Of a stretch of 64,000 bases of DNA, positions 1 to 64,000 are shown piece by piece. The DNA is from Myxococcus xanthus (GTDB lineage: Bacteria; Myxococcota; Myxococcia; Myxococcales; Myxococcaceae). Position 1 is the first letter of the stretch. Every line of letters starts with the position of its first letter. The stretch covers positions 372,001 to 436,000 of the forward strand of contig NZ_FNOH01000003.1 in NCBI RefSeq assembly GCF_900106535.1, given 5' to 3'. Both the position numbers and the translations under genes were made by a program. Under the pieces are notes generated by a model. That model worked only from the letters and a program-made list of their open reading frames with translations. It was not told where the DNA came from and did not search any database.

Positions 1-1152
1 TGGTTGGATTTGCAGGCCGGGCGCTTCGCGGACGCGGTGCAGGCCTTCACGGCTTTCGAAACGCGTTATCCGCGCTCACGCCGGCGCGACGAGGGCATGT
101 GGTTCCGCGCGCTGGCCCACCTGCGTCAGGAGGAGTACGCGAAGGCCCGCGCCGCACTGGACGCGTTCCTGACCGCCTACCCCAAGAGCAACATGGGACC
201 GCAGGCGCGCTACTGGATGGCGCGCAGCCGCGAGCTGGACGGCGCGAAGGCAGACACGTTGGGCCCCGCGTACGAGGCCGTCATCACCTCGGCGCCCGCG
301 TCCTTCTACGCGCTGATGGCCAACGAGCGGCTCAAGGCGCTGAGCCTGAAGACGCCCGCACACTTCCCACAGCCGCCGCAGGTGCTGCAGCTTCCCCGCC
401 CTCCCGAGCTGGAGCTGGCGGTGGAGCTGACGCGCGCGGGCTTGTTCCGTGACGCGACGGAGGAGGTGGAAGCCCACGCGGCGCGGCTGCGCTCGGCGGA
501 CCAGGCCCTGCCCTTCGCGCACGCGCTGCTGGGACTGGGTGAGTACGGCCACGCCCACGCGGTGGCGGCGCGCCACCTGTGGGGACGGGCCTTCGGCGCG
601 CGCGCTCCGGAGGCCCTGGCGCCCTTCTATCCTCGCGCCTTCGCCACCGCGGTGGAGGGAGCGGCGACGCAGCACCAGGTGGACCCCTACCTGGTGTGGG
701 CCATCATGCGGCGGGAGAGCGCCTTCCGGCCGGAGGTGATGAGCATCGCCGATGCACGAGGGCTGATGCAGATCATCCCCAAGACGGCGAACGCCATCGC
801 GGAGAAGCTGAAGGAGCCCGTCCCCGCGCCCGCGGACCTCTTCTCCCCCGAGCGGAACATCCGCTATGGCGCCTGGTATCTGTCCCGGCTGATGGAGCGC
901 TTTGGACACCCGGTGCTCGCGGCGGCCGCGTACAACGCGGGCCCAGGCTCGGCGGCGAAGTGGGTCCAGGAGCGGAGCTCGCTGCCACTGGACCTCTTCG
1001 TGGAGACCATCCCCTTCAAGGAAACGCGCGGCTACGTGAAGCAGGTGGTGGCGGACCTGTTCCTCTACCACTCCTTCTACGGCGACGGCACGGGGGCGCT
1101 GAAGCTGCCACTACAGGTGCCCGCGCCGTCGAAGGAAGGTGTCAGCTTCTAG
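1..1152 (+). CDS. Soluble lytic murein transglycosylase, 5' end cut by the window edge
   Basis: The frame is open from the first base, so the true start lies upstream. The N-terminal two thirds are helical TPR-like repeats, as in the superhelical part of Slt70-type enzymes. The C-terminal 150 residues are an SLT/goose-lysozyme-like domain. The catalytic glutamate sits in MRRESAFRP (codon 239 from base 1), followed by ARGLMQIIPKTA and AAYNAGPGS, the standard family motifs. The family cleaves the MurNAc-GlcNAc bond of peptidoglycan in the periplasm, forming 1,6-anhydro-MurNAc. The signal peptide would be in the missing part. The call is firm; which Slt subfamily it belongs to cannot be judged. 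Confidence 0.93.
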   Translation, partial: WLDLQAGRFADAVQAFTAFETRYPRSRRRDEGMWFRALAHLRQEEYAKARAALDAFLTAYPKSNMGPQARYWMARSRELDGAKADTLGPAYEAVITSAPASFYALMANERLKALSLKTPAHFPQPPQVLQLPRPPELELAVELTRAGLFRDATEEVEAHAARLRSADQALPFAHALLGLGEYGHAHAVAARHLWGRAFGARAPEALAPFYPRAFATAVEGAATQHQVDPYLVWAIMRRESAFRPEVMSIADARGLMQIIPKTANAIAEKLKEPVPAPADLFSPERNIRYGAWYLSRLMERFGHPVLAAAAYNAGPGSAAKWVQERSSLPLDLFVETIPFKETRGYVKQVVADLFLYHSFYGDGTGALKLPLQVPAPSKEGVSF

Positions 1153-1205
1153 GCTCCGACTGGGGCGCCAGGCCCGCGAGACGACGCGCGGGCGCGCGCC
1201 GAGCG

Positions 1206-1868
1206 TCAATCCCGGTCTGGCGCGCCCAGGGGAAAGAGCGGCCGGAAACGCCGCGCCTCATTCACTGCTCGGGCGAAGGACGGGCGCGCAAGCAACCGCG
1301 AGCGGTAGGCGCGGAGCACGGGAAACGCATCGGAGATCCGGTGCGTCCAGTCCGCGTAGAACAGCGAGGGCGCGGCCGCGCAGTCCGCCAGCGTGAAGTC
1401 CTCGCCAGGGGCGGCCCAGGTCCTGCCGGCGAGCTGCCCTTCGAGCCAGGCGTAGGCGACCTCCAGCTTCTTCACGGCCAGGGCCAGTCCTTCCTGGCGC
1501 TTCACCGAATCCCCCGTCAGCGCGCCATCGACCGCGTGCTGCGCCGCGTTCATGACGTGCAGGTCGAAGAAGCGATCGAGAAAGCGCACGTCGAGCGCGG
1601 CCATCGGGTCCGCGGGCAACAGACGTACGGGCCCGGGATGCGCGAGCTGCAGGTACTCGATGATGATGCTGGTCTCGGCGATGTCGCGCTCGCCATCCAC
1701 CAGCAGCGGGAACTTGCGCAGCGGCCAGCGCCGCGACCACTCGGCCGAGTGCTGAGGTGTTTCCGGCCCGATACAGCGGAACTCGAAGGGCGTGCCATTC
1801 TCGTACAACGCGATGAGGACCTTCTGCGTGTACGAAGAAAAGGGATGACCGTAGAGCACGAGTGACAT
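1206..1868 (-). CDS. Glutathione S-transferase family protein
   Basis: A 220-residue cytosolic GST-fold protein. The start is the ATG giving MSLVLYGHPFSSYTQKV, which opens the thioredoxin-like domain; an in-frame ATG 25 codons upstream would run through the operator region. The N-terminal domain holds the glutathione-binding region (LDGERDIAETSIIIEYL-type segment at about residues 60-75). The rest is the all-helical C-terminal domain (about 90-215). The substrate is unknown; members conjugate or reduce electrophiles. It is divergent from an HxlR regulator, and two CTTGC-N5-GCAAG palindromes lie between them, so it is probably the regulator's target, induced by reactive electrophiles or quinones (inference). 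Confidence 0.88.
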   Translation of the reverse strand: MSLVLYGHPFSSYTQKVLIALYENGTPFEFRCIGPETPQHSAEWSRRWPLRKFPLLVDGERDIAETSIIIEYLQLAHPGPVRLLPADPMAALDVRFLDRFFDLHVMNAAQHAVDGALTGDSVKRQEGLALAVKKLEVAYAWLEGQLAGRTWAAPGEDFTLADCAAAPSLFYADWTHRISDAFPVLRAYRSRLLARPSFARAVNEARRFRPLFPLGAPDRD

Positions 1869-1890
1869 CGGCGGACTCCTGTCGCAGACC

Positions 1891-1907
1891 GCTTGCATTT
1901 TGCAAGC
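1891..1907. promoter_or_regulatory. Palindromic operator 1 of the GST/hxlR intergenic region
   Basis: GCTTGCATTTTGCAAGC is a perfect 7+3+7 inverted repeat. Its core CTTGC-N5-GCAAG recurs at 1930-1944, 38 bp downstream, about 3.6 helical turns. The winged-helix HxlR dimer encoded next door is the obvious candidate binder. Confidence 0.72.
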
Positions 1908-1914
1908 AGTCAAA

Positions 1915-1943
1915 ACCCTATCCCTACCACTTGCACATCGCAA
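1915..1943 (-). promoter_or_regulatory. Predicted GST promoter
   Basis: On the minus strand TTGCGA (1938-1943) and TAGGGT (1915-1920) are separated by 17 bp. The -35 box lies inside the upstream palindrome (1930-1944), and the predicted transcription start near 1908 abuts the second palindrome. This is the expected arrangement for repression by the neighbouring HxlR protein. Confidence 0.5.
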
Positions 1944-1944
1944 G
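1930..1944. promoter_or_regulatory. Palindromic operator 2 of the GST/hxlR intergenic region
   Basis: CTTGCACATCGCAAG has the same five-base arms (CTTGC/GCAAG) and the same 5-bp spacer length as operator 1, with a different spacer sequence. It overlaps the predicted -35 box of the GST gene and lies 17 bp before the regulator's start codon. Confidence 0.72.
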
Positions 1945-1960
1945 GAGTAGCCTGGAGAGA

Positions 1961-2461
1961 ATGGCCATGGCGCAGACAGGGCGATCCGGCTGCCCGATCA
2001 ACCTGACGCTCGAACAGCTCGGCGACCGTTGGAGCCTGGTCGTCATCCGCGACGTCATGTTCGGCAACAGGCGCAGCTACGGCGAGTTGCTCGCGCAGAG
2101 CGAGGAACGCATCGCCTCGAACATCCTCGCGGACCGGCTGAAGCGCCTGACGGCGTCCGGCCTGCTGACGCGACGCCCGGATCCCACCCACCGCCAGAAG
2201 GTCATCTACAGCCTGACGGAAGCGGCCATCCAGCTCGTGCCACTCCTCGCGCACATGGGCGCCTGGGGCCGCCGGCACACGCGCCCGAGCAAGGAGCTGT
2301 CCGTACGCGCGGAGCTGCTGGAACAGGGCGGCGCACCGCTCTGGAACGCCTTCATGGAGGAGCTGCACCACCTGCATCTCGGCTCGCCGCGGCCGGCGCG
2401 CTCGGTATTCGGCGAGCTGCAGGCCGCCTACGAGAAGGCGCTGGTGAAGCGCTCCCGCTGA
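1961..2461 (+). CDS. HxlR-family winged-helix transcriptional regulator
   Basis: A 166-residue protein with the HxlR signature near its N-terminus: GCPINLTLEQLGDRWSLVV, then FGNRRSYGELL and the recognition-helix region IASNILADRLKRL. The wing is the LLTRRPDPTHRQKVIYSLT stretch. The cysteine in GCPI sits where redox- or quinone-sensing members keep their reactive thiol. The start is the ATG at 1961, preceded by GGAGAG; a second in-frame ATG follows two codons later. The C-terminal 60 residues extend beyond the minimal domain. It is divergent from the GST gene, with matched palindromes between. Likely a repressor of GST and of itself (inference). Confidence 0.9.
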   Translation: MAMAQTGRSGCPINLTLEQLGDRWSLVVIRDVMFGNRRSYGELLAQSEERIASNILADRLKRLTASGLLTRRPDPTHRQKVIYSLTEAAIQLVPLLAHMGAWGRRHTRPSKELSVRAELLEQGGAPLWNAFMEELHHLHLGSPRPARSVFGELQAAYEKALVKRSR

Positions 2462-2489
2462 GCCCGGCGCGTCATCCTCTGCGCCGGGC
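2462..2489. terminator. Hairpin between convergent hxlR-type gene and cmk
   Basis: A perfect 9-bp inverted repeat, GCCCGGCGC and GCGCCGGGC with a 10-nt loop, starts one base after the regulator's stop codon and lies before the end of cmk. There is no strong T-tract, but the position suggests a bidirectional terminator. Confidence 0.6.
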
Positions 2490-2510
2490 GAAGGTTCACA
2501 CCCACCCGCA

Positions 2511-3203
2511 CTAGGCGCGCTGGGCCATCCGGCGCAGGATTTCAGACTCCATCCCGTGCACCACATCCGACAGGGGGATGGTGCTGGAATCCACGTGCAC
2601 CGCGTCCTCGGCGGCCTTCAGCGGCGCCACGGCGCGGGCGGAGTCGTCGCGGTCCCGCTTCGTCTGGTCCGCGAGCACGGCATCCAGGCTGCTCTCCACG
2701 CCCTTCTGGAACAGCTCCTCGTAGCGGCGCCGGGCGCGCACCTCGGGGCTGGCCGCCAGGAAGAACTTCGCGTCCGCGTCCGGGAACACCACCGTGCCGA
2801 TGTCACGGCCCTCCAGGATGGCGCCCTTCTCCGACTCCAGCGCCAGCCGTCGCTGGAGTTGCAGCAGGCCCGCGCGCACGACCGGCCGTCCGGACACCTG
2901 GGACGCCGCCATGGAGATGTCTGGGGTGCGAATCTCCCCGGACACGTCCTGGCCACCCAGGAAGACGTGGTTCTCCTCCCCCACCACCTGGAAGTGGATG
3001 TGCACGCGGCCCAGCAGTTCGCCCAGGCCCGCGTCGTCGTCGAAGGCGATGCCCTCACGCTGAGCCATCAAGGCCACGCAGCGGTAGATGGCGCCCGTGT
3101 CCACCAGCGAGAAGCCCAGCCGGCGCGCCAGAAGCTTGGACACCGAGGACTTGCCGGCGCCCGCGGGGCCGTCGATGGCGACGATGAAGGGCCGGGCGCT
3201 CAT
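2511..3203 (-). CDS. cmk: Cytidylate kinase
   Basis: A 230-residue CMP/dCMP kinase making CDP/dCDP from CMP/dCMP and ATP in the cytosol. It starts MSARPFIVAIDGPAGAGKSS, with the P-loop GPAGAGKS at residues 12-19. Then come the substrate-region motif LVDTGAIYR, the GRDIGTVVFPDA motif typical of bacterial Cmk, and the Arg-rich lid RARRRYEEL. Length matches the family (about 225). Its ATG overlaps the last bases of hisC by 4 bp, so it is the third gene of an accA-hisC-cmk unit and probably translationally coupled. Confidence 0.96.
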   Translation of the reverse strand: MSARPFIVAIDGPAGAGKSSVSKLLARRLGFSLVDTGAIYRCVALMAQREGIAFDDDAGLGELLGRVHIHFQVVGEENHVFLGGQDVSGEIRTPDISMAASQVSGRPVVRAGLLQLQRRLALESEKGAILEGRDIGTVVFPDADAKFFLAASPEVRARRRYEELFQKGVESSLDAVLADQTKRDRDDSARAVAPLKAAEDAVHVDSSTIPLSDVVHGMESEILRRMAQRA

Positions 3204-4291
3204 GTCAGGATCTCTTTCAGCACCTGGACGCAGCGCGCGTTCTCCGCGGGCGTGCCCACGGAGATGCGCACGTGGTTCGGGAACCCCTGCCCCGCGAAGG
3301 GCCGGACGATGATGCCCTTGCGCAGCAGCTGCTCGTACAGCGCCACTGCGGGACGGCCGAAGTCCACGAACACGAAGTTGGCGTGGCTGTGCGTGAGCGT
3401 GCCGCCCAGCATCGGCAACTCCGCGGCGAAGTAGTCCAGACCCGCGCGGTTCACCTCACGCGTGCGGCGCACGTGCTCGGTGTCCTCCAGGGCCGCCAGA
3501 CCCGCGGCCTGGGCCAGCACCGTCAGGTTGAAGGGCATGCGCGTGCGGTGCAGGTACGCCGCCAGCCGGGCATCCATGATGCCATAGCCCAGGCGCACGC
3601 CCGCCAGCCCGTGAATCTTGCTGAAGGTGCGCAGCGCCACCAGGTTCGGGTGCTGGCCGACCAGCGGCACGGCGCTGGTGTACTCGGGCCACTCGACGAA
3701 CTCGCAGTAGGCCTCGTCGTGCACCACCAGCACCTCCGGCGGCACCGCGGCCAGGAAGCGCGTCAGGGCGTCGCGGCTGAACGCGGTGCCCGTGGGGTTG
3801 TCCGGGTTGGCCAGGAACACCATCCGCGTGCGCGGGGTGATGGCCTTCGCCATGGCCTCCAGGTCGTACAGGAAGCCCTCGCGCATGGGCATCTCCACGA
3901 AGGGCCGCCCATGGGCCTGCGCGGAGATGCGGTACGCGGAGAAGGAGCCCTGGCACAGGAGGATTTCATCCTCCGGCGTGGTGAAGGTGCGGATGAGCAG
4001 CTCGATGAGTTCGTTGGAGCCGCTGCCCAGCACCACCTGCTCCGGCTTCACGTCCACGTGCGCGGCCAGCTTGCGCACCAGGTGGAAGGACGTGGCGTCG
4101 GGGTACAGGTGCGTCGCGCCAGAGACGTTCCGCATGGCCTCCACGGCGCGCGGGGAGGGCCCCAGTGGGTTTTCGTTCGAGGCCAGCTTGATGACGCCCT
4201 TGAGGCCGAACTCACGCTCGGTCTCTTCAATGGGCTTGCCGGGCACGTACGGCTTGAGCGTCTCAACGTGGGTGGGGACGAGCGGTCGCAT
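3200..4291 (-). CDS. hisC: Histidinol-phosphate aminotransferase
   Basis: A 363-residue fold-type I PLP aminotransferase. Visible features are SNENPLGPSP near the N-terminus, GSNELIELL, NPDNPTGT, the DEAYCEF motif, and the PLP lysine K225 in TFSKIHGLAGVRLGYG. The C-terminal motif RISVGTPAEN is typical of HisC. The reaction is L-histidinol phosphate + 2-oxoglutarate to imidazole-acetol phosphate + glutamate in reverse, i.e. step seven of histidine synthesis. No other his genes are nearby. Related enzymes act on aromatic or phenylalanine substrates, so substrate choice is inferred. It sits 26 bp downstream of accA and overlaps cmk. Confidence 0.92.
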   Translation of the reverse strand: MRPLVPTHVETLKPYVPGKPIEETEREFGLKGVIKLASNENPLGPSPRAVEAMRNVSGATHLYPDATSFHLVRKLAAHVDVKPEQVVLGSGSNELIELLIRTFTTPEDEILLCQGSFSAYRISAQAHGRPFVEMPMREGFLYDLEAMAKAITPRTRMVFLANPDNPTGTAFSRDALTRFLAAVPPEVLVVHDEAYCEFVEWPEYTSAVPLVGQHPNLVALRTFSKIHGLAGVRLGYGIMDARLAAYLHRTRMPFNLTVLAQAAGLAALEDTEHVRRTREVNRAGLDYFAAELPMLGGTLTHSHANFVFVDFGRPAVALYEQLLRKGIIVRPFAGQGFPNHVRISVGTPAENARCVQVLKEILT

Positions 4292-4317
4292 GGTGTAAGG
4301 GCCCTGATACGGTGGAT

Positions 4318-5286
4318 TCAGCGTCCGGAGAACACACCGAGCGCGCGAAACTTCGCGTACCGGTCCTGGACCAGTTCATCGGGCGACAGCTCGGCGAGCT
4401 GGCCCAGGTGCTTGCGCAGCGTCTTGCCCAGCGCCTCCGCCATCTTCGCGGGGTCGCGGTGGGCGCCACCAGCGGGCTCGGCGATGGCCTCGTCGATGAT
4501 CTTCATCTCCAGCAGGTCCTTCGCGGTGAGCCGCATCGCGTCCGCGGCCTTGTCCGCCTTGGCGGCGTCGCGGAACAGGATGGAGGCGCAGCCCTCCGGG
4601 GAGATGACGGAGTAGACGCTGTTCTGGAGCATCAGCACGCGGTTGCCCACGCCAATGGCCAGCGCGCCACCGGAGCCGCCCTCACCCACCACCGTGGAGA
4701 TGATGGGGACGCGCAGCCGGCTCATGACCTCCAGGTTGACGGCGATGGCCTCGGCCTGCCCTCGCTCCTCGGCGCCGATGCCCGGGTACGCGCCCGGCGT
4801 GTCGACGAAGGTGAGGATGGGCTTCTCGAAGCGCTCGGCCAGCTCCATGAGGCGGCGGGCCTTGCGGTAGCCCTCCGGGCGCGGCATGCCGAAGTTGCGC
4901 GCCATGTTCTCCTTGGTGTTGCGGCCCTTCTGGTGGCCCATCACCATCACCGGCTTGCCGTCGAAGCGCGCGAAGCCTCCGACGATGGACGGGTCCTCAC
5001 CAAAGGCCCGGTCACCGCACAGCTCGACGAAGTCGGTGAAGAGGTAATGGACGTAGTCGAGGAAGTAGGGGCGGTTCGGGTGCCGGGACATCTGCACCAC
5101 CTGCCACCGAGTCAGGTCGCTGAAGATCTCCGTCTGGAGCTTCTTCGCCTTCTTCTCGAGCTTGGAGATCTCCGAGGAGAAGTCCACCGTGCCGCTGGTG
5201 GAGAGGACCTTGAGCTCGTCGATCTTCTTTTCCAGCTCAATCAGGGGGCGCTCGAACTCGAGCACATAGCTGGTACCGGTTGCCAT
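4318..5286 (-). CDS. accA: Acetyl-CoA carboxylase carboxyltransferase subunit alpha
   Basis: A 322-residue AccA, which with AccD transfers carboxyl from carboxybiotin to acetyl-CoA to make malonyl-CoA for fatty acid and polyketide synthesis. Diagnostic stretches are [17 protein letters not shown] at the N-terminus, [27 protein letters not shown], the [11 protein letters not shown] motif, [20 protein letters not shown] and [17 protein letters not shown]. Length equals the usual 315-325. It is first in the unit accA-hisC-cmk; the start codon is only 71 bp from the divergent TPR gene, leaving little room for separate promoters. Confidence 0.97.
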
Positions 5287-5357
5287 GGCGCGGAACTAGC
5301 ACCAGGGTAAGGCGGCTTTCAACGCGCAAGCGTTTACGCACCCCTGTCTGGAGGCAC

Positions 5358-6044
5358 ATGCACCCCGCCCTGCCCCTATTGCTCCTGGCCCTCACGGGCG
5401 CAGCGTCCACCCCTAATGCCCGAGGACTGAACACCCAGGGCTTCCGGCTGTACCAGGCGGGGCGCTACCCAGAGGCCCTGGAGCGCTTCCAGGCGTCCGC
5501 CCGGGAGTCCCCGGACTATGCGCTGGCCCACTACAACCTGGCCGCCACCCTGGGGATGCTCCGCAAGCAGGGGAAGGTCTGCGAGTACAGCGCCCACCGG
5601 GACGTCATCGTCGAGCACCTCACCCAGGCGGTGAAGCTGGATGCCCGGCGGCTCACCCGCGCGAAGGAGGACGCGGACTTCACCCCCATCCGGGACACCC
5701 TGGGCTGGCAGAAGCTGCTGGGCCGCAGCCCGGCGAGGGAGGCGGATGTCCCCGTGCTGCTGCGCGAGGTGTCCTGGTTCGGCCCGGGCGTGGGCGTCTA
5801 CGGCACCACCCAGGGGCTGCGCTTCGGCCCCTCCGGCAGGGTCACCCTGTGGACGAAGGAGGTGGGCGACGACGGGACGCCCCGCCAGAAGGAAACGCGG
5901 GGCCGCTACACGGTGCGAGGCAGGCAGGTAGCGCTTCGGTTGAATGGCCGTGCGCCGCTGGAAGGCACGCTGACGGAGTCGGGCGCGCTCACCTTCCCCG
6001 GCCTGGAGACGTTCACCGACTCACCTTCGGAATGCGAGGCGTAA
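5358..6044 (+). CDS. Exported TPR-containing protein of unknown function
   Basis: A 228-residue protein starting MHPALPLLLLALTGAAS, a clear signal peptide with probable cleavage near residue 17. Residues 25-60 (GFRLYQAGRYPEALERF and DYALAHYNLAATLG) form TPR-like helices. The second half, from LLREVSWFGPGVGVYG onwards, looks like a beta-rich domain. An in-frame start 26 codons upstream is rejected because it precedes the signal peptide. It is divergent from accA. Related Myxococcus proteins are hypothetical, and I assign no function. Periplasmic or surface location is inferred from the leader. Confidence 0.75.
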   Translation: MHPALPLLLLALTGAASTPNARGLNTQGFRLYQAGRYPEALERFQASARESPDYALAHYNLAATLGMLRKQGKVCEYSAHRDVIVEHLTQAVKLDARRLTRAKEDADFTPIRDTLGWQKLLGRSPAREADVPVLLREVSWFGPGVGVYGTTQGLRFGPSGRVTLWTKEVGDDGTPRQKETRGRYTVRGRQVALRLNGRAPLEGTLTESGALTFPGLETFTDSPSECEA

Positions 6045-6321
6045 GCCCCCGCGGGCCTCCGTGCCTTCCAGCCATCAGTCGCGACGTGAGCCACGCTCGC
6101 TTTCAGATACGGCCCGCGCAACCCCCTTGGCACCCATGGCGCGCGTCGTCATGGTGCGCACGGGGGCAGGTGGGAAGGGATGATTCTTCGGGGTGGAATC
6201 AGGGCGTGAGGCGGATGTGGCGGCGGCCCCCTCTACTTCTGCACAACAGCCAGGACACTCCCGCCGGGTGGAACGAAGCCCGGCAGGGCTTCCTTGGCTC
6301 GATTCACGACGAGCCTGGACC

Positions 6322-8289
6322 TCAGGCCGCCTTGGTCTTGGCGGCCGGCGGCGACAGCGCGTACCACGCCGTGCGGAAGGCCTTCAGCTCGCGCAGACCC
6401 GCCGGGTGACGGCCCAGGGCCGGCGCCATGGTCACGGGCAGGCCCAGCTTCTTCTCGATGGCCTTCGCCGCGTTGAACTCCAGCTTGCGCCGGCTCTCGC
6501 ACTTGTCGCAGGTGGACTTGGGGCCCACGCGGTTGACGAGCACCCGCTCCACGGGGAGCTTCTTCTCCTTCAGGTACTCCACCAGCCGCTCGGTGCGGGC
6601 CGCGGCCAGCTCCTCGCCGCGCGTGACGACCACGAAGCGCGCCTCGCTCGGGGAGGCCAGCGCGTCCTCGAAGCGCTTCACGTGCTTGATCATCCCGGCG
6701 ATGTCGTCCGCCAGCTCGGCCAGGCCCTTGGCGCGGTGCTTGGTCAGCACCGCGTGCAGCGCGCCCAGCCACGTCTTGGCCGTCTCCGCCATTTCCACCA
6801 CGCGCACGGACGTCACCACCGGCGCCGAGTCCACCACGATGCGCTTGAAGCGCTCCTGCACCAGCGCGTCCGTCAGACAGGACAGCGCGGCCAGCTCGTC
6901 GATGCCCGGCGGCGCGCACTCCAGAAGGTTGCGCAGGTAGAGCAGATCCGCGGGCACCTCGCTGCCCGACCGGGGCGCGCCCTCGAACGCCTTCTCCGCC
7001 TTCTCCTTCACCCGCTTGCGCAGGGCATTGAACCAGCCGGCGATGTCCAGCTCGCGAGCGTATAGGCCCTTGGTGCCCTTCACCTGCGTCTCCGTGTCCG
7101 TCAGGCGGCTCTGCAGCACGTCCGACAGCGAGTGCGCCGGATCCGTGGAGATGAGGAGCACCGGCCCCTCCTTCTCCGTCAGCGTCACCGCGGCGGCGGC
7201 GGCGCAGGAGCTCTTGCCCACCCCGCCCTGCCCCACGAAGAAGATGAGCCGCGTGGGCGGCAGCGGCGGCGCGGCGATGGGCGGCATGGACGGCGCGCGC
7301 ACCAGCGCCGGAGGCCCTTCGGCCGCGGCGAACTCCAGCGCCTTGGTCTCCTTGCCAGCGGCCCACGCCTTGGCGAACAGCGCCAGGCCATCCAGCCCGC
7401 GCGGCGCCACTTCACGCCGGCCCAGCAGGTGCACCGGCACCGTCTTGTCCAGTGCCTGGAACTTGCGGACGTGGGGGGCCTGTAGGCCGCGACGGCCCTG
7501 GCACGCGGGACAGCCGTCCTTGTCCTCGATCTGATTGACGACGATCTCCGTCACCGGCAGCCCGCGCTCGCGAAGCTGGGTGAAGAGCATGCGCGTCTGC
7601 GCCTCGGGCACCGGCTCCGCCAGCGCCACCAGGTGGAAGGCCGTGCGCGCGGGGTCCTTCAGCAGCGCCAGCAGCTTCTCCGCCTTCTGCCCCACCTGCT
7701 CCAGGAAGCCGGGCGCCTCGGCCGCGGCCGCCGCCTTCTTGCCCTTCTTCGGCGGCGCCTCCGTCTTGTCCCCACCGGCCTTCACCAGGCCCAGGAACTT
7801 GCGCAGGCTCGTCGGCAGGTCGAACAGCCGCAGGGTGTGGCTGGTCGGCGCGGCGTCCACCACGATGCGGTCGAACTCCTCGCCCTCCAGCAGGTCCACC
7901 ACGTGGAAGAGCGCCACCAACTCCTCCAGCCCCGGCACGGCCTGCTGGTACAGCTTGCCCATGTCGTCTTCCGACACGTGCGTGCCCTTCGCCGCGGCCT
8001 TCGACAGCGCTGGCAGGTAGGAGGCCAGGAAGGGCTTCATCAGCGCCGCCGGCTCCACTTCCAGGCCGTACACGCCGCCGTCTCCCTTACCCGGGACCAG
8101 CTTGGTCGCCTTGGCCGGGAGCTTCTTCTTCACCAGGTCCGACAGGGAGCGGACCGGATCCAACGACACGAGCAGCACCCGCTCCTTGGGCGCATCCTCC
8201 GACAGCCTCAACGCATATGCCGCCGCGAGCGTGGTCTTACCTACCCCGCCTTTGCCGCCGAAGAAGTGAAGTACTCGCGCGTCGCTCAT
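6322..8289 (-). CDS. Tandem ArsA/Get3-type ATPase (two fused P-loop domains)
   Basis: A 655-residue protein made of two deviant-Walker ATPase domains of the ArsA/Get3 class. Domain 1 has the P-loop GGKGGVGKTT at residues 11-20 and VSLDPVRSLSD. Domain 2 has GQGGVGKSSC near residue 352 and STDPAHSLSDV. Each half carries a late CxxC (GCPACQ near 258, TCDKCE near 591), resembling the zinc-binding cysteines of Get3-like proteins. The start is MSDARVLHFF; the 56 codons upstream are low-complexity and unlike the family. No ars genes are adjacent, so arsenite export is not supported. The myxobacterial homologues are uncharacterised; a targeting or motility-related ATPase is possible. Confidence 0.85.
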   Translation of the reverse strand: MSDARVLHFFGGKGGVGKTTLAAAYALRLSEDAPKERVLLVSLDPVRSLSDLVKKKLPAKATKLVPGKGDGGVYGLEVEPAALMKPFLASYLPALSKAAAKGTHVSEDDMGKLYQQAVPGLEELVALFHVVDLLEGEEFDRIVVDAAPTSHTLRLFDLPTSLRKFLGLVKAGGDKTEAPPKKGKKAAAAAEAPGFLEQVGQKAEKLLALLKDPARTAFHLVALAEPVPEAQTRMLFTQLRERGLPVTEIVVNQIEDKDGCPACQGRRGLQAPHVRKFQALDKTVPVHLLGRREVAPRGLDGLALFAKAWAAGKETKALEFAAAEGPPALVRAPSMPPIAAPPLPPTRLIFFVGQGGVGKSSCAAAAAVTLTEKEGPVLLISTDPAHSLSDVLQSRLTDTETQVKGTKGLYARELDIAGWFNALRKRVKEKAEKAFEGAPRSGSEVPADLLYLRNLLECAPPGIDELAALSCLTDALVQERFKRIVVDSAPVVTSVRVVEMAETAKTWLGALHAVLTKHRAKGLAELADDIAGMIKHVKRFEDALASPSEARFVVVTRGEELAAARTERLVEYLKEKKLPVERVLVNRVGPKSTCDKCESRRKLEFNAAKAIEKKLGLPVTMAPALGRHPAGLRELKAFRTAWYALSPPAAKTKAA

Positions 8290-8432
8290 TGCGTTGTGGC
8301 CTTCCTTGTGCCCCCCCGCGGCACCCGATGCACACTCCGGGGCGCCCGAATAGATTGGCGCCGCTGGAGTTGCCCGAGGCGTGGAACATGTACGGCCGGG
8401 CACTCCCTGTGGGTGGGAGACCCCCCAAGAAT

Positions 8433-8470
8433 CCCCCGTCCGGAGGTCAAAAGTCAAGAATTGACGGGGG
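8433..8470. terminator. Hairpin downstream of the NtrC-type regulator
   Basis: Perfect 8-bp arms CCCCCGTC (8433-8440) and GACGGGGG (8463-8470) enclose a 22-nt loop. It lies about 90 bp after the stop codon of the minus-strand regulator and before the tandem ATPase gene. Candidate terminator; no strong T-run. Confidence 0.4.
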
Positions 8471-8558
8471 TTTCGCGGCGGGGTCGCCGCCTGGACGGGC
8501 GTCCCCTCCGAGCCAGGCCAAGAGCCCGGAACCCGAAGGGGATTTCCTACCTGTGAGG

Positions 8559-10013
<1,455 letters not shown>

Positions 10014-10092
10014 GTGAAGACCTCCCGTACTGCGTCGTGACGCGAAGTTGTCGTGACTCGAAATCAGAAGCCGGCCCGCCTGGATGAGACGC

Positions 10093-10755
10093 TCAGGCGC
10101 GGGAGAAACTCAGGCGGCACAGCCCCGCCCGGACGTGCAGGTCAACGCCCAACTGTGAACAGCGCAGTTGCAGCGCGGCCACGGCTTCGGGCAGGGGCTC
10201 GGGGCAGGCGCCGGCCGAATCCTCGACCTCCAGCACCGCGCTCGTCTCGTCCCCCCGCACCGTGACGCGGATCGAGCCGCCATTCTCCGCCCGGCGGAAG
10301 GCGCGCAGCAGCGTCTGGATGAGGAAGAAGCCCAGCTCCGACGTGTCCTGCAGACGGATCTGGACGCCCGCCTCCACCGCCGCCTGGACCTGGACGCGGC
10401 GCTTGCGGCCCTCGTGCCCCAGCACGCCCAGCGCCCGCGTGGTGGCCTCTGACAGGTCCGCCACGCCCGGCACGCCGCCTCGGAAGACGACGAAGTCGCT
10501 GAACAGCTTCAGGATGCCATCCACGCGCTGGATCTGATCGCGCATGGCCTTGAGGTTCTTCTCCTGCGACGGCGGCACGCTCCCCGTCTCCACCTTCAGC
10601 TTCTCCGACAGGACCTCCAGATGGATGGCCAGCGCGTTCAGCGGATTGCGGACGTCGTGCAGCAGGCTGTCCATCAGCGTGGGGACGGCCAGATACCGGG
10701 CCGCGCCCACCACGGGCTGCGGCGCGTCCTCAACAGAGGGTGCACTATTTGACAT
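10093..10755 (-). CDS. Degenerate histidine-kinase-like protein (DHp helix present, ATPase domain decayed)
   Basis: A 220-residue soluble protein. SLLHDVRNPLNALAIH (H33) is a good HisKA dimerisation/phosphotransfer helix with the expected HD..NPLN pattern. The region where a GHKL ATP-binding domain should follow (about 130-215) keeps the fold pattern (FLIQTLLRAFRRAENGG, VLEVEDSAGACPEP). It lacks the N-box asparagine and the DxGxG motif. It has no sensor or membrane segment. It may act as a phosphotransfer partner or inhibitor for the NtrC-type regulator 79 bp downstream (inference). The start MSNSAP has no obvious Shine-Dalgarno; an earlier in-frame start would add 25 Arg-rich residues. Confidence 0.7.
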   Translation of the reverse strand: MSNSAPSVEDAPQPVVGAARYLAVPTLMDSLLHDVRNPLNALAIHLEVLSEKLKVETGSVPPSQEKNLKAMRDQIQRVDGILKLFSDFVVFRGGVPGVADLSEATTRALGVLGHEGRKRRVQVQAAVEAGVQIRLQDTSELGFFLIQTLLRAFRRAENGGSIRVTVRGDETSAVLEVEDSAGACPEPLPEAVAALQLRCSQLGVDLHVRAGLCRLSFSRA

Positions 10756-11006
10756 TGCTGTCGAGGTAACCAACTGGAACTCCTCGGGATTTTCCCTGTT
10801 CCACCCCCGCCGCCGCCCAACCGGAGCCAAGAGTTAGGGAGCCGTTCCCACATCGTCAACCCTGGGGCGGTAATTCTTGCCGGAAGTGGCAAATTCCCCA
10901 TGCACGGCGCGGACTTACGTCCGCCCGCGAGTGTTTCTCAGGTGACGATTGAGGAGCGCGCGAGATCCGCGCGGAAATGCCCGTACTGCCCCGCGGTGCG
11001 GGGCGC

Positions 11007-11459
11007 TCAGACACCCGAGGCGGGAGGCCGGGCGGCATCGCCCAGACCCACCAGGTCCAGCTTCAGCCGGGCCGCGTACTCGAAGATGCGAGGGTCCCGG
11101 TAGAACTCGCCGAACACGATGCGCACCAGGCCCGCGTTGGCGATCAGCTTGAAGCACGGCCAGCAAGGCGAGGCGGTGGTGTAGATGGTCGCCCCGTCGA
11201 TGCTGACGCCGTTGGTGGCGGCCTGGATGATGGCGTTGGCCTCCGCGTGGACGGTGGCCACGCAGTGTCCGTTCTCCATCATGTGGCCCACGTCATCGCA
11301 GTGCGGCAGCCCGCGGATGGCGCCGTTGTAGCCGGTGGACAGGATGGTCCTGCCCCGGACGATGACGGCGCCCACGTGCTTGCGATCACACGTGGCGCGC
11401 GAGGCCACCTGCGTCGCGATGTCCATGAAGTACTGATCCCACGAGACACGTCCGGCCAT
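11007..11459 (-). CDS. dCMP/cytidine deaminase-like zinc protein
   Basis: A 150-residue protein of the cytidine/deoxycytidylate deaminase superfamily. The zinc site is complete: H71-A-E73 in TVHAEANAI and the PC..C pair C99 and C102 in SPCWPCFKLI. The architecture is that of dCMP deaminase/ComEB (DRKHVGAVIV near the N-terminus, YNGAIRGLPHC), which converts dCMP to dUMP for thymidylate supply. The start MAGRVSWDQYF was chosen because it begins the domain; an upstream in-frame ATG adds 28 non-conserved residues. Substrate is inferred from the family. Confidence 0.87.
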   Translation of the reverse strand: MAGRVSWDQYFMDIATQVASRATCDRKHVGAVIVRGRTILSTGYNGAIRGLPHCDDVGHMMENGHCVATVHAEANAIIQAATNGVSIDGATIYTTASPCWPCFKLIANAGLVRIVFGEFYRDPRIFEYAARLKLDLVGLGDAARPPASGV

Positions 11460-11555
11460 CCCACGCCTCCAGTCCGGCGGATGTACCCCGCTCGCGCGCG
11501 GTGTCGAGATTCCTGCCAGCCGGCCAAGGCGGACCTGGGACACCGCGCGAAGTCG

Positions 11556-12434
11556 CTAACGCCCGGCGGAGTGTGCGAGTCCACCCTCCGTCGCGGGCTT
11601 GCGCGCCAGCAGCCGGCCAAAGCCCTTGGCCTGGAGGAAGTGGCGCACCTTCGCGCTGGGTGCGGCGAACGTCTCTCCGGGCATGGGCACGTCGAAGCTG
11701 TAGTTCTCCTCCTGCACCTCGAAGTCCACCTTCGCGGTGCGGTAGCCCTCGACGATGGCCAGCAGCCGGCCCGTCGTCAGGCTGAAGATGCCGCCGCCCG
11801 ACGCGCCGTAGCCGATGGGGGCGTCCGTCTTCACCATCTTCGGGCGCTGGGATGCCTTGTCCCATTCGACCTGGGACAGCATGCCGCCGGACAGCGACAG
11901 CGCGCGGCCGAATGGCGAGGCGGCCACCACCACGTCCTCGCCCAGCTCCAGCTCCGCGTCGTCCGCCAGCTCCACCGCGGGCAGGTCCAGCCCCGGCACG
12001 CGCACCAGTGCGAGGTCCAGGTCAGGCACCTCGCCCATCGCCACCACCTCGCCCCGGTGCTCCAGCGACTCCGCGCGGCGGTCCACCAGCACGCGCAGCT
12101 CCGGAGCCTCCATCCCGTCCATGGCCACCGCGTGTGCGTTGGTGACCACCCAGGCAACCGTGGCTCCGTTCGCGTCCCGCTCGGCGCCCACCACCACGCC
12201 CGACGCCGTGCTGAGCACCCTGCCCTGCGAGGCCAGTTGCAGCCGCACGTTGTGCGGGAGGATGCGCCGCACCTGCTCCTTGCGCGTCATGCGCGGCACG
12301 TCCGGCACCGCGATGACACGCTCGACGACGGGCGCCACCTGGGATGCGGGGGTGGCGGCGGCCGGCTGAGACGGGGCACCGGCGCACGACACGAGGGCGA
12401 GCAGGGCGGGGGCGCCCAGGAGGAAGCGGGTCAT
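11556..12434 (-). CDS. Trypsin-like serine protease lipoprotein
   Basis: A 292-residue protein with a lipoprotein signal (LLALVSC, lipidated C17) followed by a Pro/Ala linker. The protease core shows the chymotrypsin-fold triad order: His in VVTNAHAVAM, Asp in DLDLALVRV, Ser in GYGASGGGIFS. This matches S1C/HtrA-type catalytic domains, but no PDZ domain follows, so it is a short stand-alone protease. It likely acts in the periplasm attached to a membrane. The start is the ATG preceded by GGAGAG. An upstream frame overlapping prkA by 49 bp is rejected because it precedes the signal peptide. Confidence 0.85.
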   Translation of the reverse strand: MTRFLLGAPALLALVSCAGAPSQPAAATPASQVAPVVERVIAVPDVPRMTRKEQVRRILPHNVRLQLASQGRVLSTASGVVVGAERDANGATVAWVVTNAHAVAMDGMEAPELRVLVDRRAESLEHRGEVVAMGEVPDLDLALVRVPGLDLPAVELADDAELELGEDVVVAASPFGRALSLSGGMLSQVEWDKASQRPKMVKTDAPIGYGASGGGIFSLTTGRLLAIVEGYRTAKVDFEVQEENYSFDVPMPGETFAAPSAKVRHFLQAKGFGRLLARKPATEGGLAHSAGR

Positions 12435-12556
12435 CGACTCTCCGGTCTGGGGGGGAAACGGATGCAGCCAGTACAACTCCCTGGCAGCCCCCATCATCCC
12501 GAGCCCTTTCCGGCTTTGAAAGCAGGCGTCCAGGCGGGCCCCGGACGCCTGCCCGG

Positions 12557-14803
12557 TCACGCGTAGCGCTTCTTCATCAGGAAGAGGATGGCGTCCTTCG
12601 CGCACGACTCGCAGTAGCCGTAGCGCTCCGCCATCGTCTTCAGCGTGCTCTGCACCTGCGTCTGCTCGCGCGCGGTGAGCTGGTTGCGGTCCTCGGACAG
12701 GTACTTGAGGACGTTCTCCTTGTTCTTGCGCAGCACACGCTTGCGCTCCTCGAAGTAGTGATCTCGCAGGCGCTTGAACATGTCCGGGAAGATGCGGCCG
12801 TAGTCCATGACCGCGTCCGGGTTGTCCAGCCGGTGCGCGCCGATGGAGGCGATGAGTCCCCGGCGGAAGTCGGCTGCGTCCTCGCCGCGCGGCATGATGA
12901 TGACCTCCACCTCCACCATGCGCTGCTCTTCCGGCGCCTCCATCACCCCGGTGACGCGGTTGCGCATCTTCTCTCCGCGCACCCAGTGGCTGATGGTCTG
13001 GATGTAGCGCTCCACCAGCTCGCGGTACTGCCCCTCCGACACCAGGCCCATGGACTCGCGCACCTCCGAGTCCACCCGGTCCAGGTACTCCGCCTCCGCC
13101 AGCCGCACGAAGGCGTCATGGTCGTGGTAGCCGTCCACCACCTCCTGCAAGAGGAACTCGTAGACGCTCTTGTCCTTGCAGATGGCGGACAGCTCCTCCA
13201 GCACCGCCAGCGCGTTGAGGCACTTGTAGTCGGTGTTCTGCGCGGCATTGAAGAGCGCCGTCTTGATTTCGCGCGCGCTGGCGCCCGAGCGCCCCTCGTA
13301 GTTGGGGTACGCGTCCGACTCCGTGAACAGGTCCTCGCGCAGCTTGCGCAGCTCCTTGGTGTTGGCCAGGCTCAGCCGGTCCGGCGGCGCGCCCTCCTCG
13401 TAGAGGTGCAGCTTCTCCACCGGCGTCACCTGGTCGATGAGCTCCTTCACGTCCTGCGGGTAGCGGTCCGGAATGGGCTTCTTCAGCCGGGTGAGCACCG
13501 CCCACATGGCCGCCACCTCCGTGGCATGGGGCGCCACGTGCTTGCCCACGGTGGTGGAGGTGATCTGCGCGTCGTAGATCTGCTGCTCGGTGCGGTAGCG
13601 GCGCAGGTAGGGCACGCGCACCAGTTCGATGCGGCCCTTGAAGGACGCGAAGTCCGGCAGCTCCTTGAAGGCATTGAGGTGCTTCTCGTTCGCCGACGCG
13701 ATGAGCACCTCGTCGAGCTGGAGGACGAAGGGCTCCAGCGGCACCTCGCCCGTCTCGCTGAAGCCCAGCAGGTACTTGAAGGCCTCCAGGGGCCGCTTGA
13801 GCAGGTCCGAGTACTCGATGAGGCCGCGGTTGGCGTGGACCAGGGGGCCGTGCGGCTCGAAGAGCACCGTGCTGTGCAGCGGCGCGGGCACGTTGAGCTG
13901 GGTGCGGTCCGCGGTGAGCTGCTGGACGACGGCGTCCACGCTCATCTGCGGCTCCACCGTCACCGTGCCCACCTGGTAGCGGCGCGACACATAGAAGCGC
14001 TCCACCTGGACGTGGCGCATCACCTTCAGCCAGTCCCCGCCGTAGGAATTGAGCAGCGCGGTGTAGATGCGGCGGCACTTGGAGCACAGCTCGCCGTCCC
14101 GCACGTAGTCGGACAGGATGAAGTCGCCACTCTCCCCGTCCCCGTTGCCCAGGCCCTTCTTCTTGAGCGCCGTCTCCAGCAGCCTGCGGCGCTCGCCGGG
14201 CGGGACGGCGAAGAGCGGGTGGTCCCGCAGCTCGCACGGCATTCGCAGGTCGATGGACTCCGCGTCCAGGTGCGCGAAGGTGGTCATCTCCCCACTGGCG
14301 GAGTCCCGCTCGCCGAAGCCGATGGAGCCCTTGATGAGCTTCTCCGACGGGAACACCCAGGCGAGCCGGTAGAGCGCGCCCTGGGGCAGCCGCGAGTACG
14401 CCTCCATGCCCGCCTTCAGGGCATTGACGAGCGTGGACTTGGCGCTGCCATTGGGCCCATGCAGGAGGATGAGCTTGTTGATACGGCCGGCCCGCACGAA
14501 GTTGCCGAGCAACCGGTAGATGGCGTTCTGCACCTCCTCCTGGCCCGCCACCCGGTCGTCCCGGTCGCTGCCGGGTACGTCGAAGACCTGGAAGCGTCGG
14601 ATGGTGCCAGTGGGGTGCGGCACCGTGGTGGTGCCGAAGTGGTCCATCACGTCCCGCAGGTACTGCGCCGCGTTGCGGGCCTGGCCCTTCGGGTCGCTGA
14701 AGAAGAGGGAGAGATACTCCTCGAAGGAGAGAATCGACCGGTTCTTGACGAAGTCGGCGTTCACCTGCGCGCCCACTTCCTGCAGATAACCCTTCGCGTC
14801 CAA
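12557..14803 (-). CDS. PrkA family serine protein kinase (YeaG-like)
   Basis: A 748-residue PrkA protein, longer than E. coli YeaG (about 640). It has an N-terminal AAA domain with Walker A LLHGPNGSAKSTL near residue 115, preceded by GQEEVQNAIYRLL. A large middle domain contains a CSKCRRIY cysteine pair, and a PrkA C-terminal helical domain includes VEVIIMPRGEDAADFRRGLI. PrkA proteins were described as Ser kinases, and AAA-linked protease activity has been proposed for the Bacillus member; they act in stationary phase, nitrogen starvation and sporulation. The gene is divergent from a DnaK paralogue across a 272-bp region, which suggests a stress context (inference). In many bacteria prkA is followed by yeaH/spoVR-type genes; none is here. 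Confidence 0.92.
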   Translation of the reverse strand: MDAKGYLQEVGAQVNADFVKNRSILSFEEYLSLFFSDPKGQARNAAQYLRDVMDHFGTTTVPHPTGTIRRFQVFDVPGSDRDDRVAGQEEVQNAIYRLLGNFVRAGRINKLILLHGPNGSAKSTLVNALKAGMEAYSRLPQGALYRLAWVFPSEKLIKGSIGFGERDSASGEMTTFAHLDAESIDLRMPCELRDHPLFAVPPGERRRLLETALKKKGLGNGDGESGDFILSDYVRDGELCSKCRRIYTALLNSYGGDWLKVMRHVQVERFYVSRRYQVGTVTVEPQMSVDAVVQQLTADRTQLNVPAPLHSTVLFEPHGPLVHANRGLIEYSDLLKRPLEAFKYLLGFSETGEVPLEPFVLQLDEVLIASANEKHLNAFKELPDFASFKGRIELVRVPYLRRYRTEQQIYDAQITSTTVGKHVAPHATEVAAMWAVLTRLKKPIPDRYPQDVKELIDQVTPVEKLHLYEEGAPPDRLSLANTKELRKLREDLFTESDAYPNYEGRSGASAREIKTALFNAAQNTDYKCLNALAVLEELSAICKDKSVYEFLLQEVVDGYHDHDAFVRLAEAEYLDRVDSEVRESMGLVSEGQYRELVERYIQTISHWVRGEKMRNRVTGVMEAPEEQRMVEVEVIIMPRGEDAADFRRGLIASIGAHRLDNPDAVMDYGRIFPDMFKRLRDHYFEERKRVLRKNKENVLKYLSEDRNQLTAREQTQVQSTLKTMAERYGYCESCAKDAILFLMKKRYA

Positions 14804-15076
14804 GTTGACTCTCCTCTGGTCCGTCGTCCACCACCAAGTTTTCCGCCCGGGCTACCAATGTCCAGCACCCCGGACGCCATTGTCGGCTGGGGCACGCGCT
14901 GCTGGCCACCGGGCGGGCACAGGGAGCGCTACGGCGCCCTCCAGGGGAAGCAGGGAGCCCGGGTCCGCATTCCCGGGGAGCAGCAAACGCCGCGGTGTGT
15001 GAACTCGCGCGCGGCGCGAGGGTGCGCTACGGTCTTTTCCTTCCTCTGCGGCCTACCCACCCGGAGTCCAAGCAAG

Positions 15077-16597
15077 ATGCACAAGGAGCCCATCATCGGC
15101 ATCGACCTCGGCACGACCAACTCGTGCGCGGCGATCGTCGAGGACAGCGGGAACGTCAAGCTCATCCCCTACAAGGGCGGCGAGTACACCATCCCCTCGA
15201 TCTTCGCGATCGACGACAAGGGGAACGAACTCATCGGCTACGAGGCCAAGCGCCAGTGGCAGCTCAACCCGCGCAACACCGTCTACGGTTCCAAGCGGCT
15301 GGTGGGCCGAGGCTTCGGCAGCGAAGTCGTCGACACGATGAAGCAGGTCGTGGCGTACAACATGCGCCCCGGCAAGCAGAGCGACGTCATCCTGGACGTG
15401 GGGAAGAAGGAGTTCGCCCTCCAGGAGATCAGCGCCAAGATCCTGGGGAAGATCCGCGAGGTCGCCTCCAACTACCTGAAGATGCCCATCAAGCGGGCGG
15501 TGGTGACGGTGCCGGCCTACTTCAACGACCGGCAGCGCCAGTCGGTGAAGGACGCGGGCAAGCTCATCGACCTGGAAGTGGTGCGCATCATCAACGAGCC
15601 CACCGCGGCGGCGCTGGCCTACGGCGTGGGCAAGGGGCTGAAGGAGAAGGTCGTCATCTACGACCTGGGCGGCGGCACCTTCGACGTCTCCATCATCGAG
15701 ATCCGTGACCGCGTCTTCGAGGTGAAGGCCACCGGCGGTGACGTCTTCCTGGGCGGCATCGACTTCGACAACGCCATCATCCACCACGTCCTCAAGGACT
15801 TCGCGGCGAAGACGGGCCTCGACCTCGCCACGGACCCGGTGGCGATGCAGCGCATCAAGGACCTGGCCGAGCGCACGAAGATCGACCTGTCCGCGCGCGA
15901 GGAGGTCCCCTTCAACATCCCCTTCATCACGATGACGTCCCAGGGCCAGCCCCTGAACATCGAGATGAAGTTCAGCCGGAAGATGCTGGAGCAGCTCACC
16001 AACCAGCTCGTGGACCGCACCCTGCAGATGGTGGCGCGCGTGCTGGTGGACTCGGGACTGTCCACCAAGGACGTCGACGAGGTCATGCTCGTGGGCGGCC
16101 AGACGCGCATGCCCATCGTCCAGGACCGGCTCACCAAGTTCTTCGGCAAGCCGCCCAGCAAGGGCGTGCACCCGGACGAGGCCGTGGCGATTGGCGCCGC
16201 GCTCTACGCGCACTCGCTCCAGGACGACACCAACCTGCGCATCCAGCTCCTGGACGTGATTCCCATGGCCATTGGCCTGGAGAAGGCGGGCGGCGCCTTC
16301 CACACCGTCTTCCCGCGCAACGCGTCCATCCCCAATGCCAAGCAATTGCTGGCCACCACCAGCATGGACAACCAGACCGAGCTCGCCGTGCGCATCTTCC
16401 AGGGCGACAACGAGCTGGTGGCCCGCAACGACATGCTGGGCGAGTTCACCTTCTCCGGCATCCAGCCCGGCCGCGCCGGCGCCGCGCAGGTGGAGATCAC
16501 CTTCGACGTGAACGTGGAAGGCATCCTCACCATGCGCGCCCGCGACCCGGCGTCCGGCCGCGAGATGAAGACCACGGTGCGCGTCAGCAATGCCTGA
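15077..16597 (+). CDS. DnaK/Hsp70 paralogue lacking the C-terminal lid
   Basis: A 506-residue Hsp70. The nucleotide-binding domain is complete: IGIDLGTTNSCAA, YFNDRQRQSVKDAG, INEPTAAALAYG, IYDLGGGTFDVS, VMLVGGQTRMP. The beta-sandwich substrate-binding domain follows (FPRNASIPNAKQL onwards, corresponding to DnaK 390-505). The alpha-helical lid and terminal tail (about 130 residues in DnaK, 638 aa) are absent; the stop comes after TTVRVSNA. So it may bind clients without a closing lid. The start is the ATG at 15077 giving MHKEPIIGID; the same frame is open far upstream by GC bias only. M. xanthus has several DnaK paralogues used in motility and development, but I cannot assign one. Confidence 0.93.
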   Translation: MHKEPIIGIDLGTTNSCAAIVEDSGNVKLIPYKGGEYTIPSIFAIDDKGNELIGYEAKRQWQLNPRNTVYGSKRLVGRGFGSEVVDTMKQVVAYNMRPGKQSDVILDVGKKEFALQEISAKILGKIREVASNYLKMPIKRAVVTVPAYFNDRQRQSVKDAGKLIDLEVVRIINEPTAAALAYGVGKGLKEKVVIYDLGGGTFDVSIIEIRDRVFEVKATGGDVFLGGIDFDNAIIHHVLKDFAAKTGLDLATDPVAMQRIKDLAERTKIDLSAREEVPFNIPFITMTSQGQPLNIEMKFSRKMLEQLTNQLVDRTLQMVARVLVDSGLSTKDVDEVMLVGGQTRMPIVQDRLTKFFGKPPSKGVHPDEAVAIGAALYAHSLQDDTNLRIQLLDVIPMAIGLEKAGGAFHTVFPRNASIPNAKQLLATTSMDNQTELAVRIFQGDNELVARNDMLGEFTFSGIQPGRAGAAQVEITFDVNVEGILTMRARDPASGREMKTTVRVSNA

Positions 16598-16612
16598 TTG
16601 AAGTCCCCTGCC

Positions 16613-16635
16613 CCGCTCCCGTGCGCAGGGAGCGG
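16613..16635. terminator. Hairpin after the dnaK paralogue
   Basis: Perfect 8-bp stem CCGCTCCC/GGGAGCGG with a 7-nt loop, 15 bp after the dnaK-like stop codon and between convergent genes. It has no T-run, so strength is uncertain. Confidence 0.55.
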
Positions 16636-16688
16636 AGCGCCCTCGACCACCCCGGCCTTCCGCAGCACGGAACAGCGGGCGCGGCCCC

Positions 16689-18662
16689 TCAGCCGCCCTG
16701 CGTGGTTCCCCGGCCTTCTGCCGCCGCGTCCGGCGCCAGGAAGGCGGTCGCATCGTCGGGGCCCGGTGAGCCGTGGCCCTCGTCGCGGGCCAGCTCGAAG
16801 AGGCCCGTCTCCACGGGCGACAGGCGGAAGCGTGACGCCGCGCGCGCCTGGGCCCGACCGCTGACCAGCACCTGCCCACGCCCGGCCCTCGCCGCCAGCC
16901 GCGCCGCGGTATTCACCACGTCCCCCAGCACGGTGAAGTCCAGCCGGCCGGAGGCCTTCGCCCCCACGCTGCCGGCCACCAGGTCGCCCGAATCCAGGCC
17001 CATGCAGACGCCATGCGCGTACGGTGCGCCCTCGCCGCCACGCGACGCCAGCGCGCCGAGTTGCCGGTGGATGGCGTGGCAGGCCTCCAGCGCCAGGTCC
17101 ACGTGCCCGGGGCCTCGGAAGACGGCCATCACCGCGTCCCCCATGAACTTGTCCACGATGCCGCCGCGCGCGAGCAACTCCGGGACAATGGCCTCGAAGT
17201 TGGCATTGAGACGGCGCAGGGACTCCGGCGGCGCCTCCTGGTGCAGCACCGGCGTGAAGGCATCCACGTCGATGAACACCACCGTGCCGTCCACCCACTC
17301 GCCCGCCATGGCATCCGAGCCCTGGAGCAACGGCGGCAGACGCTCCAGCACCGCGCCCGGGACGAACATGCGCAGCAGGCCGTTCTCCTCCGTGTAGCGC
17401 ACGGTGCGGCGCAGCTCGCGCACGTGCTTCAGTGTCTTGACGAGCGTCGCCTCCAGATCCGGGAAGTCGATGGGCTTGGTGATGAAGTCGAAGGCGCCGC
17501 GATTCATCGCCGTGCGGATGTTGTTCATGTCGCCATACGCGGAGACGATGACCACCCGGGTCAGCGAGCTGATCTCCCCCACGCGCGACAGGAACGTCAG
17601 CCCATCCATGCGCGGCATGTTGATGTCGCAGAGGACGACTTCGATGTCGGGATGCTGGCGCATCTCCTCCAGCGCCTCCTCGCCGTCCGCGGCGAAGAGG
17701 AACTGGTAGACAGAGCGGCGGATCTGCTTGCGGAAGCTCTGCTCCATCAGCACGACGATGTCCGGCTCGTCATCGACGACCAGGATTTTCGCCGGGCGCG
17801 ACGGCCGGCCCGCATCCACCGCGCTGGTGAGGGCGGAGGCCAGCTCGTGCGCGGACTGGAAGCGGTGCGCGGGGTCCACGTCCAGGGCGCGCGCGAAGAA
17901 GGCGTCCACCTCCATGCCCAGCTCCGGGGACAGGCTGGAAGGCGTCGCGGGCGGCGGCACGTTGCCCAGGCGCATCTGCCGCAAGGACTCCAGGGGGAAC
18001 GGGTGCTGTCCGGTCAGCGCGCGGTACGCCACCACGGCCAGCGCCCAGAGGTCACAGCGGTGGTCCAGCCGCGGCTCCAGCCCTCGGAGCTGCTCGGGGC
18101 TCATGTACCGGGGCGTGCCGGCCATCTCCTCCTCGGGATGCGGCCGGGCCGCGCCGCCCGACATCAGCAGCGCCAGACCAAAGTCCAACACCTTCACCTG
18201 TTCGCCATGCTCCGTGCGCGCGAGGAACAGGTTGGCCGGCTTGAGGTCGCGGTGGATGACGCCCGCGGCGTGCGCGGCGGTGAGCGCACGGGCCGTCTGC
18301 GCCACCAACCGCTCCACCATGGCCAGGGACAGCCGGCCGCGGCGGTTCAACAGGGCCTCCAGGTCCTCGCCCACCAGCCACTCCATGACGATGTAGGGCG
18401 TCTCACCGGAGAGGTCGCAGTCGTGAACCTGGATGACGTGGGGGTTCTGGAGGCGGGCAATCGCCTGCGCTTCCCATTCGAACTGCCGGCGAGCCAGGGG
18501 CGCGGGCGCGCAGTGGGCCGCCATCAGCTTGAGGGCCACGCGGCGCTGGAGCTTGGGATCCAACGCCACCCAGATGGTACCCATGCCACCGCCCGCCAGC
18601 CGCCGCTCCAGGACGTAACGGTCGCCAATGACTTGTCGCTCGGAGTGGGAGTCTTCGACCAT
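16689..18662 (-). CDS. Ser/Thr protein kinase - receiver - class III adenylate/guanylate cyclase fusion
   Basis: A 657-residue three-domain protein. The kinase (about 12-275) has LAGGGMGTIWVA, VALKLM, HRDLKPANLF, DFGLALL and GTPRYMSPEQL, all active-site motifs intact. The receiver (about 295-415) runs ILVVDDEPDIV to LCDINMPRMDG with a phospho-acceptor Asp and FITKPID. The class III cyclase (about 445-620) has both metal-binding aspartates (VFIDVDAF and KFMGDAVMAVF) and the NTAARLAARAG motif, so it may be active. It is soluble, with no membrane segment. The start MVEDSHSERQVIGDRY opens just before the kinase domain. It converges on the dnaK paralogue. Inputs and second messenger (cAMP or cGMP) are unknown. 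Confidence 0.9.
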   Translation of the reverse strand: MVEDSHSERQVIGDRYVLERRLAGGGMGTIWVALDPKLQRRVALKLMAAHCAPAPLARRQFEWEAQAIARLQNPHVIQVHDCDLSGETPYIVMEWLVGEDLEALLNRRGRLSLAMVERLVAQTARALTAAHAAGVIHRDLKPANLFLARTEHGEQVKVLDFGLALLMSGGAARPHPEEEMAGTPRYMSPEQLRGLEPRLDHRCDLWALAVVAYRALTGQHPFPLESLRQMRLGNVPPPATPSSLSPELGMEVDAFFARALDVDPAHRFQSAHELASALTSAVDAGRPSRPAKILVVDDEPDIVVLMEQSFRKQIRRSVYQFLFAADGEEALEEMRQHPDIEVVLCDINMPRMDGLTFLSRVGEISSLTRVVIVSAYGDMNNIRTAMNRGAFDFITKPIDFPDLEATLVKTLKHVRELRRTVRYTEENGLLRMFVPGAVLERLPPLLQGSDAMAGEWVDGTVVFIDVDAFTPVLHQEAPPESLRRLNANFEAIVPELLARGGIVDKFMGDAVMAVFRGPGHVDLALEACHAIHRQLGALASRGGEGAPYAHGVCMGLDSGDLVAGSVGAKASGRLDFTVLGDVVNTAARLAARAGRGQVLVSGRAQARAASRFRLSPVETGLFELARDEGHGSPGPDDATAFLAPDAAAEGRGTTQGG

Positions 18663-18826
18663 GGGAAGCGGGAAGTGTCTCACACCGGCCCGTCGCAAGG
18701 TACTGCGGGCCGCCCTCTCCCGCGGCAGCCAGCCGCGCGGCGTCGACCGGTTTGTCACAACGCGCGTGCTACGGTCCCCGCCCCCATCCCGATGCGGCGC
18801 TCACTCACCCAACCTCCGGAGGCGTC

Positions 18827-20968
18827 ATGCCCGAGACTGAATCCGTCCTGAAGCACCCCGCCCCCGCGGCGACCGAAGCGCCCCCGTCCCTCTCGCGTGA
18901 GGCGGACGGCCATGCGCTCCCCGGTCTGCACGTCCCACCGGGGCTCAGGCCTGGCATGCCACGCAACGCGATGACCACCAGCCCGGTGGAGTACGTCAAC
19001 GAGCCGCTGCGAGTGCTCGTCGGCACGCTGCCAGAGGACCTGCAGGGTCACGTCTATGTCGCGGGGCCCAGCGTGCACGCGGGCTCACCGGCCCTGGCCT
19101 CGGACGGGCTCGTGCTGCGCCTGGACTTCCAGGTGGGCGGCGCCCGGTTCACCTCCGCCACCATGCGCACCCCCTCGCACTACGCGCGCCAGCAGGTGGA
19201 CGCGGGCGCGACGGCGCGAGGCCCCCTGACGCGGCTGCTCAACCGCTTCCGCAAAACGACGCTGGCGGACGTGTCACTCACGCTGGGCCCGCAGGAGACG
19301 CCCAACACGGCGCCCTTCCTGGTCGAGGGCGAGCGGATGCTGCTGGTGACGACGGACGCGGGCCGCCCGTGGGCCATCCACCCCAAGACGTTGAAGGCGT
19401 ACACACCGCTGGGCTACCTGCGCGAGTGGAACCGCGCCCTCCCCACGCCGTGGGCCTTCCCCCTGCTGCAGAGCACGGCCCACCCGGCCTTCGACCCCGC
19501 CGAGCGCCTGGGCCCACGCATCAACAAGGACCGGCCCCGCCTCTTCTTCACCAACCACGCGCCCAAGTGGCCCCTGGGCGCCGGTTACACGCAACTGGTG
19601 AGCTGGGACACGGAAGAGAACCGGCTGAACCACTGGAAGCTGATGGACGCGGCCACGGGTGAGCCGGTGGTGGCGTCGTCGCTGCACCAGATCGCCGCCA
19701 CGCGGGATTACGTGGTGCTGCTGGACTCCAACTTCCCGATCAACTTCTGGCAGATCGCCGCGCAGGCGGCGGTGCCCTTCCTGCCGCGGGTGCAGCGCGC
19801 GGTGGAGTGGCTGACAGCGTCCCCCGCGGCCCCACAGGCGGTGTTCTGGGTGGTGCGGCGAGCGGACCTCCAGACGTCACCCGGGACGCTGGACCCGGAG
19901 AATCCGCCGTTCGTGTCCGCGCACCGCTTCCAGGCCGGAGGCGGCGGGCTGCACTTCGCCGCCATCTACGAGAACCCCGACGACGTCATCACCCTGGTCG
20001 CGGCGCACTCTCCCACCGAAGACCTGTCTCATACACTGCAGCCGGGCGAGCTGCTCATCAATGGCAACCGCGTGCAGGACTGGCAGGCGGGAATGCCCAC
20101 GGCCGTTCCCGTCACGCGCAGCTCCATGGGGGTGCACCGCATCGACATGAAGCGGCTGCGCATCCAGTCCAATCTGTATTCGCATGACGACTTCACCTGG
20201 GGCCTGACGGTCTTCTCCAACGCCGGCCTGGTGAATGGCGAGTTGGAGGCCCACTTCCGGCTGCTGGGCCACGTGATGAACGCCAAGTTGCCGACGAAGG
20301 AGCTGGCGCTCTACCTCAACTCGGACGGCTTCACGGCGGACATGGTCCCCGAGGCGCTCTACCAGCTCTACAAGCCCGTCGTCGGGGACAAGTCCGCGCT
20401 GCCCATCCGCGATGGCCGCGCGGCGAGCTTCTGCAAGTTCTTCGTCGACTCCGGCCGCTTCGAGGGCTACGTGCTGCCCACCGGTTGGTTCGGCTTCGCG
20501 CCGCAGTTCGTCCCCAGCGCCCGGTTCCCCCAGGTGCCGCACTGGAAGGGCTACGTGGTGGCGCTCGTCGTGTCGGACCCGACGCCGGACCTGCCTGAGA
20601 ACTCCACGGGCGACGAGGTCTGGATCTTCGACTCCGAGGACCTGGCCAAGGGCCCCATCTGCCGGCTGGGCAGCCGCAACTTCGACGTGGGCATGACGCT
20701 GCACACCACCTTCCTGCCACCGGGCCTGGCTGACCTCCTGGAAGGCCAGCCCCCGGGCAACGTGGCCCCGTACTGCGTGGACGTGCGGCAGGACCTCGAC
20801 ATGGACGCCATCGAACGGACGTACCTGGAGTGGCCCCAGACGATGCTCCCACGGGTGCCCCGCGTGCTGTTCGCCCCGTGGCGCCTGGGCGTGAAGTGGG
20901 CGTTGAACTTCCCGAAGCTGCGTCAGGTGCTCCAGGAGGACGTGTATCCGCACTTCCCGCGCAAGTGA
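18827..20968 (+). CDS. Carotenoid oxygenase family protein (RPE65/CCD-like)
   Basis: A 713-residue protein of the carotenoid cleavage dioxygenase family, whose members use a four-histidine Fe(II) centre to cleave carotenoids or related alkenes. Candidate ligands are H219 (STAHPAFDP), H287 (SSLHQIAAT), H366 (VSAHRFQAG) and H626 (MTLHTTFLP), in the expected order. It is longer than usual (450-550), with a Pro-rich N-terminus of about 50 residues and inserts. The start is the ATG at 18827 after CCGGAGG. It is divergent from a kinase gene and converges on leuS; a phytoene-desaturase-like gene lies just beyond leuS, which supports a carotenoid substrate (inference). Confidence 0.85.
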   Translation: MPETESVLKHPAPAATEAPPSLSREADGHALPGLHVPPGLRPGMPRNAMTTSPVEYVNEPLRVLVGTLPEDLQGHVYVAGPSVHAGSPALASDGLVLRLDFQVGGARFTSATMRTPSHYARQQVDAGATARGPLTRLLNRFRKTTLADVSLTLGPQETPNTAPFLVEGERMLLVTTDAGRPWAIHPKTLKAYTPLGYLREWNRALPTPWAFPLLQSTAHPAFDPAERLGPRINKDRPRLFFTNHAPKWPLGAGYTQLVSWDTEENRLNHWKLMDAATGEPVVASSLHQIAATRDYVVLLDSNFPINFWQIAAQAAVPFLPRVQRAVEWLTASPAAPQAVFWVVRRADLQTSPGTLDPENPPFVSAHRFQAGGGGLHFAAIYENPDDVITLVAAHSPTEDLSHTLQPGELLINGNRVQDWQAGMPTAVPVTRSSMGVHRIDMKRLRIQSNLYSHDDFTWGLTVFSNAGLVNGELEAHFRLLGHVMNAKLPTKELALYLNSDGFTADMVPEALYQLYKPVVGDKSALPIRDGRAASFCKFFVDSGRFEGYVLPTGWFGFAPQFVPSARFPQVPHWKGYVVALVVSDPTPDLPENSTGDEVWIFDSEDLAKGPICRLGSRNFDVGMTLHTTFLPPGLADLLEGQPPGNVAPYCVDVRQDLDMDAIERTYLEWPQTMLPRVPRVLFAPWRLGVKWALNFPKLRQVLQEDVYPHFPRK

Positions 20969-20987
20969 CTGCGTTCGCCGCAGCGCC

Positions 20988-23474
20988 TCAGCCAACGACG
21001 ATGTTGATGATTCGCCCTGGCACGTAGACGAATCGGCGCTCGGTCTTTCCAGCGAGATGCGGGATGAGCTCCGGCTCTCGGTGGACGGCCTCGCGCGCCT
21101 CCGCCTCCGTGGCGTCTCGCTTCAGGCGCAGCTTCCCTCGGACCTTGCCGTTGACCTGGATGGCCATTTCGACGAGCTCGTCCACGGTCAACGCGGGGTC
21201 GTATTCAGGCCACGGCTGGAGGGAAATGGACTCGCTTGCGCCCCAGCGGTGCCAGAGTTCCTCCGAGAGGTGAGGCGCGAATGGGGAGAGAATCCGCGCA
21301 AAGACCCTGGCCGCCTCGAGCGGCACGCGCGGGAGCTCGGCCAGCGCGTTGGCGAGAATCATCATCGCGCTCACGGCCGTGTTGAAGCGCAGCGCTTCGA
21401 TGTCCTCCCCCACCTTCTTCACCGTCTTGTGCAGCAGCCGCCGCGCGTCCTCGGTCAGCTCCGCCGGTGCACCACCCGCGTCCTCCGTCACGAACGCGAG
21501 CATGTTCCACACGCGGTCAAGGAAACGCCGCACGCCGATGACGCCGTTGGTCTGCCACGGCTTCACCGCCTCCAGCGGCCCCATGAACATCTCGTACATG
21601 CGCAGGGCGTCCGCACCGAACTGCCGGACAATGTCGTCCGGGTTCACCACGTTGCCACGCGACTTGGACATCTTCTCGTTGTTCTCACCGAGGATCATTC
21701 CCTGGTGGACGAGCTTCTTGAACGGCTCGGCGTGCGTGACGAGGCCGCAATCGAACAGCACCTTGTGCCAGAACCGGGCGTAGAGCAGGTGCAGCACCGC
21801 GTGCTCCGAACCGCCGACATACAGGTCCACCGGCATCCAGGCGTCGTACGCCTGCTGCGAGAAGATGGCCTGGGTGTTCTTCGGGTCAATGAAGCGCAGG
21901 TAGTACCAGCACGAGCCCGCCCATTGAGGCATGGTGTTGGTCTCTCGCGCGTACCACTTTCCGTCGCGCTGGAAGAATCGCCAATCCAAGGCGCGGGCCA
22001 GCGGGCCCGCCGGGTCCTCGCTGGGCTTGAAGTCCTCGAGCTCGGGGAGCCGCACCGGCAGCTCGTCCTCGGACACGGGCAGAGGCTGGTCGTAGCGAAT
22101 GGTGTGGGGATGAATACGCGGGTCCGATGAGCCCTCCGCGAGCTCGACCGGGAAATAGATGGGGATCGGCTCCCCCCAATAGCGCTGGCGCGAGAACACC
22201 CAATCCCGCAAGCGGTACTGGACGCGCCGTGCGCCCAATCCCTCGCGCTCGAGGTGGGCGAGCATGGCCGCCTTGGCCTCGGGCGTCCGCAGCCCATCGA
22301 GGAAGCGCGAGCGCACCGCGACGCCGTCCCCCACGAATGCCTCCGTCCACGTGCCAGTCTCGTTCAGGGCGCCGTCGACCGAAACCACCTCGACGACGGG
22401 CAAGCCGAAGGCACGCGCGAACTCGAAATCACGCGCGTCATGGCCGGGCACGCTCATGATGGCGCCCGTCCCATAAGAGCCGAGCACGAAGTCCGCGACC
22501 CAGATGGGGAGGCGCGCTCCCGTGAGCGGGTGCAGCGCATAGGAGCCGGTGAACACGCCGGTCTTGGCTTTCGTGAGCGCGGTGCGGTCCAACTCGCTTC
22601 GGCTTGCGGTCGCTTCTCGGTAGGCCAGAACCTCGGCGCGCCGCTCCGCCGTGGCGAACCGCTCCAGCAGCGGGTGCTCGGGTGCGACGACCATGTACGT
22701 CGCGCCGAAGAGCGTGTCCGGACGGGTGGTGAAGATGCGGAGGCGGTCCGCGCTGCCCTCGATGGCGAAATCGACCTCAGCGCCCTCACTGCGCCCAATC
22801 CAGTGGAGCTGCTTCTCCCGCGTCTCGGGCCAATCCAGCCCCGAAAGGTCCTCGGCGAGCCGATCGGCGTACGCCGTGATGCGAAGCGTCCACTGCCGCA
22901 GCGGCAGCCGCACGACCGGGTGACTGCCCCGCTCGCTTTTCCCGTCAATGACCTCCTCGTTGGCGAGCACCGTGCCGAGCGCCGCGCACCAGTTCACCGG
23001 GAGCTCGGCCTGATAGGCCAGCCCGCGATCGAAGAGCTTGAGGAAGAGCCACTGGGTCCAACGCACGTACTCCGGGTCGGTCGTGGAGAGCTCGCGAGAC
23101 CAGTCGTACGAGAACCCAAGAGACTTGAGCTGCCGCTTGAACGTCGCGACGTTCTTCGCGGTGGTATCCGCCGGGTGGGTTCCCGTTTCGAGCGCGTGCT
23201 GCTCCGCGGGCAGGCCGAACGCGTCCCATCCCATGGGATGAAGGACATCATATCCCCGCATCCGCAAGTACCGCGAGACGATGTCCGTGGCCGTGTAGCC
23301 CTCCGGGTGCCCGACGTGCAGCCCGGCTCCCGAGGGGTAAGGGAACATGTCGAGGATGTACGCCTTCGGTTTGCCGGGGTGTCTGCGCGCCTCGAAGATG
23401 CGCTGCTCTTCCCAACGGGCCTGCCAGAGGGGTTCGATGTTCGCCGGGTCGTACTTCGGCCGTTCTGTGGACAT
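20988..23474 (-). CDS. leuS: Leucyl-tRNA synthetase
   Basis: An 828-residue class Ia synthetase charging tRNA-Leu with leucine. It has the HIGH-type motif HVGHPEGYTATD near residue 50, the CP1 editing-domain motif TTRPDTLFGATYMVV, the KMSKSRGNVVNPDDI loop and the C-terminal anticodon-binding and tail domains ending near NGKVRGKL and the final FVYVPGRIINIVV. Length is in the bacterial range (about 820-880). Start MSTERPKYDP is preferred; an in-frame ATG eight codons upstream (MPVVVTGA) is an alternative, and neither has a strong ribosome-binding site. It sits between two carotenoid genes, an uncommon place for a housekeeping synthetase. Confidence 0.95.
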   Translation of the reverse strand: MSTERPKYDPANIEPLWQARWEEQRIFEARRHPGKPKAYILDMFPYPSGAGLHVGHPEGYTATDIVSRYLRMRGYDVLHPMGWDAFGLPAEQHALETGTHPADTTAKNVATFKRQLKSLGFSYDWSRELSTTDPEYVRWTQWLFLKLFDRGLAYQAELPVNWCAALGTVLANEEVIDGKSERGSHPVVRLPLRQWTLRITAYADRLAEDLSGLDWPETREKQLHWIGRSEGAEVDFAIEGSADRLRIFTTRPDTLFGATYMVVAPEHPLLERFATAERRAEVLAYREATASRSELDRTALTKAKTGVFTGSYALHPLTGARLPIWVADFVLGSYGTGAIMSVPGHDARDFEFARAFGLPVVEVVSVDGALNETGTWTEAFVGDGVAVRSRFLDGLRTPEAKAAMLAHLEREGLGARRVQYRLRDWVFSRQRYWGEPIPIYFPVELAEGSSDPRIHPHTIRYDQPLPVSEDELPVRLPELEDFKPSEDPAGPLARALDWRFFQRDGKWYARETNTMPQWAGSCWYYLRFIDPKNTQAIFSQQAYDAWMPVDLYVGGSEHAVLHLLYARFWHKVLFDCGLVTHAEPFKKLVHQGMILGENNEKMSKSRGNVVNPDDIVRQFGADALRMYEMFMGPLEAVKPWQTNGVIGVRRFLDRVWNMLAFVTEDAGGAPAELTEDARRLLHKTVKKVGEDIEALRFNTAVSAMMILANALAELPRVPLEAARVFARILSPFAPHLSEELWHRWGASESISLQPWPEYDPALTVDELVEMAIQVNGKVRGKLRLKRDATEAEAREAVHREPELIPHLAGKTERRFVYVPGRIINIVVG

Positions 23475-23582
23475 GGCGCCAGTTACCACAACGGGCATGC
23501 CCAGTCAGCAGGCGGCAGAGCGGCTCTTCGGGTGGTCTGCTCCGCGATGATGATCGTTCTCAAGCCCGCCATCCATGCGGCC

Positions 23583-23612
23583 TCAAAAGCCAAAGCCAGA
23601 CAAATGCTGGCT
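23583..23612 (-). terminator. Rho-independent-like terminator after the desaturase gene
   Basis: On the minus strand, 14 bp after the desaturase stop, AGCCAG and CTGGCT form a 6-bp stem with a 7-nt loop, followed by TTGGCTTTTG. It would end desaturase transcription before leuS, 150 bp further on. Confidence 0.5.
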
Positions 23613-23625
23613 CACGTGAACAGCG

Positions 23626-25158
23626 CTACGTCGGCGGAATGACTGTGTCCACGATCTTGGCAGAGCACAGCACGGCAGGGAGCCCCGCTCCAGGGTGCGT
23701 TCCTGCTCCAACCATGTAGAGGCAGTCAACGTCCTCGCTCCGGGCCTGTGCCCGAAGGAACGTGGTCTGCCAAAGCGTCGGCGCGAAGCTGAATGCGGCC
23801 CCTTTAAAGGATCGCAGTTCGTCACGGAAATACTCCGGCGTCGCCATCCGAGACGTCATCAACTCCGAACCCAGCCCTGGCAAGACGGTCCGCGACAGTC
23901 GCGCCTCCAACTCTCGTCGGAAAGCCTCGGCCCGCTGCTTCCATTCCGCCCCTGTCCCCAGGTGCGGAACCGGAGCCAATACATAGAAAGCATCATGCCC
24001 TGACGGAGCCAGCGCCGCGTCTGTCGCCGTGGGCCTGTGGAGATAGAGCAAGGGGTCCGCTGACGGCTGTCCAGGGCCTTCCAGTCCTGAGAACATCCCC
24101 CGGAAGTCCTTGCCGAACAGCAGCGTGTGGTGCGCGACCTCCGGGTACTGACGCCGCGTCCCGAAGTACCAGAGGAACGCGCTCATCGAGTACCGAGCCC
24201 GGTTGATGCGCTCGTCCGTCCAGTGCTTCCGAACATGCCCCGGAACCAGGTACCGGTACGTCCACGCCGCGTCCGCGTTCGACACCACCACGTCCGCCGC
24301 CAGCCCCGTACCGTCCCCGAGCCTCACGCCCGTCGCCTTCCGCCCCTCCAACGCAATCTCAGTCACCTCGCTGCCGTAACGGACCTCGCCGCCCAGGGAC
24401 TCCAGCAGTTCCACCAGACCCCGAACCAGCGCCCCGGTGCCGCCCACCGGGAAGAACGCCCCCCAGCGCCGCTCCACGAATTGAATCGACGTGTACACCG
24501 CGCTCGCGGTCGCGAAGGGACTGCCGCCAATGAGCAGCGGATGGAAGCTCAACGCCTGCTGCAACCGCTCGTCCCGGATGTGCTTCGACACCAGGCCGAA
24601 CATGGACCGGAACGCCTCGTCCCGCACCAACGCGGGGGTGAAGGGCGCCAGACTCAGCACGTCCGGCACCGGCGTGCTCATCAGGGGCCCAATGCCCGCC
24701 TCGTACATCCGCTCCACGCGGGCGCACAGCGCCAGGAATCCCGCCTCATCCCGGGGAGACAGTCGCCGCACGGACTGGCGCATCGCCTCGCGGTCCGTGT
24801 GGTAGTCGAACGTGGAGCCATCCGGGAACCGCATCCGGTACAGCGGCGCCACGGGCCGTAGCTCCACGTGGTCCGCCATGCGTTGTCCCCCTAGCGCCCA
24901 CAGCTCCTCCAGCAGGTGCGGACACGTAATCACCGTGGGGCCCGCGTCGAACGTGAAGCCGTCCTGCTGGAAGGCGTTCGCCCGCCCGCCCGGGCTGTCC
25001 ATCCGCTCGAGCACCGTGACGCGCCACCCACGCGCCGCCAGCCGGATGGCCGCGGCCAATCCGCCGAAACCACTGCCAATCACGATTGCGCGTCGTTCAC
25101 CGCTTCGTGCGGCCAGGCCAGCCTTCCCAGAGGGTCTCAGCACGGTGACTCGATCCAT
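23626..25158 (-). CDS. Phytoene desaturase-like carotenoid dehydrogenase (CrtI family)
   Basis: A 510-residue FAD-dependent CrtI-type enzyme. The dinucleotide fold AIVIGSGFGGLAAAIRLA lies near residues 24-41, followed by VTVLERMDSPGGRA and DAGPTVITCPHLL. The C-terminal CrtI signature region is complete (YMVGAGTHPGAGLPAVLCSAKIV). The family desaturates phytoene to zeta-carotene or lycopene at the membrane. It could be the carC/crtI-type desaturase of myxobacteria, which lies apart from the main carotenoid cluster, but related desaturase/isomerase paralogues exist there, so I give no symbol. The start is MDRVTVLRP. It is divergent from the large kinase hybrid across 144 bp, with a carotenoid oxygenase 2.7 kb away. 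Confidence 0.9.
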   Translation of the reverse strand: MDRVTVLRPSGKAGLAARSGERRAIVIGSGFGGLAAAIRLAARGWRVTVLERMDSPGGRANAFQQDGFTFDAGPTVITCPHLLEELWALGGQRMADHVELRPVAPLYRMRFPDGSTFDYHTDREAMRQSVRRLSPRDEAGFLALCARVERMYEAGIGPLMSTPVPDVLSLAPFTPALVRDEAFRSMFGLVSKHIRDERLQQALSFHPLLIGGSPFATASAVYTSIQFVERRWGAFFPVGGTGALVRGLVELLESLGGEVRYGSEVTEIALEGRKATGVRLGDGTGLAADVVVSNADAAWTYRYLVPGHVRKHWTDERINRARYSMSAFLWYFGTRRQYPEVAHHTLLFGKDFRGMFSGLEGPGQPSADPLLYLHRPTATDAALAPSGHDAFYVLAPVPHLGTGAEWKQRAEAFRRELEARLSRTVLPGLGSELMTSRMATPEYFRDELRSFKGAAFSFAPTLWQTTFLRAQARSEDVDCLYMVGAGTHPGAGLPAVLCSAKIVDTVIPPT

Positions 25159-25302
25159 CGCACACCCGCGAGGCCCACTCCACTCCGTCCGCGGACAGGC
25201 ATCCGGCCTCACATCGCCCGCGCTCTGTTGCGAGCCCCCAGTGCCAGGGCTACCCTCCCCGCCTCAACGGGGAGTGCGCTCCTTCGTGCACGGGTGGAAG
25301 CA

Positions 25303-28300
25303 ATGATGGATGTGCCCGGCTACCGCATCGGCAGAGAGGTCACCACCGCAGGAGCCTTCCAGCTCTTGCGCGCCACACGCGAGGAGGACGGCGCCTCGGT
25401 CATCCTCAAGGTCCCCGACGCGGCGCGGCTCCCCTCCGCCACCACGCGGCTTCGCCATGAGTGGGAGCTGACGAACGCCCTGAGTCTCGACGGCGTCCTG
25501 CGGCCCCTGGCGTGGGCCGAAGCGCGGGACGGCGCGCCCGTGCTCATCCTGGAAGGCTTCGGTGATGCGACGCTGGCCCAACGCCTGTCACAAGGGCGCG
25601 TGGAGCCGCGCGCCGCATGCCGTATCGCGCTGTCGTTGGCGCGCGCCCTGGGTGCCATCCACGAGCAGGGCATCCTCCACCGGGACTTGAACCCCAGCAG
25701 CATCCTCGTGGGAACGGATGGCGAGTCCGTGAAGCTCACTGGATTCACCCTTGCCACGCGCAGGCCCCGCGCCGAGGTCGCTCCGCTCGCCCCCGAGCGG
25801 TTGGAGGGCACGCTCGAATACCTCTCGCCCGAAGGCACGGGACGCACCCACCGCAGCGTGGACTCGCGCGGCGACTTCTATTCCATGGGCGTGGTGCTCT
25901 ACGAGCTGCTCACCGGACGCCGCCCCTTCGCGGACACGGATGCGCTGGGCCTCATCCACGCCCACGTCGCCCTCACCCCGGCTCCGCCCGTCACCGTCGA
26001 GCCCGGGCTCCCCCAGCCCCTCTCCGACATCGCCCTCAAGCTCCTCGCCAAGTCCCCCGAGGACCGCTACCAGAGCGCCTATGGGCTCGTGGCGGACCTC
26101 CAGCGATGCCTGAGTGCCCTGGAGGCCCCGGGGCCCGTCGCCCCGTTCGCCCTGGGCGCCAAGGACGTCCCCGAGCGCTTCGCCGTCCCCGAGAAACTGT
26201 ACGGCCGCGAACCCCAGCAGGCGGCCCTGCGCGAGGCCTTCGAGCGCGCAGCCTCCAGTCGCTCCGGCTTCGTCCTCGTCTCCGGGGCCGCGGGCATGGG
26301 CAAGTCCGCCCTCACCGGGACACTCAAGCGCCCCGTCACGGAGCGGCAGGGCCACTTTGCGCGCGGCAAGTACGACCAGCTCCTCCGCGATACGCCCTAC
26401 AGCGGCATCTTCGAGGCCTTCCGTGAGGTGGCGCGCGGACTGCTCGGCGAACAGGAGCAGGACCTGGAGAGCTGGCGACACCGCCTCCTCGAAGCCGTGG
26501 GCGGAATGGGCCGACTGGTGGTGGACGCGGTGCCTCGCATGGCACTGGTGCTCGGCGACCAGCCCCCCGTGCCCGAGCTGGGGCCCGCGGAGTCGGAGCT
26601 GCGCTTCCAACTGGTCCTGCGCAAGCTGGTGGCCGCGCTCGCCACGCGGGAGCATCCCCTGGTGCTCGTCCTGGACGACCTCCACTGGGCGGACAGCACC
26701 AGCCTCCAGTTGTTGCGGCTGCTCCTGACGGATCGGGACATCGAACACCTGCTCGTGGTCGCGGGTTGCCGCTCCGAAGAGCTGAGCCCCGACCATCCCG
26801 TGGAGTCCCTTGCCCGCGCGCTACACGACCACGGCACGCCGGTCCACCGCATCGACCTGGCGCCGCTGTCGCCCAAGGACGTGACGAGGCTGGTCGCGGA
26901 CGTGTTCCCTCCCGCCGAGGGACAACCCGACGCGCAACTCGACGACCTGGTGCTGTCGCTGACGGAAGGCAACCCGTTCCACGCGGTGCAACTGCTGCGC
27001 ACCTTCTACGAGCGCGGGCTGGTGCGCTTCGACGCGGAAGGCGGTGGCTTCCGGTGGGATGCCAGCGCGCTGCGTGGACAGGACTTCAGTGACGGCGTGG
27101 TGGCCCTGCTCACCTCCCGCATCCGAGAGCTGAGCTCTGCCGCGCAGGCACTGCTGCCCATCGCCGCGGCACTGGGCCATCTGTTCGACCTGCACAGTCT
27201 GGCCATCGTCCTGGAGCGTACGGATGAGGAGGCCGAGAAGGGGCTCGTCGAAGTGCTCCAGGCGGGCCTGGTGGCGCCCATTGACGACGCCGACCTCGAC
27301 AGCGGGGGCACGTATCAGTTCACCCATGACCGCGTGCAGCAGGCCGCACTGGAGCTGATTCCGGCGGACGTGCATCCGGAGATCCATGCCCGCATCGGCC
27401 GGCTGCTCCTGCGGCACACGCCCCCGGAGCGGCTCGACGAAGAACTCCCGGAGCTCGTCAGCCACTTCCACCTGGCGTTGCCCGTGCTCCACGACGAGCA
27501 GGAGCGCCACCGCGTGGCGGAGCTGGACCTGCGCGCCGGCCGCAGCGCCAAATCCCGAGGCGCCTGGTCCGCGGCCCTGCGCCTGTTGAACACGGGCCTC
27601 TCCCTGCTCGGCGACGATGGCTGGCGGAAGGACCGGCGGCTCACCTTCGACCTTCACGTCGACGCGGCCGAAGCGGCGTACCTCGACGCGGACTTCGACC
27701 TGATGGAGCGGTTGGCAGCGGCGGCGCTGGCCCATGCGGTGGACAGCGCGGAGGAAGTCCGCGTGCAGGAGGTCCGGCTCCAATGCCTCGCACACCGGGG
27801 CGAGCACTCACGCGGCGTGGACCTGGGCCTGGAGGTGTTGCGCAAGCTGGGCCAGCCCCTGCCCGCGAATCCAAAGCAACCCCATGTGCTGGCCGCGGTG
27901 GCGAAGACGAAGCTGCGCCTGGGCCTGCGCAAGCCCGAGGACCTGGCTGCCCTCCCCGAGTGCACCGACCCGCTCCTGCTCGCCACACTGCGGCTGCTGG
28001 TGAAGCTGTCCTCCCTGGCCTTCATGGCCCGCCCGCTGCTCTTTCCGCTGGTGGTGCTCCGCGTGCTCCAGCTCACCATCCGCCACGGCGCCACGGGCGT
28101 GGCCGCGTTCGGCTACGTGGGCTACGGGCTGATGCTGAGCGTGCACCTGGGCAACCCCGAGGAAGGTTTCCGCTATGGCCGGCTGGCGCTGAAGACGCTG
28201 GACCGCTTCCAGGCGGAGAGCCTGCGGGCCATGGTGACCTTCGTCTTCAACCTCTTCATCCGGCACTGGAAGGAGCCGCTGTCCGCCTGCGTCGGCGACT

Positions 28301-30597
28301 TCCTCGCCGCCGCGCAGAAGGGCCAGGAGACGGGCGACATCGAATACTTCGGTTATGCGTCCAGCGCGGGCTGTGCCACTGCCCTCATCGCCCGGGACGG
28401 CCTGGCCGACGGTGGCCCGCGCATGGACCGGTACCGGGACATCCTGGCCACCCACCGCCACAAGAACGTGCTCTTCACCGAGTACATGCGGCACACGCTC
28501 GACTCCCTCACGGGTGCCTTCACCGGCAACGTGGAGGCCCGCGAGGAGGAGCTGGTCACGCCGTACCGGCAGCTCGACTACGGCAACGGCATTGCCACCT
28601 GCGACGTGCTACGCACCCTGCGCCGCTGGCTGTGGGGCGATGCGCGCGGAGCGCTGGAGAGCGCCGCGGCGGTGGACGCCCAGGTGGAGCTCATCGCCGG
28701 GCAGATCTACCTGCCCTGGTACAAGTTCTTCCAAGGCCTGGCGCTCATGGCGGTCCACCCGACGTTGGGGCCGCTGGACCGGATTCGCTCGTCACGGGCC
28801 ATCGACGCCATCCGCAAGTCCATGCGCGGATGGGCCCGCATCGCCCCCATGAACTACGGCGCCCGCGCGGAGCTGCTGGACGCGGAGCGGGCCCGCCTGG
28901 ACGGCCAGGGGGACTCGGCCGCGGATGCCTATGACCGGGCCATCCGGCTGGCGCGCCAGTACGGCCTGTCGCTCGACGAAGGCGTGGCCTGCGAGGCCGC
29001 GGCACGGTTCCACCTGACGCAAGCCCGCGAGCGCGTGGCCCGCACCTACCTGGAGGAAGCCCGCGCCGCCTACCTGCGCTGGGGGGCCCGCGCCGTCGTG
29101 GCTCGGCTGGAGCGGGAGCACCCCCGGCTCTTGCCGTCCGCCCCCACGCCCACGCGCACGGATGCCCCCACCGAAGCGTCACTGGCCGCGCTGGACCTGG
29201 CGTCCGTCATCAAGACGGCGCGCGCGCTGTCCGGCGAAATCGTCCTGGGCAAGCTGCTGCGCAAGCTGATGACGCTGGTCATCGAGAACGCGGGCGCGCG
29301 CCGGGGCCTGCTGCTGCTGAAACGGACAGAGGGCCTGGTCATCGCGGCGGAAGGCTCCGTGGACGGCGATGGCGTGGTGCTCGAGGCGCCCATCCCCATG
29401 GAGTCCTCCGCGTCGCTGCCGACCTCCATCATCCACTACGTGGTGCGCACCGGAGAGACAGTGCTCCTCCACGACGCCTCAGCGGAAGAGCCGTTCTCCG
29501 AGGACCCCTACGTCCGCAGCGCCCAGCCCAAGTCCCTGCTGTGCAGCCCGCTCTTGAAGCAGGGCTCGCTCACGGGTGTGCTCTACCTGGAGAACGACGC
29601 CACGCGGGGCGCCTTCACCCCGGAGCGGCTGGAGGTGCTGCGCCTGCTGTCGTTCCAGGCGGCCATCTCCCTGGAGAACGCCGACCTCTACGCCAGCCTG
29701 GAGGAGTACAGCCGCACGCTGGAGCGCCGCGTGGAGGAGCGCACCGCCGAAATCCAGCACAAGAACGCCGAGCTGGCGGAGACGCTCACCCGGCTTCAGG
29801 AGATGCAGCGCCAGCTCGTGGCGCAGGAGAAGCTCGCGTCCCTGGGCGCGCTCACCGCGGGCATCGCCCATGAGCTCCAGAATCCGCTCAACTTCGTGAA
29901 CAACTTCTCGAACCTGTCCTCACGGCTGGCCGGCGAGTTGGAGGAGACGCTGAAGGGCCTGGCGGACCGGCTCGACAGCGAGGCCCGCGAGGACGTGCTG
30001 GAGACGCTCCAGGACTTGAAGCAGAACGCCCAGCGCATCCACAGCCACGGCACACGTGCCTCGGACATCATCAAGACGATGCTCCGGCACTCGCGCAAGT
30101 CGGAGGGCACCCGCTCCAAGTCGGACCTCAACCTGCTGGTGCGCGACAGTATGAATCTGGCGGTGCAGGGCCTGCGCAGCCGTCCCGGCGGGGCCAGCGT
30201 GAAGGTGGAGACCACGTTAGACCCCACCGTGGGCGTCGTGGAGCTGGTGGCCAGCGACATCAGCCGGATGCTCACCAACATCCTCGACAACGCGTTCTAC
30301 GCCGCGGCGCAACATCAACAGCAGGCCGGCGCGGGCTTCATGCCCCAGGTGCACCTGAGCACCCGCCGCGTCGGAAGCAAGGTGGAGCTGCGCATCCGAG
30401 ACAACGGGCCGGGCATCCCCGAGGACCTCCGCGAGAAGCTCTTCCACCCCTTCTTCACCACCAAGCCCGCGGGCGTGGGCACGGGGCTGGGGCTCTCGCT
30501 GTGCCACGACATCGTCCAGGAGCACCAGGGCGACCTCCGCGTGGAGAGCGCGCCCGGCGCCGGGGCCGAGTTCATCGTCACGCTGCCCGCGCCCTGA
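25303..30597 (+). CDS. Giant hybrid: Ser/Thr kinase-like - AAA/TPR - GAF - histidine kinase
   Basis: A 1764-residue soluble signalling protein of the trifunctional type common in cyanobacteria and myxobacteria. The kinase-like domain (4-270) has ILHRDLNPSSIL, but the DFG position reads LTGF and the glycine loop is poor, so kinase activity is doubtful. The STAND-like ATPase has a P-loop at 327-335 (SGAAGMGKS) and Walker B VLVLDDLHWAD. A long helical/TPR region spans about 600-1280. GAF is at about 1310-1470. The histidine kinase has H1523 in GIAHELQNPLN and a GHKL domain with DNGPGIPEDLREK and GTGLGLSL intact. The start is the first of two adjacent ATGs. It converges on clpX and ends at a strong hairpin. 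No receiver domain or partner regulator is adjacent. Confidence 0.92.
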   Translation: MMDVPGYRIGREVTTAGAFQLLRATREEDGASVILKVPDAARLPSATTRLRHEWELTNALSLDGVLRPLAWAEARDGAPVLILEGFGDATLAQRLSQGRVEPRAACRIALSLARALGAIHEQGILHRDLNPSSILVGTDGESVKLTGFTLATRRPRAEVAPLAPERLEGTLEYLSPEGTGRTHRSVDSRGDFYSMGVVLYELLTGRRPFADTDALGLIHAHVALTPAPPVTVEPGLPQPLSDIALKLLAKSPEDRYQSAYGLVADLQRCLSALEAPGPVAPFALGAKDVPERFAVPEKLYGREPQQAALREAFERAASSRSGFVLVSGAAGMGKSALTGTLKRPVTERQGHFARGKYDQLLRDTPYSGIFEAFREVARGLLGEQEQDLESWRHRLLEAVGGMGRLVVDAVPRMALVLGDQPPVPELGPAESELRFQLVLRKLVAALATREHPLVLVLDDLHWADSTSLQLLRLLLTDRDIEHLLVVAGCRSEELSPDHPVESLARALHDHGTPVHRIDLAPLSPKDVTRLVADVFPPAEGQPDAQLDDLVLSLTEGNPFHAVQLLRTFYERGLVRFDAEGGGFRWDASALRGQDFSDGVVALLTSRIRELSSAAQALLPIAAALGHLFDLHSLAIVLERTDEEAEKGLVEVLQAGLVAPIDDADLDSGGTYQFTHDRVQQAALELIPADVHPEIHARIGRLLLRHTPPERLDEELPELVSHFHLALPVLHDEQERHRVAELDLRAGRSAKSRGAWSAALRLLNTGLSLLGDDGWRKDRRLTFDLHVDAAEAAYLDADFDLMERLAAAALAHAVDSAEEVRVQEVRLQCLAHRGEHSRGVDLGLEVLRKLGQPLPANPKQPHVLAAVAKTKLRLGLRKPEDLAALPECTDPLLLATLRLLVKLSSLAFMARPLLFPLVVLRVLQLTIRHGATGVAAFGYVGYGLMLSVHLGNPEEGFRYGRLALKTLDRFQAESLRAMVTFVFNLFIRHWKEPLSACVGDFLAAAQKGQETGDIEYFGYASSAGCATALIARDGLADGGPRMDRYRDILATHRHKNVLFTEYMRHTLDSLTGAFTGNVEAREEELVTPYRQLDYGNGIATCDVLRTLRRWLWGDARGALESAAAVDAQVELIAGQIYLPWYKFFQGLALMAVHPTLGPLDRIRSSRAIDAIRKSMRGWARIAPMNYGARAELLDAERARLDGQGDSAADAYDRAIRLARQYGLSLDEGVACEAAARFHLTQARERVARTYLEEARAAYLRWGARAVVARLEREHPRLLPSAPTPTRTDAPTEASLAALDLASVIKTARALSGEIVLGKLLRKLMTLVIENAGARRGLLLLKRTEGLVIAAEGSVDGDGVVLEAPIPMESSASLPTSIIHYVVRTGETVLLHDASAEEPFSEDPYVRSAQPKSLLCSPLLKQGSLTGVLYLENDATRGAFTPERLEVLRLLSFQAAISLENADLYASLEEYSRTLERRVEERTAEIQHKNAELAETLTRLQEMQRQLVAQEKLASLGALTAGIAHELQNPLNFVNNFSNLSSRLAGELEETLKGLADRLDSEAREDVLETLQDLKQNAQRIHSHGTRASDIIKTMLRHSRKSEGTRSKSDLNLLVRDSMNLAVQGLRSRPGGASVKVETTLDPTVGVVELVASDISRMLTNILDNAFYAAAQHQQQAGAGFMPQVHLSTRRVGSKVELRIRDNGPGIPEDLREKLFHPFFTTKPAGVGTGLGLSLCHDIVQEHQGDLRVESAPGAGAEFIVTLPAP

Positions 30598-30602
30598 AAA
30601 CG

Positions 30603-30636
30603 AAGGCCCCGCCTTCCGTGAGGAAAGCAGGGCCTT
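30603..30636. terminator. Bidirectional hairpin between the giant kinase gene and clpX
   Basis: A 15-bp imperfect stem (two mismatches) with a GTGA loop. The outer arms AAGGCCC/GGGCCTT are perfect. It starts 5 bp after the kinase stop codon and 27 bp before the end of clpX, between convergent genes. Confidence 0.75.
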
Positions 30637-30663
30637 GGGACACCCGGAGAAGGGAGACCGCCG

Positions 30664-31941
30664 CTAGGCCGTCTTCTTCTCCTTCTCCATGACGAGCTGG
30701 GGCGCCTCGTGCCTGGTGATGACCTGCTCGGTGATCTTGCACTCCTTGACGCCCTCGCGGAACGGCACGTCGTACATGATCTCCAGCATGGCATCCTCCA
30801 GGATGGCGCGAAGACCGCGCGCTCCGGAGTGGCGGCGCATCGCCTCGCGGGCGATGGCGCGCAGCGCCTCCTTGGTGAAGGTCAGCTTCACCTTCTCGAA
30901 CTCGAAGAGCTTCTGGTACTGCTTCACCAGCGCGTTCTTCGGCTGGGAGAGGATGATGACCAGGTCCTCTTCCTTCAGATCGTTCAGCGTGGCGATCATC
31001 GGCAGGCGGCCGATGAACTCCGGAATCATGCCGAAGCGCATGAGGTCTTCCGGCTCGGTCAGCGCCAGCAGCTCACCCACGCTGCGCTCCTCGCGGTGGG
31101 TGATCTTCGCGCCAAAGCCGAGGCCCTTCTCGCCCACGCGGCGCTTGATGACGCCGTCGATGCCGTGGAAGGCGCCGCCGCAGATGAACAGGATGTTCGT
31201 CGTGTCGACCTGGACGTACTCCTGCTGGTTGTACTTCTTCCCGCCGCGCGGCGTGACGTTGGCCCGGGTGCCTTCGATGATCTTCAGCAGGGCCTGCTGC
31301 ACACCCTCGCCGCCCACGTCGCGGGTGGCGCTGGGCATGTCACCCTTGCGGGCGATCTTGTCGATCTCGTCGATGTAGACGATGCCGCGCGAGGCCTTCT
31401 CCACGTCGTAGTCGGCGTTGTGGAGGAGGTTCTGGATGATGTTCTCCACGTCCTCGCCCACGTAGCCGGCCTCGGTGAGGCTGGTGGCGTCGGCGATGGT
31501 GAAGGGCACGTTGAGGAAGCGCGCCAGCGACTGGGCCAGCAGCGTCTTGCCACTTCCCGTGGGACCGATGAGCAGGATGTTGCTCTTGCTCAGCTCCACT
31601 TCCTCGCCGGTGGGGCCCTTCACGCCTGGACGCGGCCGGGAGTTCGGCTTCTTTTGATAGATGCGCTTGTAGTGGTTGTACACCGCCACCGCGAGGACCT
31701 TCTTCGCCTGGTCCTGTCCGATGACGTAGTCGTCGAGGAACGCCTTGATCTCCGCCGGCGTCGGCAAGCTGACCTGGGGCTTGCCCTCCTCGCGCTCGTT
31801 CTCGTCCGCGATGATGTCGTTACACAGCTTGATGCATTCGTCGCAGATGTAGACCGTCGGGCCCGCGATGAGCTTGCGGACCTCGCGCTGCGACTTGCCG
31901 CAGAACGAACAAGACAGGTTGACGTGGTGCTCCTTCTTCAC
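30664..31941 (-). CDS. clpX: ATP-dependent Clp protease ATP-binding subunit ClpX
   Basis: A 425-residue AAA+ unfoldase that feeds substrates to ClpP. The N-terminal zinc domain has both cysteine pairs (LSCSFCGKS and [10 protein letters not shown]). Walker A is [12 protein letters not shown], Walker [12 protein letters not shown], sensor region [12 protein letters not shown], with the pore-loop [10 protein letters not shown] and IGRLP (ClpP-contact region IPEFIGRLP). I start at the GTG at 31941 ([12 protein letters not shown] next), preceded by GGAGG; the in-frame ATG 18 codons upstream gives a non-conserved leader. clpP is not adjacent here, unlike in many bacteria, where clpP and lon flank clpX. 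Confidence 0.96.
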
Positions 31942-32111
31942 TGCCGCCTCCGAGTTCGCCGGCTCCGGACACCCGGAGCCTCCTTCGCCGTCCACCGCTC
32001 CCCTACCCGCACGGCCTGCCCACGTCTCGAACAGCCGTCAGGCCCACCTTCCACGCGGCCCTGAACCACTATAGGGCCCTCCCCTTCGGGCAGGAAGCCC
32101 GGCGGTACAGG

Positions 32112-32144
32112 CCCGTTGCCGAGCGTACAGCCCCGGCCAACGGG
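32112..32144. terminator. Hairpin between hypothetical gene and clpX
   Basis: Arms CCCGTTG and CAACGGG, extended by a bulged GCC/GGC pair, enclose about 12 nt. It lies 22 bp beyond the hypothetical gene's stop codon and upstream of clpX on the same strand, so it probably separates the two transcripts. Confidence 0.4.
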
Positions 32145-32165
32145 TCAGCGTTCAGTAACAGCGGC

Positions 32166-32804
32166 TCAGGCGTCCGTCACGCCCGAGGCGATGTCCTCGA
32201 GATCTTCCGCCAGGGCGGCTGCCCGCTCGGCGACGGCGTTCGGAATCCGACGGCTCCCAGACAGCTCGCTCGCGAGCTTGCGGGCCATCTGCGCCAGTTT
32301 CCGCACCTGGGCGCTCTCCGGAGGCGGCTCCGGCGGGGGACGGGGGAAGCGCTCGGCGAACTCCTTCTTCAGCTCGGCCGGGTTCTTCTCCGGGCTCCAG
32401 ATGCTGTCGCGCAGGGACTTGTATTCAGTGGGCGACAACTGGCCCCGCTCCTCCGCGTCCGCGAGGACTTCGATGACCTCGAATGCGGGTGCGCGCTGGG
32501 GGAACTCCTGTGCGGTGAGCTCCTCCTCGGGCTCGTGCTTGGTCAGGAAGCTGAACGAGCGGGTGAGCTTCAAGGCGGTCTGCTTCTTGATGTGCAGTTC
32601 CTTGAGGCAATAGGTCTCGAAGGAGGGGTAGCCCCACTCCTCGAACTTGGCCTCGTCCCGGACCTGGACCAGGAGCTTCCCCAGCTCGGCCCAGGTGGAC
32701 TTGAAGCGCTTGGCGGCCGTCAGCACGGTGTGACGGAAGGTTCCCGGCGGGACGCTCAGCGCCTTCTTCGCAATTTCGGTCTCAGCAACAGATGCGGCGG
32801 ACAT
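32166..32804 (-). CDS. Conserved-looking hypothetical protein, DNA-binding-like
   Basis: A 212-residue soluble protein I do not recognise. The first 100 residues are helical and contain TWAELGKLLVQVRDEAKFEEWGY, then SFETYCLKELHIKKQTALKL, a helix-turn-helix-like pattern resembling segments of phage/plasmid DUF3102-type proteins. A Pro-rich linker (PRPPPEPPPES) is followed by a charged helix (ARKLASELSGSRRIPNAVAERAAALAEDLEDI) that could be a coiled coil. The start MSAASVAETE is chosen; an ATG six codons upstream is possible. It follows the AgmX-like gene by 45 bp on the same strand. Function is unknown. Confidence 0.65.
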   Translation of the reverse strand: MSAASVAETEIAKKALSVPPGTFRHTVLTAAKRFKSTWAELGKLLVQVRDEAKFEEWGYPSFETYCLKELHIKKQTALKLTRSFSFLTKHEPEEELTAQEFPQRAPAFEVIEVLADAEERGQLSPTEYKSLRDSIWSPEKNPAELKKEFAERFPRPPPEPPPESAQVRKLAQMARKLASELSGSRRIPNAVAERAAALAEDLEDIASGVTDA

Positions 32805-32849
32805 GCCCACGGTATCGGGCATGCCCGGGGTGCCGGCAAGAAAGTGACC

Positions 32850-33779
32850 CTACCCCCGCTTGCCGATGGTGAACGACAGGCCCACCGTCGCCTGCTCGCC
32901 TTCGTAGGCGCGGAACGGCCACTTCTGCATCTCCGACAGCAGGCACTCGTAGAGTGGACCCTTCTTGAACTGATGGTTGTCCACCCACAGCTTGCTGACC
33001 CGGCCATTGTTCCCGATGACGAACTCCATGGGGACCTTGGCGTAGATGCCTGGCGTGCGCTCCGCCTCTTCCTTGAAGCAGCGGAAGAGCGTGGACTTGT
33101 TGCTGGCCACCACCTGGTTGATGGCGGACTGGTCGAACTGCTGCGTCGTCTCCATGCCATCCGGGTCCGTGGTCACGCTGCCCCCGGGGCGGGGCTTCCG
33201 GTCCGCCGGCGCCCGGGTGGTGGAGGCCATGGCCACCTTGCCCGGACCGCTGCTGCCGGTGGCGGGCTTCACCCCCGGCTCGCCCGAGCCCGGACGGCGC
33301 GCGCCATGTCCGGGGTACTCGAAGAGCTCCTCGTCATCCACCCGGGCCTGGGCCACGCGGATGGTGATTTCGCCCATCTCGAAGTCGTCCGTCTGGACCT
33401 CGCCGCCGCCGAACCAGCCGTGGACGGCGGCGTTGCGCGCCACCTGGATGCCGACGATGCCCAGCACCACCACGCCCGCCGCCGCGGCGCCGCCGAGAAT
33501 CTTCAGGCGCTTCGCGGACTTCGCCCGCTCCACGACGACCGCGGCGTCCACGCGGGCGCGCGCCTCCGCCCGGGCCACGTGCACGCGGAAGGCGTCCACC
33601 TCGGACATGCGGTGGAAGTCCCGCTCTCCGGCGGGCGCCACCAGGGTGTCCAGCGTCAGCTCACCCGAGGTGAGCTTCTCCACGAGTTGAGCACCACTGA
33701 CGGGCCCCAGGACGAGGTCCCCATGCTTGAAGAGCCAGAGTCCGTCCACGTCCGCCGCAAGGTCTTGTCCAGCCGCCAT
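32850..33779 (-). CDS. GYF-like/AgmX-PglI C-terminal domain membrane protein
   Basis: A 309-residue protein. Residues 14-60 (GLWLFKHGDLVLGPVSGAQL) form a GYF_2-like domain. A membrane segment follows at about 118-140 (LKILGGAAAAGVVVLGIVGIQVA), then a Pro/Gly-rich linker. Residues about 215-305 form the AgmX/PglI C-terminal domain (INQVVASNKSTLFRCFKEE and FVIGNNGRVSKLWV), TonB-C-like. Such proteins occur in the M. xanthus gliding-motility and related envelope machineries. The orientation should place the C-terminal domain in the periplasm. The call rests on domain pattern; a direct role in gliding is not shown. The gap to truA, which is divergent, is only 44 bp. Confidence 0.75.
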   Translation of the reverse strand: MAAGQDLAADVDGLWLFKHGDLVLGPVSGAQLVEKLTSGELTLDTLVAPAGERDFHRMSEVDAFRVHVARAEARARVDAAVVVERAKSAKRLKILGGAAAAGVVVLGIVGIQVARNAAVHGWFGGGEVQTDDFEMGEITIRVAQARVDDEELFEYPGHGARRPGSGEPGVKPATGSSGPGKVAMASTTRAPADRKPRPGGSVTTDPDGMETTQQFDQSAINQVVASNKSTLFRCFKEEAERTPGIYAKVPMEFVIGNNGRVSKLWVDNHQFKKGPLYECLLSEMQKWPFRAYEGEQATVGLSFTIGKRG

Positions 33780-33823
33780 TTTGCGCGCGAGTATCCCGTG
33801 GTTCCCCACACCCAATCAACGGC

Positions 33824-34669
33824 GTGCTCCCCTCCAACTCCAAGCGGATTCCCGTCGCACTGTGGATCTGGTACCGCGGCGGAATCTTCCGCGGCTTCCA
33901 GCGCCAACCCGAGGGCCCCACCGTCCAGTCAGCCCTGGAAGAAGCGCTGCGGTCCGTGGGGGTGCCGGCGACCTTGATGCCTTCGGGGCGCACGGACCGG
34001 GGCGTCCACGCCCGGATGCAGGTGGTGAGCGTCCGGCTGGAAGCGGGCGACTCGGCGGAGTCCCTGGAGAAGCGGCTCCCGCCCCGGTTGCCACCGGGCC
34101 TGGGCCTGTGCGGGGTGCGCCGGCCCACGTCCTTTCATGCGCAGTGGAGCGCATGCGGCAAGGAGTACCGCTACCGGTTCCAGTTGGGCGGGGCCGTGAT
34201 GCCCGAATGGGCGCCCTATGCGCTGGACGTGTCCGCGGAGCCGCTGCTCCAGGCCACGGCGGTGACGCCGGAGCGGTTGGCGGCGCTGCTGCGTTCAGCG
34301 GAAGGGACGCGGGACTTCATCGCGTTCCATGAGAAGTCCAGTCCACGCAAGCCGCGCACGCTGGAGTCCGCCACCCTGCACGCGCTGGGCGGTGGGCTCT
34401 ACGAGGCTCGGCTGCGCGGGGACGGCTTCGCGCGCTACCAGATCCGCTATTTGGTGGGGAGCGCGTTGAAGGTGGCCGCGGGGCTGCTGCCGGAAGAGGC
34501 GTGGCTCGCGGCACTCGAGACGGGTCAGGCCATGGAAGGCTTCAAGGCGCCCGCTCACGGCCTCGTGCTCTGGGAGGTTCGCTACCCTCCCCAAGTGGAC
34601 CCCTTCACCGCCGGGGAGCGTCTCCATCCCCCGGGGCTTCCGCTGGAGCCACCCTTCCACATCGGGTAA
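33824..34669 (+). CDS. truA: tRNA pseudouridine(38-40) synthase TruA
   Basis: A 281-residue pseudouridine synthase acting on U38-U40 of tRNA anticodon arms. The N-terminal motif is LWIWYRGGIFRGFQRQP; the catalytic aspartate lies in SGRTDRGVHA, then FHAQWSACGKEYRYRF and the C-terminal GDGFARYQIRYLVGSAL, all TruA signatures. Length is slightly above the usual 245-270. The start is a GTG at 33824 (next residues LPSNSKRI) without a clear Shine-Dalgarno; no better in-frame start precedes the domain. Confidence 0.92.
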   Translation: MLPSNSKRIPVALWIWYRGGIFRGFQRQPEGPTVQSALEEALRSVGVPATLMPSGRTDRGVHARMQVVSVRLEAGDSAESLEKRLPPRLPPGLGLCGVRRPTSFHAQWSACGKEYRYRFQLGGAVMPEWAPYALDVSAEPLLQATAVTPERLAALLRSAEGTRDFIAFHEKSSPRKPRTLESATLHALGGGLYEARLRGDGFARYQIRYLVGSALKVAAGLLPEEAWLAALETGQAMEGFKAPAHGLVLWEVRYPPQVDPFTAGERLHPPGLPLEPPFHIG

Positions 34670-34696
34670 CGCGCGGTGGGGCCCGGACGGCCGTCT

Positions 34697-34861
34697 TCAG
34701 TCGACGAGCCGCTCTTCGTACTTCGCGAGCAGATCGGAGATGGCCTCGCGGAGGTACTCGCTCTGACGGATGCGCGTGGTGCGCGACAGGTCCTTGAGGG
34801 CGTCGAGCTTCTCGCGGTTGAGCCGGAAGACCACTGAGGTAAGACGGGGATTCATGTCCAT
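34697..34861 (-). CDS. 54-residue ribbon-helix-helix protein
   Basis: A short minus-strand gene with ATG at 34861 and a perfect Shine-Dalgarno AGGAGGT seven bases upstream. The product begins MDMNPRLTSVVFRLNR (the beta ribbon), followed by two helices (EKLDALKDLSRTTRIRQ, SEYLREAISDLL) and a charged tail, the Arc/MetJ/CopG layout. Such proteins bind DNA as dimers and act as repressors or antitoxins. No toxin gene is adjacent: the flanks are truA and an outer-membrane-like protein, so an antitoxin role is not supported. Function is inferred from the fold. Confidence 0.75.
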   Translation of the reverse strand: MDMNPRLTSVVFRLNREKLDALKDLSRTTRIRQSEYLREAISDLLAKYEERLVD

Positions 34862-34920
34862 GTGCGCGACCTCCTACAGATGCGCACACATTCTCACAAG
34901 TCGGTCTGATCGCAAGAAAT

Positions 34921-35496
34921 TCACTTCGATCCGACCGGGAAGATCCACTGAACCCCAGTGAAGGCTTCCGCGTCTCCGCGCAGGCCCGCGCCGAACCCGA
35001 GCGCAAGCCCGAGTCCCCCGAACACCGCAAGCCGCTCGGAGAAGGTGTGTCGCACGCCCAACGCTACGCGAGGCCCCAGCCATGGCCCAGAAAACGGCCT
35101 GATCAGCAGGCCCAGATCATAGAAGGTCTGCCAGGACCCATCGCCGTAGAAGTTCCGGAAGCCGCCGGCCACCGATAGATCGGGGCCGCGCAGGCTGCCG
35201 CGGATCACGACGAAGACCTCGTCCCCGTCGTAGCCCACGGTCCGGCTGCCCCCGAGGTCCAGGTGCGCGTCCCCACCACGCTTCGCGTCGGACTCTGAGC
35301 GATCAATGGACTCGGTGTAGGAGGCGCCGGGGCCGAGGATCAGCGAGAAGGCCCGTCGTTCCGCGTACGGCGCGTCCACGTACTCCGCCGCGCCGGCTGC
35401 CGCGGGCAGGAGCACGGCACAGGCGCTGATCAGGGTGTGGACGCGGCGTGTCAGGCGGGAACCCACCCTGAGGAATGTGGAGTGATCGCGGGCCAT
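34921..35496 (-). CDS. Putative outer-membrane-like protein, unknown function
   Basis: A 191-residue protein starting MARDHSTFLRVGS with a signal-like stretch near residues 17-35 (RVHTLISACAVLLPAAAGAA). After it, alternating polar/hydrophobic beta strands (FVVIRGSLRGPDLSVAGGF, WLGPRVALGVRHTF, AVFGGLGLALGFGAGL) end in WIFPVGSK, suggesting a small beta-barrel. A GTG four codons upstream is an alternative start. The same frame is open for hundreds of codons upstream, but that region belongs to opposite-strand or other-frame genes. No family was recognised. Confidence 0.55.
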   Translation of the reverse strand: MARDHSTFLRVGSRLTRRVHTLISACAVLLPAAAGAAEYVDAPYAERRAFSLILGPGASYTESIDRSESDAKRGGDAHLDLGGSRTVGYDGDEVFVVIRGSLRGPDLSVAGGFRNFYGDGSWQTFYDLGLLIRPFSGPWLGPRVALGVRHTFSERLAVFGGLGLALGFGAGLRGDAEAFTGVQWIFPVGSK

Positions 35497-35609
35497 GGCG
35501 CGGATCACGTTTCTATCAGGGTCAGCGCCCGAGGATGTGCCAGTCCGTGGTCCCCTCCCCTGGCGAGGCGGCCAGGGGCACGGTGCGCGCACGGAATCGG
35601 ACGTTCTGA

Positions 35610-36101
35610 TCACGCCCCACCCTTCCACCGGAGCCAGGACAGGGCTTGGAGCGCCGAGAACCAGGCCCCCGCGCTGAGCACATGACGCAGGTGGTTCATC
35701 CGCGCCCACGTCACCGCGGTCTCCACTGCGGCGGCGTTGTCGGGAGCATCCAGCAGCCGGACCATCGTCGGGATGAAGTACGAGAAGGTCAGGAGCCGGT
35801 CGGCCAACGCCGCCAACGCGGCCCCGAGCCACCAGACGCGCAGCGCGCCGGTGGCCTGGGATGCGAAATAGAGGCTCGCCAGGGTGAGCAGCGTCAGCGG
35901 CCCCGTGGTGACGAAGGCCCAGAAGCGGAGTCCCACGTTGTCCTGCCGCGCGGCCTGGGCTGACCAGTGTCCGCCCGGGGTGTCGAGCCATCGGGGCAAC
36001 GAGACGCGGTGCTCGTAGAGCCCCGCGCCGAAGGCGATGCCCAGGACGACGACGAAAAGCCACAGGACGGTTGCCGCGACGGAGTGCTTCAGGTTGATCA
36101 T
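35610..36101 (-). CDS. DUF1772-like small membrane protein
   Basis: A 163-residue integral membrane protein with about four hydrophobic segments (near 10-30, 55-75, 80-100 and 135-150) and the pattern of the DUF1772/anthrone-oxygenase-like family (FGAGLYEHRVSLPRW, RMNHLRHVLSAGAWFSALQAL). Start MINLKHSVAATVLW is preferred over a GTG eight codons upstream. It is divergent from a MarR-AraC-type regulator 77 bp away, its likely controller. Whether it catalyses any oxygenase reaction is unknown. Confidence 0.65.
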   Translation of the reverse strand: MINLKHSVAATVLWLFVVVLGIAFGAGLYEHRVSLPRWLDTPGGHWSAQAARQDNVGLRFWAFVTTGPLTLLTLASLYFASQATGALRVWWLGAALAALADRLLTFSYFIPTMVRLLDAPDNAAAVETAVTWARMNHLRHVLSAGAWFSALQALSWLRWKGGA

Positions 36102-36178
36102 GGCGCCAGGATGCGTTTCCGGCACGCGAGCGTCTTTCGTGCCCTTGCGCCGTTTTTCGCCTTCCTGCGGAGTTCCCG

Positions 36179-36967
36179 ATGAGCCCCCGGCCCGCCCTGC
36201 TCGAACAGATTGGTTCGGACGTCGTGCAGTTCCAGGATGCGTCCGCGGAGTTCGATGCCACCGTCGGGAAGGTCCTGGCGCTCGGGCGCGCGGACCTCGC
36301 GTGCCTGACGCAGATTCACTTTGGAGGCCCCACGCCCCTGGGCGCCGTTGCCCGCGAAGCCGACGTGGCGCGGCTGGAGCTTGCGGGCTACGTCCAGCGA
36401 GAAGCGGCCGGTGGTGGCCAGCGGCTGGTGCTCACCTCGCATGCGCGCGAGTGGATCGACACCCTCTGGGGTCCCCTGCAGGCGGACGGCCACCAGCTCA
36501 TGGCAGGGCTGCCGGAGGAGCACCTGCGAATCGTCGCGGGGTTCCTGAAAGCGGCGAGAGCCATCCAGGACCGACACGCGACCCGGGTGGCCAGGCTGCT
36601 CCAGGAGCCGGGGACTTCACGGGCGGCACGCCAGCGAGGCGGGCTCTCCCCCGCCGCACTTCGCCGCGTGCAGCTTTACGTGGAGGCGCACCTTGCGGAG
36701 CCAATCCGTGTAGGGGCGCTCGCCCAGCGCTCCGGATTGAGCGTCTTTCATTTCACCCGCGCTTTCCGCCAGTCCACAGGCATGACACCGCACGTCTGGG
36801 TGCAGCAACGACGCGTGGAACGAGCGCGCGACCTGTTGAGCAACTCATCACTGCCATTGGGGGACATCGCGCTCGCGGTTGGCTTCAGCTCACAAAGCCA
36901 CTTCACCACGGTGTTCCACAAACTCACCGGGCTGACTCCGGCAGTCATCCGACGCGACCAGCGGTGA
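36179..36967 (+). CDS. Fusion regulator: MarR-like domain plus AraC-type HTH
   Basis: A 262-residue protein joining two DNA-binding folds. Residues 1-140 read like a MarR winged helix (FDATVGKVLAL, PLGAVAREADVARL, RLVLTSHAREWI, LPEEHLRIVAGFLKA). Residues about 160-262 form a complete AraC/XylS HTH pair (RVQLYVEAHLAEPIRVGALAQRSGL, FHFTRAFRQSTGMTP, RARDLLSNSSLPLGDIALAVGFSSQSHFTTVF). AraC domains usually carry a cupin or other sensor N-terminus; a MarR-like N-terminus is uncommon. It starts with ATG at 36179 after GCGGAG and is divergent from the DUF1772-like gene, its probable target. Confidence 0.88.
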   Translation: MSPRPALLEQIGSDVVQFQDASAEFDATVGKVLALGRADLACLTQIHFGGPTPLGAVAREADVARLELAGYVQREAAGGGQRLVLTSHAREWIDTLWGPLQADGHQLMAGLPEEHLRIVAGFLKAARAIQDRHATRVARLLQEPGTSRAARQRGGLSPAALRRVQLYVEAHLAEPIRVGALAQRSGLSVFHFTRAFRQSTGMTPHVWVQQRRVERARDLLSNSSLPLGDIALAVGFSSQSHFTTVFHKLTGLTPAVIRRDQR

Positions 36968-37004
36968 GGCGCCTGGAGTCAGGCTCCACCCATCTCTCCC
37001 CTGT

Positions 37005-37033
37005 TTGACAGTGTTACTCCGCCTCCGTAGGGT
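37005..37033 (+). promoter_or_regulatory. Predicted promoter of the 37-kb lipoprotein gene
   Basis: TTGACA (37005-37010) and TAGGGT (37028-37033) are separated by 17 bp, with a GGGGAG ribosome-binding site just before the ATG at 37057. The TAGGGT -10 box also appears in the predicted GST promoter. Confidence 0.55.
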
Positions 37034-37056
37034 CGTGTCCGTCCCAAGGGGGAGTC

Positions 37057-37995
37057 ATGCAAAAGTTGAGTCTGGCTGCGTGCGCGCTCGCGATGCTGAT
37101 CGCCGCGTGTGGGGAGTCTTCGTCAACCGGGCCGTACACACCGATTCGCGCGACCGAAGGAGTGATGCGTCTGCCATTGGTGTCGACCGCGCCCAATGGC
37201 GTCCAGTACCGGCTCGTGGGGGCGACCTTCGTCATCACTGGGACGGAGTCGCTCACGATCACGGATACGTCACCGGACACGCTGAAAGTGCCGTTGGTGC
37301 CCGGAACCTATTCCATCCAGCTCGAGGGTGATTGGCACGTCGAACGCGTGGGCACGCCATCCGAGATCGTGCCAGTGCAGCTGATTTCTCCCAACCCGAT
37401 GGCGTTCTCCCTCGCGGAGCGGGACATGCGCGAAATTCGATTCCTGTTCAAGCTCCCCGCGGACGGCAACGCGAACGTGGGCATCACGGTCGATGAGGGT
37501 GGCTGGATAACAGGCACCATGCGATTCACTGATCATTCGCCACGAGACCCGCCCAGTGAGTACGCCGAATTGGTCGGGCAGGAGGTGCCATTTACCATCA
37601 GCTTCGAATTCGCCTACCTGAGTCGCAACTACTGGCGAGGACTCTCGGTGGCTACGAATGAGCTCGTCGTCCAGTTCGGGGGCCCCTACTCCGCGCTGCT
37701 GCATGATCATATTGCAAGATATCTAAGCGGTGACACAGCCAGATTCGAGTTGAACCGAGGCGAATCGAATCTCATCTACTTCGACAACTTCACGACGATG
37801 GGAATGAGCACTACAGGCAATACCCCGTACCATCTGCAAATGACTGGGCGACACCTGTTCCGAGGAGTCTTGGACTCCGAACAAATTCCTGTCAGCCAGC
37901 CGTTCCCTTTCACCGCGGAAGTCACTCTTCAGAGATACGACACCTCTGAAGGCATGCTCCGTGGAGTCGCGACTGGTACCGGCACTACCCAGTAG
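37057..37995 (+). CDS. Lipoprotein of unknown function
   Basis: A 312-residue protein with a lipoprotein signal (LAMLIAACGES, lipidated C18). The rest is beta-rich and lacks recognisable domains; strands such as YRLVGATFVITGTESLTIT, PGTYSIQLEGDW and EIRFLFKLP suggest an Ig- or jelly-roll-like secreted domain. Codon use is less GC-rich at third positions than neighbours, hinting at recent acquisition or weak selection. A good promoter and Shine-Dalgarno are visible. The next gene encodes another lipoprotein in the same direction, 101 bp away. Confidence 0.75.
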   Translation: MQKLSLAACALAMLIAACGESSSTGPYTPIRATEGVMRLPLVSTAPNGVQYRLVGATFVITGTESLTITDTSPDTLKVPLVPGTYSIQLEGDWHVERVGTPSEIVPVQLISPNPMAFSLAERDMREIRFLFKLPADGNANVGITVDEGGWITGTMRFTDHSPRDPPSEYAELVGQEVPFTISFEFAYLSRNYWRGLSVATNELVVQFGGPYSALLHDHIARYLSGDTARFELNRGESNLIYFDNFTTMGMSTTGNTPYHLQMTGRHLFRGVLDSEQIPVSQPFPFTAEVTLQRYDTSEGMLRGVATGTGTTQ

Positions 37996-38040
37996 CTGAA
38001 GTCGAAGGGCACGTTTCCGGGCTCTGCGCCGCCGCATCGA

Positions 38041-38058
38041 GCAAGCCCCTGTGCTTGC
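38041..38058. terminator. Inverted repeat between the two lipoprotein genes
   Basis: GCAAGC and GCTTGC arms of 6 bp enclose a 6-nt loop, 46 bp after the first lipoprotein's stop and 38 bp before the second's start. It may be a weak terminator or an operator; there is no T-run. Confidence 0.3.
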
Positions 38059-38096
38059 GCCTTGACCTGAGTGCATGGAGGGGCTGTTCTGACTCC

Positions 38097-39929
38097 ATGC
38101 ACTCGGGAACCCTGCGACTCGCTGGACTGTTTCTCATCATGGCGGCCTGCGCCACCCGTCCCACGCCCGTCATTCCCGCTCCTTCCTCGATCCCCGTCGT
38201 AGTGACGGCTCCCAAGCCGCTCCTCACGGTGTTCCGCCTCGAACCGGATGGGACAAGCGCTGAGTTCGGGCAGTTGCCACCAGGGCCCGAAGGCTTCGCC
38301 CCACCTGACACGGGCAACTGGTACGCAGAACCCTTGCGCCCCGTGCGTACCGAAGCGGAGGCTCGCGAAATCGCCGCCGTGTTGCGCGAGCATCACGTGC
38401 CCGAATTGTCCTTTGGCGCGGTCGGCGTTCCAGCCCCTGAGCTGCTCGTGGCCCTGCTCCAGGAGTCTGGTGTCGTCGCGCTTCAGGTGTCTGGCACGGA
38501 CTTCGGCAATGCGCACCTCGCCTCGCTGGAAAACGCGACCCAGCTCGAAGCCCTGCACCTCAATGCCACCCGAGTCACCAACGTGGGGCTGGCTCCTCTC
38601 AAACGAATGCGACGACTGGCAGTGCTGCGGCTGGACGAAACGCCGGTCTCCGACGCAGGCCTTGCGTCGCTGTCAGAGCACACCACCCTGCGTCGAGTAA
38701 CCCTCGCCGGAACAGCCGTATCCCCCCAGGGACTTGGATTCCTCGCGAGGCAACCGGGGCTGGAGGAACTCGACCTGTCAGATACCGCGGTGGACGACAC
38801 CGTCCTCGCAGTGCTGCCGGGCGCCCCGTTGCACACGCTCAACCTCAGCGGAACGAAAGTCACGAATGCCGGCCTCCGCGGCCTCAGCGCCATGCCCTCC
38901 CTTCGGCGGCTGGGCCTCGCGCGTACCGCTGCCTCAGACGCCAGCCTCTTGCACATCACGGGACTCCGTGAACTGGAAGCCCTCCACCTGGGCAGCACTC
39001 AGGTGACGGACGCCGGCTTGCTCCACCTCGCGAAACTGCCCGCGCTTCGTGCGCTGGTTCTCAGCAAGGCGCGAATCCGAGGCGCAGGACTTCGCCACCT
39101 CGCGGGCCTCTCTCGACTGGAAGCGCTTCACCTCGACGACACGCTCGTGGGCGACTCAGCGCTGCGCCATCTTCGAGGACTCAACGAGCTGAGAGAGCTT
39201 GACCTCTCGCGCACCGCCATCACGGGCACGGGACTTCAAGAATTGAGCACCCTGGTGGCGCTCGAATCACTCTGGCTCTCAGGGCTCGCGCTGACGGACG
39301 ATTCCCTCACGGCACTCGCTCCCCTCAGCCAACTGACGCGACTCGCGCTCAGCCACACGCCGATTGGCCCGGAGGCGCTGAACCACCTGGGTTCCCGCCC
39401 ACTCCTGCGACACCTGGACTTGAGCAAGACCGGGTTCACCGACGAATGGGTGCCCTCCATACGGCAGGCCTTTCCCGGCCTCCATTCATTGAAAGCCGAA
39501 CGCACCCTCCTCACGGACGCGGGGCTGGGCCAGTTCGCCGAATGGACAGAGCTGGAGGCAATCCATGTCGCGGGGACTCTCATCAATGGCTCTGGCCTGA
39601 CGCGCCTGCACACCCTTGCCCGACTCACGACGCTCGACCTCGGCGCGACGAGGTTGGACTCAGAGGGCCAGAAAGCGCTCCAGGGCTTCACGAAACTCGT
39701 CTGGCTGAGCGTCGCCGGCGTCCGCACCGGCGACGAGATGCTTGGCCACCTCCCCCGTTCGCTCCGAACCCTCTACCTGACGCGCACGAAAGTCACCGAC
39801 GCGGGCCTCCCGGCGTTGCACAAGCTGCCACACCTGCGGGAACTCGACCTGCGCGGAACCGCGGTTTCCACAGAGGCCCGGAGCGCCCTGGCACGGGAGC
39901 GCGGCATCCACCTCGTCACTGGGATGTGA
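38097..39929 (+). CDS. Leucine-rich-repeat lipoprotein
   Basis: A 610-residue protein with a lipoprotein signal (LFLIMAACAT, C18), a 130-residue Pro-rich/linker region and then about 19 leucine-rich repeats of 24 residues to the end. The repeat pattern is LxxLxLxxTxVTDAGLxxLxxLxx, resembling RNI/cysteine-containing LRR types found in planctomycetes and myxobacteria. Such solenoids bind proteins; a surface adhesion or recognition role is a guess. The start ATG at 38097 immediately precedes the signal peptide; an upstream in-frame ATG would add 14 residues. It converges on larE. Confidence 0.8.
   Translation: MHSGTLRLAGLFLIMAACATRPTPVIPAPSSIPVVVTAPKPLLTVFRLEPDGTSAEFGQLPPGPEGFAPPDTGNWYAEPLRPVRTEAEAREIAAVLREHHVPELSFGAVGVPAPELLVALLQESGVVALQVSGTDFGNAHLASLENATQLEALHLNATRVTNVGLAPLKRMRRLAVLRLDETPVSDAGLASLSEHTTLRRVTLAGTAVSPQGLGFLARQPGLEELDLSDTAVDDTVLAVLPGAPLHTLNLSGTKVTNAGLRGLSAMPSLRRLGLARTAASDASLLHITGLRELEALHLGSTQVTDAGLLHLAKLPALRALVLSKARIRGAGLRHLAGLSRLEALHLDDTLVGDSALRHLRGLNELRELDLSRTAITGTGLQELSTLVALESLWLSGLALTDDSLTALAPLSQLTRLALSHTPIGPEALNHLGSRPLLRHLDLSKTGFTDEWVPSIRQAFPGLHSLKAERTLLTDAGLGQFAEWTELEAIHVAGTLINGSGLTRLHTLARLTTLDLGATRLDSEGQKALQGFTKLVWLSVAGVRTGDEMLGHLPRSLRTLYLTRTKVTDAGLPALHKLPHLRELDLRGTAVSTEARSALARERGIHLVTGM
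38544..39911 (+). repeat. Array of about 19 leucine-rich repeats (72-bp unit)
   Basis: Protein-level repeats of 24 residues beginning with LEALHLNATRVTNVGL and ending near the C-terminus. The unit is degenerate at DNA level, so it is old duplication rather than a recent tandem expansion. Confidence 0.75.
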
Positions 39930-39969
39930 GCCGCGCCCGAGCCTCACGGCACCGCCAAGGAGACGCGGC

Positions 39970-40866
39970 TCAGCTCACCACGGGCAGTGAAAAGCCCTCC
40001 GGCTTGCCTGTGCCCCCCGGCCGCGCCACACCCGCCGCGTCATTCATGCGGCCCGAGCGGAACGGCTCCAGATCCAACGCCACGAACTTGAACCCCAGCG
40101 CCAGGAACGCGGTGTTGATCTTCTGCCGCACGTCCGCCGCGAGGAAGCGTTCGTACTCCTCCGCCGCGACCTCCAGCCGCGCCACGTCCTGGTGGTACCG
40201 CACGCGGAACTGTCGGAAGCCCAGCTTGCGCAGCTCCGACTCGGCGGCGGCGACCTGCAGCAGCCGATCCCGCGTCACCGCCGTGCCGTAGGGAATCCGC
40301 GACGCCAGGCACGCCATCTGCGGCTTGTCCCACGTCGGCAGCCCGAGCGACTGGCTCCACGCCCGGATCTCCTCCTTCGTCAGCCCCGCCTGCGCCAGCG
40401 GCGACACCACCTGGTGCTCCTGCGCCGCCTTGTGGCCGGGCCGGTGGTCCTTGAAGTCGTCCGCGTTGAAGCCGTCCAACACCACCGCCAACCCCAGCGA
40501 CTTCCGCTGCGCCTCGCAGATGTCGTACAGCTCCGTCTTGCAGAAGTAGCAGCGGTTCGTCGGGTTGGCCGCGTACTGCGGGTTCGCCAGCTCGTTGCTG
40601 CCCAGCACCACGTGCCGGGCGCCCAGCCGCGTCGCCAGCTCGCGGGCCTCGTCGGCCTCCTCCGGCGCCACGGACGCGGACAGCGCGGTGAGCGCGAGCG
40701 CCCGGTCGCCCAGCTCCTCCACCGCCACCTTCAGCACGAAGGTCGAATCCACACCGCCGGAGAACGCCACCAGCGCGCTGCCATGGGCCCGCAGCGCGGC
40801 ACGCATCAACTCCAGCTTGGGGCGCGACGACTCACACAGGGACTTGATCCGCTCGGGGCTCAACAT
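39970..40866 (-). CDS. larE: LarE-like ATP-dependent sulfur transferase (PP-loop)
   Basis: A 298-residue PP-loop enzyme. The pyrophosphatase loop is FSGGVDS at 35-41. In LarE the enzyme AMPylates pyridinium-3,5-biscarboxylate mononucleotide and inserts sulfur to build the nickel-pincer cofactor of lactate racemase. Here C106 and C109 (NRCYFCK) plus C186 (QMACLASRIPYG) give a three-cysteine pattern; family members with three such cysteines are reported to use an iron-sulfur cluster as sulfur carrier rather than sacrificing one cysteine. No larA, larB or larC is in the window. It follows cysC by 98 bp on the same strand and lies near a sulfur-carrier operon. Confidence 0.82.
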   Translation of the reverse strand: MLSPERIKSLCESSRPKLELMRAALRAHGSALVAFSGGVDSTFVLKVAVEELGDRALALTALSASVAPEEADEARELATRLGARHVVLGSNELANPQYAANPTNRCYFCKTELYDICEAQRKSLGLAVVLDGFNADDFKDHRPGHKAAQEHQVVSPLAQAGLTKEEIRAWSQSLGLPTWDKPQMACLASRIPYGTAVTRDRLLQVAAAESELRKLGFRQFRVRYHQDVARLEVAAEEYERFLAADVRQKINTAFLALGFKFVALDLEPFRSGRMNDAAGVARPGGTGKPEGFSLPVVS

Positions 40867-40964
40867 GAGGCTCTCCTAAAACGGAGGGGCCCCGGATTGC
40901 ACGCGCGCCGCGCGGCAACCTGGAGCCCCTTTGGAAATGACACCGGGCCCGGAAGCCCAGCCGC

Positions 40965-41738
40965 CTAGCGAGCCTTCCGCTTCGCGGCCTTCTTCGCCGC
41001 CGCGGCCGGCTTCGCCACCCGGGCCGCGCGCGTGGCCGGACGGGCCTTGGCGCCCTTGTCCGCCTTCGGCGCCTTCGCCGCGGGCTTGGACTCCTCGGCG
41101 CGGCGGGCCTTGGCGCCACCCTTCTCGGCCTTCTCAGCCTTCTCCCCCTTCGCGGGGAGCGGGTTGGCCTTCATCTTCTTGCCGGTGATGACCTTCAGCT
41201 CCTCGGTGCTCATGTAGCCGAGGTCCAGAAGCGACTGGAAGATCTTCGCCGCGCCGTCCTCCACCGACTCCACGTTGGAGTGGATGGTGACCTCCGGCGA
41301 GTTGGGCGGCTCATACGGCTCGGTGATGCCGATGAAGTTGGGGATCTCCCCGTTGAGCGCCTTCTTGTAGCGGCCCGTGCTGTCGCGCTCGATGAGCTTC
41401 TCGGTCGGGCAGTCGACGTAGACTTCCACGTAGCGACCAATCGACCGGCGGTTCTCCTCACGGCCCGGCTTGTACGGGCTCACGCAGGGTACCAGCGCCG
41501 CCACGCCGTTTCGCGTCAGCAGGTTCGCCACGAAGCCCAGCCGCTTCACGACGGTGATACGGTCCTCCTTGCCATCCCCCAGCCCCGCCCACAGCGCCTC
41601 GCCAAGTTCACCCTCGTCGAGGATCTCGACGTTGCGACCCACCTGCCGCAAGCGCGCGGCGATGTAGGCGGCGGTGGTGCTCTTCCCGGTACCGGACATG
41701 CCGGTCAGCCAGAGGGTGAAACCAGTGTTGGAGGCCAT
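40965..41738 (-). CDS. cysC: Adenylylsulfate kinase-like protein with Lys/Ala-rich tail
   Basis: A 257-residue protein whose first 185 residues match APS kinase, which phosphorylates adenosine 5'-phosphosulfate to PAPS. The P-loop is GMSGTGKST (13-21); SPYKPGREENRR and VYVDCPTEKLIERD follow, with the C-terminal IHSNVESVEDGAAKIF. The usual DGDxxR motif after the P-loop reads LDEGELGEAL, so APS binding may differ. Residues about 190-257 form an unusual tail of Lys, Ala, Pro and Arg that resembles histone-H1-like tails. It probably starts a transcript from a good promoter and precedes larE. Confidence 0.75.
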   Translation of the reverse strand: MASNTGFTLWLTGMSGTGKSTTAAYIAARLRQVGRNVEILDEGELGEALWAGLGDGKEDRITVVKRLGFVANLLTRNGVAALVPCVSPYKPGREENRRSIGRYVEVYVDCPTEKLIERDSTGRYKKALNGEIPNFIGITEPYEPPNSPEVTIHSNVESVEDGAAKIFQSLLDLGYMSTEELKVITGKKMKANPLPAKGEKAEKAEKGGAKARRAEESKPAAKAPKADKGAKARPATRAARVAKPAAAAKKAAKRKAR

Positions 41739-41816
41739 ATGGGTCGTCTACTCCCTGCGTCCGGAGCACTTCTTGCAAGCTGCGTATGGACGCCGCAGAT
41801 CCAGAAGATGGACGCG

Positions 41817-41846
41817 GTTATAGACGAAAACCCGGCGACTTGACAA
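41817..41846 (-). promoter_or_regulatory. Predicted cysC promoter
   Basis: On the minus strand TTGTCA (41841-41846) and TATAAC (41817-41822) are separated by 18 bp, each matching the housekeeping consensus at five of six positions. The transcript would have a leader of about 70 nt before cysC. Confidence 0.55.
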
Positions 41847-41852
41847 TTCGCG

Positions 41853-41872
41853 CCCACCTTTCCGCAGGTGGG
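41853..41872 (-). terminator. Hairpin after the five-gene sulfur-carrier operon
   Basis: A perfect 7-bp stem CCCACCT/AGGTGGG with a 6-nt loop lies 59 bp beyond the JAMM gene stop and just upstream of the predicted cysC promoter, so it may separate the two units. Confidence 0.45.
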
Positions 41873-41930
41873 GGTGACGGGCATTCAAGTGCTTGCTCAG
41901 ACAAGGCTTTTTCGTTTCTGCAATGCACTT

Positions 41931-42344
41931 TCAGCCCGTTCGTAACACGAAGTTTCCCTCAAGCCACTCATACTCCGACACGTAGTGAACACAGCCGCGA
42001 TGTACGGATCCGATGAGATAGGAAACATCTGGGAGCAACGGATGCCCCTCCGGAGCCGCCCGCAGCAGGTCCTCCCGGGAGAAGGTGGCCGGTGCATCCA
42101 CATGCGAGTGGAACACGCACACCACTCGCTCTGACCGTACATCCGCGTCCATGCAGACGGCCAGCCACTCCTCGGGCGCGAAGGCGTACGCCACGCGTGG
42201 GTTGTCGGCGGCATTGCGCAGGGGGCGGATCCGCAGGGCGCCCGACCCCTCCGCGCGGAGGATCACCCCACAGCCCTCGAACGGATACGCGGCCTCCAGG
42301 TGACGTCCCACCTCGTCGAGGATGTGCTCGGGCCAGTGACTCAC
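41931..42344 (-). CDS. JAMM/MPN metalloprotease (Mec-like)
   Basis: A 137-residue JAB1/MPN+ protein with the whole zinc-protease motif: E23 (PFEGCG), H79-x-H81 and S89xxD92 in FHSHVDAPATFSREDL. In sulfur-carrier systems this class either trims residues after the C-terminal GG of a pre-carrier or, as in the Mycobacterium Mec protein, cleaves the carrier-cysteine adduct. The nearby carrier already ends in GG, so adduct cleavage is more likely (inference). Its ATG overlaps the upstream E1-like gene by 4 bp. It ends the operon. Confidence 0.88.
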   Translation of the reverse strand: MSHWPEHILDEVGRHLEAAYPFEGCGVILRAEGSGALRIRPLRNAADNPRVAYAFAPEEWLAVCMDADVRSERVVCVFHSHVDAPATFSREDLLRAAPEGHPLLPDVSYLIGSVHRGCVHYVSEYEWLEGNFVLRTG

Positions 42345-42982
42345 GACTCGGCGGGCGGCTCACGGCCCGCGCAGCGCGAGCACCTGCGCATTTCCATCTC
42401 CTCCACGGTTCCAGGTGCCACCAACCACCGGCCGCCCAGCGCGGGGCCCAGGCCCAACCGCAGCCGCTGAAACACGAGCGCTCCCAGCGTCCCCACGGCC
42501 ACGCCCAGCGCCCCATCCGGGGGCGAGCCCAGGTGCCGCACCGTCTCGCCGAAGCACCAGAGGCACCCCTCGGGGCCTCGGAAGACAACGGCGGCCCGCA
42601 TGCCGTCGCCCCCCAGCGCCACCCAGGGCGCCTCGCCACTCCACGCCGCGGGCAGCTCCGCCACCAGCCCGCCCCCCTGCCCCACCGCGCCCGCGTCCGG
42701 ATTCAGCGCGGGCACCTCGCGGGCCAGCGCCTCCGTCACGGGCAGGCCCACGTCGGAAGGCCCCATCAGGAAGCCCGGCGCCCAGGGCCCCAGCGTCAGC
42801 GAGCCCGCGCCCGTCACCGGCGTGCCACCTCCCGCCAGGTACGCCGCCGCCGTCAGCCCCGACGCGCCAATGCCATCCAACCGCGCCGTGCCCGCGAGCA
42901 GGGACTCCTGGCCACGTCCGCCCACCTCGCGCAGGAGGATCTGCCGGGAGTAGCGCAGGATCTGATCTTCGCGCAGCGCCAT
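42341..42982 (-). CDS. E1-like pseudo-enzyme carrying the arginine-finger segment
   Basis: A 213-residue ThiF/MoeB-fold protein. Residues 8-25 are a textbook E1 N-terminus, LRYSRQILLREVGGRGQE, in which the second arginine (R13) equals the arginine finger that acts on the partner subunit in MoeB/ThiF dimers. The following nucleotide loop is decayed (DGIGASGLTAAAY in place of VGAGGLG), and the catalytic Arg, Lys and Asp motifs are absent. A CLWC and a final CSRC may bind zinc. It lies 5 bp after the carrier gene and overlaps the JAMM gene. I infer it is the non-catalytic half of a heterodimeric E1 with the MoeB-like protein. Confidence 0.78.
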   Translation of the reverse strand: MALREDQILRYSRQILLREVGGRGQESLLAGTARLDGIGASGLTAAAYLAGGGTPVTGAGSLTLGPWAPGFLMGPSDVGLPVTEALAREVPALNPDAGAVGQGGGLVAELPAAWSGEAPWVALGGDGMRAAVVFRGPEGCLWCFGETVRHLGSPPDGALGVAVGTLGALVFQRLRLGLGPALGGRWLVAPGTVEEMEMRRCSRCAGREPPAES

Positions 42983-42987
42983 GGCCG

Positions 42988-43260
42988 TCAGCCCCCCGCC
43001 ATGGCGGGGATGAGGGTGATGCGGTCAGCGTCCTTCACCGGCGTGTCCAACCCGTTCAGCGCGCGGATGTCCTCGTCGTTGAGGAACACGTTGACGTAGC
43101 GCCGCACCGCGCCGCGCTCGTCGAACACCCGGCCGCCAATGCCCGGGTGGCGCGCGTCCAGGTTCTTCAGCACCTCACCCACGGTGGCGCCGGGAGCCGC
43201 GACTTCCGCCTGATTGCCAGTGAAGCCCCGCATCGGAGTAGGAATACGAAGGGTCGCCAT
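42988..43260 (-). CDS. MoaD/ThiS/CysO-like sulfur carrier
   Basis: A 90-residue beta-grasp protein starting MATLRIPTPMRGFTGNQ. Visible features are the typical VGEVLKNLDARHPGI segment, VNVFLNDEDIR, and a C-terminus of IPAMAGG ending exactly in diglycine. E1-type enzymes adenylate such a C-terminus and convert it to a thiocarboxylate, the sulfide donor for cysteine, methionine, thiamin or molybdopterin synthesis. The closest pattern is CysO of Mycobacterium (cysteine route), but the acceptor enzyme is not in this window. It lies between the TusA-like and E1-like genes. Confidence 0.85.
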   Translation of the reverse strand: MATLRIPTPMRGFTGNQAEVAAPGATVGEVLKNLDARHPGIGGRVFDERGAVRRYVNVFLNDEDIRALNGLDTPVKDADRITLIPAMAGG

Positions 43261-43267
43261 GACTCAC

Positions 43268-43498
43268 TCACCTGCCTTGCTTGCGGAGCACCAGCCGGTG
43301 CGTCCCGTCCGGGAGCGCGTCCAGGGACACGACCTCGTGGCCCTCGTCGCGCGCGTTGCGAGGCACGTTCTTCAGCGGCTCGGTGCCCCGAAGGAGCACC
43401 TCCAGCAACGTGCCCGGCTCCAGTGATTCCAACTTCAGCTTCGTCCGCACGTAGGTCATCGGACAGACCTCGCGGGTGATGTCCAGCCTCGCCGTCAT
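43268..43498 (-). CDS. TusA/SirA-like sulfurtransferase
   Basis: A 76-residue protein with the TusA signature: LDITREVCPMTYVRTKLKLESL, with conserved C12-P13 as persulfide carrier. The start is the ATG at 43498, which overlaps the end of the upstream E1/MoeB-like gene by 4 bp, so it is translationally coupled. The frame is open further upstream but unrelated. TusA proteins pass persulfide sulfur between enzymes; here it is a likely sulfur donor to the MoaD-like carrier (inference). Confidence 0.85.
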   Translation of the reverse strand: MTARLDITREVCPMTYVRTKLKLESLEPGTLLEVLLRGTEPLKNVPRNARDEGHEVVSLDALPDGTHRLVLRKQGR

Positions 43499-44262
43499 GT
43501 CGCGCACGCCTCCGGAGACTCCGGGTACGCGGGGATGGCCGTGACTCGACAGCCCTCGCAGTCCGGTGCCCGCGCCACGCGTGTCCGCCGTCCCAGGATC
43601 GACACCGCATCCAGCACGTGCAGCGTAGCCTCGCCCTGCCCACCTCGCGCGGCGCCCGACAGCAGCTCCAGCGCCAGCAGGGCCTGCACCGCGCCCACCA
43701 GCCCCGCCAGCGAGCCGAGCACCCCCGCCTGGGCACACGTGGGCACGGCATCCGGCGGAGGCGGCGCTTCATAGAGGCAGCGCAGACACGGCCCCCCCGG
43801 GTCCACGCGCATCGCCTGGCCCTGCATGCGCAGCACACCGCCATAGATGAGCGGCACGCCCGTCAGCACCGCCACGTCCGACAGGAAGAACTTGGTGGCC
43901 ACGCCATCCGTGGCGTCGATGACGGCGTCATGCGCGCGGAAGAGCCCCTCCGCGTTGCTCGCGTCCACGCGCTCGGGGATGGCCTCCGTGCTCAGGCCGG
44001 GAAAGGCCCGCGCCAGGCCCGCCGTCGCGGACTCCGCCTTGTTCCGGCCCACGTCTTCGCCCCGGTGCCAGAGCTGGCGCGGCAAGTTCGTCACGTCCAC
44101 GCAGTCCGGATCCGCCAGCGTCAGGTGCCCGACACCGGCCTGGGCCAACGCCAACGACGCCGGGCATCCGAGCCCGCCAGCCCCCACCAGCAGTACGCGC
44201 GCGCGCTCCAGCCGGGACGCATGGGGAATTCGGGGGTGGTGGTCTGTACCGTGGCCATGCAT
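43495..44262 (-). CDS. MoeB/ThiF-type E1 (catalytic subunit) lacking the N-terminal RYxRQ segment
   Basis: A 255-residue E1-like adenylyltransferase. The nucleotide loop is VLLVGAGGLGCPAS (24-37); DPDCVDVTNLPRQ includes R62, GRNKAES has K75 and DATDG has D119, the catalytic set. Zinc pairs are C159/C162 (CLRC) and C235/C238 (CEGC), and the MoeB/UBA3-type loop cysteine is C176 (VPTCAQAG). The protein begins MHGHGTDHHPRIPH, so it lacks the conserved RYSRQ arginine-finger region; about 20 codons read upstream in frame contain neither the motif nor a start. The missing part occurs in the E1-like pseudo-enzyme of the same operon. It is the first gene of the five. Confidence 0.88.
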   Translation of the reverse strand: MHGHGTDHHPRIPHASRLERARVLLVGAGGLGCPASLALAQAGVGHLTLADPDCVDVTNLPRQLWHRGEDVGRNKAESATAGLARAFPGLSTEAIPERVDASNAEGLFRAHDAVIDATDGVATKFFLSDVAVLTGVPLIYGGVLRMQGQAMRVDPGGPCLRCLYEAPPPPDAVPTCAQAGVLGSLAGLVGAVQALLALELLSGAARGGQGEATLHVLDAVSILGRRTRVARAPDCEGCRVTAIPAYPESPEACAT

Positions 44263-44384
44263 CGGATGACTGCTCCACGCGGTCGGAAACGAATATGGTG
44301 GGGCCGCCTGCGTACCACGATGCAGAAGGGCGCAGGTGTCTCTCCACCGTCCCGCGTCCGCGCGGCCCCCACCTGCCAGGACAT

Positions 44385-44771
44385 ATGAAAAACCTGACCG
44401 GCGTGCTCGTCTTTTCCGCTGTCCTCTTCCTGGCTCCTGGCTGCACCCGCAAGTCGGGCGAGGCCCCGGGCCCCACCGACGCCTCCGCCGCGACGGACGA
44501 AGCCGCGCGCACGGGCGCCAGCAAGGGGGCCCTGCGCGCCGAGGACGCGGGCTCCGGCAGCACGGCTCGCGCGGCCCAGGAGGCCTGCGTGGACTCGTGG
44601 CTCCAGAAGCAGGGGCTGGACGCGTACGGCAACCCGGAGGGCAGCATGTACGCGGGCGGCACGCCGCTCTTCAATGAGCGCACGGGTGAGCAGATCGATC
44701 GGCTGGACTTCATCTTCAAGAACAAGCCCGAAGTCCGCCAGGCGTGCTCGGGTGACGCCGCCGCGGAGTAA
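44385..44771 (+). CDS. Small lipoprotein of unknown function
   Basis: A 128-residue protein with a lipoprotein-type signal MKNLTGVLVFSAVLFLAPGC (lipidated C20; the -2 proline makes the lipobox imperfect). After an Ala/Thr/Asp-rich linker, about 55 residues (CVDSWLQKQGLDAYGNPEGS, DRLDFIFKNKPEVRQAC) contain two cysteines that may form a disulfide. The start at 44385 is preferred to an ATG 30 codons upstream, which would precede the leader. It is divergent from the E1/MoeB-like gene, and the histidine kinase follows 109 bp downstream. Confidence 0.7.
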   Translation: MKNLTGVLVFSAVLFLAPGCTRKSGEAPGPTDASAATDEAARTGASKGALRAEDAGSGSTARAAQEACVDSWLQKQGLDAYGNPEGSMYAGGTPLFNERTGEQIDRLDFIFKNKPEVRQACSGDAAAE

Positions 44772-44880
44772 CGCGGTGCTTCCGCCCGGCGTGGGGCCTG
44801 CCCCCTCGCCCCCCAGAAAACGGGGCGGGCCACCTCCGGGATTCCCGGCCCCCCGGTTGCTCCCGTAGACTGCCGGACGA

Positions 44881-46164
44881 ATGGATTCCCAACTCGCATT
44901 GAGCGAGGAAACGCCTGCCAACGACCTGCGCGCCCGGGTGCGGAAGGTCCTGGAGCGCCGCAAGCTGACGGACAGCGTGTCGGCGGAGCAGGCCGCCGCC
45001 TCGTGGGAGCAGGACCGCTTCGTGGCACGGGCCCGCGCGCTCTTCTACGCGCGGATGATGTTCCTCACGCTGGGCCTGCTCATCCTCGCGGTGCCGGCCT
45101 GGAGCGGCTACTTCGGCCTCACCGGGCCCTTCTCCTTCGTGGGCTACTTCGCGATGCTGCTCTACAGCGTCGCCAACCTCCTGGTCATCGACCACCCCAA
45201 GGCCGGCCGCTGGGTGACGTACATCACCCTCTGCCTGGACGTGACCATCAGCGTGGTGCTCATCGCCAAGCCGCACGTCGGCGGCGGTCTCCAGAGCCCG
45301 CTGCTGGCCACGCAGCTGCTCTTCACCACGCTCTTCGCCATCCTCTTTCCCAAGCCGCTGGCGATCCTGCCGCCGCTGCTGGCGCTGCCCATCACCACCC
45401 GGCTGGACCTGCTCCTCAACCGCTCCGTGACGGCGGTGGAGCTGCTGACCCTGCTCTGGTACCTGGCGCTCAACTTCATCATCGTCTACGTGCTCGTGTA
45501 CCTGAACGAGCGCGAGGCCGCCGCGCACCGCGAGGTCGTGTCGCTCCAGGGAGACCTCAAGGAGCTCGCGGTGGTGGAGGAGCGCAACCGGATGGCCCGG
45601 GAGATCCACGACGGCCTGGGCGCGTCCCTGTCGTCGATGATCATCCAGTCCGAATACATCCTGAACCTCGCGCGCGAGGAGGGCCTGCGCGAGGAGATCC
45701 GCGAACTGAAGCTCACCGCGGAGGAGTCCATCGAGGAGCTGCGGCGCAGCCTGCGGATGATGCGCGAGGACTTCGAGCTGGCGCAGGGCCTGGAGGACTA
45801 CGCGAAGACGTTCCGCGAGCGCACGGGCCTGGACATCCGCTTCGAGCGCACCGGGCTCCAGCGCAAGCTGGACCCGGACGTGCAACTGGCGCTGTTCCGC
45901 ATCCTCCAGGAGTCGCTGTCCAACGCGGTGAAGCACGCGGAGGCCAAGGGCGTCCAGGTGCGGCTCGACTTCAGCGAGGACCGTGTCAACCTCGTCGTAC
46001 GCGACGACGGCAAGGGCTTCGACCCTTCCCGGACGCCGCGCGGCCACTATGGCCTGTTGAACATGCGCGAGCGCGCCATGAAGCTCGGTGGCCAGCTCAT
46101 CGTGGACTCGTCACCCGGCGCTGGCGCCCAGGTGGCATTCTCCCTTCCCTGTCGCCCGTCATGA
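44881..46164 (+). CDS. Membrane sensor histidine kinase (LiaS/NarX type, HisKA_3)
   Basis: A 427-residue kinase. It has an N-terminal cytosolic stretch (1-55), about five membrane segments between residues 55 and 208, and then a coiled-coil linker. The HisKA_3 domain has H243 in MAREIHDGLGASLSS. The GHKL ATPase includes LFRILQESLSNAVKHAEA, VRDDGKGFDPSRTP and GHYGLLNMRERA, all intact. The stimulus is unknown; no extracellular sensor domain of size is visible. Its stop overlaps the start of the NarL-type regulator by 4 bp (ATGA), a classic co-translated pair. Confidence 0.92.
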   Translation: MDSQLALSEETPANDLRARVRKVLERRKLTDSVSAEQAAASWEQDRFVARARALFYARMMFLTLGLLILAVPAWSGYFGLTGPFSFVGYFAMLLYSVANLLVIDHPKAGRWVTYITLCLDVTISVVLIAKPHVGGGLQSPLLATQLLFTTLFAILFPKPLAILPPLLALPITTRLDLLLNRSVTAVELLTLLWYLALNFIIVYVLVYLNEREAAAHREVVSLQGDLKELAVVEERNRMAREIHDGLGASLSSMIIQSEYILNLAREEGLREEIRELKLTAEESIEELRRSLRMMREDFELAQGLEDYAKTFRERTGLDIRFERTGLQRKLDPDVQLALFRILQESLSNAVKHAEAKGVQVRLDFSEDRVNLVVRDDGKGFDPSRTPRGHYGLLNMRERAMKLGGQLIVDSSPGAGAQVAFSLPCRPS

Positions 46165-46901
46165 CCGGAGCTCCCGTGGACGCCCCGCAGCCTCCTGATT
46201 CGCCGCCCATTCGCGTCTTCGTGGTCGAGGATCAAACGAAGATCCTCAAGAACCAGCTCCGCCTCTTCGAGAACCACCCGGAGATGGACATCATCGGCAC
46301 CGCGCTCTCCGGTGAAGCCGCGCTGGAGGAAGTGCCCAAGCTGATGCCGGACGTGCTGCTGCTCGACCTGGGCCTGCCCCGCATGAGCGGCATCGACGTG
46401 ACGCGCGAGGTGAAGGCGCGCTTCCCGAAGATTGAAATCCTCATCTTCACCATCTTCGACGAGGAGGACAAAGTGCTGGAGGCCGTGAAGGCGGGCGCCT
46501 CCGGCTACCTGCTCAAGGGCGCCCCGGTGGACAAGATCATCGAGGCCATCAAGGAAGTCCGCGCGGGCGGCACCGTCATCCAGCCCAACCTGGCCCGCCG
46601 GCTGCTCCGTCACTTCCGCGTGGAGCCCGACGCCAGCCCCTTGATCTCACCGCCCGCCGCGCCGGAGCCGTCGGCCAGCGACCTGCCCCAGGAGCCCCTG
46701 CTCAAGCCGCTGTCGGACCGCGAGCGCGAAATCCTCCAGCTCATCGCCAAGGGCGTCTCCAACAGCGAGGCAGCGCGCCTGCTCGACCTCAGCAAGGCCA
46801 CCATCCGCACGCACCTGGAGCACATCTACCGGAAGCTGGAGGTCACCAACCGCGTGGAGGCCGTCACCGAAGGCATCCGCAAGGGCCTCATCTCCGTCTG
46901 A
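46161..46901 (+). CDS. NarL/LuxR-type response regulator
   Basis: A 246-residue regulator, translated from ATG at 46161 overlapping the kinase stop. The receiver (about 18-135) has D69 in LLLDLGLPRMSG and the conserved lysine in GYLLKGAPVD. After a Pro/Ser-rich linker, the LuxR HTH (about 185-245) is complete: LSDREREILQLIAKGVSNSEAARLL, then KATIRTHLEHIYRKLEV. It converges on the GH5-like gene with 15 bp between. Target genes are unknown. Confidence 0.93.
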   Translation: MTGAPVDAPQPPDSPPIRVFVVEDQTKILKNQLRLFENHPEMDIIGTALSGEAALEEVPKLMPDVLLLDLGLPRMSGIDVTREVKARFPKIEILIFTIFDEEDKVLEAVKAGASGYLLKGAPVDKIIEAIKEVRAGGTVIQPNLARRLLRHFRVEPDASPLISPPAAPEPSASDLPQEPLLKPLSDREREILQLIAKGVSNSEAARLLDLSKATIRTHLEHIYRKLEVTNRVEAVTEGIRKGLISV

Positions 46902-46916
46902 GCCGGAGCGCCGCGC

Positions 46917-48188
46917 TCAGCGCCCCGTGGAGACCGCCGCGCCCGGACGCTCCGCGGCGGCGGCCTCCATGACCAGGTCCGCGTACCGGTTGACCGGGTC
47001 TCCCGGCTGCGTGCCGTCCCGGTAATAGAAGGTGTAGTCGTCCCAGGCCTCCGGCCGGGCGTCGGTGGAGAACATCCACAGCGCCCCTGCGCCGACGCCT
47101 TCCTTCCGCATGCACTCCAGCCAGCCGCGATAGAGCGCGCGCCGCTGCGACACGTCGAACGCGCCTTCGTTGCGCAGCCCCAGTTCGCCCACGAACAAGG
47201 GCTTGCCCAGGTTCCGGGCGATGGCGGCGTGCTCCCGAATCCACCGAGCGCCGGCCTCGGCCGTGTCGATGCCGCCCAGGCCCCAGGACTCCGGATAGAA
47301 GTGCACCGACGCGAAGTCGATGTACGGGGACGCCGTGTTGCGCGTGAAGCTGGCCCCCGGCGTGCGAAGCACCGGCGACCCGGAGCGGGACCAGAAGCCA
47401 GGGTCGTACCCGTCGGGAGACGGCTCGAAGCCCTCCTCCCCCGTCCCCACCAGGTGGCCGGGCGCGTGCGTCTTCACCTCGCGCGCCACGTCATCAATCC
47501 ATGCGCGCAGCCGCGCCCCTTCCTTGTCCAGCCCCCGTCCCCGCGGCTCGTTGAGCAGCTCCCAGGCCAGGACGGCCGGGTGGTCGCCATAGCGGATGCC
47601 GTCCACCGTGTTCACCCGGTTGAGCAACCGCGCCACATGCGCCTTGAAGTGCGCCACCACCACCGGGTCGGTGAAGAACCGAGCATCCCCTTCCACGGGC
47701 CGGGGGAGCCCCGCCCACTCCACGTATTGGCGCGCGCCCCCATACGCATCCCAGTAGTTCCCCAGCGTCAGCACCAGGCGAACGCCATGGAAGCGGGCGC
47801 GGGTGAGCACCCAATCCAGGCCGACCAGGGCCACCTCGTCGTACTCCAGCGGCGCCACCTGGATGGCGGTGTCCCCCACCTTCGACAGCGCGTCGTTGTG
47901 TCCATTGGTGCGCAGCGCGCGCACGCCCAGCGCGGAGGCCTTGGCGAGCACCTCTTCCAGCACCGGGGACTCCGCCGCCCCCCGCCGCGCGTCCCGGGTG
48001 GCCTCTTCCTGTAGGAAGTAGGCGTTGAGCACCATGGCGCCGGACGGCAACCGGTCCAGGTGTTGCGCCGGACCGCCCGAGCAGCTTGCGGCCACCGCCT
48101 CCAGCATGACCGGGTCCCCCTCTCCGCAGGCCCCCAGGAGGAAGGCGACGGCCGCGGAGGCGGTGGAGGTCCGGCGAGAAAAGGGCAT
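46917..48188 (-). CDS. GH5-like glycoside hydrolase lipoprotein (beta-mannanase type)
   Basis: A 423-residue protein with a lipoprotein signal (AVAFLLGACGEGD, C21) and a (beta/alpha)8 glycosidase fold. Catalytic glutamates are E214 in WELLNEPRG (acid/base; the NEP motif) and E335 in LFVGELGL (nucleophile). The arrangement matches GH5 endo-1,4-beta-mannanases, but related families (GH5_x, GH113) are possible and the substrate is inferred. Membrane anchoring suggests polysaccharide degradation at the cell surface, in keeping with a predatory or soil life. The same frame is open for kilobases upstream under other genes; the ATG at 48188 starts the signal peptide. Confidence 0.82.
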   Translation of the reverse strand: MPFSRRTSTASAAVAFLLGACGEGDPVMLEAVAASCSGGPAQHLDRLPSGAMVLNAYFLQEEATRDARRGAAESPVLEEVLAKASALGVRALRTNGHNDALSKVGDTAIQVAPLEYDEVALVGLDWVLTRARFHGVRLVLTLGNYWDAYGGARQYVEWAGLPRPVEGDARFFTDPVVVAHFKAHVARLLNRVNTVDGIRYGDHPAVLAWELLNEPRGRGLDKEGARLRAWIDDVAREVKTHAPGHLVGTGEEGFEPSPDGYDPGFWSRSGSPVLRTPGASFTRNTASPYIDFASVHFYPESWGLGGIDTAEAGARWIREHAAIARNLGKPLFVGELGLRNEGAFDVSQRRALYRGWLECMRKEGVGAGALWMFSTDARPEAWDDYTFYYRDGTQPGDPVNRYADLVMEAAAAERPGAAVSTGR

Positions 48189-48254
48189 GCCTACATGGTA
48201 ACGACGCCACGCGCTCCACGCATCGGTCCCGAGGACTGGGCTAGGTTCGCCGCC

Positions 48255-49136
48255 ATGGAGCTCAGACTGGAAGGCGTGTCGAAGACGTACCCCAACGGCA
48301 CCCGTGCGTTGCAGGGTGTCAACCTCACGATTCCGCGCGGAATGTTCGGGCTGCTCGGGCCCAACGGCGCCGGCAAGTCCACGCTGATGCGCAGCATCGC
48401 CACACTGCAGGACGTGGACGCGGGCACCATGACCTTCGACGGCATCGACCTGCGCCGGGACAAGGACCGGCTGCGCGAGGTACTGGGTTACCTCCCACAG
48501 GACTTCGGCGTGTACCCCAAGGTGACGGCCTGGGACATGCTGGACCATCTGGCCCAGCTCAAGGGCCTGGCCCAGCGCGGCCCGCGCCATGACACGGTGA
48601 AGGCGCTCCTCCAGAAGACGAACCTCTGGGAGCATCGCGACCGGCGGCTCGGTGGATTCTCCGGCGGCATGAAGCAGCGCTTCGGCATCGCCCAGGCCCT
48701 GCTCGGCAATCCCAAGCTGCTCATCGTGGACGAGCCCACCGCCGGGCTCGACCCCGCCGAGCGCTTCCGCTTCCACAACCTGCTGGCGGAGATCAGCACC
48801 GACGTGGTGGTGCTGTTGTCCACGCACATCGTCTCCGACGTGGCGGACCTCTGTCAGAACATGGCCATCCTCGCCCAGGGGAACGTCGTGGCCAGCGGCC
48901 ACCCGCTGAAGCTGGTGGAGTCCCTGCACCAGCGCGTGTGGAAGCGCTTCGTCACCCACCAGGAGGAACTGGACGCGCTCATGAAACAGTTGGAGGTCAT
49001 CGCCGTGCGGCGCGTGGCCGGTCAGCGACTGGTCCATGTCTACGCGGAGTCCCCGCCAGAGGGCTTCGAGCCCGCCAGCCCCGACCTGGAGGACGTGTAC
49101 TTCCACGCGCTCGCCCGGGCATCCAAGCAGCCCTGA
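48255..49136 (+). CDS. ABC transporter ATP-binding protein
   Basis: A 293-residue ABC ATPase. It begins MELRLEGVSKTYPNGTRAL; Walker A is LLGPNGAGKSTLM, the Q-loop region YLPQDFGVYP, the signature GGFSGGMKQRF, Walker B LLIVDEPTAGLDP and the H-loop STHIVSD. The extra 60 residues at the end are typical of export-type transporters with a lipid- or drug-like substrate. It precedes the permease-peptidase fusion by 9 bp, so together they form one transporter. The start ATG at 48255 begins the domain; an earlier in-frame ATG adds 19 non-conserved residues. Confidence 0.93.
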   Translation: MELRLEGVSKTYPNGTRALQGVNLTIPRGMFGLLGPNGAGKSTLMRSIATLQDVDAGTMTFDGIDLRRDKDRLREVLGYLPQDFGVYPKVTAWDMLDHLAQLKGLAQRGPRHDTVKALLQKTNLWEHRDRRLGGFSGGMKQRFGIAQALLGNPKLLIVDEPTAGLDPAERFRFHNLLAEISTDVVVLLSTHIVSDVADLCQNMAILAQGNVVASGHPLKLVESLHQRVWKRFVTHQEELDALMKQLEVIAVRRVAGQRLVHVYAESPPEGFEPASPDLEDVYFHALARASKQP

Positions 49137-49145
49137 GGGCCCACC

Positions 49146-52100
49146 ATGTTCACCGCCCTCCTGACCTTCGAATTGCGGCGCCGGGTGAAGATGATCTCCA
49201 CCTGGGTCTACGCCCTGATGCTGGCCGCCGCCGCCGCGCTGATGACGCTGGCGATTGGCGCCGTGTTCAAGGGGTTCTCGGTGGCGTCGGGCCCGGAGCT
49301 GGTCCGCGTCAACAGCCCGCACACCGTCTTCAGCTTCACCATCAGCCTGGCCTACTTCGGCCTCTTCATGGTGGCCGCCGTCTTCGGCCAGGCCGCCTAC
49401 CAGGACTTCGGCCACAACACGTGGATGCTCATCTTCACGAAGAACGTGAAGAAGGGCCCGTACCTGCTCGGCCGGTTCCTGGGTGCGTACCTCTTCAGCG
49501 CGGTGCTGATGCTGGCCATCATCCCCGGGCTGATGGTGGGCGCCGCGGGCGTGTGGCTGGTGGATGCCGATCGGCTCGCTCCGTTCCAGCTCACTTCCTA
49601 CCTCTGGCCCTACGTCATCGGCGTCTGGCCCACGCTCTTCTTCGCCGGCGCCGTCTTCTTCTCGCTGGCCGCCCTGACGCGGCGCATGGCCCCCGTGTAC
49701 GTGGGCGTCGTGGTGCTGGTGATGGGGTACCTGACGCTCAGCGCCGCCATGTCCGACGTGCAGCACCAGGACCTGGCGTCCCTGCTGGACCCGTTCGGCT
49801 TCCTCACCTTCGAGAACGCGACCCGCTACTGGACGGCGGCCGAGCGCAACCAGGACCACGTCCCCTTCGCCGGGCTGCTGCTCGCCAACCGGTTGCTGTG
49901 GAGTGTGGTGGGCGCCGCGCTCCTGGGACTGGCCGTCCTGCGCTTCCGCACCACCGTGGAGGAGCAGCGGGGACGCGGCACGCGCAAGGAGAAGGAGGCC
50001 CCCGCCCCGGTCGCCATCCCCACCACCCTGGCGTCGCCCACGACGGGCAGTTGGCTGCGCACGGCCTTCGCCACCTCCTGGCTGGCATACCGCGACATCC
50101 TCCGCTCCCCGGTGTTCTGGTCCTTCGTCGTGGCAGGGCTGGCCATGGGCACCATGGGCATCTCCATTTCGAAGCAGATATACGGCACCGCCACCTGGCC
50201 GGTGACGTGGCAGGTGCTGGAGACGGCCACGCGAACGTTCCAGCCCTTCCTGCTCATCACCATCACCTTCTATGCGGGTGAGCTGGTGTGGAAGGAGCGC
50301 GACGCGGGGCTGGCCGACATCGTGGACGCCACGCGCGTGCCGTCCTGGGTCACCTATGGCGCGAAGCTGGGGGCGCTGCTGCTCGTGGCCTTCTCCCTGA
50401 AGGCCGTGGCGCTGCTGTCCGCGCTGCTCTCCCAGGTGCTTCGCGGCTACGTCGACATCGAGTGGAACCTCTACGCCACACAGCTCTTCCTGCTGGACTT
50501 CCCGCATGACGCGCTGTTGTGCGTGCTGGCCTTCTTCGCGCAGGTGCTCATCCATCAGAAGTACCTGGCGTACCTGGTGATGGTGCTCTACTTCGTCCTC
50601 CAGGCCGCGCTGGGCCTGATGGGCGTGGAAGACTTGCTGGTCCGCTACGGCTCCGAGCCCACGCTTCGCTACTCCGACCTGAACCGCTTCGGCAGCATCA
50701 TCCCCGCGCTCGTGTGGCACCGCGTCTACTGGTACGGGCTGGCGGCGTTGCTCGTGGCGGTGGGCTACCTGCTCACGGTCCGAGGCCTGGAGGCGCGCTG
50801 GAAGCAGCGCTGGGCAGCAGCCAAGGCTCGGCGCACGGGCGCGTGGACGGCGGCCGCGGCGCTGTCGCTCTGCGTCTTCATCGGGGCGGGCGCGTTCATC
50901 TACTACAACACCCACATCCTCAACCCGTACATCACGCGGAAGGACCGGGAGCGGCAGCAGGCCCGCTACGAAAAAGAGTACGCGTCCTACGCCGCCCTGC
51001 CCCACCCACGCATCACCGCCGCGAAGGTCACCTTCCACATCCACCCGGAAGAGCTGCGCCTGGAGGCCCTGGGCAGCTACCGCATCCGCAACAAGACCGA
51101 CGCGCCCATCTCCAAGGTGATGCTCAACCTTCCGGACGACGCCCGGGTGCGCGGCCTGTCCCTCGCCGGCGTGACGAAGCCCGCGATGCATGACGCCGAG
51201 CTCGGCATCTTCATCTACGAGCTGCCCACGCCGCTGGCGCCCGGCGCCGACTCCGCCATCGTGTTCGACCTGGAGTTCGGCACGAAGGGCTTCAAGCACG
51301 GCGGGGCGCGCACGGACATCGTGGGCAACGGCACCTTCTTCGACAACATGAAGCTGCCGGTGCTCGGCTACCAGACGGGCGCCGAGTTGGAGGACGACCG
51401 GGACCGCAAGGACTACGGCCTGCCGCCTCGCGAGCGCCTGCCGGACCGCGACGACCCGAAGGCGAAGCAGGACAACTACATCCGCCAGGACTCGGACTTC
51501 ATCGCCTTCGAGGCCACGGTGAGCACGGCGAAGGACCAGATTGCCATTGCCCCGGGTTACCTGGAGAAGGAGTGGACCGAGGGCAACCGCCGCTTCTTCC
51601 ACTACCGGATGGACAAACCCATCCTCAACTTCTTCTCCGTCCTGTCCGCGCGCTACGAGGTGATGCGCGACACGTGGCGCGACGTGAAGCTGGAGATCTA
51701 CCACCACCCCACGCACACCTTCGCGCTGGACCGGATGATGCGCGGCATGAAGGACACGCTGGAGTACTGCAGCGAGAACTTCGGGCCGTATCAGCACCGG
51801 CAGGCCCGCATCCTGGAGTTCCCCCGCTACGCGAGCTTCGCCCAGTCCTTCCCCAATACGATTCCGTATTCGGAGGCACTGGGCTTCATCGCCCGCGTGG
51901 AGGACGGACGCGCCGACGACGTGGACTACCCGTACTACGTCACCGCGCACGAGATTGCCCACCAGTGGTGGGCGCACCAGGTGGTGGGCGCGCGCGCGCA
52001 GGGCGCCACGATGACGTCGGAGACGATGTCGCAGTACGCCGCGCTGATGGTGATGAAGCACCGCTTCGGGCCGATGAAGATGAAGCGCTTCCTCAAGTTC

Positions 52101-52748
52101 GAGCTGGACCGCTACCTCGCGGCCCGCGCGTTCGAATCGAAGAAGGAGGTGCCGCTGGCACGGGTGGAACAGCAGCTGTACATCCACTACCAGAAGGGCA
52201 GCCTCGTCATGTACGCGCTGCAGGACTTCATCGGCGAGGAGCGGGTGAACCGCGCCCTGCGCCGCTACGTGGAGAAGGTCCGCTTCCAGGGCCCGCCGTA
52301 CACCGGCTCCTCCGAGCTGCTGGGCTTCCTCCGGGAAGAGACGCCGCCGGAGTACCAGTACCTCATCGAGGACCTGTTCGAGAACATCACCCTCTACGAC
52401 AACCGCGCCGTCTCCGCGCAGGTGCGGCAGAACGACCAGGGCACCTGGGACGTCACCCTCAAGGTGAAGTCGAAGAAGTACCGCGCCGGTGAGAAGGGCG
52501 AACAGACAGAGGTGGACTTCAACGACTGGATGGACGTGGGCGCGCTCGACGAGCGCGGCGAGGCGATCTTCCTGGAGAAGCGCCGGGTGACGAAGGGCGA
52601 ATCGGAGTTCACCTTCACCGTTCCCGTGAAGCCCGCCCAGGTGGGCATCGACCCGCTCAACGTGCTCATCGACCGCACGTCCACCGACAACGTGACGGAG
52701 CCCACCGTCGCGTCCGCGGTAGCGCTGGGGAGCCCGTCCACGCCCTGA
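49146..52748 (+). CDS. ABC transporter permease fused to an M1-family aminopeptidase
   Basis: A 1200-residue membrane protein. The N-terminal half has about 12 membrane segments arranged as two permease halves (20-270 and 310-590), then a further hydrophobic segment (TAAAALSLCVFIGAGAFIYY). The C-terminal half (about 620-1190) is a gluzincin: H935-E936-I-A-H939 with a downstream glutamate E959, giving a 19-residue spacing rather than the usual 18. The canonical GAMEN motif is replaced. The peptidase should face the periplasm. This fusion class occurs in Bacteroidetes and myxobacteria; the exported substrate is unknown. Confidence 0.9.
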   Translation: MFTALLTFELRRRVKMISTWVYALMLAAAAALMTLAIGAVFKGFSVASGPELVRVNSPHTVFSFTISLAYFGLFMVAAVFGQAAYQDFGHNTWMLIFTKNVKKGPYLLGRFLGAYLFSAVLMLAIIPGLMVGAAGVWLVDADRLAPFQLTSYLWPYVIGVWPTLFFAGAVFFSLAALTRRMAPVYVGVVVLVMGYLTLSAAMSDVQHQDLASLLDPFGFLTFENATRYWTAAERNQDHVPFAGLLLANRLLWSVVGAALLGLAVLRFRTTVEEQRGRGTRKEKEAPAPVAIPTTLASPTTGSWLRTAFATSWLAYRDILRSPVFWSFVVAGLAMGTMGISISKQIYGTATWPVTWQVLETATRTFQPFLLITITFYAGELVWKERDAGLADIVDATRVPSWVTYGAKLGALLLVAFSLKAVALLSALLSQVLRGYVDIEWNLYATQLFLLDFPHDALLCVLAFFAQVLIHQKYLAYLVMVLYFVLQAALGLMGVEDLLVRYGSEPTLRYSDLNRFGSIIPALVWHRVYWYGLAALLVAVGYLLTVRGLEARWKQRWAAAKARRTGAWTAAAALSLCVFIGAGAFIYYNTHILNPYITRKDRERQQARYEKEYASYAALPHPRITAAKVTFHIHPEELRLEALGSYRIRNKTDAPISKVMLNLPDDARVRGLSLAGVTKPAMHDAELGIFIYELPTPLAPGADSAIVFDLEFGTKGFKHGGARTDIVGNGTFFDNMKLPVLGYQTGAELEDDRDRKDYGLPPRERLPDRDDPKAKQDNYIRQDSDFIAFEATVSTAKDQIAIAPGYLEKEWTEGNRRFFHYRMDKPILNFFSVLSARYEVMRDTWRDVKLEIYHHPTHTFALDRMMRGMKDTLEYCSENFGPYQHRQARILEFPRYASFAQSFPNTIPYSEALGFIARVEDGRADDVDYPYYVTAHEIAHQWWAHQVVGARAQGATMTSETMSQYAALMVMKHRFGPMKMKRFLKFELDRYLAARAFESKKEVPLARVEQQLYIHYQKGSLVMYALQDFIGEERVNRALRRYVEKVRFQGPPYTGSSELLGFLREETPPEYQYLIEDLFENITLYDNRAVSAQVRQNDQGTWDVTLKVKSKKYRAGEKGEQTEVDFNDWMDVGALDERGEAIFLEKRRVTKGESEFTFTVPVKPAQVGIDPLNVLIDRTSTDNVTEPTVASAVALGSPSTP

Positions 52749-52752
52749 CGGG

Positions 52753-53289
52753 TCAGCTCCAGCGAATGCGCAGGTCGAAGCCGTCGGGCGGCTCGTAGCG
52801 TTCCACGTTCGCCTGGGGCTCGGTGGCGCCGGCCTGCCGCAGCGCACCTTCACAGGTGCCCGCGGCGGCCTCCGCCGGGAAGGGGTAGCCCCGGAAACGG
52901 ACGCGCCAATCCGCCGGCCCCAGGGATTCCACCTGGATGTCCACCGGGGAGAAGACGGAGCTGAAGCTCAGCGACACGCGCTTCATGGCGCGCTCGGGTC
53001 CGGCCACCTTGAGGGCAATTCCCACCACCTTGCCCACCAGGGTGTCGAAGTAGCTGCGCACCAGCTCCCGCCCCAGGGTCCGGTAGGCCGACTTACGGTC
53101 CATGCCCTTGTAGCGGTAGCGCACCGTCGCGTCCTGACAACCCACGAACACGGCCGCCGGATAGGTGGCGCGGGGCTTGTCCATGTCGAAGCCCGCGGCC
53201 AGGAACTCGGCCTGGAGCTTCGCGTCGGGTTGCGCCAGGCGGACCAGGGATTCGAACAACGTTGATTGAACAGTGACTTCGGCTGGCAT
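52753..53289 (-). CDS. TIGR02265/DUF2378-type protein
   Basis: A 178-residue soluble protein matching the pattern of a paralogous family expanded in Myxococcus: an N-terminal TLFESLVRL, RATYPAAVFVGCQDATV in the middle, YRTLGRELVRSYFDTLVGK, and FRGYPFPAEAAAGTCEGALR before the end. The family is of unknown function and nearly restricted to Myxococcales, supporting the taxonomic call. It converges on the M1 fusion gene (4 bp apart) and is divergent from the PKS region 630 bp away. Confidence 0.8.
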   Translation of the reverse strand: MPAEVTVQSTLFESLVRLAQPDAKLQAEFLAAGFDMDKPRATYPAAVFVGCQDATVRYRYKGMDRKSAYRTLGRELVRSYFDTLVGKVVGIALKVAGPERAMKRVSLSFSSVFSPVDIQVESLGPADWRVRFRGYPFPAEAAAGTCEGALRQAGATEPQANVERYEPPDGFDLRIRWS

Positions 53290-53486
53290 CGGTGGCGCGG
53301 CACCCTAGGGGAGTCAAGCGGTGCGGGAAAGCGGATGCACCGGCGGTGTTTGACTCGCCAACGTTCTCGCTCAGTCGCCGCGAAGGCCGCCGTGGTCAGG
53401 CAGTTGGAGCCGGGCCAGCAGCCTGGGCGGCATCCCCAGCCCCACGGGCGTGAAGTAGACATGGATGCCTCACATCACTCCCGGTG

Positions 53487-53501
53487 TCTCAGTGAGTGAG
53501 A
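53487..53501. promoter_or_regulatory. TCTCA-N5-TGAGA palindrome upstream of the PKS
   Basis: TCTCAGTGAGTGAGA is a 5+5+5 inverted repeat 436 bp before the PKS start. Its left part extends to GTGTCTCAG, which recurs at 53802. Confidence 0.35.
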
Positions 53502-53792
53502 ATGATTCATCCGATCCGGCGGCGAAGCCGTGCTTGTGACATGCGGCGACACACGCGTCTCGTGCGTCGAGAATCCGGAGCAACGGCCCGAAGTCGCTCC
53601 CAGCGGCCGCGTTCCGAATCATGACGGAAGTCGCGCACTGGCAAAGACGCAAGGGACACGGCGGAGCCCCACAAGTGTCAGACAGTCCTGAGAGGATGTC
53701 CCCGGGCGCCAATGCCAGAGGGGGAGACCCGCGCGACATCCGTAACAGGAATTGGGTGAAGAAACCTGGCCTTGAGCGTTTTCTCACCGGAT

Positions 53793-53809
53793 TGAGACGT
53801 CGTGTCTCA
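53793..53809. promoter_or_regulatory. TGAGAC-N5-GTCTCA palindrome upstream of the PKS
   Basis: A perfect 6+5+6 inverted repeat centred about 120 bp before the PKS start codon. A further TCTCA half-site (53782-53786) precedes it, giving alternating half-sites TCTCA, TGAGA, TCTCA. Candidate operator for a pathway regulator not in this window. Confidence 0.4.
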
Positions 53810-53922
53810 GAGGGAACGCGGCTGTGACACATGCTGTAACCCATTCATACACAACCAATCTCGAGAGTTAAGAATACAGCCTTGGCTTTACGAGCAATCC
53901 GCTATTGGCGTAGGTTTTAGAT

Positions 53923-56900
53923 ATGAGCGCAGTGTCCAATATTGAGCACGACCCCATCGCAATCATTGGCATCGGCTGCCGCTTTCCAGGGGGCGCGAAG
54001 TCACCACGCCACCTCTGGGAGCTGCTCACCCAGGGCCGCTGCGCCATCGTAGAAGTCCCGAAGGAGCGCTGGGACCACCGCCGGTACTACGACCCGGACC
54101 CAGACAAGCCAGGCAAGACGTACGTGCGGGCGGGAGGCTTCCTGCAGGAGGCCATCGACACGTTCGACGCGGCCTTCTTCTCCATTTCGCCCCGGGAGGC
54201 GGCGACGCTCGATCCGCAGCAGCGTCTGCTCGCGGAGGTGGCGTGGGAGAGCCTGGAGGACGCGGGCCTTCCGGCGGACAAGCTCGCGGGCAGCCCCACG
54301 GGGGTCTACGTCGGCGGGTTCATGCTCGACAGCATGCTCACGCACATGGGGCCGATGAACCGCGAGCTCATCGGACCGCACACGGCGGTGGGCTCGACGA
54401 TGACGGTGCTCTCCAACCGCCTGTCGTACATGTTCGACTTCCAGGGGCCGAGCATCTCCCTGGACACGGCGTGCTCCTCGTCGATGGTCGCCGTCCACCT
54501 GGCGTGCCAGGACCTGCGCAGCGGCACCACGTCACTGGCGCTGGCGGGTGGCGTCAACGTCATGTTCCGGCCCGAGATCTTCGTGGCCATGAGCAAGGGC
54601 AAGTTCCTGTCGGCGGACGGGTACTCCAAGAGCTTTGATACCCGCGCGGACGGCTACGGCCGTGGCGAGGGCGCCGGCATCGTGGTGCTCAAGCGGCTCT
54701 CCGACGCGGTCCGCGACCAGGACCGCGTCTACGCCGTCATTAGAGGAACGGGCGTCAACCAGGACGGCCACAGCGAGTCCATGACGGCGCCGAGCTCTCG
54801 CGCGCAGGAAGCGCTGATTCGCCGCGTCTGCGCCAGCGCCGCGTTGGACCCCACCGAAATCCATGCCTTCGAGGCCCATGGCACGGGCACCGCCGTGGGT
54901 GACCCGGCGGAGCTGGGTGGCCTGGGCGCCGTCTCCAAGCGCGAGGACGGCCAGGGACCGTGGGTCGGCTCGCTCAAGGCCAACATCGGGCACCTGGAGG
55001 CCGCGGCTGGCGTGGCCGGTCTCATCAAGGCGAGCCTGTGCCTGCAGCACCGGCAGTTGCCCCCGCAGGCCAACCTGCGCAACCTCAACCCCGCCATCCC
55101 CTTCGACACGCTGGGCATCCGCATCCCGCGCGCGCTTGAAACGCTCGCGCCCCGGAAGGACGAGCCGCTGCGGATGGGCGTCAACTCCTTCGGCTACGGC
55201 GGCACCAACGCCCACTGCGTCATCGAGCAGGCCCCGTCCGCCGCATCGCAAGCCCGCGCCGATGCAACCCCGGCGCCGCTGCTCCTCCCCCTCTCCGCCC
55301 GCAGCCCCGAGGCGCTGCGCGCCCTGGCGCAGTCCTACGCGGAGATGCTCGCCACGCCGGCGCCGGCCTCGCTGCCGGACATCTGCTTCTCCGCGGCCAC
55401 GCGCCGCGCCCACCATGAGCACCGGCTGGCGCTGCTGGCGACGGAGGACGTGGCCGATCTGACGGCGCGGCTGGAGTCCTTCGCGTCGGGCAACCCCGCC
55501 GAGCTGGGCGCTTCCGGCCGGACGCTCCAGGCCGCGGATGCCCGGCCCGTCTTCGTGTTCACCGGCATGGGGCCCCAATGGTGGGCCATGGGCCGGGAGC
55601 TCTACGCGCAAGACGCGCTGTTCCGCGCCACCCTGGACCGCTGCGACGCCCTCTTCCAGCGGCTGGCGGGCTGGTCGCTGCTGGAGCAGATGCTCGCGGA
55701 CGAGCAGTCCTCCAACATGGCGCGGACGGACATCGCGCAGCCCGCGAACACGTTCCTCCAGATTGGCTTGCTGGAGATGTGGCGGCGCGCGGGCATCACG
55801 CCCGCGGCGGTGATTGGCCACAGCGCGGGTGAGGTCGCGTCGGCCTATGCCGCCGGCCGCTTCACGCTGGAGCAGGCCATGCTCGTCATCTACGAGCGCA
55901 GCCGCATCCAGGCCAAGGCCGCGGGCCAGGGAAAGATGGCCGCCGTGGGCCTCTCCGAGGAAGGCGCGCGCGCCGCCATCCGGGGGCGTGAGGACCTGGT
56001 GTCCATCGCCGCCATCAACGGCCCCAACGCGGTGACACTGTCGGGTGACGCGAAGGCCATCGAGGAGATCGCCGCGGAGCTGGAGGCGCGCGGCGTGTTC
56101 CAGCGCATCCTGAAGGTCGAGGTGCCGTACCACAGCCCCGCCATGGAGGGCCTGAAGCCCGAGCTGCGCCGCAGCCTGGCCGCGCTGAAGCCCTCCGCCG
56201 GGCACCTGCCCACCTACTCCACCGTCACGGGCGGGCGCATCGAAGGCATTGCCTACGACGCGGAATACTGGTGCGACAACATCCGCGAGCCCACGCTCTT
56301 CGCGAAGGCCGCGGGGCAGATGCTGAAGGACGGCTACCGGCTCTTCATCGAGCTGGGGCCCCACCCCGTGCTGCTGGCGTCCATCAAGGAGTGCTGCGCG
56401 GAGGCCCGCGTCGAGGGCCGCGTCCTCACCTCCCTCCGGCGACAGGAGCCCGAGCACAAGACGTTCACCAAGGCCGTGGCCGAACTCTACGTCGCGGGCA
56501 TTCCCATCGACTGGAGCGGCCTCTATCCGCAGGGCTCGCGCTACACCCAGCTCCCCACCTACCCCTGGCAGCGTGAGAAGCACTGGCACGAGTCGGAGGA
56601 GGCCCTCACGGACCGTCGGGGTTCTGACGAGCATTCGCTGCTCGGCCCCCGCGTCTCCGCGCCGCTGCCCACCTGGGAACGCGGGCTGAACGCGCGCTTC
56701 CTGCCGTGCCTCCAGGACCACCGCGTCCGGGGCTCGCTCGTCGTCCCTGGCGCCACCTACGTCGAGCTGGCGCTCGCCGTTCGCCGCGCCATGGGCCTCT
56801 CCGAGCCGCATGCACTGGAAGAGGTGCGGTTCGAGAACGCGCTCGTCGTCACCGGCCATGACGAGCCCGTCGTCCGGACCACGTACGACGAGGCGGCACA

Positions 56901-59900
56901 GACGGTGACCATCTACAGCCGGCCGCGCGACAACCGCACGGCGTGGACCCGTCACGCCACCGCGCGCATCCGCCGGAACGTCCACACGCCACCGGAGACA
57001 CAGGCCCGGGTGAGCGAGCTCGCCATCCACGCCGAGGCGCCGCTCGACACCGAGGCGCTGTACCGGATGCTGGCGACGCGCGGGCTCGAGTATGGCCCCA
57101 GCCTGCGCGGCATCCGCACGCTGCGCCGCAACGAGAAGGAGCTGCTGGCCGAGATTGTCCTTCCCGAAGCGGAAGTGGCGCGCATCACCGCGGATTCGCA
57201 GATGCTGCTCGACCCCGTGTGGTTGGACCCGTGCCTCCAGGCCATGGTGTCCTGGCTTCCCGAGGACGACGCGCGGCTCTACCTGCCCATGGGCTGCCGG
57301 AGCATCCAGCTCTCCACCCCTCCCGTGGCCCACGCGCCGCTGTGGTGCCATGCCCGGATTCGCGCGCGCACGGCCCACAAGCTCGAGTGCGACATCACGC
57401 TGCTGGACGGCGATGGACGGGTGTGCGCGAAGCTGACGGGCGTCGAGTGCGCCGCGCTCGCGGACCGTGAGGAGTCCGTGCCCAGGCCGGCGTTCTACGA
57501 CTGGACGTACACGCACGCCTTCGAGGCCACCGCCGAGGAGCTGCCCGCGAAGAGCCAGGGCACCTGGCTCGTCTTCGCCGACCAGGGCGGAATCGGCGCC
57601 GAACTCACGCGTGAACTCCAGCGGACCGGCATCCAGGACCTGGTCCTGGTGACGCGGGGCGAGACATTCGTCCGCGAGTCGAACCACCGCTTCCAGATTC
57701 GTCCCGGAAACGCGGAGGACGTCCGTTCCCTCGTGGAGGCCGTGGGCCGTGTCCGCATCCAGCACGTTGCCTACCTCGCCGGCCTGGACGCGCGTCCGGG
57801 AGTCGAGTCGAACGACGTGCAGGCGCTGCTCGACGTGGTGCTGGCCCTGGCGCCGGGCGATGGCGCGTCGCTGCGCATCGTCACCCGCGACGCACAGCGC
57901 GCGGCCCCGGGTGACGGTCTGGGTGCGCTGTCCGCCACGCCGCTGATTGGCTTCGCGCGCGTCGTCCCCGCGGAGTTCCCGCACCTGCGGACCCGCTCCA
58001 TCGACCTGCCGAAGAGCGCCTCGGCGTCGCAGCCGGAGCTGATCGAGCGGCTTGCTCGTGAGCTGCTGGCGGAGACGCAGGAGGAGGAGGTCGCGCTGCG
58101 CGACACCCGCCGCTTCGTCCGCCGCCTCAGCGCGAAGCCCCTTCCGGAGTGGGAGGCCCAGACGAAGGGCACGCCCGCGCCGGCTGGCGTGGAGCAGGTG
58201 TTCGAAATCGCCCTCGACGGCGCCGAGCGCCGACCGCGTCGCGCCACGCGCCAGCAGCCCGCGCGCGGAGAGGTCGAAATCAAGGTCACCCACGTGACGC
58301 TGACGCGCGCCGCGGCCGTGCAAGGCCGGCGTGCGTCCGACACGCACTGGCCGCTGGAGGTGGGCGGTGTGGTCGTCGCGGTAGGCGAGGCCACCCCGGG
58401 CTTCACGTCCGGCCAGGTGGTGCAGGCGCTGGTCGCGCAAGAAGCGCCCGTGGTGGGCACGCACGTGGTGCTGCGCCTGGACCGGGACTTCGTCAGCGCC
58501 GGCACGTCCCAGGGACGGCTGCTGCCCTTCCTAAGCGCGGAGTACGCGCTTCATGTGCATGGCCACATCCAGGCCTCCGAACGGCTCCTCGTCATCGGGG
58601 ACGCCGGTGGCGTGGGGACCGCCGTGATCGAACTCGGCCGTGCCGCGGGAGCCCGGACGGGCATCATCCTGGACGGCGACACGCGGCAGGTGCCAGAGGG
58701 CGTTCGCGTCTTCGACCGGCGCTCGCCATCCCTCCCGGAAGACATCCTGGAGTGGACGGACGGCGCGGGCGTGGACCTGTTGGTGAACGCGTCCTGCGAC
58801 GCGGAGCCCACCATCACCAGTGTGCTCGGGGCCTTCGGCCGCTTCGTCGATGCGGGCCCGCTCGCTCCGGCGGAGGGCCTGTTCTCCACCGCCTGGCCCC
58901 GTGGCGCGGCCTGCGCACGCGTGGACGTCGCGGCCATGCTGCGCCAGCGTCCCCAGGAGGTCGCCGCGCGGCTCCAGTCCGTCCTCGGTCGGTTCCAGAC
59001 ACTGCCGGCGCTGCCGTCCGAGTCCTGGCCCGTCACCCGCGCCGAGGAGGCACCGGCGTGGCTGGCGGAGCATTCGCGGGACCAGGGCCTGGCCCGGCTC
59101 ACGCTGACGTTCGCCGATGGTGAGCCGCTCGCGCTCGCGCCGGCGGCGGACGAGCCGCTCTTCGATGCGAACGCCACGTACCTCGTCACCGGCGGCTTCG
59201 GCGGGTTCGGCCTTGCGCTCGCCCGGTGGATGGTCGCGGAGGGTGCACGGAACCTCGTGCTCACCGGCCGCAAGGGCGCCTCCACGCCGGAAGCCAAGCA
59301 GTTGGTCCAGGACCTGGAGGCGGCCGGCGCTCGCGTCACCGCGGCCGCCGCGGACGTCAGCAGCATGGACGACATGCGGGCGCTGTTCGCGCGCATCGAC
59401 GCCACGCACCCGCCGCTCAAGGGCGTGCTGCACACGGCGGCCGTGCTGGACGACGCGCCGATGCCCGACCTGAACCTCGAGCGCATCCAGCGCGTCATGT
59501 CTCCCAAGGCGGGCGGCGCGTGGATTCTCCACGAGCTGACGCAGGACCGGCCGCTGGACCTCTTCGTCCTGTTCTCGTCCGTCGCCGCGCTGATTGGCAA
59601 CCCGCGTCAGGGCAACTACGTCGCGGCGAACAGCTTCCTCGACGCGCTCGCGGAGCACCGGGCCGCGCGAGGGCTGGCGGCCATCAGCATCCACTGGGGC
59701 GTGCTGGGTGAGTTCGGCATGGCCCAGGACGAAGCGGTGCGAACCTACCTCGAATCGCTCGGCCTCAACCCGATGGCGCCCGCCACCGTGTTGACCGCGC
59801 TCAAGCGGGTGCTGCGCCTGCGCACGCCGCAGTTGGGCCTCTTCGACGTGCAGTGGTCCAAGCTGGGCCGCGCCGCCCCACACCTGGGCAAGTCCGCCAG

Positions 59901-60381
59901 GACGTCACACCTGCTGGGCAGTGCCCAGGGTGGCGCACAGAGCGAAGCGGAGCAGCTGCGCGGACATCTGTCGGGGCTGGCCCCCGAGGCCCGGCAGCCA
60001 GAGCTGGAGAAGTTCCTCGTCGAACGGCTCGCCACCATTCTCCAGATTCCCATGGAGCGGGTGGAACCGCAGAAGCCCCTGTCCCTGCTGGGCGTGGACT
60101 CGCTGCTGTCGATGCAGGTCCAGCGGACCATCCGCGAGGCGCTCGGCATCGAGATTCCCGCGCTGGAGTTGCTGCGCGCCGGGAGCCTGGTGGAGGTCGC
60201 CACCAACCTGTCATCGAAGTTCGACGGGCCCGCCGCCGCCGTCGCGGCGCCCGCGCCGGAACCGGTGACGGAGGAAGCCGAAATCGAGCAGCAGGTGAAC
60301 AGCATGTCGGAGGGTGAGCTGGACACGATCCTCCAGGCCATGCTCGCCGCGCAGACGGCGCAGGAGAGGGAGACGGCATGA
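53923..60381 (+). CDS. mchA: Single-module type I polyketide synthase, MchA-like (KS-AT-DH-ER*-KR-ACP)
   Basis: A 2152-residue PKS. KS: C184 (DTACSSS), EAHGTGTAVGD and NIGHLEAAAG. AT: S634 (GHSAGEVAS), with VPYHS at the HAFH/YASH specificity site, probably malonyl. DH: H933 (DHRVRGSLVVPGA) and D1102 (WLDPCLQ), active-looking. A shrunken ER-like region (about 1410-1690) has GDAGGVG in place of HAxxGGVG and lost GDRV, so is probably dead. KR: GGFGGFG near 1757, LDD motif, Y1899 (YVAAN), active B-type. ACP: S2060 (GVDSLLS). One module beside an NRPS fits the iterative MchA that makes the polyene chain of myxochromides. No loading or thioesterase domain. Stop overlaps the NRPS start by 4 bp. Confidence 0.88.
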   Translation: MSAVSNIEHDPIAIIGIGCRFPGGAKSPRHLWELLTQGRCAIVEVPKERWDHRRYYDPDPDKPGKTYVRAGGFLQEAIDTFDAAFFSISPREAATLDPQQRLLAEVAWESLEDAGLPADKLAGSPTGVYVGGFMLDSMLTHMGPMNRELIGPHTAVGSTMTVLSNRLSYMFDFQGPSISLDTACSSSMVAVHLACQDLRSGTTSLALAGGVNVMFRPEIFVAMSKGKFLSADGYSKSFDTRADGYGRGEGAGIVVLKRLSDAVRDQDRVYAVIRGTGVNQDGHSESMTAPSSRAQEALIRRVCASAALDPTEIHAFEAHGTGTAVGDPAELGGLGAVSKREDGQGPWVGSLKANIGHLEAAAGVAGLIKASLCLQHRQLPPQANLRNLNPAIPFDTLGIRIPRALETLAPRKDEPLRMGVNSFGYGGTNAHCVIEQAPSAASQARADATPAPLLLPLSARSPEALRALAQSYAEMLATPAPASLPDICFSAATRRAHHEHRLALLATEDVADLTARLESFASGNPAELGASGRTLQAADARPVFVFTGMGPQWWAMGRELYAQDALFRATLDRCDALFQRLAGWSLLEQMLADEQSSNMARTDIAQPANTFLQIGLLEMWRRAGITPAAVIGHSAGEVASAYAAGRFTLEQAMLVIYERSRIQAKAAGQGKMAAVGLSEEGARAAIRGREDLVSIAAINGPNAVTLSGDAKAIEEIAAELEARGVFQRILKVEVPYHSPAMEGLKPELRRSLAALKPSAGHLPTYSTVTGGRIEGIAYDAEYWCDNIREPTLFAKAAGQMLKDGYRLFIELGPHPVLLASIKECCAEARVEGRVLTSLRRQEPEHKTFTKAVAELYVAGIPIDWSGLYPQGSRYTQLPTYPWQREKHWHESEEALTDRRGSDEHSLLGPRVSAPLPTWERGLNARFLPCLQDHRVRGSLVVPGATYVELALAVRRAMGLSEPHALEEVRFENALVVTGHDEPVVRTTYDEAAQTVTIYSRPRDNRTAWTRHATARIRRNVHTPPETQARVSELAIHAEAPLDTEALYRMLATRGLEYGPSLRGIRTLRRNEKELLAEIVLPEAEVARITADSQMLLDPVWLDPCLQAMVSWLPEDDARLYLPMGCRSIQLSTPPVAHAPLWCHARIRARTAHKLECDITLLDGDGRVCAKLTGVECAALADREESVPRPAFYDWTYTHAFEATAEELPAKSQGTWLVFADQGGIGAELTRELQRTGIQDLVLVTRGETFVRESNHRFQIRPGNAEDVRSLVEAVGRVRIQHVAYLAGLDARPGVESNDVQALLDVVLALAPGDGASLRIVTRDAQRAAPGDGLGALSATPLIGFARVVPAEFPHLRTRSIDLPKSASASQPELIERLARELLAETQEEEVALRDTRRFVRRLSAKPLPEWEAQTKGTPAPAGVEQVFEIALDGAERRPRRATRQQPARGEVEIKVTHVTLTRAAAVQGRRASDTHWPLEVGGVVVAVGEATPGFTSGQVVQALVAQEAPVVGTHVVLRLDRDFVSAGTSQGRLLPFLSAEYALHVHGHIQASERLLVIGDAGGVGTAVIELGRAAGARTGIILDGDTRQVPEGVRVFDRRSPSLPEDILEWTDGAGVDLLVNASCDAEPTITSVLGAFGRFVDAGPLAPAEGLFSTAWPRGAACARVDVAAMLRQRPQEVAARLQSVLGRFQTLPALPSESWPVTRAEEAPAWLAEHSRDQGLARLTLTFADGEPLALAPAADEPLFDANATYLVTGGFGGFGLALARWMVAEGARNLVLTGRKGASTPEAKQLVQDLEAAGARVTAAAADVSSMDDMRALFARIDATHPPLKGVLHTAAVLDDAPMPDLNLERIQRVMSPKAGGAWILHELTQDRPLDLFVLFSSVAALIGNPRQGNYVAANSFLDALAEHRAARGLAAISIHWGVLGEFGMAQDEAVRTYLESLGLNPMAPATVLTALKRVLRLRTPQLGLFDVQWSKLGRAAPHLGKSARTSHLLGSAQGGAQSEAEQLRGHLSGLAPEARQPELEKFLVERLATILQIPMERVEPQKPLSLLGVDSLLSMQVQRTIREALGIEIPALELLRAGSLVEVATNLSSKFDGPAAAVAAPAPEPVTEEAEIEQQVNSMSEGELDTILQAMLAAQTAQERETA

Positions 60382-63300
60382 GCACCCCGGCTGACAACAT
60401 GAAGGGCCTCTCACTCGAGGCGAAGCGCAAGCTGCTCGCGGAGCTCATGGCGAAGTCCGGAAAGGCGGCCCCCCGCCTCTCCCCGCTCGCGTCCGGCCAG
60501 AAGGCGCTGTGGCTCCTGCACCAGCAGGCCCCGGAGAGCGCGGCCTACAACACGCCCTTCGCACTGCGCATCCGCTCGCAAATGGATGTGGCGTCGCTCA
60601 AGCGCGCGTTCGGAATGCTGGCCGAGCGCCACGCGTCCCTGCGCACCACGTTCTCGTCCACCGCGGAAGGGCAGCTCGTCCAGACGTGCCACCCGACCCT
60701 CGAGCCGAGCTTCACCCACGTGGACGCGCAGGGCTGGAGCGCCGAGCAGCTCCAGTCCGAGGTGGCCCGCGCCTACCGTCAGCCGTTCTCCCTGGAGCGG
60801 GGCCCGCTGCTCCGGGGGAACCTCTTCTCCCTGGGGTCCGAGGACCACGTCCTCCTGATGACCGTCCACCACATCGTCTACGACGGGTGGTCCGCGGGCA
60901 TCCTCCAGCAGGAGTTCAATCAGCTCTATCAGGCCATCGCGCGAGGCGAGCAGCCGTCCCTGCCGCCCGTCACGGGCAGCTACGCCGCCTTCGTCGCGCA
61001 GCAGGCGGAGACGATGTCGGGTGCCGCGGGGCGGGCCCACTGGGACTACTGGCAGAAGAAGCTCGATGGTGAGCTTCCTATCCTGGCGCTGCCCGCCGAC
61101 CGCAGCCGGTCGGCGGTCTCCGCGAACCGGAGTGGCGCGAGCCCGTTCCGCCTCTCCGCGGAGCTGACGGCCCGCATCAAGGCGCTCGCACAGAGCGCCG
61201 AGTCCACGCCCTTCGTCGTGCTCGTGTCCGCCTATGCCGCCCTGCTGGGGCGTCTGGCGCGGCAGGAGGACATCCTGATTGGCTCGCCCACGGCGGGCCG
61301 GCCCGGCTCCGCCTTCCATGACGTGGTGGGCTACTTCGCCAACGCGGTGGCGCTGCGCGCGGACCTCTCCGGTGCGCCGTCCACCCGGACCTTGCTGGGC
61401 CGGATGCGCACCGTCGTCCACGAGGCGCTCGCGCACCAGGACTTCCCGTTCGCATCGCTCGTGGAGCGACTGAACATCGAGCGCCGTCCTGGCGTGTCTC
61501 CCCTCTTCCAGGCGTCCATCTCGCTCCACGCCTCGCGCGAGGGCGGCGGCGCCATGGCGCTGTGGGCCTCGCCCGACGAGGACGCCCGCGTCCATTGGGG
61601 CAACCTGCAGCTCGAGCCCTTCCCCATCAGCGACCAGGAGTCGCAGTTCGACCTCACGTTGGAGATGTGGGAGACGCGGGGCGCCTTCTCCGGCGTGCTC
61701 CGCTTCAATCGCGCCCTCTTCAACGACGACACCGTCGCCCTGTGGCGCGGCTACTTCGAGAAGCTCGTCGAGGAGATGGTCCGCGCGCCGGATGAGCCGG
61801 TGGCCCGGCTGTCCCTGGCGGTCAAGGCCCCGTCCCCCGTGCACGAGGCGCGCGTTGAAAGCGCCCCGGCCGTCACCACCGCCCAGACCCTCACCGGCTG
61901 GTTCGAGGCCCAGGCCGAGCGCAGCCCGAATGCCACCGCGCTGACGTTTGGCGAGACGCACCTCAGCTACGCCGAGCTCAACGCCCGGGCGAATGTCCTG
62001 GCGCATGCGCTGCGCGACCACGGCGTGGGCCCCGAGTCACTGGTGGGCATCTGCGTCGACCGCAGCGCGGAGCTGGTCGTCTCCATCCTCGGCGTGCTCA
62101 AGGCCGGCGGCGCCTATGTGCCGCTGGACCCCGCCAGCCCGAAGGACCGGCTCGCGTTGATTCTGGAGGACGCGGAGGTCGCCGCGCTGGTGACTGAGTC
62201 CAGCCGCACCGGCGAGCTTCCCACCCAGCGTGTGCCCACCGTCTTCGTGGACGCGCTCGACTGGAAGGGCGGCCGGCGCGCGCCGAATCCCGAGCCGGCC
62301 ATCACGCCGGACAACGCCGCCTACGTCATCTACACTTCTGGTTCGACGGGGCGCCCCAAGGGCGTCGTCGTCACCCACGCCAACGCCACCCGGCTGTTCA
62401 CGACGTCGGAGCCGCTCTACGGCTTCGGGCCGGATGACGTCTGGACGCTGTTCCACTCCGCGGCGTTCGACTTCTCCGTCTGGGAGCTCTGGGGGCCGCT
62501 GCTGTACGGCGGGCGCCTGGTCGTCGTGCCCCACTGGATGACGCGCGCGCCCGAGGCCTTCGGTGAGCTGATTGCACGTGAGGGCGTGACGGTCCTCAAC
62601 CAGACGCCGTCCGCATTCCGAGCGCTGACGCGCGCGCCGTCCATCGCGGATGGCAAGGGCGGCCGCGGCCTCAAGTGGATCATCTTCGGTGGTGAGGCGC
62701 TGGACGCGGCGACCGTGCGCCCCTGGTTCGAGCGGTATGGGGACGCCGGGACGCAGCTCATCAACATGTACGGCATCACCGAGACCACGGTGCACGTCAC
62801 GTACTACCGGGTGACCGAGGCCGACCTCACCTCCGCCGCGAGCCCCATCGGGCGCCCGCTCCCAGACCTCGAGCTGCACCTGCTCGACGAGCACGGCCAG
62901 CCCGTACCGGCCGGCGTTCCGGGGGAGATGTACGTCGGCGGCGCTGGTGTTGCACGCGGCTACCTGAAGCGCCCAGAGCTCACCGCGCAGCGCTTCATCG
63001 AGGACCCGTCTTCGCCGGGCAAGCGGCTCTACCGCTCGGGCGACCTCGCCATCCGCCTTCCGGAGGGCGGCTTCACGTACCTGGGGCGCATCGACGACCA
63101 GGTGAAGATTCGCGGGTTCCGCATCGAGCTGGGTGAAATCCAGTCGGTGCTCGCCACGCACCCGGCGGTCGCGGATGCCTACGTCACCACGCATGAGCGG
63201 AGCGCGGATGACCGCCGCATCGCCGCCTACGTCGTGCCCAGGGACAACGCCGCGGAGACGCTCCTGTCCTCGGATGCGGACGGCGGCGTCGGCGACACGC

Positions 63301-64000
63301 ACGTGGGCGAGTGGAAGGCGCTCTACGACGACCTCTATGCACGCTCCGCCAGCGAGCCGCAGTTGGACCCCAGCTTCAACATCGCGGGCTGGGACAGCAG
63401 CTACACCGGCGCACCGCTCAGCGCGGAGGCGATGAAGGAGTGGGTCGACCACACGGTCCACCAGATTCTCGTGCGGAAGCCCCGCCGCGTGCTCGAAATC
63501 GGCTGTGGCACCGGTCTGCTCCTCACGCGGATTGCGCCGTCCACGGAGGCCTACTGGGCCACGGACGTCTCGGGTGTCGTCGTCAACATGCTCCGGGGCA
63601 ACACGGCGAAGTCGGCCGGACTCGAGCATGCGAAGCTCTTCCACTGCGCGGCGGACCAGTTGGACGGCATCGACTTCGGCGACATGCGCTTCGACGCGGT
63701 GATGCTGAACTCGGTGGTCCAGTACTTCCCGAGCGCGGAGTACCTCGCGCAGGCCCTGGAGAAGGCTTCACAGCGGCTGGACACGGGCGGCGTCATCTTC
63801 GTGGGTGACGTACGGAACTTCCGCCTGCTGGAGGCCTTCCACGCGTCCATCATCCTGGCGCAGGCGTCCGGCACGCTCGACCCACAGGTGCTCAAGACCC
63901 GCGTGGCGCAGCGCATGGCGGCGGAAGAGGAGCTGGTGCTCGCCCCGGACTTCTTCTGGGCCCTCAAGCAGCGCATCCCTCGCCTCACCCACGTGGAGAT
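60378..64000 (+). CDS. mchB: NRPS, MchB-like (C-A-methyltransferase...), 3' end beyond the window
   Basis: An open frame of 1207 codons to the window edge. A 35-residue N-terminal docking-like region (SLEAKRKLLAELMAKSG) precedes a condensation domain with H164-H165 (VHHIVYDGWS). The adenylation domain has AYVIYTSGSTGRPKG near 651, FDFSVWELW, FGGEAL, NMYGITETTVH and YRSGDLA. Pocket residues read D-F-W-N-I-G-M-V-H, the threonine code. After A8 (GFRIELGE) a SAM methyltransferase is inserted (VLEIGCGTGLLL near 1038), as in N-methylating modules. This predicts N-methyl-threonine acylated by the upstream PKS product, as recalled for myxochromides. The start ATG overlaps the PKS stop. Confidence 0.87.
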   Translation, partial: MSTPADNMKGLSLEAKRKLLAELMAKSGKAAPRLSPLASGQKALWLLHQQAPESAAYNTPFALRIRSQMDVASLKRAFGMLAERHASLRTTFSSTAEGQLVQTCHPTLEPSFTHVDAQGWSAEQLQSEVARAYRQPFSLERGPLLRGNLFSLGSEDHVLLMTVHHIVYDGWSAGILQQEFNQLYQAIARGEQPSLPPVTGSYAAFVAQQAETMSGAAGRAHWDYWQKKLDGELPILALPADRSRSAVSANRSGASPFRLSAELTARIKALAQSAESTPFVVLVSAYAALLGRLARQEDILIGSPTAGRPGSAFHDVVGYFANAVALRADLSGAPSTRTLLGRMRTVVHEALAHQDFPFASLVERLNIERRPGVSPLFQASISLHASREGGGAMALWASPDEDARVHWGNLQLEPFPISDQESQFDLTLEMWETRGAFSGVLRFNRALFNDDTVALWRGYFEKLVEEMVRAPDEPVARLSLAVKAPSPVHEARVESAPAVTTAQTLTGWFEAQAERSPNATALTFGETHLSYAELNARANVLAHALRDHGVGPESLVGICVDRSAELVVSILGVLKAGGAYVPLDPASPKDRLALILEDAEVAALVTESSRTGELPTQRVPTVFVDALDWKGGRRAPNPEPAITPDNAAYVIYTSGSTGRPKGVVVTHANATRLFTTSEPLYGFGPDDVWTLFHSAAFDFSVWELWGPLLYGGRLVVVPHWMTRAPEAFGELIAREGVTVLNQTPSAFRALTRAPSIADGKGGRGLKWIIFGGEALDAATVRPWFERYGDAGTQLINMYGITETTVHVTYYRVTEADLTSAASPIGRPLPDLELHLLDEHGQPVPAGVPGEMYVGGAGVARGYLKRPELTAQRFIEDPSSPGKRLYRSGDLAIRLPEGGFTYLGRIDDQVKIRGFRIELGEIQSVLATHPAVADAYVTTHERSADDRRIAAYVVPRDNAAETLLSSDADGGVGDTHVGEWKALYDDLYARSASEPQLDPSFNIAGWDSSYTGAPLSAEAMKEWVDHTVHQILVRKPRRVLEIGCGTGLLLTRIAPSTEAYWATDVSGVVVNMLRGNTAKSAGLEHAKLFHCAADQLDGIDFGDMRFDAVMLNSVVQYFPSAEYLAQALEKASQRLDTGGVIFVGDVRNFRLLEAFHASIILAQASGTLDPQVLKTRVAQRMAAEEELVLAPDFFWALKQRIPRLTHVE

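Follow-up and report, generated by a model that had tools for sequence, protein, structure and literature searches.

Complementary E1-like proteins in a Myxococcus xanthus sulfur-carrier operon: a probable heterodimeric MoeB-type enzyme

The operon and its two E1-like proteins

The DNA analyzed here (the window) is a stretch of 64,000 nucleotides from Myxococcus xanthus. It carries on the minus strand, at positions 41931-44262, a tightly packed operon of five genes that encode, in transcription order, E1a, TusA, MoaD, E1b and JAMM. E1a (43495..44262) is a MoeB/ThiF-like adenylyltransferase that lacks an RYxRQ helix at its N-terminus (Pfam ThiF, 3.7e-61). Its gene overlaps by 4 bp that of a TusA-like sulfur-relay protein, the predicted persulfide donor (43268..43498; Pfam TusA, 8.1e-18), and a gap of 7 bp leads to a MoaD/ThiS/SAMP1-like sulfur carrier with a Gly-Gly C-terminus (42988..43260; Pfam ThiS, 4e-17), which scores 62.6 bits against NCBIfam SAMP1 (cut-off 60). 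After a further 5 bp begins E1b (42341..42982), a pseudo-E1 with an intact N-terminal RYSRQ helix and a degenerate Rossmann domain. The last gene overlaps E1b by 4 bp, starts with GTG, and encodes a JAMM/Prok-JAB metalloprotease (41931..42344; Pfam Prok-JAB, 1.2e-19) in which the HSHx7Sx2D motif is present and whose top NCBIfam match, a desampylase, falls below the cut-off. Coordinates and Pfam matches thus agree with a preliminary description of five co-directional, packed genes. Among the seven proteins scanned with Pfam (operon and neighbors), none matched an E2 family.

Two conserved neighbors absent from that description follow JAMM on the same strand: an adenylyl-sulfate (APS) kinase (40965..41738; NCBIfam apsK, above the cut-off) and then LarE, a PP-loop sulfur transferase (39970..40866; NCBIfam TIGR00268, 318.7 bits, cut-off 150). 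The APS kinase is present in 67 of the 68 fetched loci of at least 6 kb; 66 of these 67 also carry LarE. An obligate partnership of LarE with the E1 pair is not supported, as LarE is found in 12 of 12 genomes of the family that have no operon E1a. Given this persistence, and a LarC in 40 of 41 relatives, its job may simply be to help make the nickel-pincer cofactor. The proposal of an anti-phage defense system is likewise unsupported. The PADLOC defense models gave no match for TusA, MoaD, E1b or JAMM; 30 families touch E1a, and among the 25 matches listed all are partial and all are to E1-E2 models.

E1a comprises 255 amino acids and consists of the ThiF domain only. Its closest solved relative is E. 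coli MoeB (2.3e-40), and its fold is predicted with confidence (AF2 single-chain model, pLDDT 91.6, pTM 0.88). The GAGGLG nucleotide-binding loop (residues 27-32; 44167..44184, minus strand) places G30 on MoeB G41, and G27, G29, G30 and G32 are invariant in alignment A6. The same invariance holds for R62 (44077..44079), K75 (44038..44040) and D119 (43906..43908), which correspond to MoeB R73, K86 and D130; the loop cysteine C176 (43735..43737) is conserved at 97%. Alignment A6 is without the decayed E1a of two genomes (G036 and G038, see below), and the catalytic positions are invariant across 38 chosen homologues. E1a therefore has the Rossmann domain, the loop and the Arg/Lys/Asp set of the MoeB/ThiF type, and lacks the combination of these residues with the RYxRQ arginine on one chain. 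No RYxRQ occurs in its frame when read back to the upstream stop, which rules out a mis-called start or a frameshift as the reason for its absence, and in many homologues the start codon lies just 5-15 residues ahead of the loop. The translation and the alignment to MoeB leave standing the earlier statement that E1a possesses all of these catalytic elements and no RYxRQ.

E1b is the converse. It matches Pfam ThiF below the cut-off (1.9e-4) and over residues 11-96 only; it retains none of the catalytic residues of an E1, and it keeps LRYSRQ. The RYSRQ codons (residues 10-14; 42941..42955, minus strand) include the predicted arginine finger R13, which aligns with the cross-subunit arginines R14 of MoeB and R11 of ThiF. 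Here too, sequence and alignment substantiate what had been described, down to the broken nucleotide loop. The AF2 single-chain model (pLDDT 95.6, pTM 0.92) predicts an E1 fold for this inactive protein, with MoeB (Z 19.0), ThiF (18.9) and SAE1 (18.1) as structural matches tied within 1, and APPBP1 at 17.6; 195 residues of the model superimpose on SAE1 at 2.9 Å. E1b is found in several families and is under purifying selection (dN/dS 0.14-0.27 in nine pairs).

Conservation, co-inheritance and joint loss across genomes

In an E1b alignment of 46 rows, with a mean column identity of 37%, the only invariant residues are R13, Q25 and G53. These rows were themselves chosen by a pattern that contains the arginine, as were all rows of alignments A2 and A5, so that the invariance of R13 there is partly built in. 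Placement was therefore made independent of the motif: E1b was identified from its sequence beyond residue 30, and its start was set without residues 10-14. An E1b core was present at 103 loci; 97 of these could be placed, and R13 is an arginine in every one. Of the six others, two have lost the N-terminus (G036 and G038) and two are contig fragments; direct reading of the remaining two gives RYARH in G137 and RYLRQ in G085. The surrounding segment (residues 1-30 minus 10-14) has a mean top-residue fraction of 0.68 versus 0.42 elsewhere, a difference seen in 0 of 20,000 permutations. In one lineage (G087), E1b is reduced to a near-stub of 88 residues that keeps RYARQ.

Operon-type E1 loci were tabulated for 106 genomes, with the paralogue loci (L002, L189, L199, L200 and L205-L209) and the second contigs (L138, L140 and L142) set aside; the 22 genomes from outside the family were picked from match lists and represent part of the diversity there. 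First-look counts of 91/96 and 95/96 take in a MoeB-rhodanese paralogue and do not serve here as measures of co-occurrence. Shortened E1s make up 104 of the entries in the table; a contig edge truncates the E1 of G019, and only G145 has one of full length. The motif is absent from its canonical place in all 104 assessable E1s that are not full-length: 102 have no match at all, and the matches in G048 (RHRRA) and G137 (RHKRA) sit elsewhere. An E1b with an RYxR-type motif accompanies the E1 at the same locus in 100 of the 105 loci whose E1 is not full-length, and the sole full-length operon E1 (RHSRQ, in G145) has no E1b at its locus. Five loci are without a motif-bearing E1b. In G008 the E1b is on another contig (L140), the locus of G013 runs off its contig, and the systems of G036 and G038 are decayed; the one real exception is G160, whose E1 lacks RYxRQ and is not accompanied by an E1b at the locus. 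This E1 adjoins the f3 E1a group in the tree (98/92). The preliminary description had suggested a search for co-occurrence in myxobacterial genomes, and the complementation claim passes this test: separate active and inactive adenylation subunits go together at the 100 loci. The exception, G160, argues that a finger-less E1 can exist alone.

Eighteen of the 24 f3 genomes were examined at the operon, and E1a and E1b are both present in all 18. Several f3 and g26 loci have no MoaD in the operon; the g26 loci still keep E1b. A single search with E1b for related loci returned 26, labeled myxobacterial except for one labeled Comamonas. As to whether the split arose once or twice, the tree needs three changes for E1a and allows one origin, with long branches flagged.

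Loss and decay affect the two proteins together. In eight genomes from three genera MoaD, JAMM, the APS kinase and LarE are kept at the locus, and E1a, TusA and E1b are all gone. Operon conservation alone would make neighbors co-occur; yet MoaD and JAMM remain in these joint losses. In G036 and G038, where E1b is without its N-terminus, TusA is missing and E1a is changed at N59, R62, D119 and C176. Natural fusions join E1b to JAMM (G046 and G081), MoaD to E1b (G128, G130 and G131) and, in frame, E1a to TusA (G137).

Known systems, the arginine finger and alternative explanations

Comparison with known enzymes indicates what is shared and what is distinct. E. coli MoeB and ThiF have the same fold, nucleotide loop, catalytic residues, position of the RYxRQ arginine and type of sulfur-carrier substrate, but they are homodimers in which one chain has both functions, whereas here the finger is on E1b and catalysis on E1a. 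SAE1-SAE2 and NAE1(APPBP1)-UBA3 likewise pair an adenylation subunit that is active with one that is not, and the E1b model fits SAE1 and APPBP1. In contrast to these eukaryotic enzymes, E1a has neither a catalytic-cysteine nor a ubiquitin-fold domain, the operon has no E2-like gene, and E1b is much smaller than SAE1 or APPBP1. A bacterial origin of the split separate from that of the eukaryotic E1s is likely. The BilD protein of BilABCD is an E1 from bacteria that is also asymmetric, one of its adenylation halves being inactive and the other active; as described in the available text of PMC11354881, it is a single chain with a cysteine domain and has an E2 in its operon, unlike the two genes in a TusA/MoaD setting found here. 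The operons of row 4e in Table 1 of Iyer 2006 combine ThiS/MoaD, JAB, SirA/TusA, adenylylsulfate kinase and an E1 without rhodanese, a gene content that the window operon shares; the available part of that paper gives them one E1-like protein and mentions no inactive E1 partner (PMC1779556).

The mycobacterial CysO-CysM-Mec+ system is similar in its ubiquitin-fold carrier and cysteine-releasing protease, although CysO is activated by the rhodanese-fused MoeZ rather than by E1a/E1b with TusA (PMC3227635, in part). A cysteine synthase stands beside a Gly-Gly carrier, an E1 and a JAMM in eight operons (G044, G045, G048, G051, G087, G145, G156 and G160). In Myxococcus, the window included, the operon has none, and the nearest match in the genome is 37% identical. 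The ancestral operon, with a full-length E1, TusA, MoaD, cysteine synthase and JAMM, probably made cysteine in the manner of CysO-CysM-Mec+.

A precedent for the division of labor is yeast Tcd1-Tcd2, in which an inactive paralogue is reported, in the available text of PMC13139853, as arginine-finger donor to the active one. The principle of an inactive half that lends an arginine has thus, at least in part, been described before. For a bacterial pair of this kind no description was found in a full-text search or in the available portions of PMC1779556, PMC13139853, PMC12355090, PMC7527816, PMC11354881 and PMC3227635; an earlier mention, for example in the 2009 work on the E1 superfamily, is possible. 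Tcd1-Tcd2 differs in serving tRNA ct6A synthesis, in that Tcd1 retains its ThiF domain entire and has a C-terminal domain as well, and in that its finger is reported as non-essential.

How much the arginine contributes to catalysis is disputed. The positions of MoeB R14 and ThiF R11 are named arginine fingers in PMC13139853, which, in the text available, also gives this arginine as non-essential in both enzymes, reports a 26% decrease in product for Tcd1 R59A that is not significant, notes that E. coli TcdA is without the finger, and states that Tcd1 keeps Tcd2 soluble. In Uba4, the second subunit contributes Arg18 to the active site, and activity falls strongly in the R18A mutant (PMC7527816, in part). 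Because the finger is described as non-essential in MoeB and ThiF and its effect in Tcd1 is not significant, the importance of E1b may lie in assembly or stability no less than in its arginine.

Carried to its end, this reasoning would make E1b a structural or stabilizing partner with which E1a, unstable without its N-terminal helix, would dimerize, R13 being dispensable for catalysis. The findings on Tcd1 favor it, as do the G160 locus, without motif or E1b, and the conservation of G21, Q25 and L28, in the same E1b segment, to about the level of R13. We consider it unlikely, as R13 is an arginine in all 97 placed proteins while much of E1b varies, and survives even in the 88-residue stub. That E1a is a homodimer working alone, as TcdA does, with E1b as a separate factor that docks, for example, TusA, MoaD or JAMM, would agree with the fusions that bring E1b close to MoaD and to JAMM and with its retention in g26 loci without MoaD. 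A docking role predicts no conserved MoeB-type arginine, E1b is missing along with E1a and TusA from loci that keep MoaD and JAMM, and G145, with its full-length E1, shows no E1b; this reading is accordingly quite improbable. Least credible is a decaying duplicate without function. The degenerate Rossmann loop, the lost catalytic residues and the further decay in G036 and G038 would fit it, but the purifying selection, the occurrence in several families, the conserved residues and the confident, compact model already contradict it, and on these grounds we ruled out E1b as a pseudogene.

A proposed two-subunit E1 and its significance

With the gene content, the complementary residues, the co-inheritance, the joint losses, the fusions and the fold predicted for each half taken together, the view that E1a and E1b constitute a functional pair is well supported, and its role is probably to load sulfur onto the small carrier protein. 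We consider it probable that the operon encodes a heterodimeric MoeB-type E1 in which R13 of E1b completes the site of E1a, with a thiocarboxylate fed by TusA and release by JAMM. We infer a physical dimer, the position of R13 in it, its chemistry and its end product as follows. E1a would bind ATP and the MoaD-like carrier and adenylate the C-terminal glycine of the latter. E1b would take the place beside E1a that in a MoeB dimer belongs to the second copy, and supply the RYxRQ helix, such that R13 could reach the ATP phosphates of E1a; each dimer would have one active site. TusA would then bring sulfur to the carrier adenylate to give the thiocarboxylate, and JAMM would release the carrier from adducts or fusions.

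A further-reaching proposal, for which we see about even chances, is that myxobacteria invented a two-subunit E1 independently of eukaryotes and that the inactive subunit shrank nearly to a portable arginine-finger module acting in trans, with one lineage having a MoaD-E1b precursor that needs cleavage. Were this so, the freeing of the Gly-Gly terminus by cutting would tie the output of carrier to its activating subunit, a coupling that resembles ubiquitin fusion precursors.

Eukaryotic E1s are thought to derive from MoeB-like homodimers whose halves turned unequal. Bacteria seem to have taken this step as well, and there the intermediates are still visible: a full-length E1 alone, E1a with a pseudo-E1 of near full size, E1a with smaller ones, and the stub of 88 residues. 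How an inactive half becomes required, what minimum of it is needed and what the finger does in catalysis are therefore testable.

Organization of the operon and its E1-like proteins

The five genes run on the minus strand of the window from 44262 to 41931 in the order E1a (the catalytic MoeB/ThiF-like E1, 43495-44262), TusA (43268-43498), MoaD-like carrier (42988-43260), E1b (the pseudo-E1, 42341-42982) and JAMM (41931-42344), with 4-bp overlaps and gaps of 5 and 7 bp, which bears out the one-directional, tightly spaced arrangement of the preliminary description. APS kinase and LarE genes come after them on the same strand (39970-41738). Adjoining LarE, the opposite strand has an open frame (38055-39929) whose long predicted product is leucine-rich-repeat-like and may start as a lipoprotein.

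E1a presents the nucleotide loop, R62, K75, D119 and C176. Its alignment to E. coli MoeB, which begins at E1a residue 17, matches G30, R62, K75 and D119 with MoeB G41, R73, K86 and D130, named as active-site residues in a review (PMC12355090). RYxRQ is absent from the E1a frame even when read upstream, in agreement with the claim that E1a has R62, K75, D119 and C176 and lacks this motif. E1b is ThiF-like over residues 11-96 only, under the Pfam cut-off; a profile search of the PDB matched it to ThiF and MoeB, with R13 at ThiF residue 11 and MoeB residue 14. The predicted structures have mean pLDDT 95.6 and pTM 0.92 for E1b (46-row alignment) and 91.6 and 0.88 for E1a, whose N-terminus is loose. 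The top solved-chain matches of the E1b model are tied (MoeB, Z 19.0 over 199 residues at 2.7 A; ThiF, 18.9; SAE1, 18.1), and APPBP1 is next (Z 17.6). The model thus resembles SAE1 and APPBP1, each of which is the inactive half of a eukaryotic E1; as matches of a predicted structure, these show a common fold and are no proof of function.

The closest named matches of E1b are Myxococcus, Pyxidicoccus, Citreicoccus and Corallococcus records, together with some myxobacterial MAGs and one record titled Comamonas sp. KCTC 72670. The latter (locus L065) holds a Myxococcus-like operon with an E1b 87% identical to that of the window, and is probably mislabelled.

Genomic association of E1b with E1a and TusA

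Operon-type E1 loci, MoeB-rhodanese paralogues apart, were taken from 106 genomes (84 of the 96 family genomes and 22 picked from order, class and phylum matches). One E1 is full-length, with the motif on the same chain (genome G145), that of G019 runs off the end of its contig, and the motif is missing at the canonical place in the other 104. A gene with the E1b start and an RYxR-type motif stands at the same locus for 100 of the 105 non-full-length E1s. As for the remaining five, G008 has its E1b on a separate contig (L140), the contig of G013 stops past TusA, and G036 and G038 hold decayed copies. G160 (L204) has an E1 N-terminus without RYxRQ and no E1b at the locus, MoaD, cysteine synthase and JAMM being alongside. 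The expected co-occurrence of shortened E1 and pseudo-E1 is thus seen in 100/105, but G160, which has neither motif nor E1b, is the sole real exception. The full-length E1 of G145 carries RHSRQ and neighbors TusA, MoaD, cysteine synthase and JAMM; no E1b was found at this locus. From this one genome, the arrangement looks like the ancestral state.

Operon E1a is missing from 12 family genomes, eight of which (three in genus g3, three in g7, two in g8) keep MoaD, JAMM, APS kinase and LarE at the locus in that order; neither profiles nor tblastn with near relatives found traces there of E1a, TusA or E1b. All five genes are retained in other members of these genera. Among the other four, G083 has an E1b at the edge of a contig that lacks the E1a side, and contigs end in G050, G082 and G086. 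The decayed systems in G036 and G038 (g8; L110, L111) have lost TusA and the E1b N-terminus and kept MoaD and JAMM; their E1a is an open frame that has lost N59, R62, D119 and C176. This joint loss and joint decay argue that E1b goes with E1a and TusA rather than with the carrier or the protease.

Fusions were seen as open frames in genome data, that is, as predicted proteins only. Genomes G046 and G081 have E1b joined to JAMM (L130:3801-4937, L134:2799-4358), and G128, G130 and G131 have it fused in frame to MoaD (L187:3839-5083, L191:3306-4277, L201:3189-4313). As E1b here follows straight after Gly-Gly, the MoaD end would require cutting, and perhaps JAMM frees it. In G137, E1a is fused in frame to TusA (L179:5335-6249), and an E1b gene of 148 residues comes next in the same frame beyond one stop codon. 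The operons of genus g26 (L119, L123-L127, L133) have E1a, TusA and E1b with no MoaD between TusA and E1b, and likewise L115, L117 and L128 in other genera.

Conservation of R13 and the role of E1b

E5, R13, G21, G24, Q25, L28 and G53 are invariant in 29 E1b rows, and only R13, Q25 and G53 in 46 rows from several families. Both sets had been chosen by a pattern containing the arginine, and R13 was for this reason retested without it: E1b was located from residue 31 on, and the start was set with residues 3-30 minus 10-14. R13 is arginine in all 97 placeable E1b among 103 loci with the E1b core. Of the six unplaced loci, those of G036 and G038 have lost the N-terminus, two are contig fragments, and the last two, in G137 and G085, show RYARH and RYLRQ on reading. 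The mean top-residue fraction is 0.68 for residues 1-30 minus 10-14 versus 0.42 for the rest, a contrast equalled by 0/20000 position permutations. Pairwise dN/dS is 0.14-0.27 (n=9 pairs). In family f3, which we take to be Anaeromyxobacteraceae, the E1b body has ~230 residues and its Rossmann loop, though dead, can still be read; the E1b of G087 has 88 residues and keeps RYARQ and four cysteines. In contrast to this variable body, the catalytic positions of E1a are fixed, with no variation at N59, R62, Q63, K75, D116, D119 or the glycines of the loop across 38 selected rows (the decayed G036 and G038 copies excluded).

The simplest reading is that E1b would serve as a stand-in for the second subunit of the E1 dimer, bringing the RYxRQ helix to E1a. 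Each E1a-E1b heterodimer would have one active site, and TusA would then pass sulfur to the adenylated carrier. In Uba4 it is Arg18 from the second subunit that completes the nucleotide site, and adenylation falls strongly with R18A (PMC7527816); ThiF Arg11 and MoeB Arg14 are termed arginine fingers in PMC13139853. The main rival holds that E1b is a partner needed for stability, the arginine being a smaller benefit. According to the same source (PMC13139853), the finger is non-essential in MoeB and ThiF, R59A in yeast Tcd1 costs only 26%, and TcdA is without the arginine; G160, too, appears to manage without motif or E1b.

Origin, precedent and pathway

The E1b rows form one tree group (support 100/99) on long branches flagged by the program. 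The E1a rows form two main groups and, because MoeB paralogues separate them, the split may have arisen either once or twice. Asymmetric E1s are known in eukaryotes, and yeast Tcd1-Tcd2 is an already known asymmetric pair. BilD is asymmetric within one chain (PMC11354881), and the operon type is listed in PMC1779556 (Table 1, row 4e). Our full-text literature search, whose reach did not include the 2009 E1-superfamily paper, turned up no account of such an E1 encoded by two bacterial genes. Within the literature searched, we rate the two-gene bacterial form as new, and the operon type and asymmetric E1s as known; the preliminary view that the complementation pattern is undescribed holds for the former, but not for asymmetric pairs as such, given the yeast example.

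APS kinase is present in 67/68 loci and LarE, for which the thiocarboxylated carrier is a conceivable sulfur source, in 66 of those 67; LarE is also kept in 12/12 family genomes without operon E1a. The Myxococcus operon has no cysteine synthase, and the nearest match in that genome is 37% identical. Eight operons (G044, G045, G048, G051, G087, G145, G156 and G160) do include a cysteine synthase gene and, carrier-based cysteine synthesis being described in mycobacteria (PMC3227635), their gene content points to a similar use of the carrier in these operons.
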